DNA from: Thiomicrorhabdus lithotrophica
GTDB taxonomy: Bacteria; Pseudomonadota; Gammaproteobacteria; Thiomicrospirales; Thiomicrospiraceae
NCBI RefSeq assembly: GCF_029201445.1
Contig: NZ_CP102381.1
Coordinates: forward strand, 1 to 64,000
Reading direction: 5' to 3'
DNA: 64,000 nt
Made by a program: the position numbers and the translations under genes. The notes beneath the pieces were generated by a model. The model ran no database searches, was not told the DNA's origin, and saw nothing but the letters and a program-made list of their open reading frames with translations. The first letter of the stretch is position 1. Each line of letters opens with the position of its first letter. Positions 1 through 64,000 of the stretch are shown here, in pieces.

Positions 1-21290: not shown

Positions 21291-21346
21291 TCTCAACACT
21301 TTCTTAACAAAGTCTCAACACCGCTATTCTCTGCAGTTTCTATAAT
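21291..21346 (+). promoter_or_regulatory. Three-fold 7+4 direct repeat and -10 element before the TonB receptor
   Basis: TCTCAAC (21291-21297), TCTTAAC (21302-21308) and TCTCAAC (21313-21319) are separated by exactly 4 bases. This 11-base period is the geometry of PhoB/OmpR-family response regulator sites. The third repeat covers the -35 position relative to a perfect TATAAT at 21341-21346, and no TTGACA-like -35 is present, so the promoter looks activator dependent. No Fur box is seen. The regulator is unknown. Confidence 0.65.
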
Positions 21347-21373
21347 CCCCTACAAAGAAAAAGGGATAAAAAA

Positions 21374-23497
21374 ATGCACTCAAATAAACTTCACCTGGCC
21401 GTTCTGGCTGCAATCTTCAGTACACAAACTTCACATGTAATAGCTAACGACTCAATTTCAGAATTAGATAATATCAGTATTACCGCTACAAAAATTGAGC
21501 GTGCTAGTAAAGAGGTTCCTCAAAGTGTTGCCGTTATTGATGAACAACAAATTGAGCGTGAAAACGCCATGAATATCAACGATGTCATTGACAACATTCC
21601 TGGTGTGCAAGCAATCTCTAAAAATAATGGTTATGACTCGCGTTTGATTATTCGTGGTGCAGGATTAAAAGCACCATATGGTGTACGTGAAATCATGGTA
21701 ATTCGTGATGGCGTACCCATGACGGATCCTGACAGTTTTACCCGATTTGATTTGATAGATATTGATGACATGGAAGGTGTGGAAATCTATAAAGGGCCAG
21801 GCTCAATTTTTGCAAGTAACGCCAGCGGTGGCGTAGTGTTTATAAAATCTAAGTCGGTATTTGACGAACAACAAGACCGAGTTAAAGTTGGTGTTGGTTC
21901 ATTTGGAAGCCGTAGTATGAATGCAAAGAAATCTATCACTCTAAGTGAAAATGATAGCCTAGCCATTAACTTTTCGCGCAGACAATCTGACAACGATTGG
22001 CGCGATTGGAATGATTTTGATACCACTCAATTCAGTCTCAAACACGGGCACATGTTTGATGACGACTCCGTATTAGAAACAGAAATAGCTTATACCGAGT
22101 CCAATTTACAACTTCCACAATCGTTAAATGCTTCAGAGTTTGAAGCCTATAAAGATACTGGCGAAACCACCAATACAAGTAGTGCCTGGCGTAAGAATGG
22201 CCGTTATTCAAACATGTTATTTGTAAATAGCCGATATGAAACAACCATGGGTGAATATACCTTTAAACCACAGGTCTATTTCACTAAATGGGGGCATTTT
22301 CATCCTGTTACAGGAATGATTAATGACGCCCAAGATAACCAAGTTTTTGGTACCGATTTAGCATGGAATAAAAAACATGAGTTATTCGGCAACTCAGCTG
22401 AATTTCTATTTGGTTTAACTGCTCGTACAGATATTCGTAATGATGGAAAAAAATATGAATATGCTGATTATTCAACAGGTTTTGGTGGCCGAATTTCAGA
22501 AGTACTGACCGATGATAAAGGAACACTAGCGCAAGTTGAAGATAGTCAAAATACCATTTTAGGTGCTTATATCCAGGATAGTTTTTCACCAATCGAGAAA
22601 TTAATGGTTGATATCGGGCTACGTTATGACAGAGTAGATATGTCTATTGATGGAAATGAATATAGAGCATACAACTGGTCAACAGGAGTGTATGAAGATG
22701 GCACTGGTGCATATTCTTATGATGAAACCTATCACCTTTTTTCTCCTAAAATAGGGTTAACTTATGCACTTAATGATGAATTAAATATTTATGGACTAGT
22801 CGCCTCATCTAACCAAGCGCCTACAGAAAGTGAAATGCAGGCAACACGCACTAACGCACCAATAAATAAAGAGTTAGATGCTTCCACATCAACCAACTTT
22901 GAAATTGGTTTAAAACACCGTAGCAAAAAATGGTCTACTGACTTAGCTGTTTACCTTACTAAATTAAATAATGAAATCGTTAAAGTAGACAATGGTGATG
23001 ATGATTACTATGAAAATGCAGGTGAAACTGATAAAAAAGGAATTGAACTTACAACAGCATTCCACATAAATCCAAACTGGTCATTAGGTTTCAGTGGTTC
23101 TAAAACTGAGTATCGATATGTTGACTATCTAAGTGGTAGTGATGATTATTCGGGAAATTCATTACGTTTTTCACCAGATTATCAATACAGTATATTTGCA
23201 GACTGGAAAAATGGACCGTATAAAGCTCGTATAGAAACTACTGGTGTAGGTGAATATTACATGGATGATGCAAACACAGAAAAATATTCAGGATACAGCG
23301 GTGTTTCTCATCTAACAATGGGTTATGCAAATAAAGGTCACAATATCAATTTAAGTATTCACAACTTAACTGACGAACGTTATGCCTCTGAAGTATCAAA
23401 AACTATCCGATATCAAGGTCCCACTAAAATTGAAGATTACTACTATACACCAGGTTCACCTCGTAACATTATGTTGAGCTATCAATACAAGTACTAG
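21374..23497 (+). CDS. TonB-dependent outer-membrane receptor
   Basis: A 707-residue receptor. A signal peptide is followed by the TonB box region (ISITATKIER), a plug domain (SVAVIDEQQIERENAMNIND, IRGAGLKAPYGVREIMVIRD, EIYKGPGSIFASNASGGVV) and a 22-strand barrel ending in LSYQYKY. Such receptors import siderophores, heme, metals, cobalamin or sugars. It is followed after 9 bases by a membrane polyferredoxin, suggesting reductive handling of the imported ligand (inference). Its promoter has an OmpR/PhoB-type repeat rather than a Fur box, so control may be by a two-component system. Confidence 0.9.
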   Translation: MHSNKLHLAVLAAIFSTQTSHVIANDSISELDNISITATKIERASKEVPQSVAVIDEQQIERENAMNINDVIDNIPGVQAISKNNGYDSRLIIRGAGLKAPYGVREIMVIRDGVPMTDPDSFTRFDLIDIDDMEGVEIYKGPGSIFASNASGGVVFIKSKSVFDEQQDRVKVGVGSFGSRSMNAKKSITLSENDSLAINFSRRQSDNDWRDWNDFDTTQFSLKHGHMFDDDSVLETEIAYTESNLQLPQSLNASEFEAYKDTGETTNTSSAWRKNGRYSNMLFVNSRYETTMGEYTFKPQVYFTKWGHFHPVTGMINDAQDNQVFGTDLAWNKKHELFGNSAEFLFGLTARTDIRNDGKKYEYADYSTGFGGRISEVLTDDKGTLAQVEDSQNTILGAYIQDSFSPIEKLMVDIGLRYDRVDMSIDGNEYRAYNWSTGVYEDGTGAYSYDETYHLFSPKIGLTYALNDELNIYGLVASSNQAPTESEMQATRTNAPINKELDASTSTNFEIGLKHRSKKWSTDLAVYLTKLNNEIVKVDNGDDDYYENAGETDKKGIELTTAFHINPNWSLGFSGSKTEYRYVDYLSGSDDYSGNSLRFSPDYQYSIFADWKNGPYKARIETTGVGEYYMDDANTEKYSGYSGVSHLTMGYANKGHNINLSIHNLTDERYASEVSKTIRYQGPTKIEDYYYTPGSPRNIMLSYQYKY

Positions 23498-23506
23498 GAA
23501 ATAAAC

Positions 23507-24886
23507 ATGAAACAAGTAGAAAGAACTAGAAATAAGCTCGACATACTAGGCTGGCCAGTTATTGGACTATTTTTTAGTAATACTAAAGTTATGACGACCG
23601 TTCGATTGATCGCTTTAGCGATGATGGTATCGGCTATTTATTTTGGATTAGTATACCCAACAGAAGACATCAACCCTTACACGGGGGCGATTTTTTGGTC
23701 TCTGTTTTGGCCCTTCTTCTTAATCTTAACCATGGCGACTTTAGGGACGGTTTTTTGCGGAATCTGCCCACATAGTTTTGTGGGTAAACACCTCAATAGA
23801 ATTGGGCCACAAAAGCCTTTGCCTGCATGGTTAAAAAATCGTTGGATAGGGTTTGGATTATTATTGGTTGCCTATTGGGTTCCACTTTATATTTTTCCGG
23901 ATGTATTAAAAACGCCCTGGGTTTCAGCTCTGTTCTTTTTAGTATTAACCTTGGTCGCTTGGGTGATGTTTTACCTATATCGCAATATGGCATACTGTAG
24001 CTCAGTATGTCCTATCGGAAGTGTAACCAGTGCCTTTAGTAAAGTTGGGTTTGCCAAGTTAACAACAGACCAAGACCACTGTGATTCATGTCGCAGCTTT
24101 GACTGTACTAAAGCCTGTGAATGGAATTTACGCCCATACTTTTTTGAAAAGAAAAACTCAATGGGTGACTGTACTCTTTGTATGGATTGTTCCCAGGCCT
24201 GTAATGCTGTGGAATTCAAACTCACTAAACCTTCTGAACCTCTATGGAAAGCTAGCTCAGCTAAAGAACCGATGAATGTTTGGATCTATGTTTGGTTATT
24301 GGCTGTAATATCAATCACTATGCGTTTTCATCACTCATTAGGTCACTCTTCAATCAAAGAACAGTTACCATGGGTGCAAGCAGGAAATTGGATGGAATCT
24401 ATCATATCGATTCCATTATTGGACTGGGTAGGTATTATGGCACTTTCTATGGCCTTAATTTCTACATTCGCCATTGTGTGGGGTTCATTTACTTTAAGCG
24501 CCAAAATACTTAATGTGCCGACTAAAGAGTATTTTCAGTCAATCGGCCAAATGATGGCGCCGTTAATGTTGATTGGTGCTTTCAGCCATATTGGAAGTTT
24601 TTTCTTTATTCACTACGCTTCAGACTTGATGAATGCCTGGTACTGGCTAATCGGCTCGGCAGTCACAGCTTCGCCATTAGCAAGCTTTAGAGATGGCTGG
24701 GTGCATCTATTTGGATTGTTTAACTACCTTGCTGTTATATGGGCTTTGGTCATACTTCATAAACGCTTAGGACTAATGGAGATTTCAGGCTTCAAGAGAA
24801 TAAGCATCTGGTTTATCAGTGCTGGAATTGTATGGTTTTATCTATTTCTTGTCGTATTTAGAGCTATGATTCCACACGGGCATTAG
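23507..24886 (+). CDS. Membrane polyferredoxin (4Fe-4S), partner of the TonB receptor
   Basis: A 459-residue inner-membrane protein with about eight helices and cytoplasmic iron-sulfur motifs: CGICPHSF, CSSVCPIGS, CDSCRSFDCTKACEW and CTLCMDCSQACN. The layout resembles NapH/CcoG-type polyferredoxins, which pass electrons across the membrane. The C-terminal half contains helices with His residues (MRFHHSLGHS, GAFSHIGSFFFIH) that could ligate heme or metal. Nine bases separate it from the receptor gene, so both are one operon. I infer a role in reducing a metal or chelate after uptake; this is not shown. Confidence 0.85.
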   Translation: MKQVERTRNKLDILGWPVIGLFFSNTKVMTTVRLIALAMMVSAIYFGLVYPTEDINPYTGAIFWSLFWPFFLILTMATLGTVFCGICPHSFVGKHLNRIGPQKPLPAWLKNRWIGFGLLLVAYWVPLYIFPDVLKTPWVSALFFLVLTLVAWVMFYLYRNMAYCSSVCPIGSVTSAFSKVGFAKLTTDQDHCDSCRSFDCTKACEWNLRPYFFEKKNSMGDCTLCMDCSQACNAVEFKLTKPSEPLWKASSAKEPMNVWIYVWLLAVISITMRFHHSLGHSSIKEQLPWVQAGNWMESIISIPLLDWVGIMALSMALISTFAIVWGSFTLSAKILNVPTKEYFQSIGQMMAPLMLIGAFSHIGSFFFIHYASDLMNAWYWLIGSAVTASPLASFRDGWVHLFGLFNYLAVIWALVILHKRLGLMEISGFKRISIWFISAGIVWFYLFLVVFRAMIPHGH

Positions 24887-24911
24887 TCAAAACCAATAAG
24901 ACGTTATTATT

Positions 24912-24945
24912 AAAGCCACCTTAATTTATCTGGGGTGGTTTTTTT
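24912..24945 (+). terminator. Terminator of the TonB receptor operon
   Basis: AAAGCCACC and GGTGGTTTT arms around a 14-base loop, followed by a T run, lie 26 bases after the polyferredoxin stop codon and before the convergent tsaC gene. Confidence 0.8.
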
Positions 24946-24971
24946 ATATCATTAAAGGCTAAATGAAGGGG

Positions 24972-25532
24972 TTAACGAAGTACTCTACCCGTTTTAGCAT
25001 CTCTAATTTGAGTAGGCTTATCTAAACCACCTAGCTCAGCACAAATGCAGTAAACTTTATCTTCAAATTCAGTTCTAACCTCATCACAAGACTTTGCGGG
25101 GGGGTGAGTGGTAACATTAGCACTTGTAGAAACAATAGGCCCACCAAAAACTAAACATAATTGTTGCACAACAGGATGATCTGAAACTCTAATCGCTACC
25201 GTATCTCTGCCACCCGTAATCCAGTCTGGCATCGGTTTTTTAATGGGCAAAACCCAGGTAATTGGGCCCGGCCAACTATCCAGCACGTTTTTTTCCCACT
25301 CAGTACCAATCAACTCAATCCAATCTTGAATTTGCTCTACAGAAGCAGCTACCAATATCACACCCTTTTCCATTGGGCGTTGTTTCACGTGAAACAGCTT
25401 TTCTACTGCTTGCTGATTAAATGGATCGCAACCTAAGCCATACACCGCTTCAGTTGGGTAAGCAATAACTTCCCCTTGATTAAGCAAGGATGAAGCTTTA
25501 ACAAGCTGTTGTTGCAATAAACTTTCTGACAC
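24972..25532 (-). CDS. tsaC: L-threonylcarbamoyladenylate synthase
   Basis: TsaC makes threonylcarbamoyl-AMP from threonine, bicarbonate and ATP for t6A37 modification of tRNA. The 186-residue protein is the short YrdC-type form: IAYPTEAVYGLGCDPFN, then KQRPMEKGVILVA, ending with a conserved RDAKTGRVLR. It starts with GTG (25532-25530), with AGG upstream at a good distance. It follows thrB by 61 bases on the same strand. Its coding sequence contains a perfect ParB parS-type site (25,381), read as Leu-Phe-His-Val-Lys. Confidence 0.94.
   Translation of the reverse strand: MSESLLQQQLVKASSLLNQGEVIAYPTEAVYGLGCDPFNQQAVEKLFHVKQRPMEKGVILVAASVEQIQDWIELIGTEWEKNVLDSWPGPITWVLPIKKPMPDWITGGRDTVAIRVSDHPVVQQLCLVFGGPIVSTSANVTTHPPAKSCDEVRTEFEDKVYCICAELGGLDKPTQIRDAKTGRVLR
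25381..25396. other. parS: parS centromere-like site (ParB binding)
   Basis: TGTTTCACGTGAAACA is a perfect 16-base palindrome and an exact match to the bacterial chromosomal parS consensus TGTTNCACGTGAAACA. It lies within the tsaC coding sequence. Chromosomal parS sites cluster near replication origins and are bound by ParB, which loads SMC. A second near-perfect copy lies at 62,321. Confidence 0.88.
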
Positions 25533-25593
25533 AAGTTACCTAAAGTTATAATTTTTGATGAATAGATTTTATTTTAGAAGGGTTATTAAAACT

Positions 25594-26544
25594 TTAACTT
25601 GAACGATGAAGCTGCAATACACGCTTAAAGACGTCTGGATCTTTAATTTGTGTCATTTCGCCTTCTCTTGGAATATGCTTATCTTTGAGACGGGATAAAA
25701 AGAAACGTAAAGCGGCTAAACGTAATGCAGCTGGCCAAGCAGCTTGCTCCGTATCCGTTAAAGATCGCTGTGTTTGGTAAGCAGATAACATGGCATCAAC
25801 ACGCGCTTGATCAAACTCAATTTCAGCTGGATTAGCTGCATGAATTCGACACCAGTCATTTACCATAACAGCAAGATCGTACAACATCGGCGCATTACAC
25901 GCATAGTACAAGTCAATTATGCCAGTTAAGGTATCACCGTTAAACATCGCATTGTCACAGAACAGGTCTGCATGAATCACGCCTTTAGGTAAATGTGCCC
26001 AATCCGTTTGAGACTGAAATTCAAACTCTGACTCAATAATCTGACACTCTTCATTGCTTAAGTGTGACTTAATATCTTCAAAGGTGGCCTGCATCCAATC
26101 AATATCACGATCATTGGCACGAATCTCTTCATAATTTTGGCCAGCCATATGAAAACGAGCCAACTGCCCACCCATTACGCCACACTGAATTACCGATGGA
26201 TCATCAACCGTTTTACCGACTAAACGCTCTACTAAAGCAGCGGGTTTACCACATAACTCTTTTAGGTAGCCATTAGAGTGGGTTGGCATAGGGTGAGCCG
26301 TTGGAATATTGTGCTCTGCCATAAACGCCATAATATTTAAAAAGTACGGTAACTCTTCAATTGTATGATGTTCAAAAATCGTTAAAACAAATTGTTCTAA
26401 TTGACCATGTTTAATCGTGTTTACAAAATAATTTGTGTTCTCAATCCCTGCACTAATTCCTTCAAAAGAATCTAAAGTGCCGACATCGTAATCTTCTAAA
26501 AAGGCCACTAATTGGTTTTCTTCAACGACTGTGTAGACAGACAT
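25594..26544 (-). CDS. thrB: Homoserine kinase (APH-fold type)
   Basis: The enzyme phosphorylates homoserine for threonine synthesis. The 316-residue protein belongs to the aminoglycoside-phosphotransferase-like homoserine kinases, not the GHMK type: ISAGIENTNYFV near the N-terminus, the catalytic HADLFCDNAMFNG and IDLYYACNAPMLYDLAV. The ATG at 26544 is preferred over a longer frame from 26601 because the family N-terminus (MSVYTVVEENQLVAFLEDY) begins there. It is divergent from polA, and upstream of tsaC in one likely transcript. Confidence 0.92.
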   Translation of the reverse strand: MSVYTVVEENQLVAFLEDYDVGTLDSFEGISAGIENTNYFVNTIKHGQLEQFVLTIFEHHTIEELPYFLNIMAFMAEHNIPTAHPMPTHSNGYLKELCGKPAALVERLVGKTVDDPSVIQCGVMGGQLARFHMAGQNYEEIRANDRDIDWMQATFEDIKSHLSNEECQIIESEFEFQSQTDWAHLPKGVIHADLFCDNAMFNGDTLTGIIDLYYACNAPMLYDLAVMVNDWCRIHAANPAEIEFDQARVDAMLSAYQTQRSLTDTEQAAWPAALRLAALRFFLSRLKDKHIPREGEMTQIKDPDVFKRVLQLHRSS

Positions 26545-26606
26545 AGAGTAAAGTCTCGTAATTGGGTAAAATGATTCAACAAATTTTATCACAATGAGCA
26601 ATCTAA

Positions 26607-29450
26607 ATGACCGATTCCAATTCGCAAATTTCTTTTAACACCGAAAGCCCTTTTATTTTAGTTGACGGTTCTTCTTATCTATTTAGGGCTTTTCATGCCA
26701 TGCCTCCTCTAACCAACGGAAAAGGCCAGGCAACCGGTGCGATATTTGGTGTTATTAATATGCTTGGTAAACTCATTGAACAATACCAACCTGAGAAAAT
26801 GGCAGTGATATTTGATGCCAAAGGTAAGACCTTTCGTCACGAGATGTATGACGAATACAAGGCTCACCGCCCTCCTATGCCTGACGAATTACGCACACAA
26901 ATAGAACCCATTCATGAGATTGTGAAAGCTTTAGGCTTACCACTTTTGGTAATTGATGGCGTAGAGGCTGATGATGTAATGGGAACCTTTGCACAACAGG
27001 CAACAGAAGCGCAACACGACACTTTAATCTCCACAGGAGATAAAGATTTAGCACAGCTAGTTAATGAACACGTTACGTTAATTAATACAATGAACGACAC
27101 GCTTTCTACCCCAGAAAGCGTTTTAGAAAAATTTGGTGTGCGTCCTGACCAAATTATTGATTACTTGGCACTGGTTGGTGATAGTGCTGATAATATTCCT
27201 GGGATTCCAAAATGTGGCCCCAAAACAGCGGTTAAGTGGCTAACGTCATTTGGCAATATTGATAACCTAATAGCTAATGCTCCGATGATAGGTGGAAAAA
27301 TTGGCGAAAATCTTCGCAATAACCTAGACCAACTCGCTCTTTCTAAAGAACTTACAACCATTAAGTTAGATTGTGACTTGCCTGTTAGTTTAGATGATAT
27401 TCAACGTACCCAACCTGATATGGCGCGTTTACAAGAGTTGTTTACCGAATACGATTTACGTAACTGGCTAAACCAAGTCATGAATGGCGAAGTGCCTTTT
27501 TCAAAATCTACTGGCGCTAAAGCACACAGTCAAACCGTTCAAAAGAAATCGAGTGGAAATAACTCTAGTTCAAATAGCGACCCAAGCACCCCCCATACTG
27601 AAGCCATTACAGCTAATGCTGTAGAATCAAATTATGAAACTGTTTTTACAACAGAGGCCTTTGAAATTTGGGTTGAGCGCATTGAAAACTCCGATCTATT
27701 TGCCCTTGATACTGAAACTACATCTTTAAATACACTACAAGCCAAGATTGTCGGCCTTTGTTTAGCCGTGAAAGACCCTGAAAATCCAGGTAACCAGGCC
27801 TGCTATATCCCACTTACTCATGATTATGAAGGCGCACCTGAGCAACTTGATTTAGACATGGTACTAAACCGACTAAAACCCATTTTAGAAAACCCTAATG
27901 TAGCTAAATGTGGTCAAAATCTCAAATATGACTGGCATGTGTTGCAAAATCACGGTATATCCCTCAAAGGGATGCAATATGACACTATGCTAGAGTCTTA
28001 TAGCCTAAACAGTGTGGCTACTCGCCACAATATGGATGATTTAGCGCTTAAATACCTAAATCATCGCACCACACATTTTGAAGAGATTGCCGGTAAAGGT
28101 AAAAAACAACTTACCTTTAACCAAATTGAAATTGAAACAGCGGCACACTATGCAGCTGAAGATGCAGACATCACTTTGCAACTACACCAAACACTTTGGC
28201 AGCAATTAGAAGCAGAACCAACCCTTAAAAAGGTATTTACCGACATAGAAATGCCTTTAATGCCTGTTTTAGCTCATATGGAACGTAATGGGGTTTTACT
28301 TGATACAGATATGCTTGCTGTGCAAAGTGAAGAAATTAGCAAGAAGTTAACAGAACTCGAACAAAAGGCGCATTTAATTGCCGGAGAGGTCTTCAACCTT
28401 AACTCTTCAAAACAGTTACAAGTTATTCTGTTTGAAAACCTTGAACTACCTATTATTAAAAAGACACCAAAAGGTGCACCCTCAACCGCAGAACCGGTTT
28501 TAGCCGAACTGGCCGAACAAGGGCATGAAATGCCAATTCTTATTCTAGAATACCGCAGTTTGGCTAAGCTTAAATCGACCTATACCGATTCATTACCAAA
28601 ACAAGTTGATGCAAATACTGGTCGAGTTCACACCTCTTATATGCAAGCTGTCGCCTCAACTGGACGTTTATCATCTACTGAACCAAACCTACAGAATATT
28701 CCAATCAGATCTACCGAAGGTCGTCGTATTCGTCAGGCCTTTGTTACCAGGCCTGGTTATACGATGGTGGCAGCGGATTACTCACAAATTGAACTACGGA
28801 TTATGGCTCACCTTTCAGGAGACGCAGGTCTGTTAACGGCTTTTGCAGAAGGTAGAGATATTCACCAAGCTACCGCAGCTGAAATCTTTGGTGTGACTTT
28901 GAAAGAAGTTACTACCGAGCAGCGCCGTAGTGCTAAAGCCGTAAACTTCGGGTTAATTTATGGAATGTCCGCTTTTGGACTGGCCAAACAGCTCAATGTT
29001 TCACGCGGTTTAGCACAAGAATACATTGATTTATATTTCTCTCGTTATCCAGGCGTACTGCATTATATGCAAGACACTAAAGAACAAGCCAAATCCACAG
29101 GCTATGTAGAAACCTTATTAGGTCGTAGACTGTATTTGCCTGATATTAATGCTCGTAATGGACAGTTGCGTCAGTACGCTGAGCGCACAGCGATCAATGC
29201 GCCTATGCAAGGTACCGCTGCAGACATTATCAAAACCGCCATGATTCAAATTGAAAAATGGTTACAAACCTGTGAATTCGATATTCAAATGCTAATGCAA
29301 GTACACGATGAATTGGTGTTTGAAGTTGCTGAAGACCAGTTAGAAGCGGTTAAGGTTGAGATTAAACGTTTAATGGAATCTGCACTTGAATTAAAAGTGC
29401 CGCTCATTGTTGAAATTGGCCAAGGTAAAAACTGGGATGAAGCTCACTAG
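26607..29450 (+). CDS. polA: DNA polymerase I
   Basis: PolA processes Okazaki fragments and fills repair gaps. The 947-residue protein has the 5'-3' exonuclease domain (about 10-290: LVDGSSYLFRAFHAMPPL, STGDKDLAQLV), a Ser/Asn-rich linker (about 300-340), the 3'-5' exonuclease domain with intact acidic motif FALDTETTSL, and the polymerase domain with motif A ADYSQIELR and motif C QVHDELVFE. It is slightly longer than E. coli PolI (928). One copy of the dispersed palindrome is embedded just before motif A as Val-Thr-Arg-Pro-Gly-Tyr. Confidence 0.98.
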   Translation: MTDSNSQISFNTESPFILVDGSSYLFRAFHAMPPLTNGKGQATGAIFGVINMLGKLIEQYQPEKMAVIFDAKGKTFRHEMYDEYKAHRPPMPDELRTQIEPIHEIVKALGLPLLVIDGVEADDVMGTFAQQATEAQHDTLISTGDKDLAQLVNEHVTLINTMNDTLSTPESVLEKFGVRPDQIIDYLALVGDSADNIPGIPKCGPKTAVKWLTSFGNIDNLIANAPMIGGKIGENLRNNLDQLALSKELTTIKLDCDLPVSLDDIQRTQPDMARLQELFTEYDLRNWLNQVMNGEVPFSKSTGAKAHSQTVQKKSSGNNSSSNSDPSTPHTEAITANAVESNYETVFTTEAFEIWVERIENSDLFALDTETTSLNTLQAKIVGLCLAVKDPENPGNQACYIPLTHDYEGAPEQLDLDMVLNRLKPILENPNVAKCGQNLKYDWHVLQNHGISLKGMQYDTMLESYSLNSVATRHNMDDLALKYLNHRTTHFEEIAGKGKKQLTFNQIEIETAAHYAAEDADITLQLHQTLWQQLEAEPTLKKVFTDIEMPLMPVLAHMERNGVLLDTDMLAVQSEEISKKLTELEQKAHLIAGEVFNLNSSKQLQVILFENLELPIIKKTPKGAPSTAEPVLAELAEQGHEMPILILEYRSLAKLKSTYTDSLPKQVDANTGRVHTSYMQAVASTGRLSSTEPNLQNIPIRSTEGRRIRQAFVTRPGYTMVAADYSQIELRIMAHLSGDAGLLTAFAEGRDIHQATAAEIFGVTLKEVTTEQRRSAKAVNFGLIYGMSAFGLAKQLNVSRGLAQEYIDLYFSRYPGVLHYMQDTKEQAKSTGYVETLLGRRLYLPDINARNGQLRQYAERTAINAPMQGTAADIIKTAMIQIEKWLQTCEFDIQMLMQVHDELVFEVAEDQLEAVKVEIKRLMESALELKVPLIVEIGQGKNWDEAH
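28744..28759. repeat. Palindrome copy inside polA
   Basis: TTACCAGGCCTGGTTA holds the exact 12-base core (28746-28757). It is read ACC AGG CCT GGT (Thr-Arg-Pro-Gly) in the turn preceding the motif A strand. A one-mismatch copy, ACCAGGCCTGCT, lies in the same gene at 27793-27804. Confidence 0.85.
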
Positions 29451-29471
29451 AAAATTTTAACAAACCTTTTT

Positions 29472-29498
29472 ACCGCCTTAGAACTCAAAAAAGGCGGT
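29472..29498 (+). terminator. Hairpin after polA
   Basis: ACCGCCTT, 11-base loop, AAGGCGGT lies 21 bases after the polA stop codon. No T run follows, so intrinsic termination is uncertain. Confidence 0.5.
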
Positions 29499-29619
29499 GT
29501 TCACTTCAGCATCCTTGATTAAAACTCTAACTTTCTACTTATTCTTAATAGTCTAAATTAAGAAAACTCTCTCTACTTCTCATTATTCATACCTAAAGAT
29601 GCCAATAAAAAACCTATTT

Positions 29620-29681
29620 ATGTAATTAAATTACATTTATATTGACATGCATCTTTAAAATATCTAATATTACAAATGTAA
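29620..29681 (+). promoter_or_regulatory. Consensus sigma-70 promoter flanked by two TGTAA/TTACA palindromes
   Basis: TTGACA (29642-29647), a 17-base spacer and TAATAT (29665-29670) make a near-consensus promoter for the small repeat-protein gene. Just upstream is ATGTAATTAAATTACAT (29620-29636), a palindrome with a single central base; just after the -10 is TTACAAATGTAA (29670-29681), a perfect 12-base palindrome. Both share TGTAA/TTACA half-sites, so a repressor binding both sides of the promoter is plausible. The spacer includes ATGCATCTT, similar to an NsrR half-site (weak evidence). A further TATAAT occurs at 29699-29704. Confidence 0.65.
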
Positions 29682-29726
29682 ACGTTTAACATTTTTTGTA
29701 TAATAACCCAAATTAGAGACAATACC

Positions 29727-30035
29727 ATGAACACACTTTCTAAAAAAACACTATTAAAAACGGTCGTAGCGGCAGCTTTAGTTTCAGCCACATTTGTAAC
29801 AATGGCAATGGATTCTTCTGCAATGCAGGAAAAACAAGAACAAGCTTTAAACACTCAAGAGAAAGTACAGGCTATGACTAACTCTATGGATAAAATGCAG
29901 ACAATGACGCAGACCATGGAAAAAGCACAAACAATGACTCAAACAGCTGAGCAATTACAAACAAGAACACAATTAAAAACTCACACCAATTCTGCTGAAA
30001 CAGTTGAAGAAGTAACAGAGGCGGTTACAGAGTGA
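29727..30035 (+). CDS. Small exported Met/Gln/Thr-rich repeat protein
   Basis: A 102-residue protein with an N-terminal basic-hydrophobic segment resembling a signal peptide (MNTLSKKTLLKTVVAAALVS). The mature part is low-complexity, with three tandem 10-residue repeats encoded by 29892-29981: KMQTMTQTME, KAQTMTQTAE, QLQTRTQLKT. The pattern predicts an amphipathic helix or coil with unusually many Met, Gln and Thr. It has its own strong promoter and is followed by a palindrome and the barrel-DUF6502-DUF5666 operon. Family not recognised; possible roles (metal binding by Met, scaffold) are speculation. Confidence 0.7.
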   Translation: MNTLSKKTLLKTVVAAALVSATFVTMAMDSSAMQEKQEQALNTQEKVQAMTNSMDKMQTMTQTMEKAQTMTQTAEQLQTRTQLKTHTNSAETVEEVTEAVTE

Positions 30036-30088
30036 TTTTGTCTATAGACAAAACTTGTGACATGAAGTTTTCTATAACATTATGTCAC
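30036..30088. promoter_or_regulatory. Palindromes between the small repeat protein and the barrel operon
   Basis: TTTTGTCTATAGACAAAA at 30036-30053 is a perfect 18-base palindrome starting right after the previous stop codon. It is followed by GTGACAT (30057-30063) and ATGTCAC (30082-30088), inverted arms 18 bases apart. The first could be a terminator-like hairpin without a T run or an operator; the second looks like an operator for the downstream operon. Confidence 0.55.
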
Positions 30089-30114
30089 GATGAATGAATT
30101 TACATGAGATTAGA

Positions 30115-30834
30115 ATGAATCACTCAATTTTTAAAATTATTTCGCTACAAATCATAATCATTTTATTTGGTTTTGTCGCTTTAACATCGGTTTCCAATGC
30201 AGCTAACAGTACAAAACTAACTACTGGATTGTTTTACATTGATGGTCAAAGTGAAACCATTAATAGTGATGATGTTTCTGCCCTCTCAATACCTTTATTA
30301 TTGTCTGTTAAACAAGATAAGCTCTCTTTTGGCGTTTCTGTTGCTTATATGTCAATTGAAAGTGGCTCTCTCGATGAAACAGGACTAGGTGATACTATCG
30401 TATCAATGGGTTATGATTTAACCGATTCTTTTACCCTAAAATTGAAAGAAAAATTTTCTACTGGTGATGAAAATAAAGGTTTAAGTACGGGTAAAAACGA
30501 TACCTCTGTTCAGTTAGATTATTTTGCCAAAATGGGTAACCAAACATCGCTCTTTACTACATTAGGCTATAAAACTGTTGGTAAAGTTACAGGGTTAAAT
30601 ATGCAAGACACACTCTATGCTTCTGTAGGTACAGGTTATGTTTACCCTACTAAAACAAGTATTGGTGTAAGTTTAGACTACCGAGAAAGTATTTTTAAAA
30701 ATTTAGATGATCAATTAGGGATTGCTGCTTTTGTCAGTAAGCCATTAAATTCCACTTACAGTTTAACTGGCTTTGCCGGTTATGATGATACCCAAACGAG
30801 CAGTTTAGGTGTAAGCTTAACAACAAAATTTTAA
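30115..30834 (+). CDS. Outer-membrane barrel protein of the DUF6502-DUF5666 operon
   Basis: A protein of about 239 residues with a long signal peptide (IIIILFGFVALTSVSNAA) and short amphipathic strands ending in LGVSLTTKF, indicating an outer-membrane barrel of about 12 strands. The sequence LSIPLLLSVKQDKLSFGVSV, then GLGDTIVSMGYDL, resembles transporter-like barrels of unknown substrate. The ATG at 30115 is preferred to one at 30094 because GAG lies upstream and the signal peptide starts there. It is followed after 10 bases by the DUF6502 gene. Confidence 0.75.
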   Translation: MNHSIFKIISLQIIIILFGFVALTSVSNAANSTKLTTGLFYIDGQSETINSDDVSALSIPLLLSVKQDKLSFGVSVAYMSIESGSLDETGLGDTIVSMGYDLTDSFTLKLKEKFSTGDENKGLSTGKNDTSVQLDYFAKMGNQTSLFTTLGYKTVGKVTGLNMQDTLYASVGTGYVYPTKTSIGVSLDYRESIFKNLDDQLGIAAFVSKPLNSTYSLTGFAGYDDTQTSSLGVSLTTKF

Positions 30835-30844
30835 AGTAATAAAT

Positions 30845-31705
30845 ATGACTCAAGAAACCACAACCTCAGTTAAAGAAAAAGCGCTGGCCAAAGCATTAAG
30901 TAAAATGCTAAGGCCTTTAGTGCGTTTATTAATCCATCAAGATATTACTTATATTGGTTTATTAAACCTGCTTAAGCGTACATATGTTGAGGTGGCTGAA
31001 GAGTCTTTTACTATTGAAAGTAAAAAGCTAACCGATAGCCGAATTAGTCTGCTAACAGGTATTCATCGTGGAGATGTTAAGCGCATCCGTACTGAAAACT
31101 GCAACCAACCTACAGAAAAAGAGTTGAAAGCGAGTTTGAGCTCTCAGCTAATGTCAATTTGGATGGGTCATCAGGGTTATATTGGTGTAAATGGGGAACC
31201 AAGTGTCCTATTTCGTTACAAACAAGACGGCTCTCCTTCTTTTGAAGAGCTGGTTCTTTCTGTTTCTAAAGACAAGCATCCGCGTTCAATTCTAGATGAA
31301 TGGTTAAGTCAAAATTTAGTCGAATTAGTCGTTGAAGAAGATTTAGAAAAGGTACAACTCTCTAAAGCAAGCTATATTCCTCAAGAAGACTTTGAGGAGA
31401 AGCTCTTCTTTGCTGGAAAAAACATTGGTAGTCACTTAACAACCGTTGCACACAACTTAGAAAATCAAGTCCCAGCTATGTTTGACAGAGCCGTTTATTA
31501 CTCTGATTTAAGTGAAGAGTCTGTTCAAAAATTAGAAGAACTCTCGCATGAAAAAATGATGGCAATTCTTACCGAATTAAACCAAGTTGCAAGCCAACTT
31601 CAAGAACAAGATAAGCAATCTGATAGTGCACAACATGAAATGCATGTTGGTGCTTATTTCTGCCACACTTCATTACAGAAAAACAACGCTAGTTCTGAAG
31701 ATTAG
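30845..31705 (+). CDS. DUF6502 family protein
   Basis: A 286-residue soluble protein without signal peptide. The N-terminal part (ALSKMLRPLVRLLIHQDITYIGLLNLLKRTYVEVA, about 15-50, quoted only in pieces in the family) and the RISLLTGIHRGDVKRIR segment look like a winged-helix DNA-binding module; this is the DUF6502 pattern. The C-terminal half is helical and acidic. It lies 11 bases before a DUF5666 gene, a recurrent pairing, so it may regulate or act with that lipoprotein. Function unknown. Confidence 0.75.
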   Translation: MTQETTTSVKEKALAKALSKMLRPLVRLLIHQDITYIGLLNLLKRTYVEVAEESFTIESKKLTDSRISLLTGIHRGDVKRIRTENCNQPTEKELKASLSSQLMSIWMGHQGYIGVNGEPSVLFRYKQDGSPSFEELVLSVSKDKHPRSILDEWLSQNLVELVVEEDLEKVQLSKASYIPQEDFEEKLFFAGKNIGSHLTTVAHNLENQVPAMFDRAVYYSDLSEESVQKLEELSHEKMMAILTELNQVASQLQEQDKQSDSAQHEMHVGAYFCHTSLQKNNASSED

Positions 31706-31716
31706 GAATTAAGTAC

Positions 31717-32808
31717 ATGTTTAATCGATTACACCTATCACAAGCACTTTATCTGAGTGCAAGCTCTATAAAAAGTTGGTTAACCATTTTAATATTCGCT
31801 TTTTCAGTATCGGCTTGTCAGATATTACCTACTGAAACTCAAGTGGCCAAAAACTCAGGTTTTGGCGGCACAGGAAAAACTGCTGATAAAACTACTCAGA
31901 TGGCTTCTAAGTCTGGATTTGGTGGCACTGGGAAAGTAGCCTCAAACTCTGGATTTGGTGGCACAGGAATTATTGGAACCATCACTGAATTTGGCAGTAT
32001 TTGGGTTAATGGTATTGAAGTTGAGTACGATAAAAATGTCAAAATCGTTTCTAAAGTTTCTGATAATGATTCACTTCAGCTTGGCCAACAAGTGGTGGTT
32101 GAAACCGATTCGAGCAAAAAAACTCCTTGGACACAGACTATTCATATTTTCTATCCAATTGCTGGACAGATTAGTGAGGTTAAAAGTGATCAAATTGTTG
32201 TAGATGGTCATAGCATCTATCTCAACGATAAAACTAAAATTAGTGAAGGCTTAGAACTGAAAGTCGGTGAAATGGTTGCAATAAATGGTTATCCAGATGG
32301 CAATAACAACTGGTTAGCTACGCGTGTAAATCCAAATCCTAAAGCGCAAAGTATTTATCAAGTAACACCGGACTTTAAGTTCTCTAACAAGGTTAAGCAT
32401 ATATTGATAGAGACAACTAAACCTCAATTAGTGGAGTTTAATAAATCTTTTACAGGACTGCCATTCAACTTAATTGAAAGTGCTGGTAGTTCACATAAAA
32501 ACTCAGAAAGGTATCTGTTAACAGCTGATGTGAACAATGGTGAAATTACTCGTTATCATTTACATAAACATAAAAAAGCTGTTTTAGATCAAAGACACAG
32601 CAATACTTCAGGGTTTAACGATAACCCTAAACTTGAAAGCAACGACCTCAAGCAGCTCCAGGAGCTAAAGGAGGTTCAAGAATTGCAAAATAGCCAAAAG
32701 GCTGTTTTGCAAAATCAGGTTGAGCAAGTAAAGCAAGTACAAGATATAAAAGAACAGTTTCAAATCATAAATGACGTCAAGGGTAGTCTTATCAATAAAG
32801 GCAATTAA
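31717..32808 (+). CDS. DUF5666 lipoprotein with SGFGGTG repeats
   Basis: A 363-residue predicted lipoprotein (lipobox VSAC, Cys 34). Three SGFGGTG repeats at 47-53, 66-72 and 78-84 lead into DUF5666 beta-strand units (GIIGTITEFGSIWVNGIEVEY, then QISEVKSDQIVVDGHSIYL; each a small OB-like unit that redetermines a similar strand pattern). The last 70 residues are Gln/Leu/Lys-rich and predict a coiled coil. The family has no established role. The gene ends the barrel-DUF6502-DUF5666 operon. Confidence 0.78.
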   Translation: MFNRLHLSQALYLSASSIKSWLTILIFAFSVSACQILPTETQVAKNSGFGGTGKTADKTTQMASKSGFGGTGKVASNSGFGGTGIIGTITEFGSIWVNGIEVEYDKNVKIVSKVSDNDSLQLGQQVVVETDSSKKTPWTQTIHIFYPIAGQISEVKSDQIVVDGHSIYLNDKTKISEGLELKVGEMVAINGYPDGNNNWLATRVNPNPKAQSIYQVTPDFKFSNKVKHILIETTKPQLVEFNKSFTGLPFNLIESAGSSHKNSERYLLTADVNNGEITRYHLHKHKKAVLDQRHSNTSGFNDNPKLESNDLKQLQELKEVQELQNSQKAVLQNQVEQVKQVQDIKEQFQIINDVKGSLINKGN

Positions 32809-32862
32809 ACCACTTTAGAATAAGTTACCGGGCCTGTAAGACTTGTAAAACAGGGAGAAACT

Positions 32863-32897
32863 AAAAAGCCGCTAGAACATTTGCTTTAGCGGCTTTT
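32863..32897. terminator. Terminator between DUF5666 and engB
   Basis: AAAAGCCGCTA and TAGCGGCTTTT form an 11-base stem with A/T flanks, usable by both convergent genes. A degenerate copy of the dispersed palindrome (ACCGGGCCTGTA, 32827-32838) precedes it. Confidence 0.9.
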
Positions 32898-32929
32898 ATT
32901 GTTTTAGATATACTAAAATTAAATACTGT

Positions 32930-33628
32930 TTAATTAAACCGACGAATATTACCTTTAGTTTTGGGTTTTTTACTACCTGGTCTAATCTTTCTACTGTCTA
33001 CTGGCTCTTTTTTCTCTTTAACTGGACGTTCAAACTCCATCCACTCATCTAGCTTATCCCAAACCTCATTCAGACCGTCACGTTTTAGAGAAGAAAAAAG
33101 TTGCGCTGTCGCATTAGGGTATTCTTCTTTAAGCATCTTTCTAAGTTTTAATAATTCAGCCTTAGCAGGCCCTTTTTTGAGCTTATCAGACTTGGTTAGC
33201 AAAACATGTACTGGCAAACCAATTTCTTGAGTCCAATTTAACATTTCAAGATCCATGTCTGTTGGCGGCATTCTAGAGTCCATTAATAGAATCAAACCTT
33301 TTAAAGAATCTCTTTTTTCTATATACGTTGTCAGGCCTGCTTCCCAAGCACGTTTAATCTTAATATTTACTTTTGCAAAACCGTAACCTGGTAAATCCAC
33401 TAAAGCACGAGTTTCATCCACCGGAAAAAAGTTAATCAATTGTGTTCTTCCAGGTGTTTTACTAGTTCGGGCTAAGGTTTTTTGTGAAGTAATGACATTT
33501 AATGCACTTGATTTTCCCGCATTAGAACGACCAGCAAAAGCCACCTCATGAGTTAATTCTTCAGGACATAAATTAATAGTCGGTACACTTTTTAAATAGG
33601 TGGCTTTTTGGTAAAGAGGATGCTGCAT
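32930..33628 (-). CDS. engB: Ribosome biogenesis GTPase EngB (YihA/YsxC)
   Basis: EngB is an essential TRAFAC GTPase acting in 50S assembly. The 232-residue protein has G1 GRSNAGKSS at 33-41, the G2 Thr region (TSKTPGRTQ), G3 DLPGYGFAKV and G4 TKSDK. It has a basic C-terminal tail (RKIRPGSKKPKTKGNIRRFN), longer than E. coli YihA. Start ATG at 33628. It is divergent from the resB operon. Confidence 0.96.
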   Translation of the reverse strand: MQHPLYQKATYLKSVPTINLCPEELTHEVAFAGRSNAGKSSALNVITSQKTLARTSKTPGRTQLINFFPVDETRALVDLPGYGFAKVNIKIKRAWEAGLTTYIEKRDSLKGLILLMDSRMPPTDMDLEMLNWTQEIGLPVHVLLTKSDKLKKGPAKAELLKLRKMLKEEYPNATAQLFSSLKRDGLNEVWDKLDEWMEFERPVKEKKEPVDSRKIRPGSKKPKTKGNIRRFN

Positions 33629-33915
33629 AATATTAAGTTAAATTCCATAAATTTATTAAATTTGTTCTATTTAATCTCTACTTAGAACGACTCATACTGA
33701 CAAAAATTGCTAAAAAAACCCATTTAAATCCGTTATGACTCATTAAAAAAGAGATAGCAGAAATCACATTTTAATACTTTATCAATGATTTACATAAGTA
33801 TATACTCTATCCTATTTTTTAACGAACTCTATCTGTTTAGAGAGGCAACCTTACTTAGCAAAACCCTTATAAATACAAGGTTTAAGCTAAATATAATAAT
33901 TTTCTCTATATAAAA

Positions 33916-33939
33916 CAGGGCTGTATAATTCTAGCCCTG
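33916..33939 (+). promoter_or_regulatory. Palindrome centred on the -10 of the resB operon
   Basis: CAGGGCT (33916-33922) and AGCCCTG (33933-33939) are perfect inverted arms with TATAAT (33924-33929) exactly between them, 39 bases before the proposed resB ATG. This could be an operator over the -10 box or, if transcribed from an upstream start, a leader hairpin followed by an A run. The rest of the 349-base gap (33629-33977) is AT-rich with an inverted repeat AAACCCTTATAAATACAAGG near 33861-33880; nothing else recognised. Confidence 0.55.
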
Positions 33940-33977
33940 AAAAAAGTAACAAGATATTGATAACCAAAACGACATAT

Positions 33978-36077
33978 ATGACTGAAACAACAAAAGTAGA
34001 AACCATGACTCAGCCAACGACAGTAAAACCTAATAATGGCCAAAACCAAGGTAACAAACCTAAACAGCCAAGTGTTTTTATGAATTTTTTAGGCTCAATG
34101 AACCTAGCCGTAACTCTGCTGGTAATGCTTTCTATCGCATCAGTAATTGGTACCGTATTACAACAAAACCAAACTGCGCAAGACTATATTATTAAGTTCG
34201 GTCCATTTTGGTCAGAAGTTTATAGTGCACTCGGTCTATTCCATGTATACGGTGCCGCTTGGTTTGTACTTGTTTTAGTATTCTTATTGATATCAACCAG
34301 TGTTTGTGTGACTCGAAACACACCAACCTTTTTAAAAGATATGAAGCAGTTTAGTGAGAAGCTGTCAAAGAATGCCATCAAACACCAACCTAACAACGCT
34401 GTAATTGAAAGCCCACTAACCCTTGAGCAACAACAAGGTTACGCTAAAGCACTACTTGATCATAATGGATATAAAACTAAAGTCCATCAGCGTGATGATG
34501 GGAGTGTTACCGTTGCTGGATTAAAAGGTCGCTGGAATCGTTTAGGTTACTTTTTTACCCATATTTCAATCATTGTCATTTGTGTAGGTGCACTGCTAGA
34601 CAGTAACTTACTTCTAAAATTCCGTGAACTAACAGGCGATTTAAAAGCTGAAACACGCTCTGTAAGTTTGGATGAAATTAACCAAGAATCTTGGTTAGGA
34701 CCTGATAACCTCTCTTTCCGTGGCTCAGTCAATATTCCTGAAGGTGACAAGACTGATGTATTGTTTTTGCCTTATGAAAATGGATATTTAGTCCAAAAAC
34801 TACCGTTTACCATTGTTAATGAAGCTTTCCATATTGAGTATTACGATACTGGAATGCCAAAGAACTATCAGTCAGAGTTAGTGTTAACTTCTCCTGATCT
34901 TGAAGAACCTATTCGCCAAACAATTGAAGTAAATAAGCCGCTTTACTATAAAAACTATGCTATTTACCAGTCTTCATTTGGGGATGGTGGAACCAAACTT
35001 AAATTAAAAGTCCACCCTCTTTTATCGCCTATTGAAAACTCAATTAAGATTGACACTCAAATTAATGGTATTGAACCATTAAAAACGCCAGTAGGCACAT
35101 TCAAAGCTGAATTTAATGACTTTAGAATGCACAATATTGTGCCCGCTACAGAAGAAGAAATTAAGTTAACTGGTCGTAAAATGCATAACAATGGACCAAC
35201 AATCATCTTTAAAGTGCGTAACGAGCAAGGTAAAGCTTGGGAATATGAAAACTACATGCTCCCTTCTAAACAGGAAGATCGTTTGTTCTTTATGACGGGT
35301 GTACGTACGATGAGTTCAGAACCTTTTAGATACCTGTTTATTCCGGCAGATGCAAACCGTAAAAAAGACCGTTTCTTTAAGTTTTTAGCCAAGTTAAACA
35401 ACCCGTTAACAACTAAAGAGCTATTTACAAAACTGTATCCGAAAACAGAGGATATGTCGCAAAAAACATATGACACTCAAACTAAACTTTTACAACAACT
35501 ATTAATGCTATTCCGTAGTAAAGGTTTTGCAGGCATAAATGGTTTTGTTGAAAAGAATGTACCTGATGAAGATCGCGAAAAAGTTTCAGAATATTATTTT
35601 GGTCAAACTAGTTTTGCCTTACAAACACTCTATATGGACGTTTTAGTGGAAGAGGGTGTTGTAAAAACTCATGAAGATGAGATTTCTGATTTTGATAAAA
35701 CTTGGTTTGAAGATGCCCTAAATACTATTTCAGGATTGTCGGCATACGGTCCACCAATGTATTTTGAGATGGAAAGCTTCACTCAAATCGAGGCTACTGG
35801 TCTGCAAATTACTAAATCACCAGGCAAAGATATCGTCTACTTTGGTAGTGCCATGTTAATTATTGGGGTGTTCTTCTTATTCTATTTAAGACAACGCCGT
35901 ACTTGGATTCACATTCAACCAAAACAAAAAGAAGAAGAAGGGTCTGAAGGGGTAGAAGTGACTATTGCCTCTAAAGATAATAAAAACTTACCAGAAACAA
36001 CAGCCGAATTTGAATTATTAGTCAGTAAAATGCAAGACTATAATGAAAAATCACAAAAACAAGATTCAGATAAATAA
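33978..36077 (+). CDS. resB: Cytochrome c biogenesis protein ResB (Ccs1)
   Basis: ResB with CcsA forms the system II cytochrome c synthase, which attaches heme to CXXCH apocytochromes outside the inner membrane. The protein of about 699 residues has three N-terminal helices (FLGSMNLAVTLLVMLSIASV, GAAWFVLVLVFLLISTSVC, FFTHISIIVICVGALLD), a large periplasmic domain (about 210-600) and a final helix (IVYFGSAMLIIGVFFLFYL). A TTG at 33957 is an alternative start; neither has a clear ribosome site. The C-terminal end overlaps the frame of ccsA region but ends 13 bases before its ATG. Confidence 0.9.
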   Translation: MTETTKVETMTQPTTVKPNNGQNQGNKPKQPSVFMNFLGSMNLAVTLLVMLSIASVIGTVLQQNQTAQDYIIKFGPFWSEVYSALGLFHVYGAAWFVLVLVFLLISTSVCVTRNTPTFLKDMKQFSEKLSKNAIKHQPNNAVIESPLTLEQQQGYAKALLDHNGYKTKVHQRDDGSVTVAGLKGRWNRLGYFFTHISIIVICVGALLDSNLLLKFRELTGDLKAETRSVSLDEINQESWLGPDNLSFRGSVNIPEGDKTDVLFLPYENGYLVQKLPFTIVNEAFHIEYYDTGMPKNYQSELVLTSPDLEEPIRQTIEVNKPLYYKNYAIYQSSFGDGGTKLKLKVHPLLSPIENSIKIDTQINGIEPLKTPVGTFKAEFNDFRMHNIVPATEEEIKLTGRKMHNNGPTIIFKVRNEQGKAWEYENYMLPSKQEDRLFFMTGVRTMSSEPFRYLFIPADANRKKDRFFKFLAKLNNPLTTKELFTKLYPKTEDMSQKTYDTQTKLLQQLLMLFRSKGFAGINGFVEKNVPDEDREKVSEYYFGQTSFALQTLYMDVLVEEGVVKTHEDEISDFDKTWFEDALNTISGLSAYGPPMYFEMESFTQIEATGLQITKSPGKDIVYFGSAMLIIGVFFLFYLRQRRTWIHIQPKQKEEEGSEGVEVTIASKDNKNLPETTAEFELLVSKMQDYNEKSQKQDSDK

Positions 36078-36090
36078 TAGGGTTACGATT

Positions 36091-37269
36091 ATGCAAACTG
36101 AAAACTACATGGATGAATTTAAAAATTCCAACAAGCCATCCATAACAATAAGAGATATTGCTTGGGCACTATTTGTTACATCTATTTCCATTTTTGGATG
36201 GTACGAATATGGTGCCTTAATGGATGAATACGAAGTCGCTATTTTAGTTGGTACTACAATCAGTTTAATTTGGCTTGGTCGTTTTTGGCCAAGCTTTCAA
36301 ACCGTTACGCTTGTTACAGCACTGGCTAGTTTGTTTGCTATTTGGACTTACCACACCAACGGTAATGCGTTTGAAGCTAATGAACAAGCATTCTTCTTAA
36401 AGTATTTAATCTCCAGTCAGTCTGCAATTATGTGGATGAATGCGCTGATTATTTTTGCAATGGTTACTTACTTTTTGGCTCTCTATCAAAAGTCTGAATA
36501 TACCGGAAAGGTAGCTACCGGAATGGTTTGGTCTGCTGCTGTATTCGGCCTTATCGGTATGATGGTTCGCTGGCGTGAGTCTTACTTAATTAGCTATGAC
36601 TATGGTCACATTCCTGTCAGTAGCCTCTATGAAGTATTCATTCTATTTGTGGTAATGACTGCGCTTATCTATCTATATTACGAACAAAAATATAAAACTC
36701 GTACTTTAGGTGGTTTTGTAATGATGGTGCTTACTGCAGCCGTTGTGTTTATTCTTTGGTATATTTTTGATAAAGATGCACACGTCATTCAGCCATTAGT
36801 TCCGGCTCTAAAAAGTTGGTGGATGAAGATTCACGTACCTGCAAACTTTGTTGGTTACGGCACCTTCTCTATTGCTGCAATGGTTGGTCTAGCGTATTTA
36901 ATTACTGCAAAAGCCGCTGAAAAGAACCCTGAAAGTAAGTTTGTAAAACGTATGCCATCCTTAGAAGTGATGGATGACTTAATGTATAAAAACATTGCAT
37001 TAGGGTTTGCATTCTTCACAATCGCTACAGTTCTTGGCGCTATGTGGGCTGCAGAAGCTTGGGGTGGTTACTGGTCTTGGGATCCAAAAGAGACATGGGC
37101 TTTAATTGTTTGGCTTAACTATGCCGCTTGGTTACATATTCGTATGTCTAAAGGTTGGCGTGGAACACCAATGGCTTGGTGGGCATTGATTGGTCTATTG
37201 ATAACAACATTTGCCTTCTTAGGTGTAAATATGTTCTTATCTGGTTTACATTCTTACGGCGAACTATAA
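36091..37269 (+). CDS. ccsA: Cytochrome c biogenesis protein CcsA (ResC)
   Basis: CcsA is the heme-handling half of the system II synthase. The 392-residue protein has eight or more helices and the signature tryptophan-rich motif WGGYWSWDPKETWALIVWL, with conserved flanking His residues (for example KIHVPANFVGYG and WLHIRMSKGW) that hold heme. The ATG at 36091 is chosen because AATAGGG lies just upstream. Immediately follows resB and precedes dsbA by 21 bases. Confidence 0.95.
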   Translation: MQTENYMDEFKNSNKPSITIRDIAWALFVTSISIFGWYEYGALMDEYEVAILVGTTISLIWLGRFWPSFQTVTLVTALASLFAIWTYHTNGNAFEANEQAFFLKYLISSQSAIMWMNALIIFAMVTYFLALYQKSEYTGKVATGMVWSAAVFGLIGMMVRWRESYLISYDYGHIPVSSLYEVFILFVVMTALIYLYYEQKYKTRTLGGFVMMVLTAAVVFILWYIFDKDAHVIQPLVPALKSWWMKIHVPANFVGYGTFSIAAMVGLAYLITAKAAEKNPESKFVKRMPSLEVMDDLMYKNIALGFAFFTIATVLGAMWAAEAWGGYWSWDPKETWALIVWLNYAAWLHIRMSKGWRGTPMAWWALIGLLITTFAFLGVNMFLSGLHSYGEL

Positions 37270-37290
37270 AAACTTATAAAGGATTTAACT

Positions 37291-37917
37291 ATGCAACGTA
37301 GAGCGTTTTTAACTGGATTAACTAGCCTGTTAGCATTAAATAGTTTCTCCGCTTTTGCAAAGGATGAATTTGGTTTAGTACAGGGAGTTGAATATAAGAT
37401 TGTTCCTCAACCTCAGCAAACTGCTCCTCACCCTAAAAAAGTGGTAGAAATATTTGGTTACACTTGCCCGCATTGCTACCATTTAGAACCAAGTCTACAT
37501 AAGTGGTTAGAAACCAAGCCTAAGGATATTCACTTTGAACGTATGCCAGTCGTATTTAATCACCCTAACTGGATATTTATGGGGCGTGTTTACTATACTG
37601 CTCAAGAGTTAGGTGTTTTAGAACAGTCTCATATGGCTTTCTTTGATGCGCTGCATAAAGACAAAAAAGAACTTTTTACACCTGAAGCAATTGCTAAGTT
37701 TTTTACCCAATTTGGCGTTGAAGAGTCTAAATTTATGGCTACTTTTAAAAGCTTCAAAGTCGATCAACTTGTTCGTAAAGCTTCAAGAATGACTCGGGCT
37801 TATGGCGTAGAAGGTGTGCCTGCTATTGTTGTAAATGGTAAATATTTAACTGATGTAGGAATGAATGGTAGCCGAGAAAGAATGTGGTCTACTGTTAATA
37901 CCCTCAGCAACAAATAA
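37291..37917 (+). CDS. dsbA: Thiol:disulfide interchange protein DsbA
   Basis: A periplasmic thiol oxidase: signal peptide (MQRRAFLTGLTSLLALNSFSAFA), thioredoxin fold, active site CPHC at residues 59-62, and the cis-Pro loop GVEGVPAIVVNG. 208 residues, close to E. coli DsbA. Its place after resB-ccsA suggests a link to apocytochrome thiol chemistry; the CcsA/ResB pathway itself needs reductants, so this DsbA would oppose or precede that step. Ribosome site AAGGA. Confidence 0.93.
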   Translation: MQRRAFLTGLTSLLALNSFSAFAKDEFGLVQGVEYKIVPQPQQTAPHPKKVVEIFGYTCPHCYHLEPSLHKWLETKPKDIHFERMPVVFNHPNWIFMGRVYYTAQELGVLEQSHMAFFDALHKDKKELFTPEAIAKFFTQFGVEESKFMATFKSFKVDQLVRKASRMTRAYGVEGVPAIVVNGKYLTDVGMNGSRERMWSTVNTLSNK

Positions 37918-38021
37918 CACTCTTGTTCTATTCATATGTGAGGTTAAGCTTAACCTCACATATATCTACTACCCATCTAATATCATCTTTAATTATCCAA
38001 ATTCGAATCTAAAATTAAGTT

Positions 38022-38033
38022 ACCAGGCCTGGT
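38022..38033. repeat. Palindrome copy upstream of acetolactate synthase
   Basis: Exact 12-base core in context GTTACCAGGCCTGGTTAT, located 66 bases before the acetolactate synthase ATG and 105 bases after the dsbA stop. Confidence 0.88.
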
Positions 38034-38098
38034 TATTTGGTTTTTTAGACTTCATAATAACCCTCATCCCATAAATAAATCTAAAAAGCGAGTACGCA

Positions 38099-39754
38099 AT
38101 GAAAGCGGCCAATCTATTTGTAAAATGCCTAGAAAACGAAGAAGTAGAATACATTTTTGGTATTCCTGGTGAAGAAAATCTAGATATTATGGATGCCCTG
38201 CTCGATTCCGATATCAATTTCATTACCACTCGTCATGAACAAGGTGCTGCCTATATGGCGGATGTTTATGGCCGTTTAACGGGTAAACCAGGTGTTTGTT
38301 TATCAACCCTAGGGCCTGGCGCTACAAACCTAGTCACAGGCGTTGCAGACGCTAACATGGATAACGCACCTTTAGTCGCTATTGCAGGCCAAGCAGGTAC
38401 AACACGTCTACATAAAGAATCTCATCAAGTTGTTGATTTAGTCAGCATGTTTAAACCTATAACTAAATATGCTACTCAGGTATTAGAACCAGAAACGATT
38501 CCAGAAGTGGTACGTAAAGCCTTTAAACTCGCCCAAGCAGAAAAGCCTGGCGCAACTTTTATTGATTTACCAGAAAATATTACAGAGTTGTATACTGATG
38601 AACCGCCTTTGCCTGTCAGCTCAAATCGTTTAACTTATGCAGATAGAAGCTTGCTTAAACAAGCAGCTGAGCTGGTTAAATCGGCACAAAACCCTTTAAT
38701 ATTAGTAGGTAATGGCGCGGTACGTTCTCGTGCAGGAAAGTATATTGAAAAATTTGTCGAAACCCATAAAGTTCCTGTGGTAAATACGTTTATGGCAAAA
38801 GGAATAATTCCTTTTTATTCTGATATGGCAATGGGAACCGCTGGCCTGCAAAAAGGGGATTATGAAAATGCTGGATTTGAAAAAGCCGATTTAATCATCT
38901 GTGTTGGTTTTGATATGGTGGAATATCACCCTCATCTATGGAATCCAAATCGACAACACACCATCATTCACATCGATACTAAGAAGGCTGAAGTAGATAA
39001 TCGTTATATTCCTGAAATTGAGCTTATCGGCAATATTGGACCAAACCTTGCCGCTTTAGGTGAAGCCCTATCAGATATCTTAGAAAACCCTATTGCATCC
39101 ACAAATATTGAGTTCCATTTACGCGATGCAATGATCAAAGAGATGAATCGTTGCCGTAAAAGTGATGCCTGGCCTATGCTACCGCAAAAAATTATTTGGG
39201 ATTTACGAACAGCCATGGAATCTGACGATATTGCGATTAGTGATGTAGGAGCACACAAGATGTGGATGGCTCGTATGTTCCGTTGCGATGAACCCAATAC
39301 CTGTATTATCTCCAATGGTTTTGCTGGCATGGGCATTGCTGTTCCTGGAGCTATAGCGGCAAAACTTGCTTATCCAGAAAAAGGTATTGTTGCTGTAACA
39401 GGTGATGCTGGGTTCATGATGAACTCACAAGAAATAGAAACAGCTTTACGCTGTGAAACACCTATTGTTATTCTTATTTGGAATGACAGTCAGTATGGAT
39501 TGATTGAATGGAAGCAAAAACGTCGTTTTGGACGTTCAGCCTATATTGATTTTAAAAACCCTAACTTTGTAGATTATGCAAAATCATTTGGTGCAACAGG
39601 GGTGCGTATAGAATCGGCAGAGGATTTACTGCCTGCTCTAGAAAAAGCGCTTAAAGCACCTACTGTAACCATTATTGATTGCCCAGTTGATTATTCTGAA
39701 AATGATCGTTTAACTGAGCTTTTAGGTAATGTTTTATCAGAAATTGAAGATTAA
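38099..39754 (+). CDS. Acetolactate synthase large subunit-like TPP enzyme
   Basis: A 551-residue thiamine-diphosphate enzyme of the acetolactate synthase group: N-terminal Glu-containing IFGIPGEENLDIMDAL, RHEQGAAYMADVYGRLTGKP, central domain, and TPP-binding GDAGFMMNSQEIETALR. It condenses two pyruvates to 2-acetolactate (family role). No ilvN-type small subunit follows, and the length and EQGAAYMAD context resemble the catabolic AlsS branch, which works alone. Whether it serves valine/leucine synthesis or overflow metabolism is open. A different TPP decarboxylase is possible. Confidence 0.8.
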   Translation: MKAANLFVKCLENEEVEYIFGIPGEENLDIMDALLDSDINFITTRHEQGAAYMADVYGRLTGKPGVCLSTLGPGATNLVTGVADANMDNAPLVAIAGQAGTTRLHKESHQVVDLVSMFKPITKYATQVLEPETIPEVVRKAFKLAQAEKPGATFIDLPENITELYTDEPPLPVSSNRLTYADRSLLKQAAELVKSAQNPLILVGNGAVRSRAGKYIEKFVETHKVPVVNTFMAKGIIPFYSDMAMGTAGLQKGDYENAGFEKADLIICVGFDMVEYHPHLWNPNRQHTIIHIDTKKAEVDNRYIPEIELIGNIGPNLAALGEALSDILENPIASTNIEFHLRDAMIKEMNRCRKSDAWPMLPQKIIWDLRTAMESDDIAISDVGAHKMWMARMFRCDEPNTCIISNGFAGMGIAVPGAIAAKLAYPEKGIVAVTGDAGFMMNSQEIETALRCETPIVILIWNDSQYGLIEWKQKRRFGRSAYIDFKNPNFVDYAKSFGATGVRIESAEDLLPALEKALKAPTVTIIDCPVDYSENDRLTELLGNVLSEIED

Positions 39755-39785
39755 ACAAATTTTTATCAAAAAAATAGCTGTAAAT

Positions 39786-39801
39786 AGTATTTAATAATAC
39801 T
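39786..39801 (+). promoter_or_regulatory. AT-rich palindrome before the cytochrome c peroxidase gene
   Basis: AGTATTTAATAATACT has perfect AGTATT/AATACT arms, within a broader GTATTTA...TAAATAC inverted repeat. It lies 50 bases before the peroxidase ATG in an 96-base gap and may be an operator. Confidence 0.45.
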
Positions 39802-39850
39802 AAATACTTATTGTATTAGTCTTTTATTCATTAATATATTGGATATTAAT

Positions 39851-40900
39851 ATGAAAAAATCCTTCCTAAATGCACTGCTAGCAAGTAGTTTAGCTCTCAG
39901 TTTAATCGGTTGTGAAGAAAACTCTTCTAGCCAATTGAACTTTGAAAAAACCGCTTATGAACCGACTATTCTAAGTAATGCTATTGAAAGCTCTCGTACC
40001 AAATACAACCAACCTTTACCTAATCTTGAAGACCTAAAATTAGACAAAGCTAAAGTAGACTTAGGCAACCGTCTTTACCATGATACTCGCCTTTCTGGCA
40101 ACGGAAAATTAACTTGTGCAAGTTGCCATGGTTTAACTATTGGTGGTGATGATAATATGCCGGTTTCAATAGGTATTGATGGCCAACAAGGTGCTATTAA
40201 CTCTCCTACTGTATTAAACAGTGGTTTTAACTTTAAACAGTTTTGGGATGGTAGAGCTCGTAACTTACGTGATCAAGCGGAAGGCCCAGTAGAAAATCCT
40301 ATTGAAATGGGTGCTAAATGGGAAGAAGTTGTACCTAAAATTCAAGCCGTTGCTACCTATCAAAAGTTATTTTCTGAGCTTTATCCGCAAGAAGGTATTA
40401 CTAAATTTACTATTACCGATGCCATTGCTGAATTTGAGCGTAGTCTAGTGACACCTGCTCCTATTGATGCTTACCTGCGTGGTGATGACAATGCTATTAG
40501 CGCTAATCAAAAAGCGGGTTATAAATTGTTCCAGTCTTATGGTTGTGTTGCATGTCACCAAGGGGTAAATTTTGGCTCAAATATGATGCAAAAATTTGGT
40601 GCTCTGCAAGCCTATTTTTCTGATAAAAATGAAGAAACTGTCGATAAAGGGCGTTATAACCTAACCAAAAAAGAGAGTGATCGTAACGTATTTAAAGTCC
40701 CTACTTTACGTAATGTCGAATTGACTTCACCTTACTTCCATAATGCCGGCGCCAAAACATTAGATCAAGCGATTAATATTATGGGCCTAAACCAATTAGG
40801 TAGACAAATTCCAGATGAAGATCGTGCCAAAATTGCAGATTTTTTAACCTCTTTAACTGGTCAGTTAGACGTACAACCTATGTCAGCGCCTAAAGAATAA
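39851..40900 (+). CDS. Di-heme cytochrome c peroxidase, lipoprotein form
   Basis: Reduces H2O2 to water with electrons from periplasmic c-type cytochromes. The 349-residue precursor has a lipobox LIGC (Cys 21), heme motifs CASCH and CVACH, and the peroxidase signature regions [32 protein letters not shown] and [19 protein letters not shown]. The ATG at 39851 is chosen over a TTG at 39839 because GGA precedes it and the signal peptide starts there. Being a lipoprotein is less usual than the soluble form. A chemoreceptor gene follows after 14 bases. Confidence 0.92.
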
Positions 40901-40914
40901 TTGGGAGAATAAAA

Positions 40915-42933
40915 ATGCAAACTATGTCACAAAAAGTCGTCATCTTCTTAATTGTTCTAATTATGTTCGCTGTAGGTGCAGTCATTGTTATTAAACCTTC
41001 AATTAATACTGATCATCATGAACAATATCAAAATGCTTTTTCGAAACTAGAAAACCATTACTTACGTATGAGTGAAAACTCGTTTAAGGCCGCACAAGGC
41101 AATGTTGGTCACTACGATTTTATTCAGGCTAACTTGGTTAAACTAAAACGTTTTGCAAGTGCAATGGAGTTTACCCCAGACTATTTGGATTCGAATACCC
41201 AAGCAACTCTTAAAACTAGCGTCAAAAAAATTGTTGACGATGTTGAAGCATTAGACCAGTTATCTGTTGAGTTTATGCGTGTAAATTCATTACTTAATAA
41301 TTCAAAAATGTATTTACCTATATTAATCAATGAATACAGAATTGAAGAAAAAACCATGCATATGAAGCAACTGCTGTCTTTCTTAGAAAAACAGTTAATG
41401 CTTTACCAAAGTGGTAATGAATCCATTACTGAAGATCAAATTTTACAAACTTTTGAAACTATTGGTAAACATACTAGAGCAATAAGTGAAGGTAATTTAG
41501 TCAACTTAAAAACACATATTTTAATTGTTTTGCAATATCAAAAATCCGTTGTAGATATTTTAAAAAGAATTAGTGAATCAGAAGTTGAAAAATCCATACA
41601 ATCTACTTCAAAAATCTATTCACATGCTTACCAAGAAACAAATGAATTAACACTTTTATTAACTAATGTTTTATTAGGTTTAGTCGTTGCCTTATTAGTA
41701 TTAGTTGGTGTGTTAGTTGTTAATGTTCAAAGAAGTAATAAACAAGCGGAAAAAGCCAGTGCTAACTTAAAAATTAAACTCTCTGAATTAGATCAACAAA
41801 AGCAAGTTGCTGATAAACAGGTTGAAGATATTAAAGCTGCTCAAACTGAAGTTGCTAATCATCAGAAGGAATCAGAAGAAAACAACGCAAAACTGGTTGT
41901 GGCAATTGATCATATCAATACGTTAATGGAACAAGTCGCAAATGGCCATTTTTCAGAACGTTTAAACGAGAGCGAATTTGAAGGTAATTTGGTTAACTTA
42001 AGAACGAGTGTACATAGTGCTTTAGACACACTTCAAGCCAGTATGAAAGAGATTGGTGAAGTTTCAGCTAAACTCTCTAATGGTGATTTAAGTACTAAAA
42101 TTAACGGACAATACAGTGGTGAATTAGGTCAGGTTAAAAATGCGATTAATGGTTCTATTGAAAACCTTGCTAAATTAATTTCTCAAGTATCTTCCGTTTC
42201 TACTGGAATTCAACATCAAATTAGTCAAGTTCGCTCTGATTCAGAAAATGTCTCTCAAAGTTCTTCACGTCAATCTGAAACCTTAATTTCGACAATGAAT
42301 GCGGTAGATGATACAACAGATAAGATTAAATCAAATACTCAAAATACTCAGCAAGCTACTCAAATTACTTCTGAGCAAGTAAAAGTATTAAATGACGGTA
42401 TGGCAGTAATGACCGATATGGTTACTGCTATGGATGACATTAAGCACTCATCAGAACGTATTGTAGATATTATTAATCTTATCGATAGTATCGCATTCCA
42501 AACTAACTTATTAGCCTTAAATGCTGCAGTAGAAGCGGCACGTGCTGGTGAACAAGGTCGTGGTTTTGCAGTCGTAGCCGGTGAGGTTCGTAATCTTGCA
42601 GGTAAATCAGCAGATGCCGCTAAAGATATCTCTAGCTTAATTGAAGACTCTAATAAGAAAGTACAAACGGGTGTTGATTTGGTAAACAACGTTAATGAAT
42701 CTTTAGATAATATTAAACAAAAAGTTGAAATGCTACAAGACGCTGTACAGTCTATAAATGAAGCGAGTATTGAACAAAGTCATAGTGCTCAAAACATTAC
42801 TCAAGCGGTTTCAGAAGCTGAAAATATTAGTAAGCAAAACTCTCAAATGATTCAAAACACTGTAAGACAAATGAATCAAATGGTAGAGGCATCACAAGAG
42901 TTAGATACGGTAGTTCGTTCATTCAAACTATAA
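40915..42933 (+). CDS. Methyl-accepting chemotaxis protein
   Basis: A 672-residue chemoreceptor: a first membrane helix (about 7-28), a long helical periplasmic domain (about 30-245) with no motif I can name, a second helix ([20 protein letters not shown], about 248-267), a coiled segment, two HAMP-like units (about 330-420: [15 protein letters not shown] and [19 protein letters not shown]) and the cytoplasmic signalling hairpin with [20 protein letters not shown]. No C-terminal CheR pentapeptide. Co-transcribed with cytochrome c peroxidase, hinting at peroxide or redox-linked taxis (inference). Confidence 0.93.
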
Positions 42934-42980
42934 CTTTTTACTCTAAAAAATAATGATAAACTGAAAGCGTTATCAAACAT

Positions 42981-43021
42981 CCCTTAAATAACCAGGCCTG
43001 GTAGTTTGGTTTATTTAAGGG
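42981..43021 (+). terminator. Hairpin after the chemoreceptor, built around the dispersed palindrome
   Basis: CCCTTAAATAA (42981-42991) pairs with TTATTTAAGGG (43011-43021), and the loop holds the exact palindrome ACCAGGCCTGGT (42991-43002). An ATTTTTAATTT tail follows. It ends the peroxidase-chemoreceptor operon. Confidence 0.8.
42991..43002. repeat. ACCAGGCCTGGT palindrome inside a terminator-like hairpin
   Basis: Exact 12-base core in the loop of the hairpin above, ending 49 bases before the next ATG (43052). Confidence 0.88.
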
Positions 43022-43051
43022 ATTTTTAATTTAGATTGGTTAAGGAAAACT

Positions 43052-43390
43052 ATGATTTATATAGAACGTAATGTAAATGGAGATATTCAAAATATTGAAT
43101 TTGCACCAGGCCCTAATCTAGAAGAAATTAGTATGCATGATCCTAAATTAAAAGAATTTATTGAACACGCTCCTAACAGTGAAGAAATCATTCAAATGGT
43201 TTTAAATCGTTTAGATTTGGATATGGTTCGTGTTATTGAAGATGTTATTGATATTATGATTGATAAAAACTTAATGTTGTTTACAGATCTACCTGATCCA
43301 GTACAAAACAAAATCTTATTTAAGAAAACGATTCGTAATCTTTCAAATAATACCTCTATTCTTGAGGAAGAAGAGTTAATTAATTTTTAG
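43052..43390 (+). CDS. Conserved small protein ('tryptophan synthase beta-like' annotation family)
   Basis: A 112-residue acidic cytoplasmic protein. The sequence MIYIERNVNGDIQNIEFAPG, followed by LDLDMVRVIEDVIDIMIDK and LFTDLPDPVQNKILFKKTIR, matches a short gammaproteobacterial family often annotated as tryptophan synthase subunit beta-like; it has no such enzyme domain and no known function. It is followed by the convergent recQ 5 bases after its stop, and is preceded by a palindrome-bearing hairpin. Confidence 0.75.
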   Translation: MIYIERNVNGDIQNIEFAPGPNLEEISMHDPKLKEFIEHAPNSEEIIQMVLNRLDLDMVRVIEDVIDIMIDKNLMLFTDLPDPVQNKILFKKTIRNLSNNTSILEEEELINF

Positions 43391-43395
43391 TTTGT

Positions 43396-45195
43396 TTACA
43401 TCGCTCTTAATGCGGCTAAAAATTCAAAGCCATAATTTTCTAACTTTTTCTCACCTACTCCACTAATTGCCAATAACTCATTATCTGTTGTGGGTCTTTT
43501 TTGAGCCATCTCAACTAAAGTTGCATCCCCAAAAATTTGATACGCAGGCTTATCTTCACTTTCAGCAATTTCTTTACGTAATGCTCTTAACTCTTCAAAA
43601 CAATCTCTATCTTTATCTAATAATGTTTCTTTAGAAGACGATTTTTTACCAGGCCTGGTAACTTTACTAGCCGATTTTTTAGGAAAAGCGAGTTGTATCT
43701 CTGTCTTGCCTTTTAAAACATCACCAGAAAGCTCTGTAAGCTTCAGTACAGAATAGTTTTGAATATCTTGATAGATATACCCTAAATGGATTAATTGACG
43801 CAATATACTTGACCATTCTTGCGCTGAATACTCTTTACCAACACCATAGGTACTTAATTGATTGTGATTTAAATTACGAATACGCTCGTTATCCATACCT
43901 CTCAGTACATCAATAACCTGTTTAGCACCAAAACTCTGTTCTAGTCTATAAATACAAGATAACGCTTTTTGAGCAGCCTCTTTACCATCAAATAGAGTAG
44001 GTGGATCCAAACAGATATCGCAATTACCACAAGGTTTATGACTCGGTTCAGAAAAATAGTTTAAAAGAACATTACGTCGACAGGTTTGAGCTTCGGCAAA
44101 ATCGACCATGCTAGAAAGTTTAAAATTTTCTAAACGACGTTGCTCTTCATCTGTGACATTTTCAACAAAATGTTTGGCTGTTGCCACATCTTGCATACCA
44201 AACAATAATAAAGCTTCAGAAGCCAAACCATCACGCCCTGCTCGACCTGTTTCTTGATAATAACCCTCAATATTTTTAGGTAAATCATAATGCACTACAA
44301 AACGTACATTCGGTTTATCAATACCCATTCCAAAAGCGACTGTCGCTACAACAATATCTACTTCATCACGAATAAATTGCTGATGAACAGAGTGCCTAAT
44401 TTCAGCAGGTAATCCTGCATGATAGGCTTTGGCATTAATCCCTTCATCTTTAAGTTTTTCAGCGACTTCTTCTACTCGCTTACGACTTAACGCATAAACA
44501 ATTCCACTCAAATTTTGATGCGATTCTAAAAAAGTCAGTAACTGTTTCATTGGCTGGCTTTTTTCTAACACTCTATAACGAATATTAGGGCGATCAAAAC
44601 TACTTACATGTATTTTAGGTTGATGAAACTGAAGCTTATCAATGATATCTTGCCGGGTTGCTCTGTCTGCTGTAGCGGTAAGTGCAATAAATGGAACTTG
44701 AGAAAACCACTCTCTTAAAGCACCCATTTGACGATATTCCGGTCTAAAATCATGACCCCACTGAGAAATACAATGTGCTTCATCAATGGCAAACAGTGCA
44801 ATCGGTAAACTCTGTAAACGTTGAATAAAGGTTTGATTTAAAAGTCGTTCTGGCGAAACATACAATAAATCTAATTGCCCGGAATGAAGTTGACTTAAAA
44901 CTTGTTCAGCCGATTGTGCATCTAAACTGGAATTATAATAAGCAGCAGAAACACCATTAGTTTGTAAGGCGGATACTTGATCTTGCATTAAAGCAATCAG
45001 TGGTGAAACCACAATGGCTGTTCCAGACCTAATTAAAGCGGGAATTTGATAACAAAGTGATTTACCACCACCTGTAGGCATTAAAACAAAACAATCTTGG
45101 CCAGAAATTACATCATTAATAATCTCTTCTTGTTGACTACGAAATGAGTCATAACCATAAACTGTTTGTAAAATTTGCTGCGCAGATGTTGTCAT
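43396..45195 (-). CDS. recQ: ATP-dependent DNA helicase RecQ
   Basis: RecQ unwinds 3'-tailed DNA in recombination and fork repair. Helicase motifs: PTGGGKSLCYQIPA (I), DEAHCISQWGHDFR (II), ALTATAD (III), YAGLPAEIRH-type region and GRAGRDG (VI); zinc-binding cysteines CRRNVLLNYF...CGNCDIC; winged helix; C-terminal HRDC (about 520-598). ATG at 45195 matches the family N-terminus; an in-frame ATG at 45216 is an alternative. A Ser/Lys-rich linker between winged helix and HRDC contains the dispersed palindrome (Val-Thr-Arg-Pro-Gly-Lys). Confidence 0.96.
   Translation of the reverse strand: MTTSAQQILQTVYGYDSFRSQQEEIINDVISGQDCFVLMPTGGGKSLCYQIPALIRSGTAIVVSPLIALMQDQVSALQTNGVSAAYYNSSLDAQSAEQVLSQLHSGQLDLLYVSPERLLNQTFIQRLQSLPIALFAIDEAHCISQWGHDFRPEYRQMGALREWFSQVPFIALTATADRATRQDIIDKLQFHQPKIHVSSFDRPNIRYRVLEKSQPMKQLLTFLESHQNLSGIVYALSRKRVEEVAEKLKDEGINAKAYHAGLPAEIRHSVHQQFIRDEVDIVVATVAFGMGIDKPNVRFVVHYDLPKNIEGYYQETGRAGRDGLASEALLLFGMQDVATAKHFVENVTDEEQRRLENFKLSSMVDFAEAQTCRRNVLLNYFSEPSHKPCGNCDICLDPPTLFDGKEAAQKALSCIYRLEQSFGAKQVIDVLRGMDNERIRNLNHNQLSTYGVGKEYSAQEWSSILRQLIHLGYIYQDIQNYSVLKLTELSGDVLKGKTEIQLAFPKKSASKVTRPGKKSSSKETLLDKDRDCFEELRALRKEIAESEDKPAYQIFGDATLVEMAQKRPTTDNELLAISGVGEKKLENYGFEFLAALRAM
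43646..43661. repeat. TTACCAGGCCTGGTAA palindrome inside recQ
   Basis: Perfect 16-base copy in the part of recQ that encodes the flexible linker before HRDC, a region with low sequence constraint. Confidence 0.88.
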
Positions 45196-45280
45196 AAAGT
45201 TTCGTCTGTATTTCACTTAAATATGGAGCAAGTAAGGTAGTGTATCCACTTCTTAAATACAAGTTTTAATATTCAATAAA

Positions 45281-45292
45281 ACCAGGCCTGGT
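45281..45292. repeat. Palindrome copy between nitroreductase and recQ
   Basis: Exact 12-base core (context AAACCAGGCCTGGTAAC), 5 bases beyond the nitroreductase stop and 86 bases before the recQ ATG, both genes on the minus strand. Confidence 0.88.
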
Positions 45293-45296
45293 AACT

Positions 45297-45908
45297 TTAT
45301 TTTAAATAAGTGGTCACTTCATTAACGGGTTTACGTTTAGGCGGTATTTTAGGGCGGCAATTTTCGTCAATATTTCCCATATACAAAGCACCAATAATTT
45401 CAATCTGTTCACGTTGTATATCTAACTTTTGATAGGTTCTAACATCTTTAATAATGGGACCAGTACTCCATTGAACACCTATTTTTTGTTGCCAAGCCAT
45501 TAAATGAAAGTTCTGAATAGCACAAGCACAAGCAGCATAATCTTCATTTTTTACCACTTCATTTTCTGATAATTTCTGACCTACTAAAACCACTTGAGGA
45601 ATCGCTAAAAACTTTTGTAAAGCTTTTTCATAAAAATATTCATAACAATCAGGATCTGTTTGAGATTTTTTAGTCGCTCTATTGTCTGCATAAATATCAG
45701 CTAACTCTGGTTTAATTTCATCACCCACTACCCAAAATAACCAAGGTTGGGTTAATTTATGATTAGGTGCCCAAATAGCAGCTTGCAAACAATTTTGTAG
45801 TTTTTGCTCTTCAATTGGGTGGTTTTCTTTAGATAAAAATTGATAACATGTACGTCTTGATTGAATCAATTTTAGAAACGATTCTGTTTCAATATTGATA
45901 GATTGCAT
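45297..45908 (-). CDS. Nitroreductase family protein
   Basis: A 203-residue flavin (FMN) oxidoreductase: N-terminal LKLIQSRRTCYQFL (the RRS-type FMN phosphate site), APNHKLTQPWLFWVV, and C-terminal LDIQREQIEIIGALYMGN. The physiological substrate is not evident; members reduce nitroaromatics, quinones or flavins. Gene order recQ-nitroreductase on one strand, divergent from the OxyR-like gene across a DnaA-box-rich gap. Confidence 0.88.
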   Translation of the reverse strand: MQSINIETESFLKLIQSRRTCYQFLSKENHPIEEQKLQNCLQAAIWAPNHKLTQPWLFWVVGDEIKPELADIYADNRATKKSQTDPDCYEYFYEKALQKFLAIPQVVLVGQKLSENEVVKNEDYAACACAIQNFHLMAWQQKIGVQWSTGPIIKDVRTYQKLDIQREQIEIIGALYMGNIDENCRPKIPPKRKPVNEVTTYLK

Positions 45909-45954
45909 TTGTTAAAATATCCTTTAATTATAGTTTGAATTCATAAATAAGCCC

Positions 45955-46120
45955 TATGGATAACCTATGTATTTTTGTGGATAACTTTACCTTAAATTAA
46001 ATATTGAATTTTTATCCACAATTCACGCACACTTACACACATACTTTATCAGAAACTATACACACAACTTAATCACAAACTAACTAATTGATAAAGTAGT
46101 AGAATCTTAAGTTATCTACA
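45955..46120. promoter_or_regulatory. DnaA-box cluster with AT-rich flank (possible origin or DnaA-binding locus)
   Basis: In the 328-base gap (45909-46236) are two perfect DnaA boxes, TGTGGATAA at 45976-45984 (minus) and TTATCCACA at 46012-46020 (plus). One-mismatch boxes occur at 45955-45963 (TATGGATAA), 46056-46064 (CTATACACA against TTATACACA) and 46112-46120 (TTATCTACA). The sequence from 46121 to 46235 is very AT-rich, resembling a duplex-unwinding region. Two parS-type sites flank it at 21 kb to the left and 16 kb to the right. It may be oriC, a DnaA-titration site, or a DnaA-regulated promoter of the OxyR-like or nitroreductase gene. Confidence 0.6.
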
Positions 46121-46236
46121 CAATTTCTTATACTAATAAGAATAATAAGAAGTTATATATAAAGAAATATAAACATTACTTACTTAAACTATTATCCAAT
46201 CAAAACCCTATTTAAAAATCTTAAAAGGTCACTTTA

Positions 46237-47154
46237 ATGACACTAAACGAATTGAAATACATTGTTGCTGTAGCAAAAGAAAAACATTTTAGAAAAGCTT
46301 CAGAAACTTGTTTTGTGAGTCAACCAACTTTAAGTGTTGCTATTAAAAAACTTGAAGATGAATTAGACATAAAGTTATTTGAAAGACGAAAACAAGATGT
46401 GTTAGTTACCCCAATAGGTAAACAAATTATTTCTATAGCAGAAGAGATTTTAGAACGCAGTAAAGATATCAAACAAATAGCTAAAGAATCTCAAGGTAAT
46501 TTAAGTACAGAATTAAAAATTGGCGCTATTTATACAATTGCACCCTATTTGCTACCTAAACTTATTCCAAGTTTTCACAAACTCGCTCCAAATATCCCAT
46601 TAGTGATAGAAGAAAATTACACCCATGTATTAGCAGATAAATTGCAATCTGGAGAGTTGGATATCGTTATTCTTTCATTACCATTTGATGAGCCAAATAT
46701 TGAAACTTATAGCTTATATGAAGAAAGTTTTAGCGCTATTATTCCAAAAGATCACCCTTTAGCTAAATCAAAAAAACCTATTAACCTTCAGGAAATTGAA
46801 GATGAAACAATTTTATTATTAGGAATAGGACACTGCTTTAGAGATCAAGTGGTAGAAGCTTTTCCCAATTTGATGCATATGAATTATCAAAGTAGTCGTT
46901 TACAAAAAACCTTTGAAGGTAGTTCATTAGAAACTATTCGTTATATGGTTTCATCTGGTGCTGGTATCTCAATTTTTCCATGTACATCACTCTCAGAACG
47001 TGATGAGGAGCTCTTTAGTATAAAACCATTAGCTAACCCTGTCCCAAAAAGAACGGTTGCCCTTGCATGGCGTAAGACGTTTTCTAGAATGCAGGCTTTA
47101 GAATTGTTTAAACAAGCCATTGAAGATATCGAAATACCTTGTACACTATCTTAA
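46237..47154 (+). CDS. OxyR-like LysR-type regulator lacking the second redox Cys
   Basis: A 305-residue LysR-type regulator with winged HTH (MTLNELKYIVAVAKEKHFRKAS at the N-terminus, quoted in part) and the substrate domain. The OxyR hallmark GHCFRDQVVEA is present with the peroxidatic Cys at residue 200, but the position of the resolving Cys (E. coli C208, here 209) is Phe (TTT at 46861-46863 instead of TGT/TGC). The rest follows OxyR (SSLETIRYMVSSGAGISIFP). It may still sense peroxide through Cys 200 alone, or sense another signal. Upstream lies the DnaA-box cluster. Confidence 0.88.
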   Translation: MTLNELKYIVAVAKEKHFRKASETCFVSQPTLSVAIKKLEDELDIKLFERRKQDVLVTPIGKQIISIAEEILERSKDIKQIAKESQGNLSTELKIGAIYTIAPYLLPKLIPSFHKLAPNIPLVIEENYTHVLADKLQSGELDIVILSLPFDEPNIETYSLYEESFSAIIPKDHPLAKSKKPINLQEIEDETILLLGIGHCFRDQVVEAFPNLMHMNYQSSRLQKTFEGSSLETIRYMVSSGAGISIFPCTSLSERDEELFSIKPLANPVPKRTVALAWRKTFSRMQALELFKQAIEDIEIPCTLS

Positions 47155-47186
47155 AATTAAGTAATTACCCTAGTTAAGTCAAAATC

Positions 47187-47936
47187 ATGAAACTAAATAA
47201 AAAAATTCTAGCTTTACTATTAACAGGCCTGATATTCAGTACCAATAGTTATGCAAATTCTCCAGAAATTCAAAGTCCTGCAATGAATACTGAAGATCCA
47301 TATGAATCTTTTAATAGAGTAATGTTTGATTTTAATATGGGTTTCAATGATACGGTGGGTTTACCTTTAGCTAATGCATATAACGGTGTTGTACCTCAAC
47401 CAGTTAGGACTGGCTTGAATAATGTTTTTGACAATTTACAAACTCCGCTCTCAGCCATAAACTGTTTTTTACAAGGTAAAACAGAAGATGGTTTATCTGA
47501 AATCATGCGTTTTACTATTAATTCTACTTTTGGGTTATTTGGCTTATTGGACATTGCTGAACCGGCTGGTTTAACAGCAAAAGAAGAAGATTTAGGACAA
47601 ACTCTTTACCATTGGGGGGTTTGGAATGAAGCTAATTATTTAGTATTACCCTTTATTGGTCCATATACCACTCGAAGTTTGACTGGGAATGCGATTGATA
47701 GTACTTATGATCCCGTTTATAACTATATCTTAGATGTAGAAAACGATGAAAGATCTCTTATTTTCTTTGGGAATGCTTTTGTTAAATACACGAGTGTCGT
47801 TAAACTAGTTGAAGATATAAAAACCCAACCTGATCCCTATGTATTTAGTAGAGAGAGTTATTTACAGTACCGTACAAATCAAATTTATGACGGTAAAGCG
47901 CCACAACCATCTTTAGATGATTTTAACTTTGAATAA
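47187..47936 (+). CDS. mlaA: MlaA (VacJ) family protein without lipobox
   Basis: MlaA is normally an outer-membrane lipoprotein that removes phospholipids from the outer leaflet. The 249-residue protein shows the family blocks DPYESFNRVMFDFN, GLNNVFDNLQTPLSAIN, TFGLFGLLDIA and EDLGQTLYHWGV. The signal peptide (LLLTGLIFSTNSYANS) is type I with no Cys, so lipidation is not predicted. No other mla genes are adjacent. Ends near a small hairpin at 47993-48013. Confidence 0.88.
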   Translation: MKLNKKILALLLTGLIFSTNSYANSPEIQSPAMNTEDPYESFNRVMFDFNMGFNDTVGLPLANAYNGVVPQPVRTGLNNVFDNLQTPLSAINCFLQGKTEDGLSEIMRFTINSTFGLFGLLDIAEPAGLTAKEEDLGQTLYHWGVWNEANYLVLPFIGPYTTRSLTGNAIDSTYDPVYNYILDVENDERSLIFFGNAFVKYTSVVKLVEDIKTQPDPYVFSRESYLQYRTNQIYDGKAPQPSLDDFNFE

Positions 47937-47992
47937 TTATCTAATTTTTTTATTTAAATTTACGTCAAAATATTCCTATAAAAACAAGCTAT

Positions 47993-48013
47993 AAGAGCGG
48001 TTTATACCGCTTT
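47993..48013 (+). terminator. Hairpin after mlaA
   Basis: AGCGGT and ACCGCT arms with a TTAT loop and short T/A flanks, 57 bases after the mlaA stop; plausible terminator of modest strength. Confidence 0.65.
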
Positions 48014-48087
48014 AATCATTGACTAAAATTAAGTTTATGGTAGCCTTACTCGTTTATAAAATTTATTTATGATAGGCTGATTTTCTT

Positions 48088-50931
48088 ATGAACCTTTTAG
48101 CATTCAATCTTCCGATTGTGGTGTTATTGCCCTTTTTTGGCGCAATTCTAGTTGCGTATTCAGCAAAATTTAATCGTTTAGCTGCAGCTTATACTAGTGG
48201 CTTAGTAACATTATTAAGTTTAGCCTTTTTAATACCTTCCATTTCTCAAGTATTTTCTGGTCAGACAATCATACAAAGTTGGTCCTGGTTAGAAGGTATT
48301 GGTCTGTATTTTGCCTTTAGATTAGACGGTTTAGCTTTACTGTTCGCTTTAATGATTTTGATTATTGGTTTATTAGTCATTATCTATGCGCGTTATTACT
48401 TGGCAAAAACTGATTCTATGGGGCGTTTTTACGCCTATATGATGATGTTTATGGGTTCAATGCTTGGTATTGTGCTTTCTGAAAATGTTCTACAGTTAGT
48501 TGTCTTTTGGGAATTGACTTCCATCACCTCATTCCTGTTAATCAGTTATTGGCAACATCGTCGAGATGCACGTGAAGGTGCTCGAATGGCTTTAGCCGTT
48601 ACCGGTGCTGGTGGTTTAGCCTTACTTGGTGGTGTGTTGCTACTGGGTCATATTGTTGGTAGTTATCAACTTACTGATATTCTTGCTCAGGGTGATTTAA
48701 TTCGTGGTCATGAATTGTATGAAGTCACTTTAATATTGATTTTATTGGGTGTATTCACTAAATCAGCACAGTTTCCATTCCATTTTTGGTTACCACATGC
48801 AATGGCTGCACCAACGCCTGTATCGGCCTATTTGCATTCCGCAACTATGGTTAAAGCGGGTATTTTTCTTTTAGCTCGTTTCTTCCCAGTTCTTTCAGGT
48901 ACAGATATTTGGACTTGGTTAGTGGGTGGTGCAGGAATGATTACCTTATTGATTGGTGCTTATACCGCCCTGTTTAAACATGATTTAAAAGGGTTATTAG
49001 CTTATTCAACCATTAGTCATTTAGGGTTAATCACCTTATTATTTGGTTTTGGTACTCAGTTAGCGGCAGTAGCTGCAATTTTCCATATTATTAACCATGC
49101 AACCTTCAAAGCATCTTTATTCATGGTAGCCGGTATTATTGATCACGAAACAGGTACTCGTGATATGCGTAAGATTAACGGGTTAATTAAGTATATGCCT
49201 CATACTGCAGCATTAGCCATTATTGCCTCTTTGGCGATGGCTGGTGTGCCGTTACTAAATGGTTTCTTAAGTAAAGAGATGTTCTTTGCTGAAGCGGTCA
49301 GTGCCTCACAAGCTTCTATGTATGCTTGGACGATACCTGTATTAGTGACGATCGCAGGTATTTTGTCTGTGGCCTATTCATTACGTTTTATTCACGATGT
49401 TTTCTTTAATGGTGAACCTATTGGTCTAACCAAAACACCGCATGAACCACCCCGTTTTATGAAGATTCCTGTCGATTTGTTAGTCATTATTTGTTTAGCA
49501 GTTGGTATTTTACCGATGTATACCGTTGCACCTATTTTAGATATAGCGGTTGCAGGGACTTTACAAACCACTCCACCAGAATATAGCTTAGCTATTTGGC
49601 ATGGTTTAAATTTACCTTTGATGATGAGTTTTGTGGCTTTAGCTGTAGGAACATTAATTTATTTCAATCGTAAAGCATTAATTACGAATTACGAACGTCA
49701 TGAACACATTAATGCCAAAGCTTACTTTATGAAATTAATGGATAAATTAATTAGTTTCAGTATTAAAGTTAGTCGCAGTTTTGATAAAGGTTCATTACAA
49801 AATTCAGCTGCGTGGATTATTTTTGGTTCAATTGTTATTACTGCGTTTGGTTTCTTAAGTTTTAACAGTGAATTATTAGGTAATCGTGCTTTGATGGACA
49901 TTGATCCAGTCAGTGTCATTGTGGCTTCTTTATTAATTATAGCCAGCATTATGACGGTTGTTTGGCATAGAAAACGTATTGTGAGTTTGGTTGTAATTGG
50001 TGTGGTTGGTTTAGTTATTGCGCTTATTTTTATTAAATTCTCAGCACCTGATTTAGCTTTAACTCAAATTTCAGTAGAAATAGTTACTATTATTTTATTG
50101 TTACTTGCGTTGTATTTTTTACCTCAAAAAACACCTAAAGAGATTGGCAAAATACGTATTTTGAGAGATATGGGTTTAGCGATTTTTTCTGGTGTTGGTG
50201 TGACTCTTTTCACCATGATGGTATTAAGTCGAGAGTTTGATCCTATCTCTTATTATTTCTTAAATAACAGCGTCCCTGGCGGCGGAGGAACCAACGTAGT
50301 AAATGTTATTTTGGTTGATTTTCGTGGTTTTGATACCTTGGGTGAAATTGTTGTATTGGCTTTAGCAGGCCTGGGTATTTTTGCCATGTTACAAGGATTA
50401 ACCTTGCCAGCACCCAATAATGACATAAAAGGTCGTATATGGAGCCGAGATTCACATCCTGTTATTTTACAAACATTTACCCGTTTAATGATGCCACTGA
50501 TGATTATGGTAGCGGTTTACATCTTCTTAAGAGGACATAATCTACCAGGAGGTGGATTTATAGCTGGTCTGATTGCCTCTGTAGCGTTAATAGTAATGTA
50601 TTTATCTAACGGTATTGAATGGACTCAGAAACGTCTTACAGTTGACATGCACCTAGTGATTGGTTTTGGTTTATTAATAGCAACTGCGACTGGATTAGTG
50701 GCAATGGGTCTAGGTTATCCATTCTTAACCTCAGCCTTTAGCCATATCCATTGGCCTATTGTTGGAGATTTTGAAATTGCCAGTGCTATAGCTTTTGATT
50801 TAGGTGTATTCCTAGTAGTAGTGGGCGCAACAGTAATGAGCTTAGTTCAACTTGGAAAGTTAAGTATGTTGTCTCATAAACAACAACATACTTATCAAGA
50901 AAAACAGACAATTGTGGGAGGTAATGACTAA
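48088..50931 (+). CDS. mrpA: Mrp-type Na+/H+ antiporter, fused subunit A-B
   Basis: A 947-residue multi-pass protein, the large subunit of the Mrp/Mnh monovalent cation/proton antiporter, homologous to complex I NuoL. The antiporter core includes HAMAAPTPVSAYLHSATMVK; the C-terminal part (about 800-940: LMIMVAVYIFLRGHNLPGGG) is the MrpB domain, fused as in many Gram-negative operons. Its stop codon shares one base with the start of the subunit C gene (TAATG). The complex helps sodium and pH homeostasis and can be proton-motive-force driven. Confidence 0.96.
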   Translation: MNLLAFNLPIVVLLPFFGAILVAYSAKFNRLAAAYTSGLVTLLSLAFLIPSISQVFSGQTIIQSWSWLEGIGLYFAFRLDGLALLFALMILIIGLLVIIYARYYLAKTDSMGRFYAYMMMFMGSMLGIVLSENVLQLVVFWELTSITSFLLISYWQHRRDAREGARMALAVTGAGGLALLGGVLLLGHIVGSYQLTDILAQGDLIRGHELYEVTLILILLGVFTKSAQFPFHFWLPHAMAAPTPVSAYLHSATMVKAGIFLLARFFPVLSGTDIWTWLVGGAGMITLLIGAYTALFKHDLKGLLAYSTISHLGLITLLFGFGTQLAAVAAIFHIINHATFKASLFMVAGIIDHETGTRDMRKINGLIKYMPHTAALAIIASLAMAGVPLLNGFLSKEMFFAEAVSASQASMYAWTIPVLVTIAGILSVAYSLRFIHDVFFNGEPIGLTKTPHEPPRFMKIPVDLLVIICLAVGILPMYTVAPILDIAVAGTLQTTPPEYSLAIWHGLNLPLMMSFVALAVGTLIYFNRKALITNYERHEHINAKAYFMKLMDKLISFSIKVSRSFDKGSLQNSAAWIIFGSIVITAFGFLSFNSELLGNRALMDIDPVSVIVASLLIIASIMTVVWHRKRIVSLVVIGVVGLVIALIFIKFSAPDLALTQISVEIVTIILLLLALYFLPQKTPKEIGKIRILRDMGLAIFSGVGVTLFTMMVLSREFDPISYYFLNNSVPGGGGTNVVNVILVDFRGFDTLGEIVVLALAGLGIFAMLQGLTLPAPNNDIKGRIWSRDSHPVILQTFTRLMMPLMIMVAVYIFLRGHNLPGGGFIAGLIASVALIVMYLSNGIEWTQKRLTVDMHLVIGFGLLIATATGLVAMGLGYPFLTSAFSHIHWPIVGDFEIASAIAFDLGVFLVVVGATVMSLVQLGKLSMLSHKQQHTYQEKQTIVGGND

Positions 50932-51329
50932 TGGAATGGTTAATTTCAATTTCAATTGGTGTGATGACCGCCGCAGGTGTATTTTTAACGTTACGTGCTA
51001 GAACATTTCCGGTTGTTTTAGGGTTAACCCTATTGGCTTATGCTGTGAATGTTTTCTTATTTACAATGGGTCGATTAAATAGCGGATTACCGGCTGTTAT
51101 TAACGAAGTTCAAACTCAATATGCAGATCCTTTGCCTCAAGCTTTAGTATTAACAGCGATTGTTATTGCGTTTGGAATGACGGCATTTTTAATTGTTTTA
51201 GCGCTAAAAGCACGTTCTGAATTAGGTAATGATCATGTTGATGGAATTCATTTAGCTAAAGATGAAAAATCATTAGAACAAATAGTGCCGCCTAAAAAAG
51301 CGACTAAATTAGCAGGAGGAGAACGCTAA
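50931..51329 (+). CDS. mrpC: Mrp antiporter subunit C
   Basis: A 132-residue three-helix subunit resembling NuoK: GVMTAAGVFLTLRARTFPVVLGL and the DPLPQALVLTAIVIAFGMTAF block are diagnostic. Start and stop overlap the neighbours by one base (TAATG) on both sides, so translation is tightly coupled in the mrpA-C-D order. The C-terminal tail is soluble and Lys-rich. Confidence 0.95.
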   Translation: MEWLISISIGVMTAAGVFLTLRARTFPVVLGLTLLAYAVNVFLFTMGRLNSGLPAVINEVQTQYADPLPQALVLTAIVIAFGMTAFLIVLALKARSELGNDHVDGIHLAKDEKSLEQIVPPKKATKLAGGER

Positions 51330-52897
51330 TGTTACTTGAAACATTTATGCCCGTACTCTTGCCATTAATAAGTGGTATTTTGGTTTTATTGGCTCGATCA
51401 GGTGGATTGGAATTACAAAGATTAGTGAGTTTAATTGCGGTTGTTGCGCTGATTTTTGTTAATTTAAATGCTATACAAATTGCAGTGCAATTGCCACCAC
51501 AAGTTTATGCTTTAGGTAATTGGATAGCACCGTTTGGTATTGTTATGGTGTTAGATAAGCTTTCTGCTACTTTAGTTTTAGTTACTTCGTTATTAGCGGT
51601 AGCGGCTTTATGGTATGCCGTTAGACAAAAAATAGATGAACAAGGTTCGCATTTCCATGTCTTGTTTCATATTCAATTATTTGGTCTAAATGGCGCCTTT
51701 ATGACAGGAGATGTTTTCAACCTCTTCGTATTCTTTGAAGTGTTGTTATTAGCTTCTTATGGTTTACTTTTACATGGTGGAGGGCGTTTAAAAACACGTG
51801 CTGGACTGCATTATGTTTCGTTAAACCTAGTTGGTTCAACTCTGTTTTTATTTGCTGTAGGTGCATTATATGGCATTTTAGGTACGCTTAACTTGGCAGA
51901 TATGGCGGTTAGAATATCAACCTTGTCACCTGATGACCAAGGTGTGGTTGCAGCTGCGGGATTGATGTTGTTATTGGTATTTGGTATCAAAGCAGCTATG
52001 TTTCCGTTGTACCTATGGTTACCGCAGGCTTATGCTAATACATCAGCGCCTGTTGCCGCTCTATTTGCGATTATGACCAAAGTAGGGCTTTATGCCATTA
52101 TTCGTATTCATGGGACTTTATTTGGTGAAAATGCAGGTGATTTAGCCGCAATTCATATTCCTTGGGTTCTATGGTTAGGGTTAATTACTCTATTCTTGGC
52201 AGCTTTAGGAGCGATTGCATCACGACATTTACGTGAGCAAGTAGCTTATTTGGTGCTAGCTTCCGTTGCTACATTATTGATTGGTATTGGTATAAACAAT
52301 GTAGAAGCGATGTCAGCTACCATTTTTTACCTAATACACTCAACTTTAATTGCCGGCGCGATGTTCTTAATTGCTGATTGGATTCGTCAAGGTAGAGGTG
52401 AAGCAGAAGACCAATTTATAAGCGCACACGCTATGCCTAATGCCATTGTAGTCGGGAGTATCTTTATGGTAGGCGCTATTGCAATGACAGGTTTACCGCC
52501 TCTATCTGGTTTTATAGGTAAGTTACTGATCTTATCTTCGGCTTTGACACACCCTCAATTTTTCTGGATTTTAGGTGTGGTGTTGGTTTCTGGTTTATTA
52601 ATGATTATTGCGATGGCTCGTTCTGGATCATTGCTGTTTTACAATGTTTTACCAGAAGAGAAATGCCATACCATTGATGGTAAAGAAGTCTGCAAAACAC
52701 CTAAAACATTACCTCTAAAAGGAGCTGCTTCTGTAATTGGGTTACTGTCAGTTGCGATTATTTTAGTGGTATTTGCTAAACCATTTCATGCATTTACGGA
52801 TTCAGCTGCAGCGCAGGTGTTTGAAAGCAATTTATATCAACAGCAGGTCTTACAAATTAAACCGATTGCTAACCCGCTTAAGGAGTTAGTGGAATGA
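51329..52897 (+). CDS. mrpD: Mrp antiporter subunit D
   Basis: A 522-residue subunit homologous to NuoM/NuoN of complex I, with about 14 helices; conserved FNLFVFFEVLLLASYGLLLHG and WLPQAYANTSAPVAALFAIM contain the polar residues of the proton path. It carries a short hydrophilic insert near residues 440-460 (EEKCHTIDGKEVCKTPKT) with two Cys, unusual but of unknown meaning. Its last codons overlap subunit E by 4 bases (ATGA). Confidence 0.95.
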   Translation: MLLETFMPVLLPLISGILVLLARSGGLELQRLVSLIAVVALIFVNLNAIQIAVQLPPQVYALGNWIAPFGIVMVLDKLSATLVLVTSLLAVAALWYAVRQKIDEQGSHFHVLFHIQLFGLNGAFMTGDVFNLFVFFEVLLLASYGLLLHGGGRLKTRAGLHYVSLNLVGSTLFLFAVGALYGILGTLNLADMAVRISTLSPDDQGVVAAAGLMLLLVFGIKAAMFPLYLWLPQAYANTSAPVAALFAIMTKVGLYAIIRIHGTLFGENAGDLAAIHIPWVLWLGLITLFLAALGAIASRHLREQVAYLVLASVATLLIGIGINNVEAMSATIFYLIHSTLIAGAMFLIADWIRQGRGEAEDQFISAHAMPNAIVVGSIFMVGAIAMTGLPPLSGFIGKLLILSSALTHPQFFWILGVVLVSGLLMIIAMARSGSLLFYNVLPEEKCHTIDGKEVCKTPKTLPLKGAASVIGLLSVAIILVVFAKPFHAFTDSAAAQVFESNLYQQQVLQIKPIANPLKELVE

Positions 52898-53385
52898 AAA
52901 AAATATTTCCTCATCCAATTTTAAGTATTACCTTATGGGTAGTTTGGTTATTGTTGAATAATACAGTGGCTCCTGGACATATGGTTCTAGGTGCCATTTT
53001 AGCGACTGTTATTCCACTATTAACCTCAGCTTTTTGGGCTGAAAAAGTGTGTATACGCCATCCGTTAACGCTACTAAAATTTATAGGAATAGTGCTTTGG
53101 GATATATTAATAGCAAACGTAATAGTGGCTAAATTAATCTTAGGTAGTAAAGATAAATTACAGCCTAAGTTTTTACATATTCCGTTAGATATTCAACACC
53201 CTTTAGCAATTGGATTACTTGCTAATACCATCTCACTCACACCTGGTACGGTTTCTTGTGATTTAAGTGAAGATAAAAAAACGTTGTTGGTACATGGTCT
53301 ACATGAAGAAGATCCACAAGCTACTATTAACGAGATTAAACAACGCTACGAACAGCCCTTAAAGAAGGTATTTGAATCATGTTAG
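52894..53385 (+). CDS. mrpE: Mrp antiporter subunit E
   Basis: A 163-residue subunit with two N-terminal helices and a cytoplasmic domain containing the family motif ANTISLTPGTVSCDLSEDKK. MrpE proteins are needed for complex stability. Starts with ATGA overlap with mrpD and overlaps mrpF by 7 bases. Confidence 0.94.
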   Translation: MKKIFPHPILSITLWVVWLLLNNTVAPGHMVLGAILATVIPLLTSAFWAEKVCIRHPLTLLKFIGIVLWDILIANVIVAKLILGSKDKLQPKFLHIPLDIQHPLAIGLLANTISLTPGTVSCDLSEDKKTLLVHGLHEEDPQATINEIKQRYEQPLKKVFESC

Positions 53386-53648
53386 AGTTAAGCTTACAGA
53401 TAGGTTTTGTTTTAATTTCATTAGCTTTAATTCTTAGCTTTTATCGATTAATTAAAGGTCCAGGTCAGCCCGATCGAATTTTAGCTTTAGATACCCTTTA
53501 CATAAATAGCATTGCTATTTTGGTTTTGACGGGTATTTATTTAGAAAGCACTGTTTATTTTGAAGCGGCTCTATTGATAGCTGTTATGGGATTTGTAGGT
53601 ACAGTGGCTTTGAGTAAGTACCTTCTTCGTGGCGATATAATGGAATAA
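53379..53648 (+). CDS. mrpF: Mrp antiporter subunit F
   Basis: An 89-residue three-helix subunit, with the signature FYRLIKGPGQPDRILALDTL. Overlaps mrpE by 7 bases and precedes mrpG by 9 bases. MrpF-like proteins can also move bile salts in other bacteria, but context fixes this one as an antiporter subunit. Confidence 0.94.
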   Translation: MLELSLQIGFVLISLALILSFYRLIKGPGQPDRILALDTLYINSIAILVLTGIYLESTVYFEAALLIAVMGFVGTVALSKYLLRGDIME

Positions 53649-53657
53649 GGACAGACA

Positions 53658-53999
53658 ATGAGTGAATGGACTGAAAACCTATTAGGTTTATTAATAATCA
53701 TTGGAGCGATATTTACTCTAGTTGGTTCTATTGGACTTTATAAGCTACCTGATTTTTATATGCGCTTACATGGACCAACAAAGGCCAGTACCTTAGGTGT
53801 AGGTGCTATTCTTATTGCCTCAGTGATCTATTTTAGTATCAAACAAGATGCGCTAAGTTTGCATGAAATCTTAGTGACACTATTCTTATTTATCACCGCT
53901 CCAATAGGTGCGCATTTAATGGCAAAATCGGCAATTCATATTAATACTGAACAAGTTAGTAGAACAAAAAAATACCATTCTAAAAATGGCACTAAATAA
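53658..53999 (+). CDS. mrpG: Mrp antiporter subunit G
   Basis: A 113-residue three-helix subunit with family block GSIGLYKLPDFYMRLHGPTKA and LFLFITAPIGAHLMAKSA. Last gene of the complete mrpA(B)-C-D-E-F-G operon; it ends 15 bases before the convergent 7TM-transglutaminase gene. Confidence 0.94.
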   Translation: MSEWTENLLGLLIIIGAIFTLVGSIGLYKLPDFYMRLHGPTKASTLGVGAILIASVIYFSIKQDALSLHEILVTLFLFITAPIGAHLMAKSAIHINTEQVSRTKKYHSKNGTK

Positions 54000-54014
54000 T
54001 CTTAAGTTGTTTTA

Positions 54015-55520
54015 TTACGGATCAGTTTTAGGTTCTTCAATCACATCTTTTGATTCTTTCGGTTTACAGAGTATCAAGGCTAGTGCAATGGTTACTAGAT
54101 GCATCTCTGGGTGAACTAAGAACCAGTCACCTATAAAAGATAATTGTAAAACACCAATTACAATAAAGGTTAATAGTAAAGTGTAAACCATCTTTATGTT
54201 AGCCTGATTTACACTCGTTTTATTTAAAGCAGTAAAGTATTTATCTATTAGTAATGTCAGGATAATTACAGGTAGAAGCGCATCAGATGGATTTTCTATC
54301 CAACCCATTGTATCGGCTAGCGTTAAAATGAATATTAATACTAAAATTACAAAAGTTAGAGTGACGGTATGCTCAACAATTTTATTTTTATTTTGAACTA
54401 GTTTTTTAACATAAATAGTTGGGAAAAAAACGAATGTCAAAATGATAAAACTTAGTAGTATTTCGTTGAAAGCTAAGGCTAATCCTAATAGAGCTGGTGT
54501 AAGTGTCCCAAAAGTTTCAATTCTTAAAAAAGCCTTTAAAAAAGCGGTAATCAGAACCGCAAAAGGCAATGTTAATAGAATTTTTAAGGTGTCTTGAATG
54601 TCTAATGGCAGTAGTTCTAAGTTATAAAACTTCTCAATATTAAATTTTTGTGCTTCATCAATCAAAACGTTATCTACTGAAAGGGTTTCTTTTAATTTAG
54701 ACCCGTTTTTTACACTACTATATTTATTAGAATCCTTAGAAAATGCAATCAATTTCAAAGTGTTGTCTGACCATAAATCCAAAACTTGCCAATAATCCCC
54801 ATCATGAAATTCTAGCCAACCTCTTTTATAACTATTATTCTTAATATCAACGGTAATACCACAAACTGTCCGGATAGGAATATTAAGGCTTCTCAGGTTA
54901 GTTAATAAATTGTTTTGCTCAATAAGCCAGTTATTACAGGGTTTATTCTTTAAGCTTTGATAATTAGGAAAGGCTCCCCAATAAGACTCATAAAACTCTA
55001 AATATTTAGGTAAACTTGAATCAGATTCTAGTAACTTTTCTGGGTTGAAGGCGTTTTTAGCTAAATATTGATTAAACTTAGCTAAGCGTTTTTGGTCAAA
55101 TTCATCTAGTTTGGTATATTTATCAAACTCGGCTGCTTTAAGTGGGGTTGCAACGCGTTTTTGAGCATTATCAAGGTGTGAAAAGTTGTATTGTAATTGG
55201 ATGGTGCTGGGTCTTTTTTCCGTAGCAATTAAAATAATACCCCTTTTATCGCCATCTTTATAATTACGCTTAATTATTCGCCATCCGTTGTAACTCATTG
55301 ATTGGGATACTAATCTATTTTTTCTTGTAGAATACGGGAGAGGAAGCTGAATTTCTGTTTCATTAATAACGGTTTTAGTGACTTCATAGTTGATTGTTAA
55401 TTTAGTTTGTAATGGCGATTTTTTATCAGTAATAGGTAACCAAAAAAGTTTCAAAATATAGATTAATATAGCTAATGCTATCAACCCTATAATGACTTTT
55501 TTATTTGGTAGGTTAAACAT
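54015..55520 (-). CDS. Inactive transglutaminase fused to seven-TM domain
   Basis: About 501 residues: one N-terminal helix (KKVIIGLIALAILIYILKLF), a periplasmic transglutaminase-like domain (about 40-275, with NWLIEQNNLLTNLRSL and IPIRTVCGITVD) and a seven-helix C-terminal membrane domain (about 300-490). This is the architecture of the transglut_i_TM / 7TM_transglut families, which are predicted to be catalytically dead and to work with a retropepsin-like partner; function is not established. The ATG at 55520 shares bases with the start of the partner gene; a GTG at 55532 would make a larger overlap. Confidence 0.8.
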   Translation of the reverse strand: MFNLPNKKVIIGLIALAILIYILKLFWLPITDKKSPLQTKLTINYEVTKTVINETEIQLPLPYSTRKNRLVSQSMSYNGWRIIKRNYKDGDKRGIILIATEKRPSTIQLQYNFSHLDNAQKRVATPLKAAEFDKYTKLDEFDQKRLAKFNQYLAKNAFNPEKLLESDSSLPKYLEFYESYWGAFPNYQSLKNKPCNNWLIEQNNLLTNLRSLNIPIRTVCGITVDIKNNSYKRGWLEFHDGDYWQVLDLWSDNTLKLIAFSKDSNKYSSVKNGSKLKETLSVDNVLIDEAQKFNIEKFYNLELLPLDIQDTLKILLTLPFAVLITAFLKAFLRIETFGTLTPALLGLALAFNEILLSFIILTFVFFPTIYVKKLVQNKNKIVEHTVTLTFVILVLIFILTLADTMGWIENPSDALLPVIILTLLIDKYFTALNKTSVNQANIKMVYTLLLTFIVIGVLQLSFIGDWFLVHPEMHLVTIALALILCKPKESKDVIEEPKTDP

Positions 55521-56004
55521 GAAGTTCTTCACTATTTTTGTATTAAATATATTTGTAATTTTTTATACCGCAAACCTTTACGCACAAAATATAGTTGGCT
55601 GGTTAGAAAATATTACGTTAATTAATCAATCTCAGCAAATTTCAATTGAATCAAAAATTGACAGTGGTGCTGATCATTCTTCTATTCATGCTCATGATAT
55701 TATTTTTTTTCAAAAAGGGAACAAAGATTGGATCAGGTTTAAAACAATATCTGATTACATTATTGAAGCGCCTTTTGTACGTAATGCTCAAATAAAGACT
55801 AAACATATTGGGGTGCAAGATAGACCAGTGGTTATTTTGGAAATATGTATTGGGGATGTGAGAAAAAAAATAGAAGTGAATTTAGTAGATAGAAAACACT
55901 TTTCTAAACCAATGTTAGTTGGTCGATCAGCGCTTTCTAATTTTTTAATTGATCCAACTAAAACTTATTTATTAAATCAAGACAGTTGTATTGACTATAA
56001 ATAA
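55519..56004 (+). CDS. Retropepsin-like aspartic protease family protein (Zn_protease/RimK-associated)
   Basis: A 161-residue protein with a signal peptide (FFTIFVLNIFVIFYTANLYA) and the family motif KIDSGADHSSIHA, where D in DSGA is the predicted catalytic Asp; the second block is MLVGRSALSNFLIDPTKTYL. Older annotations call it ATP-dependent zinc protease. The ATG at 55519 with AGGTT upstream is preferred. In relatives it neighbours the inactive transglutaminase-7TM gene and often a RimK-like ligase; no ligase is found here. Divergent pair with interlocked start codons. Confidence 0.82.
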   Translation: MKFFTIFVLNIFVIFYTANLYAQNIVGWLENITLINQSQQISIESKIDSGADHSSIHAHDIIFFQKGNKDWIRFKTISDYIIEAPFVRNAQIKTKHIGVQDRPVVILEICIGDVRKKIEVNLVDRKHFSKPMLVGRSALSNFLIDPTKTYLLNQDSCIDYK

Positions 56005-56027
56005 ATATATTGAATCTAAACATCACG

Positions 56028-56570
56028 TTAAGAGTGCTGATCACGCTTAAGTTTGTCTAAGTAAGCCTTACGCTTTTCAGGCGGTAGAGAAGCTAACATT
56101 TGTTGCAGTTTTGCTTTTTGTTGTGCAGCAAAATCCTGGCTTTTTTGTGTTGGAGGTGCGATCTTAACACCACGTTTTTCTAAACTTTTACGCTCTGCAA
56201 TTTTATCAATTTTCTCTTTTAAAATTGCTGCAGTGAAAGGTTTTACAATGTAACCATCAACACCTGCTTGAGCTGCATCTAAGATTTGACTGCGTTTCTG
56301 TTCAGCAGTAATTAGCATAAAAGGTAAATCACTCAGGTTTTCGTCAGCACGAACTCGTCTTAAAAGCTCGATTCCTGTCATTTCAGGCATATTCCAATCA
56401 CTTACAATAAAGTCATATTTGCCTGTTTGAATCATTGGCCAAGCTTTAGAACCATCATTAGCATCATCAATGTTTGTGAAGCCAAGTTCTTTCAAAAGGT
56501 TGGTTACAATTCTAATCATCGTAGCAAAGTCATCTACCACCAAAATGTTTATATTTTTATCGATTGCCAT
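56028..56570 (-). CDS. CheY-like response regulator with C-terminal extension
   Basis: A 180-residue single-domain response regulator: acidic pair D13-D14, phosphoacceptor D58 (FIVSDWNMPEMTG), T88 and K110, as in CheY. It is close to chemotaxis CheY (AQAGVDGYIVKPF) but has a 50-residue Lys/Gln-rich tail (SQDFAAQQKAKLQQMLASLP, helical). No histidine kinase or che genes are adjacent, so the partner is elsewhere; it could relay from the chemoreceptor type found at 40.9 kb (inference). Confidence 0.88.
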   Translation of the reverse strand: MAIDKNINILVVDDFATMIRIVTNLLKELGFTNIDDANDGSKAWPMIQTGKYDFIVSDWNMPEMTGIELLRRVRADENLSDLPFMLITAEQKRSQILDAAQAGVDGYIVKPFTAAILKEKIDKIAERKSLEKRGVKIAPPTQKSQDFAAQQKAKLQQMLASLPPEKRKAYLDKLKRDQHS

Positions 56571-56612
56571 ATCATCAGCCAGCTTATGTATTTAATTTGT
56601 TCATTATAAATT

Positions 56613-56649
56613 TTGATAAATCTATATCAATAGAAATCTAGCTAGATTT
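56613..56649. promoter_or_regulatory. Two adjacent palindromes upstream of the CheY-like gene
   Basis: TTGATAAATCTATATCAA (56613-56630) has TTGATA/TATCAA arms, and AAATCTAGCTAGATTT (56634-56649) is a perfect 16-base palindrome. AAATCTA recurs three times. They lie 43-79 bases before the minus-strand gene and about 190 bases before the plus-strand HTH gene. The region 56571-56838 is otherwise AT-rich without genes. Confidence 0.5.
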
Positions 56650-56838
56650 ATACCATAATGGTTAAAAAATGTGATTTTAAATATATATTAGCAGTTAATA
56701 TAAGAATTTTTATGTATTTAATAAATAAATTGGCAATCTTAAAGGTATTGCCTAAAATTCAAAAAACTCTATTTATATACCAATAAAATTTCACTATTCT
56801 ATATAATAAGAATTCATTTTGATTATTTGGGCTGCTCA

Positions 56839-57117
56839 ATGACATTTATTGAATTTAAAAAGAATTTATTAGATGCTGAAATATCATTACCTAAATTTAG
56901 TAAGTTAATAAAGGTAAGTGAGAAGAATTTACAGTCGTATAAAAAGAAAGGTGAAGTACCTAACCCTATTGCCGTAACAGTTGCTTGTTTTGTAGAGATG
57001 AAAAAAGCGGGTTTAGACTACCGTGAAATTGTTACAAATCTGAATTTAAAAGCAAAAACTAAAGAAGGTGTTGGTTTTGCCAAGAAATCAAAAAAAGCCG
57101 CTACTGCCGAAAATTAA
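56839..57117 (+). CDS. Small helix-turn-helix protein
   Basis: A 92-residue protein with an N-terminal Cro/XRE-like helix-turn-helix pattern (MTFIEFKKNLLDAEISLPKF, KLIKVSEKNLQSYKKKGEVP) and a basic tail (KAKTKEGVGFAKKSKKAA). It may be a small DNA-binding protein. ATG at 56839 is preferred over TTG at 56827; the ribosome site is weak. Family not recognised with confidence. Confidence 0.65.
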   Translation: MTFIEFKKNLLDAEISLPKFSKLIKVSEKNLQSYKKKGEVPNPIAVTVACFVEMKKAGLDYREIVTNLNLKAKTKEGVGFAKKSKKAATAEN

Positions 57118-57311
57118 TGGTTTATTTAAACTGTTCTAGCTAACGCATCATTTATCCAGTCTTTACCTCTTCTATCATTCTGTGCTTCTAACAAAAGTAT
57201 TACAACAGATCTTTATTTCAAACGATTCAGTTTTTATATGGTCATGAATATTCGACCATAAAACTATGGTTTAATAGAATTCCTTTATTCTTTTACTAAG
57301 CGATAGTTTTT

Positions 57312-58706
57312 ATGTCATTTTCCAACAATGCTTTCAATAATTCTTTGTTATTAGAACAAGATTTTGATGCGCCATTATTGCTTTCAGAAGTAATAGGCGC
57401 TTTAAGTTATGCACTTGATTTAACAGAGGGTCAACCTCCGGGGCATAGTATTCGTTGTTGTTGGATTGGTATGCATATAGGTCAAACATTAGGTCTTAGT
57501 CAGCAAGATCAATGGAACCTTTATTATACTTTACTGCTAAAAGATGCTGGTTGTAGTAGTAATGCTGCTCGTTTATATGAGCTATACGGAGGGGATGATC
57601 GACAAGCAAAAAAAGATTTTAAGTTTGTTGATAATGAGAGTTTTAAGCAAGTTTCAGAGTTTGTTTTAAAGCATACTGGTGTCGGTGAAGGATTTTTAAA
57701 TAAAACCAAACGTTTATTAAATTTAGCGGTACATGGTGAAGAGTTAGCAACAGAGTTGATGGAAACTCGTTGTGAACGTGGTGCAGATATAGCGATTCGT
57801 TTAGGATTCACGGAAGAGATTGCGAATGGTATTCGTTATTTAGATGAACATTGGAATGGTAACGGTAAGCCTTATCGATTAGCAGGTAATGAAATTCCAC
57901 TCACTTCCCAAATAGCGCTTTTAGCTCAAGTAGCGGATGTATTTTTCCAGTTAGGCGGTAAGGTAGCTTCATTGAATGAAGTTGTTTCTAGAAGCAACAC
58001 ATGGTTTGATCCTGAATTAGTCAAAATTTATCAAGGTTTAGAAACTAATTTCAACTTCTGGAATAAGTTAGCTCAAGAGAATATGCAACAAGAGGTTCAA
58101 CTTTTAGAACCTTCTTCTTTTGTAATGACTGTTTCTGATAAGCGTTTGGACGATATTACAGCGGCATTTGGTATGATTGTCGATTCTAAAAGTTCTTATA
58201 CGTTTAATCACAGCAGCCGTGTAGCTCTGTATACCGACAAGATTTCTGATCAACTAGGGTTTTCTGAAGTCCATCGAAAACATTTAAAACGGGGTGCAAT
58301 GCTGCATGACATTGGAAAACTGGGTGTCAGTAATAGTATCTTAGATAAACCAGGTAAACTGACCAATGAAGAGCGTGAAATGGTTGAAAAACATGCTTAT
58401 TATACTGAAAAGATCTTATCCCATTTATCGCCTTTTTCAACCTTAGCGAAAATTTCAGGTGCACACCATGAGCGTCTTGATGGCAAAGGGTATCCTTATG
58501 GCTTGAGTGCTGAAGAAATTACTTTAGATACTCGCATTATCACCACCGCCGATATCTTCGATGCAATTACTGCCAAAAGACCTTATCGAGATGCAGTACC
58601 TGTTGAGAAGACCATCAAGATTATGGAATCTGAGTGTGGTACTGCGATTGATGAAGTGGTTTTAGAGGCACTTAAATCTAAAATTCCCGAATTAGATTTA
58701 GATTAA
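57312..58706 (+). CDS. Tandem HD-GYP domain protein, N-terminal copy degenerate
   Basis: A 464-residue protein. The C-terminal half has an intact HD-GYP set: HSSRVALY, MLHDIGKLGVSN, GAHHERLDGKGYPYGL and TTADIFDAITAKRPYR, so cyclic-di-GMP hydrolysis is likely. The N-terminal half is a related HD fold (GHSIRCCWIGMHIG, then LLLKDAGCSSNAARL and DEHWNGNGKPYRL) in which HDIGK reads KDAGC and GYP reads KPYR, so it is probably catalytically dead. No sensor or REC domain is present. Two genes downstream are unrelated. Confidence 0.9.
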   Translation: MSFSNNAFNNSLLLEQDFDAPLLLSEVIGALSYALDLTEGQPPGHSIRCCWIGMHIGQTLGLSQQDQWNLYYTLLLKDAGCSSNAARLYELYGGDDRQAKKDFKFVDNESFKQVSEFVLKHTGVGEGFLNKTKRLLNLAVHGEELATELMETRCERGADIAIRLGFTEEIANGIRYLDEHWNGNGKPYRLAGNEIPLTSQIALLAQVADVFFQLGGKVASLNEVVSRSNTWFDPELVKIYQGLETNFNFWNKLAQENMQQEVQLLEPSSFVMTVSDKRLDDITAAFGMIVDSKSSYTFNHSSRVALYTDKISDQLGFSEVHRKHLKRGAMLHDIGKLGVSNSILDKPGKLTNEEREMVEKHAYYTEKILSHLSPFSTLAKISGAHHERLDGKGYPYGLSAEEITLDTRIITTADIFDAITAKRPYRDAVPVEKTIKIMESECGTAIDEVVLEALKSKIPELDLD

Positions 58707-58727
58707 TTTTATTAAAAAAGGTTTCTT

Positions 58728-59234
58728 ATGAAAAAAACATTCGAATTTGTTAGTACTTCTAGTTATCTTTTTTCAGCGTTACTTTTATTTGGTATGGCAA
58801 TTACTATAATGGGTTGGTCTGTTTATGAAGTAGTTGATCATTTTCAATCAGAAGCCTTAAATAAAGGGGCTTTTATTTCTACTATGCTTCAATCTGTTGG
58901 AGCGATAGTCATTGCGGTCGCAATTATAGATGTTGCAAAATATATGATTGAGGAAGAGGTTTACAGAAGTAAAGAGTTACGTTCAGTTAAAGAAGCAAGA
59001 CATACTATTACCAAAATAATCGTTATTATTTCAATTGCGGTAAGTATTGAAGGCCTTGTGTATATATTTAAGGCAGGTACCAAGGATATTACGCTGCTTC
59101 TTTATCCTGCGGCACTTTTATTAGTTTCAATTTTGTTGATTGTTGGTTTAGGTGTTTTTCAAAAACTGAGTGTCGATGTTGAAAAAGCCTCAAAAACAAT
59201 AAAAACAGACTCTAATAAAGAGCCTTATTTATAA
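58728..59234 (+). CDS. Four-helix membrane protein of unknown function
   Basis: A 168-residue protein with four hydrophobic segments (YLFSALLLFGMAITIMGW, MLQSVGAIVIAVAIIDV, IIVIISIAVSIEGLVYIF, LLLYPAALLLVSILLIV) and short charged loops (EEVYRSKELRSVKEARH). No family is recognised. It follows the HD-GYP gene by 21 bases and may be its partner. Its stop codon region overlaps the convergent Lrp gene: the hexamer TTATAA (59229-59234) carries both stops. Confidence 0.7.
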   Translation: MKKTFEFVSTSSYLFSALLLFGMAITIMGWSVYEVVDHFQSEALNKGAFISTMLQSVGAIVIAVAIIDVAKYMIEEEVYRSKELRSVKEARHTITKIIVIISIAVSIEGLVYIFKAGTKDITLLLYPAALLLVSILLIVGLGVFQKLSVDVEKASKTIKTDSNKEPYL

Positions 59235-59693
59235 AATTGGAATACCATTTTTATCTATTACTTTTCTTAAAACAAAGCTTGTATGTACGCCACTAACCCC
59301 TGTTATTTGAGTAATATGGTTCAACAATAAATCTTGGTAAGCTTCCAAGTCCTTTACCAACACTTTTAATTGATAATCGGCTGATTGGCCTGTTAATAGT
59401 AAACATTCCAACACATTTGGCATAGATTGAACGGCTTTTTCAAACTGCGAAAACCTTTCTTTAGTATGTTTATCCATTGATATATGAATTAAAGCCATTA
59501 AATCTAAACCCAGCTTTTTTGAGTCTAATGTAGTTCTATAACCCGTAATAACACCAGATTCTTCTAGCGCTTTAAAACGCCTCAAACACGCAGAAGGAGA
59601 TAATCCTATTTTATCTGCAATCTCTTGATTTGCTAAACGGCCATTTTCTTGTAATGCATTCAAAATCGCTTTGTCATAGTTGTCTAATTTCAT
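59229..59693 (-). CDS. Lrp/AsnC family transcriptional regulator
   Basis: A 154-residue protein with an N-terminal winged HTH (LDNYDKAILNALQENGRLAN, IADKIGLSPSACLRRFKAL) and a C-terminal RAM ligand-binding domain (LECLLLTGQSADYQLKVLV). Such regulators respond to amino acids, often leucine. It is divergent from leuA, 163 bases away, and a palindrome lies close to its own start, so it likely controls itself and leuA (inference). Confidence 0.9.
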   Translation of the reverse strand: MKLDNYDKAILNALQENGRLANQEIADKIGLSPSACLRRFKALEESGVITGYRTTLDSKKLGLDLMALIHISMDKHTKERFSQFEKAVQSMPNVLECLLLTGQSADYQLKVLVKDLEAYQDLLLNHITQITGVSGVHTSFVLRKVIDKNGIPIL

Positions 59694-59711
59694 AAATTGA
59701 CCATATATAAA

Positions 59712-59729
59712 ATATTATTTCAATAATAT
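59712..59729. promoter_or_regulatory. Candidate Lrp operator
   Basis: ATATTATTTCAATAATAT has perfect 8-base inverted arms with a 2-base centre. It lies 19 bases upstream of the Lrp-type gene start, in an AT-rich tract, as expected for Lrp-family autoregulatory sites. Confidence 0.55.
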
Positions 59730-59792
59730 ACTATATATTGATATTAACTTTTATTTATTTGGTTTTTAATTGAATTGTTTGCAATAAAATAT

Positions 59793-59804
59793 ACCAGGCC
59801 TGGT
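59793..59804. repeat. Palindrome copy upstream of leuA
   Basis: Exact 12-base core (context ATACCAGGCCTGGTAAT), ending 52 bases before the leuA ATG. Confidence 0.88.
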
Positions 59805-59856
59805 AATAAAATATGAACTATCGAAATGAGTCTGCAATGACGTAGAGAATTAAGCT

Positions 59857-61515
59857 ATGAATCCAATTAAATACCAGCGTACCCCAACACCACAGTTAAC
59901 AAATCGTCAGTGGCCTAATAAGTTCCTAACTCAAGCCCCTATATGGGTGAGTGTTGATTTACGCGATGGTAACCAAGCTTTAGCAAACCCAATGACAGTT
60001 GACCAAAAATTATCGTTATGGCACCAACTGATCGCAATGGGCTTTAAAACGATAGAGATTGGTTTCCCTTCAGCTAGCCAGGTGGAATATGATTTTACTC
60101 GTCGCTTAATTGAAGATAATTTGATTCCTGATGATGTGACTATTCAAGTTTTGGTTCAAGCTAGAGAACATTTGATTGAACGTACTTATGAGTCTTTGCA
60201 GGGTGTCAAACAGGCTGTTATTCATGTTTACAACACAACGTCTATTGTTCAGCGTGAGAACGTATTTGAGAAGAGTAAAGATGAAATTAAGGCAATGGCA
60301 GTACAGGGTGCTAAATGGGTTAAGGAGTATGCCTTTAAGGCTTCTGAAACCAATCCAAATAGTCAATGGATATTCCAGTATTCACCAGAAAGCTTTTCGC
60401 AAACAGAAACGGACTATGCGGTAGAGGTTTGTCAGGCGGTAATGGATGTTTGGCAGCCTACTGAAAAGAACAAATGCATTTTAAACTTGCCTGCTACTGT
60501 AGAAAGTACATCACCTAATCGATTTGCAGATCAAGTGGAATACTTTATTAATCATTTACAAAACCGTGAATCTGTTTTGATTTCTATTCACACCCATAAT
60601 GACCGTGGTTGTGCCGTTGCAGCAGCTGAACTATCTTTATTAGCCGGTGCAGATCGTATAGAAGGGACTTTATTAGGAAATGGTGAACGTACCGGTAATA
60701 TGGATATTGTTACCTTAGCGATGAACTTGTTTAGTGAAGGAATTGATCCAGAGTTAGATTTATCTCAACCGAATAACTGGGTTCCTGTGGTGGAAGAGGT
60801 CACCCAAATTAAAACCCACCCTCGTCATCCTTGGGTTGGGGATGTGGTCTACACCGCTTACTCTGGTAGTCATCAAGATGCGATTCGTAAGTGTTTATTA
60901 AAACAAAAACCTAATACGCCATGGAATGTAGCTTATTTACCAATTGATCCTAAGGATATAGGGCGTGATTATGAAGCCATTATTCGTGTAAATAGTCAAT
61001 CGGGTAAAGCCGGTTCTGCTTTTGTTCTAGCGCAAGAATATGGTTTAAATTTACCGAAATGGGTACAACTTGATTTCGCTCCAATAGCCCAGAAATTGGC
61101 GGAAAAACAAGGCGGAGTTGTCAGCCATAAAGATTTATATTCTGCTTTTTCAAATCAGTATGGCTTGCAGCATAATGATATTGAAATTAATCACTATCAA
61201 TTAGATCGAGAAGGTGACTTAGAGCATTTATCGATTCAAGTGAATGGTGAGGTTTGGAAGGGTACTGGGACAGGTACGTTAAGTGCGCTGTGTGATGCTT
61301 GGCATAAACGCACGGGTCACAATGTAGATGTGATTGATTATGCTGAGCATGCACTACATACACTTGATGATAGCCCAAATGGTGAACAAGGAAAAAATGC
61401 GCAAGCTATGGCGTATGTGTATTTACAGCAGGATAATAAGCGTTCAGTTAGCGTTGCCACTGCTAGAGATACTGTTTCTGCTATGGTTATTGCACTTTTA
61501 AAAGGTTTAAATTAA
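59857..61515 (+). CDS. leuA: 2-isopropylmalate synthase
   Basis: Condenses acetyl-CoA with 2-ketoisovalerate, the first leucine-specific step. The 552-residue protein is the longer LeuA type (as in Pseudomonas): [13 protein letters not shown] near the N-terminus, [20 protein letters not shown] and [19 protein letters not shown] with the metal-binding HTH, and a C-terminal LeuA dimer/regulatory domain (about 430-550). Divergent Lrp-type regulator suggests leucine control. Together with an acetolactate synthase at 38 kb this is branched-chain amino-acid synthesis. Confidence 0.95.
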
Positions 61516-61551
61516 GAATTTTTCTAAAGCGGCTTTGGTTAATTTTCAATG

Positions 61552-61567
61552 TTACCAGGCCTGGTAA
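61552..61567. repeat. TTACCAGGCCTGGTAA palindrome between leuA and flavin reductase
   Basis: Perfect 16-base copy, 36 bases after the leuA stop and 66 bases before the next ATG. Confidence 0.9.
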
Positions 61568-61633
61568 TTTAATTTATCTAAAATGTAATCATGAGATAAT
61601 CAGCTAAATTAAACACAATTTAGGGATTATCTT

Positions 61634-62242
61634 ATGTTTTATGAAACGGAATCTTTATTACCTCTTAAACTCTATCAATTATTAGTTGGTGGAATTATCC
61701 CACGTCCAATTGCTTGGGTAAGCAGTCAAAGCACGAATGGCATCACGAATTTGGCGCCTTATTCTTTTTTTAGTGTCGCCAGTTGCAACCCTCCTATTCT
61801 CACAATTACCCATGTTAATTCACAAAATAGCATTGCCAAAGACACCCTAACTAACATACTTGAAACCAAGGAGTGTGTGGTTAATATGGTGACAGAACCA
61901 GAAATTGAAAACATGAATCTAAGTTGCGCAGCTTATCCAGCTAATAAAAGCGAAATTGATGAAATTGGCATTGAGACAGTTGTAAGTAAATTGGTAAAGC
62001 CACCGAGTATTAAAGCTTCACCAGTGCGCTATGAATGTCGTTTAAGAGAAACGTTATCACTTTCGGATAAACCTTTAGGTGGTGTTTTGATTCTGCTGGA
62101 TGTAGTTGCTGTGTATGTTGATAACGAGGTAATAGAAGATGAGCTCATTCAAGCAGATTTAATGCAAGCAGTGGGCAAATTAGGTAGCAATGATTATTGT
62201 CGTGCTAACGCAGATTTAACCCTACAAAGGCCTGTTATTTAA
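61634..62242 (+). CDS. Flavin reductase-like FMN-binding protein
   Basis: A 202-residue protein of the flavin reductase-like family: IIPRPIAWVSSQSTNGITNLAPYSFF is the FMN-binding segment (quoted in part), followed by KDTLTNILETKECVVNMV and FSVASCNPP. It may supply reduced flavin or act on its own substrate; no monooxygenase partner is adjacent. Single gene, same strand as leuA. Confidence 0.85.
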   Translation: MFYETESLLPLKLYQLLVGGIIPRPIAWVSSQSTNGITNLAPYSFFSVASCNPPILTITHVNSQNSIAKDTLTNILETKECVVNMVTEPEIENMNLSCAAYPANKSEIDEIGIETVVSKLVKPPSIKASPVRYECRLRETLSLSDKPLGGVLILLDVVAVYVDNEVIEDELIQADLMQAVGKLGSNDYCRANADLTLQRPVI

Positions 62243-62320
62243 TATTGTGAGCTTTTAATAAAAGGTATCTAGTTTGCGTAGTTACCACTGTAAAAGAGTT
62301 GTTTTGCGTCTAGTTTACTT

Positions 62321-62336
62321 AGTTTCACGTGAAACA
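62321..62336. other. parS: parS-type site, second copy
   Basis: AGTTTCACGTGAAACA contains the full 14-base palindromic core GTTTCACGTGAAAC and differs from the parS consensus only at the first base. It lies in the intergenic gap just before a terminator. With the perfect site at 25,381 it gives two parS-type sites within 37 kb. Confidence 0.82.
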
Positions 62337-62374
62337 AAAAAACCGCCAATTGCTGAGCAAGAGGCGGTTTTTTT
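62335..62374. terminator. Bidirectional terminator
   Basis: AAAAAAACCGCC and GGCGGTTTTTTT arms form a strong hairpin between the convergent flavin reductase and rhodanese genes; the loop itself contains TTGCTGAGCAA, a smaller inverted repeat. It begins where the parS-type site ends. Confidence 0.9.
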
Positions 62375-62387
62375 GTATGAGAAAAGA

Positions 62388-62978
62388 TTAGTTCTTTTCT
62401 ACGTAAGCTTTTTCTTTGTTGATTTTGTAAGTCCATGGATAACCATTTACCTTCCAACCAGATTTTAGACGAAAACCTTTATGATCACCTTCTTTAACTT
62501 TTCCACCTTCAAAACCATCAGTCATGATGTAAACGTTTTTAAAACCGTATTGAGATAACATTTTAGCCGCTGGTTGCGCACGCGTAGCACCAGAACGACA
62601 CATAATCACATAGGTTGATTCTTCATCAGCATCTAAATCGGCAATCTTTTCTTCAAATTCAGATACGAAATTTGCATTTACAACTGAACGGTAACGAGGT
62701 TTTTTCTCATCTAAACCATCATACTTAAAGAATACAGAAGGAATCATGATTTGAGCCATATCTGTATAGCCTACAAACTGCCATTCTGCTGGCGTACGAA
62801 CGTCAACAAGAATAACCTTAGGGTCTTTTTTCATCATTTCCATAGTTTCTTCAGCTGTTGCATAAAGCCCTTGTGGTGTGTGACGCTTAGGATCTTTAGG
62901 CGCTGGTGCAGCATTTACTGCAGATGCAGTTAATACAGATGCTAGAGCAGCAGTCGCTAACCAAGTCATTTTTTTCAT
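62388..62978 (-). CDS. Periplasmic rhodanese-domain protein
   Basis: A 196-residue protein with a signal peptide (MKKMTWLATAALASVLTASA) and one rhodanese domain: VILVDVRTPAEWQFVGY, and active-site loop MCRSGATRAQPA with the catalytic Cys. The C-terminal part (GFRLKSGWKVNGYPWTY) is as in periplasmic sulfurtransferase relatives. It may handle thiosulfate, sulfane sulfur or cyanide, consistent with sulfur oxidation, but this is inference. The ATG at 62978 has GGAG upstream. Confidence 0.88.
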   Translation of the reverse strand: MKKMTWLATAALASVLTASAVNAAPAPKDPKRHTPQGLYATAEETMEMMKKDPKVILVDVRTPAEWQFVGYTDMAQIMIPSVFFKYDGLDEKKPRYRSVVNANFVSEFEEKIADLDADEESTYVIMCRSGATRAQPAAKMLSQYGFKNVYIMTDGFEGGKVKEGDHKGFRLKSGWKVNGYPWTYKINKEKAYVEKN

Positions 62979-63182
62979 GTTGAACTCCAAATTAGTAAAA
63001 GTAAATTAGTAAACATTGTAGGTTATATTAATATTTACTTATATTAGATTATTATTATGGTTTTCCATAAATAAAACTTATTTAAAACATTTGTTGATGA
63101 GTATATTGTTATTTCAAGTCATGATGTTAACTATTTGTTGCGGTATGATGATTTCATATTATAAATATAGAATGGATTTTCT

Positions 63183-64000
63183 ATGAAATATCAGCACATT
63201 ACTATCTTATTTACATTTCTTATATCGCTATTCTTGTATGGTTCGGCTTATGCCCAGAGCAATCAATCTGTTAGTTTAGATTGGTTTACTATGATCATGT
63301 GGCTTACCGGTGGCTTAGCGTTATTTCTATATGGAATGGAGCAGCTGATTAAAGGCTTGCTTGTCGTTGCGGGTGAACAAATGAAGCAACTGTTGGCTAA
63401 GTTAACTACGAATAGAGTAATGGGTGCTATTACGGGGGCTGGTGTAACAGCTGTTATCCAGTCTTCTTCTGTAACGAGTGTACTGACCGTTGGTTTTGTG
63501 TCTGCAGGTTTAATGAGTGTGGGACAAGCAGCAGGTGTCATTATGGGTGCAAACTTAGGTACAACGGTTACTGCACAAGTGATTGCTTTTAAAGTAACTA
63601 ATTTTGCACTGTTGATGGTAGCGGTAGGTTTTGCGATTCAATTCTTTGCCAAGCTTAACAATAAGATAGCTATAGGTAGACTTATAATGGGCTTGGGTTT
63701 GATATTCTTTGGTATGAATATCATGAGTGAAGGTATGGCACCTTTAAAAGATTACCAGCCATTTTTAGATATTATGGTTGAAATGCAAAACCCATTTTTA
63801 GGTATTTTAGTTGGCTTTGTTTTTACCGCACTGATTCAATCTTCTTCTGCAACGATTGGTATTATTATTGTAATGGCCAGTAACGGGTTTTTGGCTCTAC
63901 CAGCGGGTATTGCTTTAGCTATGGGTGCTAATATTGGTACTACAGTTACCGCATTGCTGGCTACCATTGGTAAATCTCGAGAGGCTAAAAGAACTGGATT
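63183..64000 (+). CDS. Na/Pi cotransporter family protein, 3' end cut by window
   Basis: The first 272 codons of a membrane protein whose 3' end lies beyond the window. It has a signal-like N-terminus (MKYQHITILFTFLISLFLYG) and the two PhoU-transporter repeats with QSSS motifs: TGAGVTAVIQSSSVTSVLTV, then LIQSSSATIGIIIVMAS, each followed by a MGANLGTT or MGANIGTT block. This is the NptA/YjbB-type Na+-phosphate cotransporter family. A C-terminal PhoU domain may follow outside the window. Start ATG at 63183. Confidence 0.9.
   Translation, partial: MKYQHITILFTFLISLFLYGSAYAQSNQSVSLDWFTMIMWLTGGLALFLYGMEQLIKGLLVVAGEQMKQLLAKLTTNRVMGAITGAGVTAVIQSSSVTSVLTVGFVSAGLMSVGQAAGVIMGANLGTTVTAQVIAFKVTNFALLMVAVGFAIQFFAKLNNKIAIGRLIMGLGLIFFGMNIMSEGMAPLKDYQPFLDIMVEMQNPFLGILVGFVFTALIQSSSATIGIIIVMASNGFLALPAGIALAMGANIGTTVTALLATIGKSREAKRTG

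Follow-up and report, generated by a model that had tools for sequence, protein, structure and literature searches.

The nitroreductase-family gene and the OxyR-like regulator gene found near 46 kb of the window (the whole stretch of DNA analysed, 64,000 nucleotides) are divergently transcribed and enclose an intergenic region, 45909-46236, within which the proposed replication origin lies. Its elements and the other landmarks of the chromosome are collected in Table 1. Two perfect and two one-mismatch DnaA boxes, including the high-affinity sequence TTATCCACA expected of an E. coli-type oriC, are located within 166 bp (45955-46120), with four additional two-mismatch boxes at 46033, 46056, 46069 and 46192. 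All boxes between 46012 and 46120 face the putative unwinding element whereas those at 45955 and 45976 face away from it, resulting in two opposed blocks. Opposed left and right blocks, an IHF consensus by the R1-like box and an AT-rich unwinding element with trio-like triplets next to an R1-type box are all hallmarks of E. coli-type origins. It should be noted that the IHF consensus alone is weak evidence, as the window contains 17 matches. The AT-rich tract at 46128-46178 is extreme, with only 0.005% of 50-bp segments in 264 kb being less stable. Clusters of at least three DnaA boxes (at most one mismatch) in 170 bp were found at two places in the 864 kb sampled, about one third of the 2,516,205 bp chromosome, namely at this locus and upstream of dnaA, a rarity that sets the cluster apart from chance occurrence. 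The original prediction had counted two perfect and three one-mismatch boxes in 166 bp; its perfect boxes were recovered, while the one-mismatch boxes number two. Its description of a following AT-rich tract (nearly the least stable DNA in 264 kb), divergent flanking genes and a position between two parS-type sites proved accurate.

Table 1 Features of the proposed origin, its flanks and related chromosomal sites.
Feature	Position	Strand	Basis
Nitroreductase-family protein, left flank of oriC	45297..45908	-	PF00881
Proposed oriC (DnaA-box region and unwinding element)	45955..46192	.	Box cluster, conserved block, skew boundary
DnaA box TTATCCATA, one mismatch, distal block, faces away from unwinding element	45955..45963	-	Position kept in relatives, with degenerate sequence
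Perfect DnaA box, distal block	45976..45984	-	Exact in 24/24 genus genomes with site visible
Perfect DnaA box, first of block facing unwinding element	46012..46020	+	TTATCCACA or TTATCCCCA in 24/24
Weak DnaA box TTACACACA, two mismatches	46033..46041	+	One-mismatch box at same position in many relatives
Weak DnaA boxes CTATACACA and TTAATCACA, two mismatches each	46056..46077	+	Box scan
IHF consensus match TAACTAATTGATA, between R1-like box and its neighbour	46081..46093	-	Core TAA..TGA conserved
R1-like DnaA box TTATCTACA, one mismatch, adjoins unwinding element	46112..46120	+	Box scan, E. coli comparison
Putative DNA unwinding element, least stable 50-bp stretch of locus	46128..46178	.	Stability scan
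DnaA-trio-like triplet tract TAATAAGAATAATAAGAAG, 13 bp past R1-like box	46134..46152	+	E. coli comparison
OxyR-like LysR regulator, right flank of oriC	46237..47154	+	Homology searches
dnaA, dnaN, recF, gyrB region, toward origin, lagging strand	176..7843	+	dnaA orthology, gyrB homology, lagging-strand skew
Four-box DnaA array, 3x TTATCCACA and TTATTCACA (outside window)	chromosome 2516085-2516147, -296 to -233 from dnaA		Conserved in genus
parS site, perfect, left of oriC	25381..25396	.	Motif scan
parS site, one mismatch, right of oriC	62321..62336	.	Motif scan
Three more parS-type sites, right of oriC	chromosome 66232, 87666, 142591		Motif scan

Four of the five parS sites (62.3, 66.2, 87.7 and 142.6 kb) lie to the right of the array and one (25.4 kb) to its left; none was found left of dnaA. 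Further along the chromosome, 144001-164000 has a GC content of 46%, compared with 37-42% elsewhere, and a strong AT skew, possibly representing a ribosomal RNA operon.

The second box cluster precedes the dnaA block, in which the identities of dnaN (1574-2683) and recF (2855-3949) were assigned based on gene order and size. The chromosome record begins 175 bp before dnaA and the array was reached by continuing left on the circle. The earlier observation that these 175 bp contain no boxes is therefore correct as stated but misleading, the window edge having hidden the array. In this genome, TTGTTT, 16 bp holding TTATTCACA and TATACT form a sigma-70-like promoter. An alignment of 22 genus genomes revealed strong conservation of the -10 element and the spacer box, with the remaining boxes just upstream, and no conserved AT-rich or unwinding tract, the sequence diverging directly past the -10 element. 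Because it is part of such a promoter and lacks a conserved unwinding tract, the dnaA-upstream array most likely serves dnaA autoregulation, its promoter role being inferred from sequence.

Strand composition and the replichore boundary

In sampled 20-kb stretches, GC skew is positive between about 64 kb and 1.22 Mb, negative from 1.25 Mb round to dnaA, and near zero or negative at 0-46 kb. Raw GC skew alone is too noisy because of gene direction. Transcription was separated from replication by calculating third-codon-position skew per strand, as most genes at 0-46 kb are located on the plus strand. The fourfold GC skew of plus-strand genes in this interval is -0.25 and of lagging type, the reference values being -0.28 for left-arm lagging genes and +0.16 for right-arm leading genes, and almost all genes from dnaA to the array share the sign of this skew. 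A beta-binomial change-point analysis using per-gene third-position and fourfold-site likelihoods placed the arm boundary at 46.2-48.1 kb. A boundary at dnaA is worse by 72 log units with fourfold sites and by 82 with third positions, figures that serve as a guide since genes are not fully independent. The suspected skew shift reported in the original prediction is thus real, with the third-position test placing it at 46-48 kb. The cumulative A-T curve reaches its maximum at 47.3 kb. Raw cumulative G-C, taken alone, has its minimum over 35-47 kb but is flat there, which counts against the proposed origin.

The 46-kb locus is situated at this strand-composition boundary, opposite dif, as is expected of an E. 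coli-type oriC. A dif-like site at 1,240,590 yields arms of 1.195 and 1.322 Mb from the locus, slightly less even than those measured from dnaA, and its position does not tell the two candidate origins apart. In this genome and in one relative, G014, gene direction switches at dnaA (-1.1 and -1.2 kb), whereas the switch in nucleotide skew falls at the array. From dnaA to the array (window 176-46000), head-on orientation to the fork applies to 83% of the coding bases, dnaA and gyrB included. Transcription of dnaA, dnaN and gyrB toward the locus, which had been listed as a point against an origin there, was borne out and places these genes on the lagging strand.

Conservation of the array in relatives

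OxyR and dnaA searches covered 58 genomes. Each of the 24 Thiomicrorhabdus genomes with enough upstream sequence carries the array upstream of oxyR. The opposed box pair (45976 on the minus and 46012 on the plus strand) keeps a fixed distance of 36 bp start to start in 24 of 24 where it is visible, and the block around it, flanked by divergent genes, is conserved. The family's other genera retain part of the oxyR-upstream array; of two oxyR homologues checked outside the family, neither is preceded by it. In one draft genome (G007, contig C76) the oxyR orthologue beside the array contains three in-frame stops. Where oxyR and dnaA are found on one contig (21 genus genomes), they are separated by 28-82 kb, and dnaA is oriented toward the array in every case. 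In another draft (G031), dnaA consists of two overlapping matches (C4:367385-368753), probably due to a frameshift or an assembly error.

In six relatives sampled for skew, the raw minimum follows the array. In five of them, minimum and array are located at 83.2 and 81.7, 32.6 and 36.9, 62.5 and 63.8, 37.8 and 36.6, and 43.4 and 43.2 kb from dnaA, respectively. In a sixth, G035, oxyR lies on the opposite side of dnaA and so does the minimum (-36.0 kb, array at -28.6 kb). Agreement is within 1.7 kb in four of the six and 4-7 kb in two. Strand composition rejects dnaA as the boundary by 42-461 log units in these six genomes. In G024 and G035 the optimum falls 2-7 kb from the array, and fourfold sites alone place it about 21 kb off in G014 and about 7 kb off in G033. 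In the more distant G055, skew is too weak to date an origin move, and the minimum does not coincide with its oxyR (173 kb away) but lies 17 kb from dnaA.

A proposed oriC distant from dnaA

Based on its sequence elements, their conservation and a strand-composition boundary that tracks the array and not dnaA in relatives, we propose that 45955-46192 is very probably the primary chromosomal replication origin, resembling E. coli oriC. By analogy with E. coli, DnaA would bind the high-affinity boxes and fill the weak boxes in two opposed head-to-tail blocks, with IHF introducing a bend between the R1-like box and the adjacent box. A DnaA filament extending from TTATCTACA onto the TAATAAGAATAATAAGAAG tract would melt the AT-rich DNA, where helicase would be loaded to establish two forks. 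The dnaA-dnaN-recF-gyrB block would then lie 46 kb away on the lagging strand, head-on to the fork. The origin may once have been located beside dnaA and moved, or the dnaA block may have been inverted relative to the origin, either event perhaps being old enough for skew to equilibrate. This reading is tentative because other relatives show no gene-direction pivot at dnaA. Further, it is conceivable, if unlikely, that the lineage relocated its origin from dnaA to the regulatory DNA of an oxidative-stress regulator gene and has retained it at that site, dnaA-dnaN-recF-gyrB being head-on to the fork, and that oxyR and nitroreductase transcription leading out of the origin may couple redox state to initiation.

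That the origin is instead the dnaA-upstream array, as in many bacteria, with the 46-kb cluster being a datA-like locus for titration of DnaA or hydrolysis of DnaA-ATP, appears highly improbable. Three perfect boxes and TTATTCACA upstream of dnaA, conserved in the genus, and the gene-direction pivot at dnaA would fit such an arrangement, but strand composition disfavours dnaA both here and in the six other genomes by the margins given above, and the array belongs to a conserved promoter, past whose -10 element no AT tract is conserved. The essential datA boxes all face one direction (PMC5742627), whereas those at 46 kb form two opposed blocks. The original prediction offered an alternative oriC or a DnaA-titration locus; the former is strongly supported, though for a primary origin and not an alternative one, and the latter is highly improbable. 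It had also named two findings that would speak against it, a box array left of dnaA, which does exist, and a skew minimum at dnaA or elsewhere, which was not seen, the skew boundary lying at the 46-kb locus here and tracking the orthologous locus in six relatives.

It is very unlikely that both arrays fire, with the oxyR array serving as the main origin and the one at dnaA acting secondarily or under certain conditions. Both are conserved and they are the sole clusters in the 864 kb sampled, yet the genes between them show near-fully lagging-type rather than intermediate skew, therefore initiation at dnaA must be rare, and the dnaA array has no conserved unwinding tract. It is also extremely improbable that the boxes merely mark a DnaA-controlled promoter region of the nitroreductase and oxyR genes. 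While the cluster does lie exactly in the divergent intergenic region and its neighbours are conserved, the skew boundary, the E. coli-like spacing from R1 to TAATAAGA and the extreme instability of the tract would be left unexplained.

Comparison with known origins and DnaA-binding loci

Origins distant from dnaA are already known, as in E. coli. We found no earlier description of the location, of its conservation across the lineage or of the head-on dnaA block, while the mechanism would be the known one; searches of the open-access literature yielded no origin description specific to Thiomicrospira, Hydrogenovibrio or Thiomicrorhabdus (DoriC predictions lay outside the search). Several complete genomes of these sulfur bacteria, Thiomicrorhabdus and its relatives, begin at dnaA as though it were the origin, which in the genus would be located 28-82 kb away. 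These genomes represent a natural series in which oriC-dnaA distance and relative orientation vary with the origin sequence constant and the head-on orientation of dnaA conserved. The series would help to test whether proximity to the origin, or transcription in the same direction, is required of dnaA.

The E. coli K-12 oriC sequence was fetched for direct comparison. There, R1 (TTATCCACA) is followed after 14 bp by TAATAAGAGATC; here, the R1-like box TTATCTACA is followed after 13 bp by TAATAAGAATAATAAGAAG. TAATAAGA is common to both, 14 bp past R1 in E. coli and 13 bp past the R1-like box in this genome. E. coli oriC contains a DUE-proximal block of boxes facing one direction, an IHF site by R1 and a reversed distal block (PMC5742627), and the 46-kb locus likewise combines opposed blocks, an IHF match next to the R1-like box and an AT-rich unwinding element. 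It differs in the sequence of the R1-like box and in the spacing of the weak boxes. The GATC sites and SeqA sequestration of a strict E. coli-type oriC were not found, 45941-46200 containing no GATC site and a search for SeqA giving no match. In E. coli, oriC is located between mnmG and mioC, and dnaA lies tens of kb away and points away from it. Here, dnaA is also tens of kb from the proposed origin but points toward it, the neighbours are the nitroreductase and oxyR-like genes, and mnmG (2.4725 Mb) is found with parB (2.4704 Mb) about 90 kb to the left, at 2.470-2.474 Mb.

Like datA and DARS of E. coli, the locus combines a DnaA-box cluster with an IHF site distant from dnaA. Those loci lie away from the skew boundary and have no unwinding element, whereas the 46-kb locus is situated at the boundary and contains a putative one; the one-way boxes, missing unwinding element and missing skew link that characterize a titration locus were thus not found. 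With dnaA-adjacent origins, for example those of B. subtilis and Pseudomonas, the 46-kb locus shares a box array, a spacer and DnaA-trio-like triplets, whereas the array beside dnaA itself has neither the conserved unwinding tract nor the skew boundary expected of such an origin. DnaA-trio triplets belong to a widely conserved unwinding system (PMC8287927).
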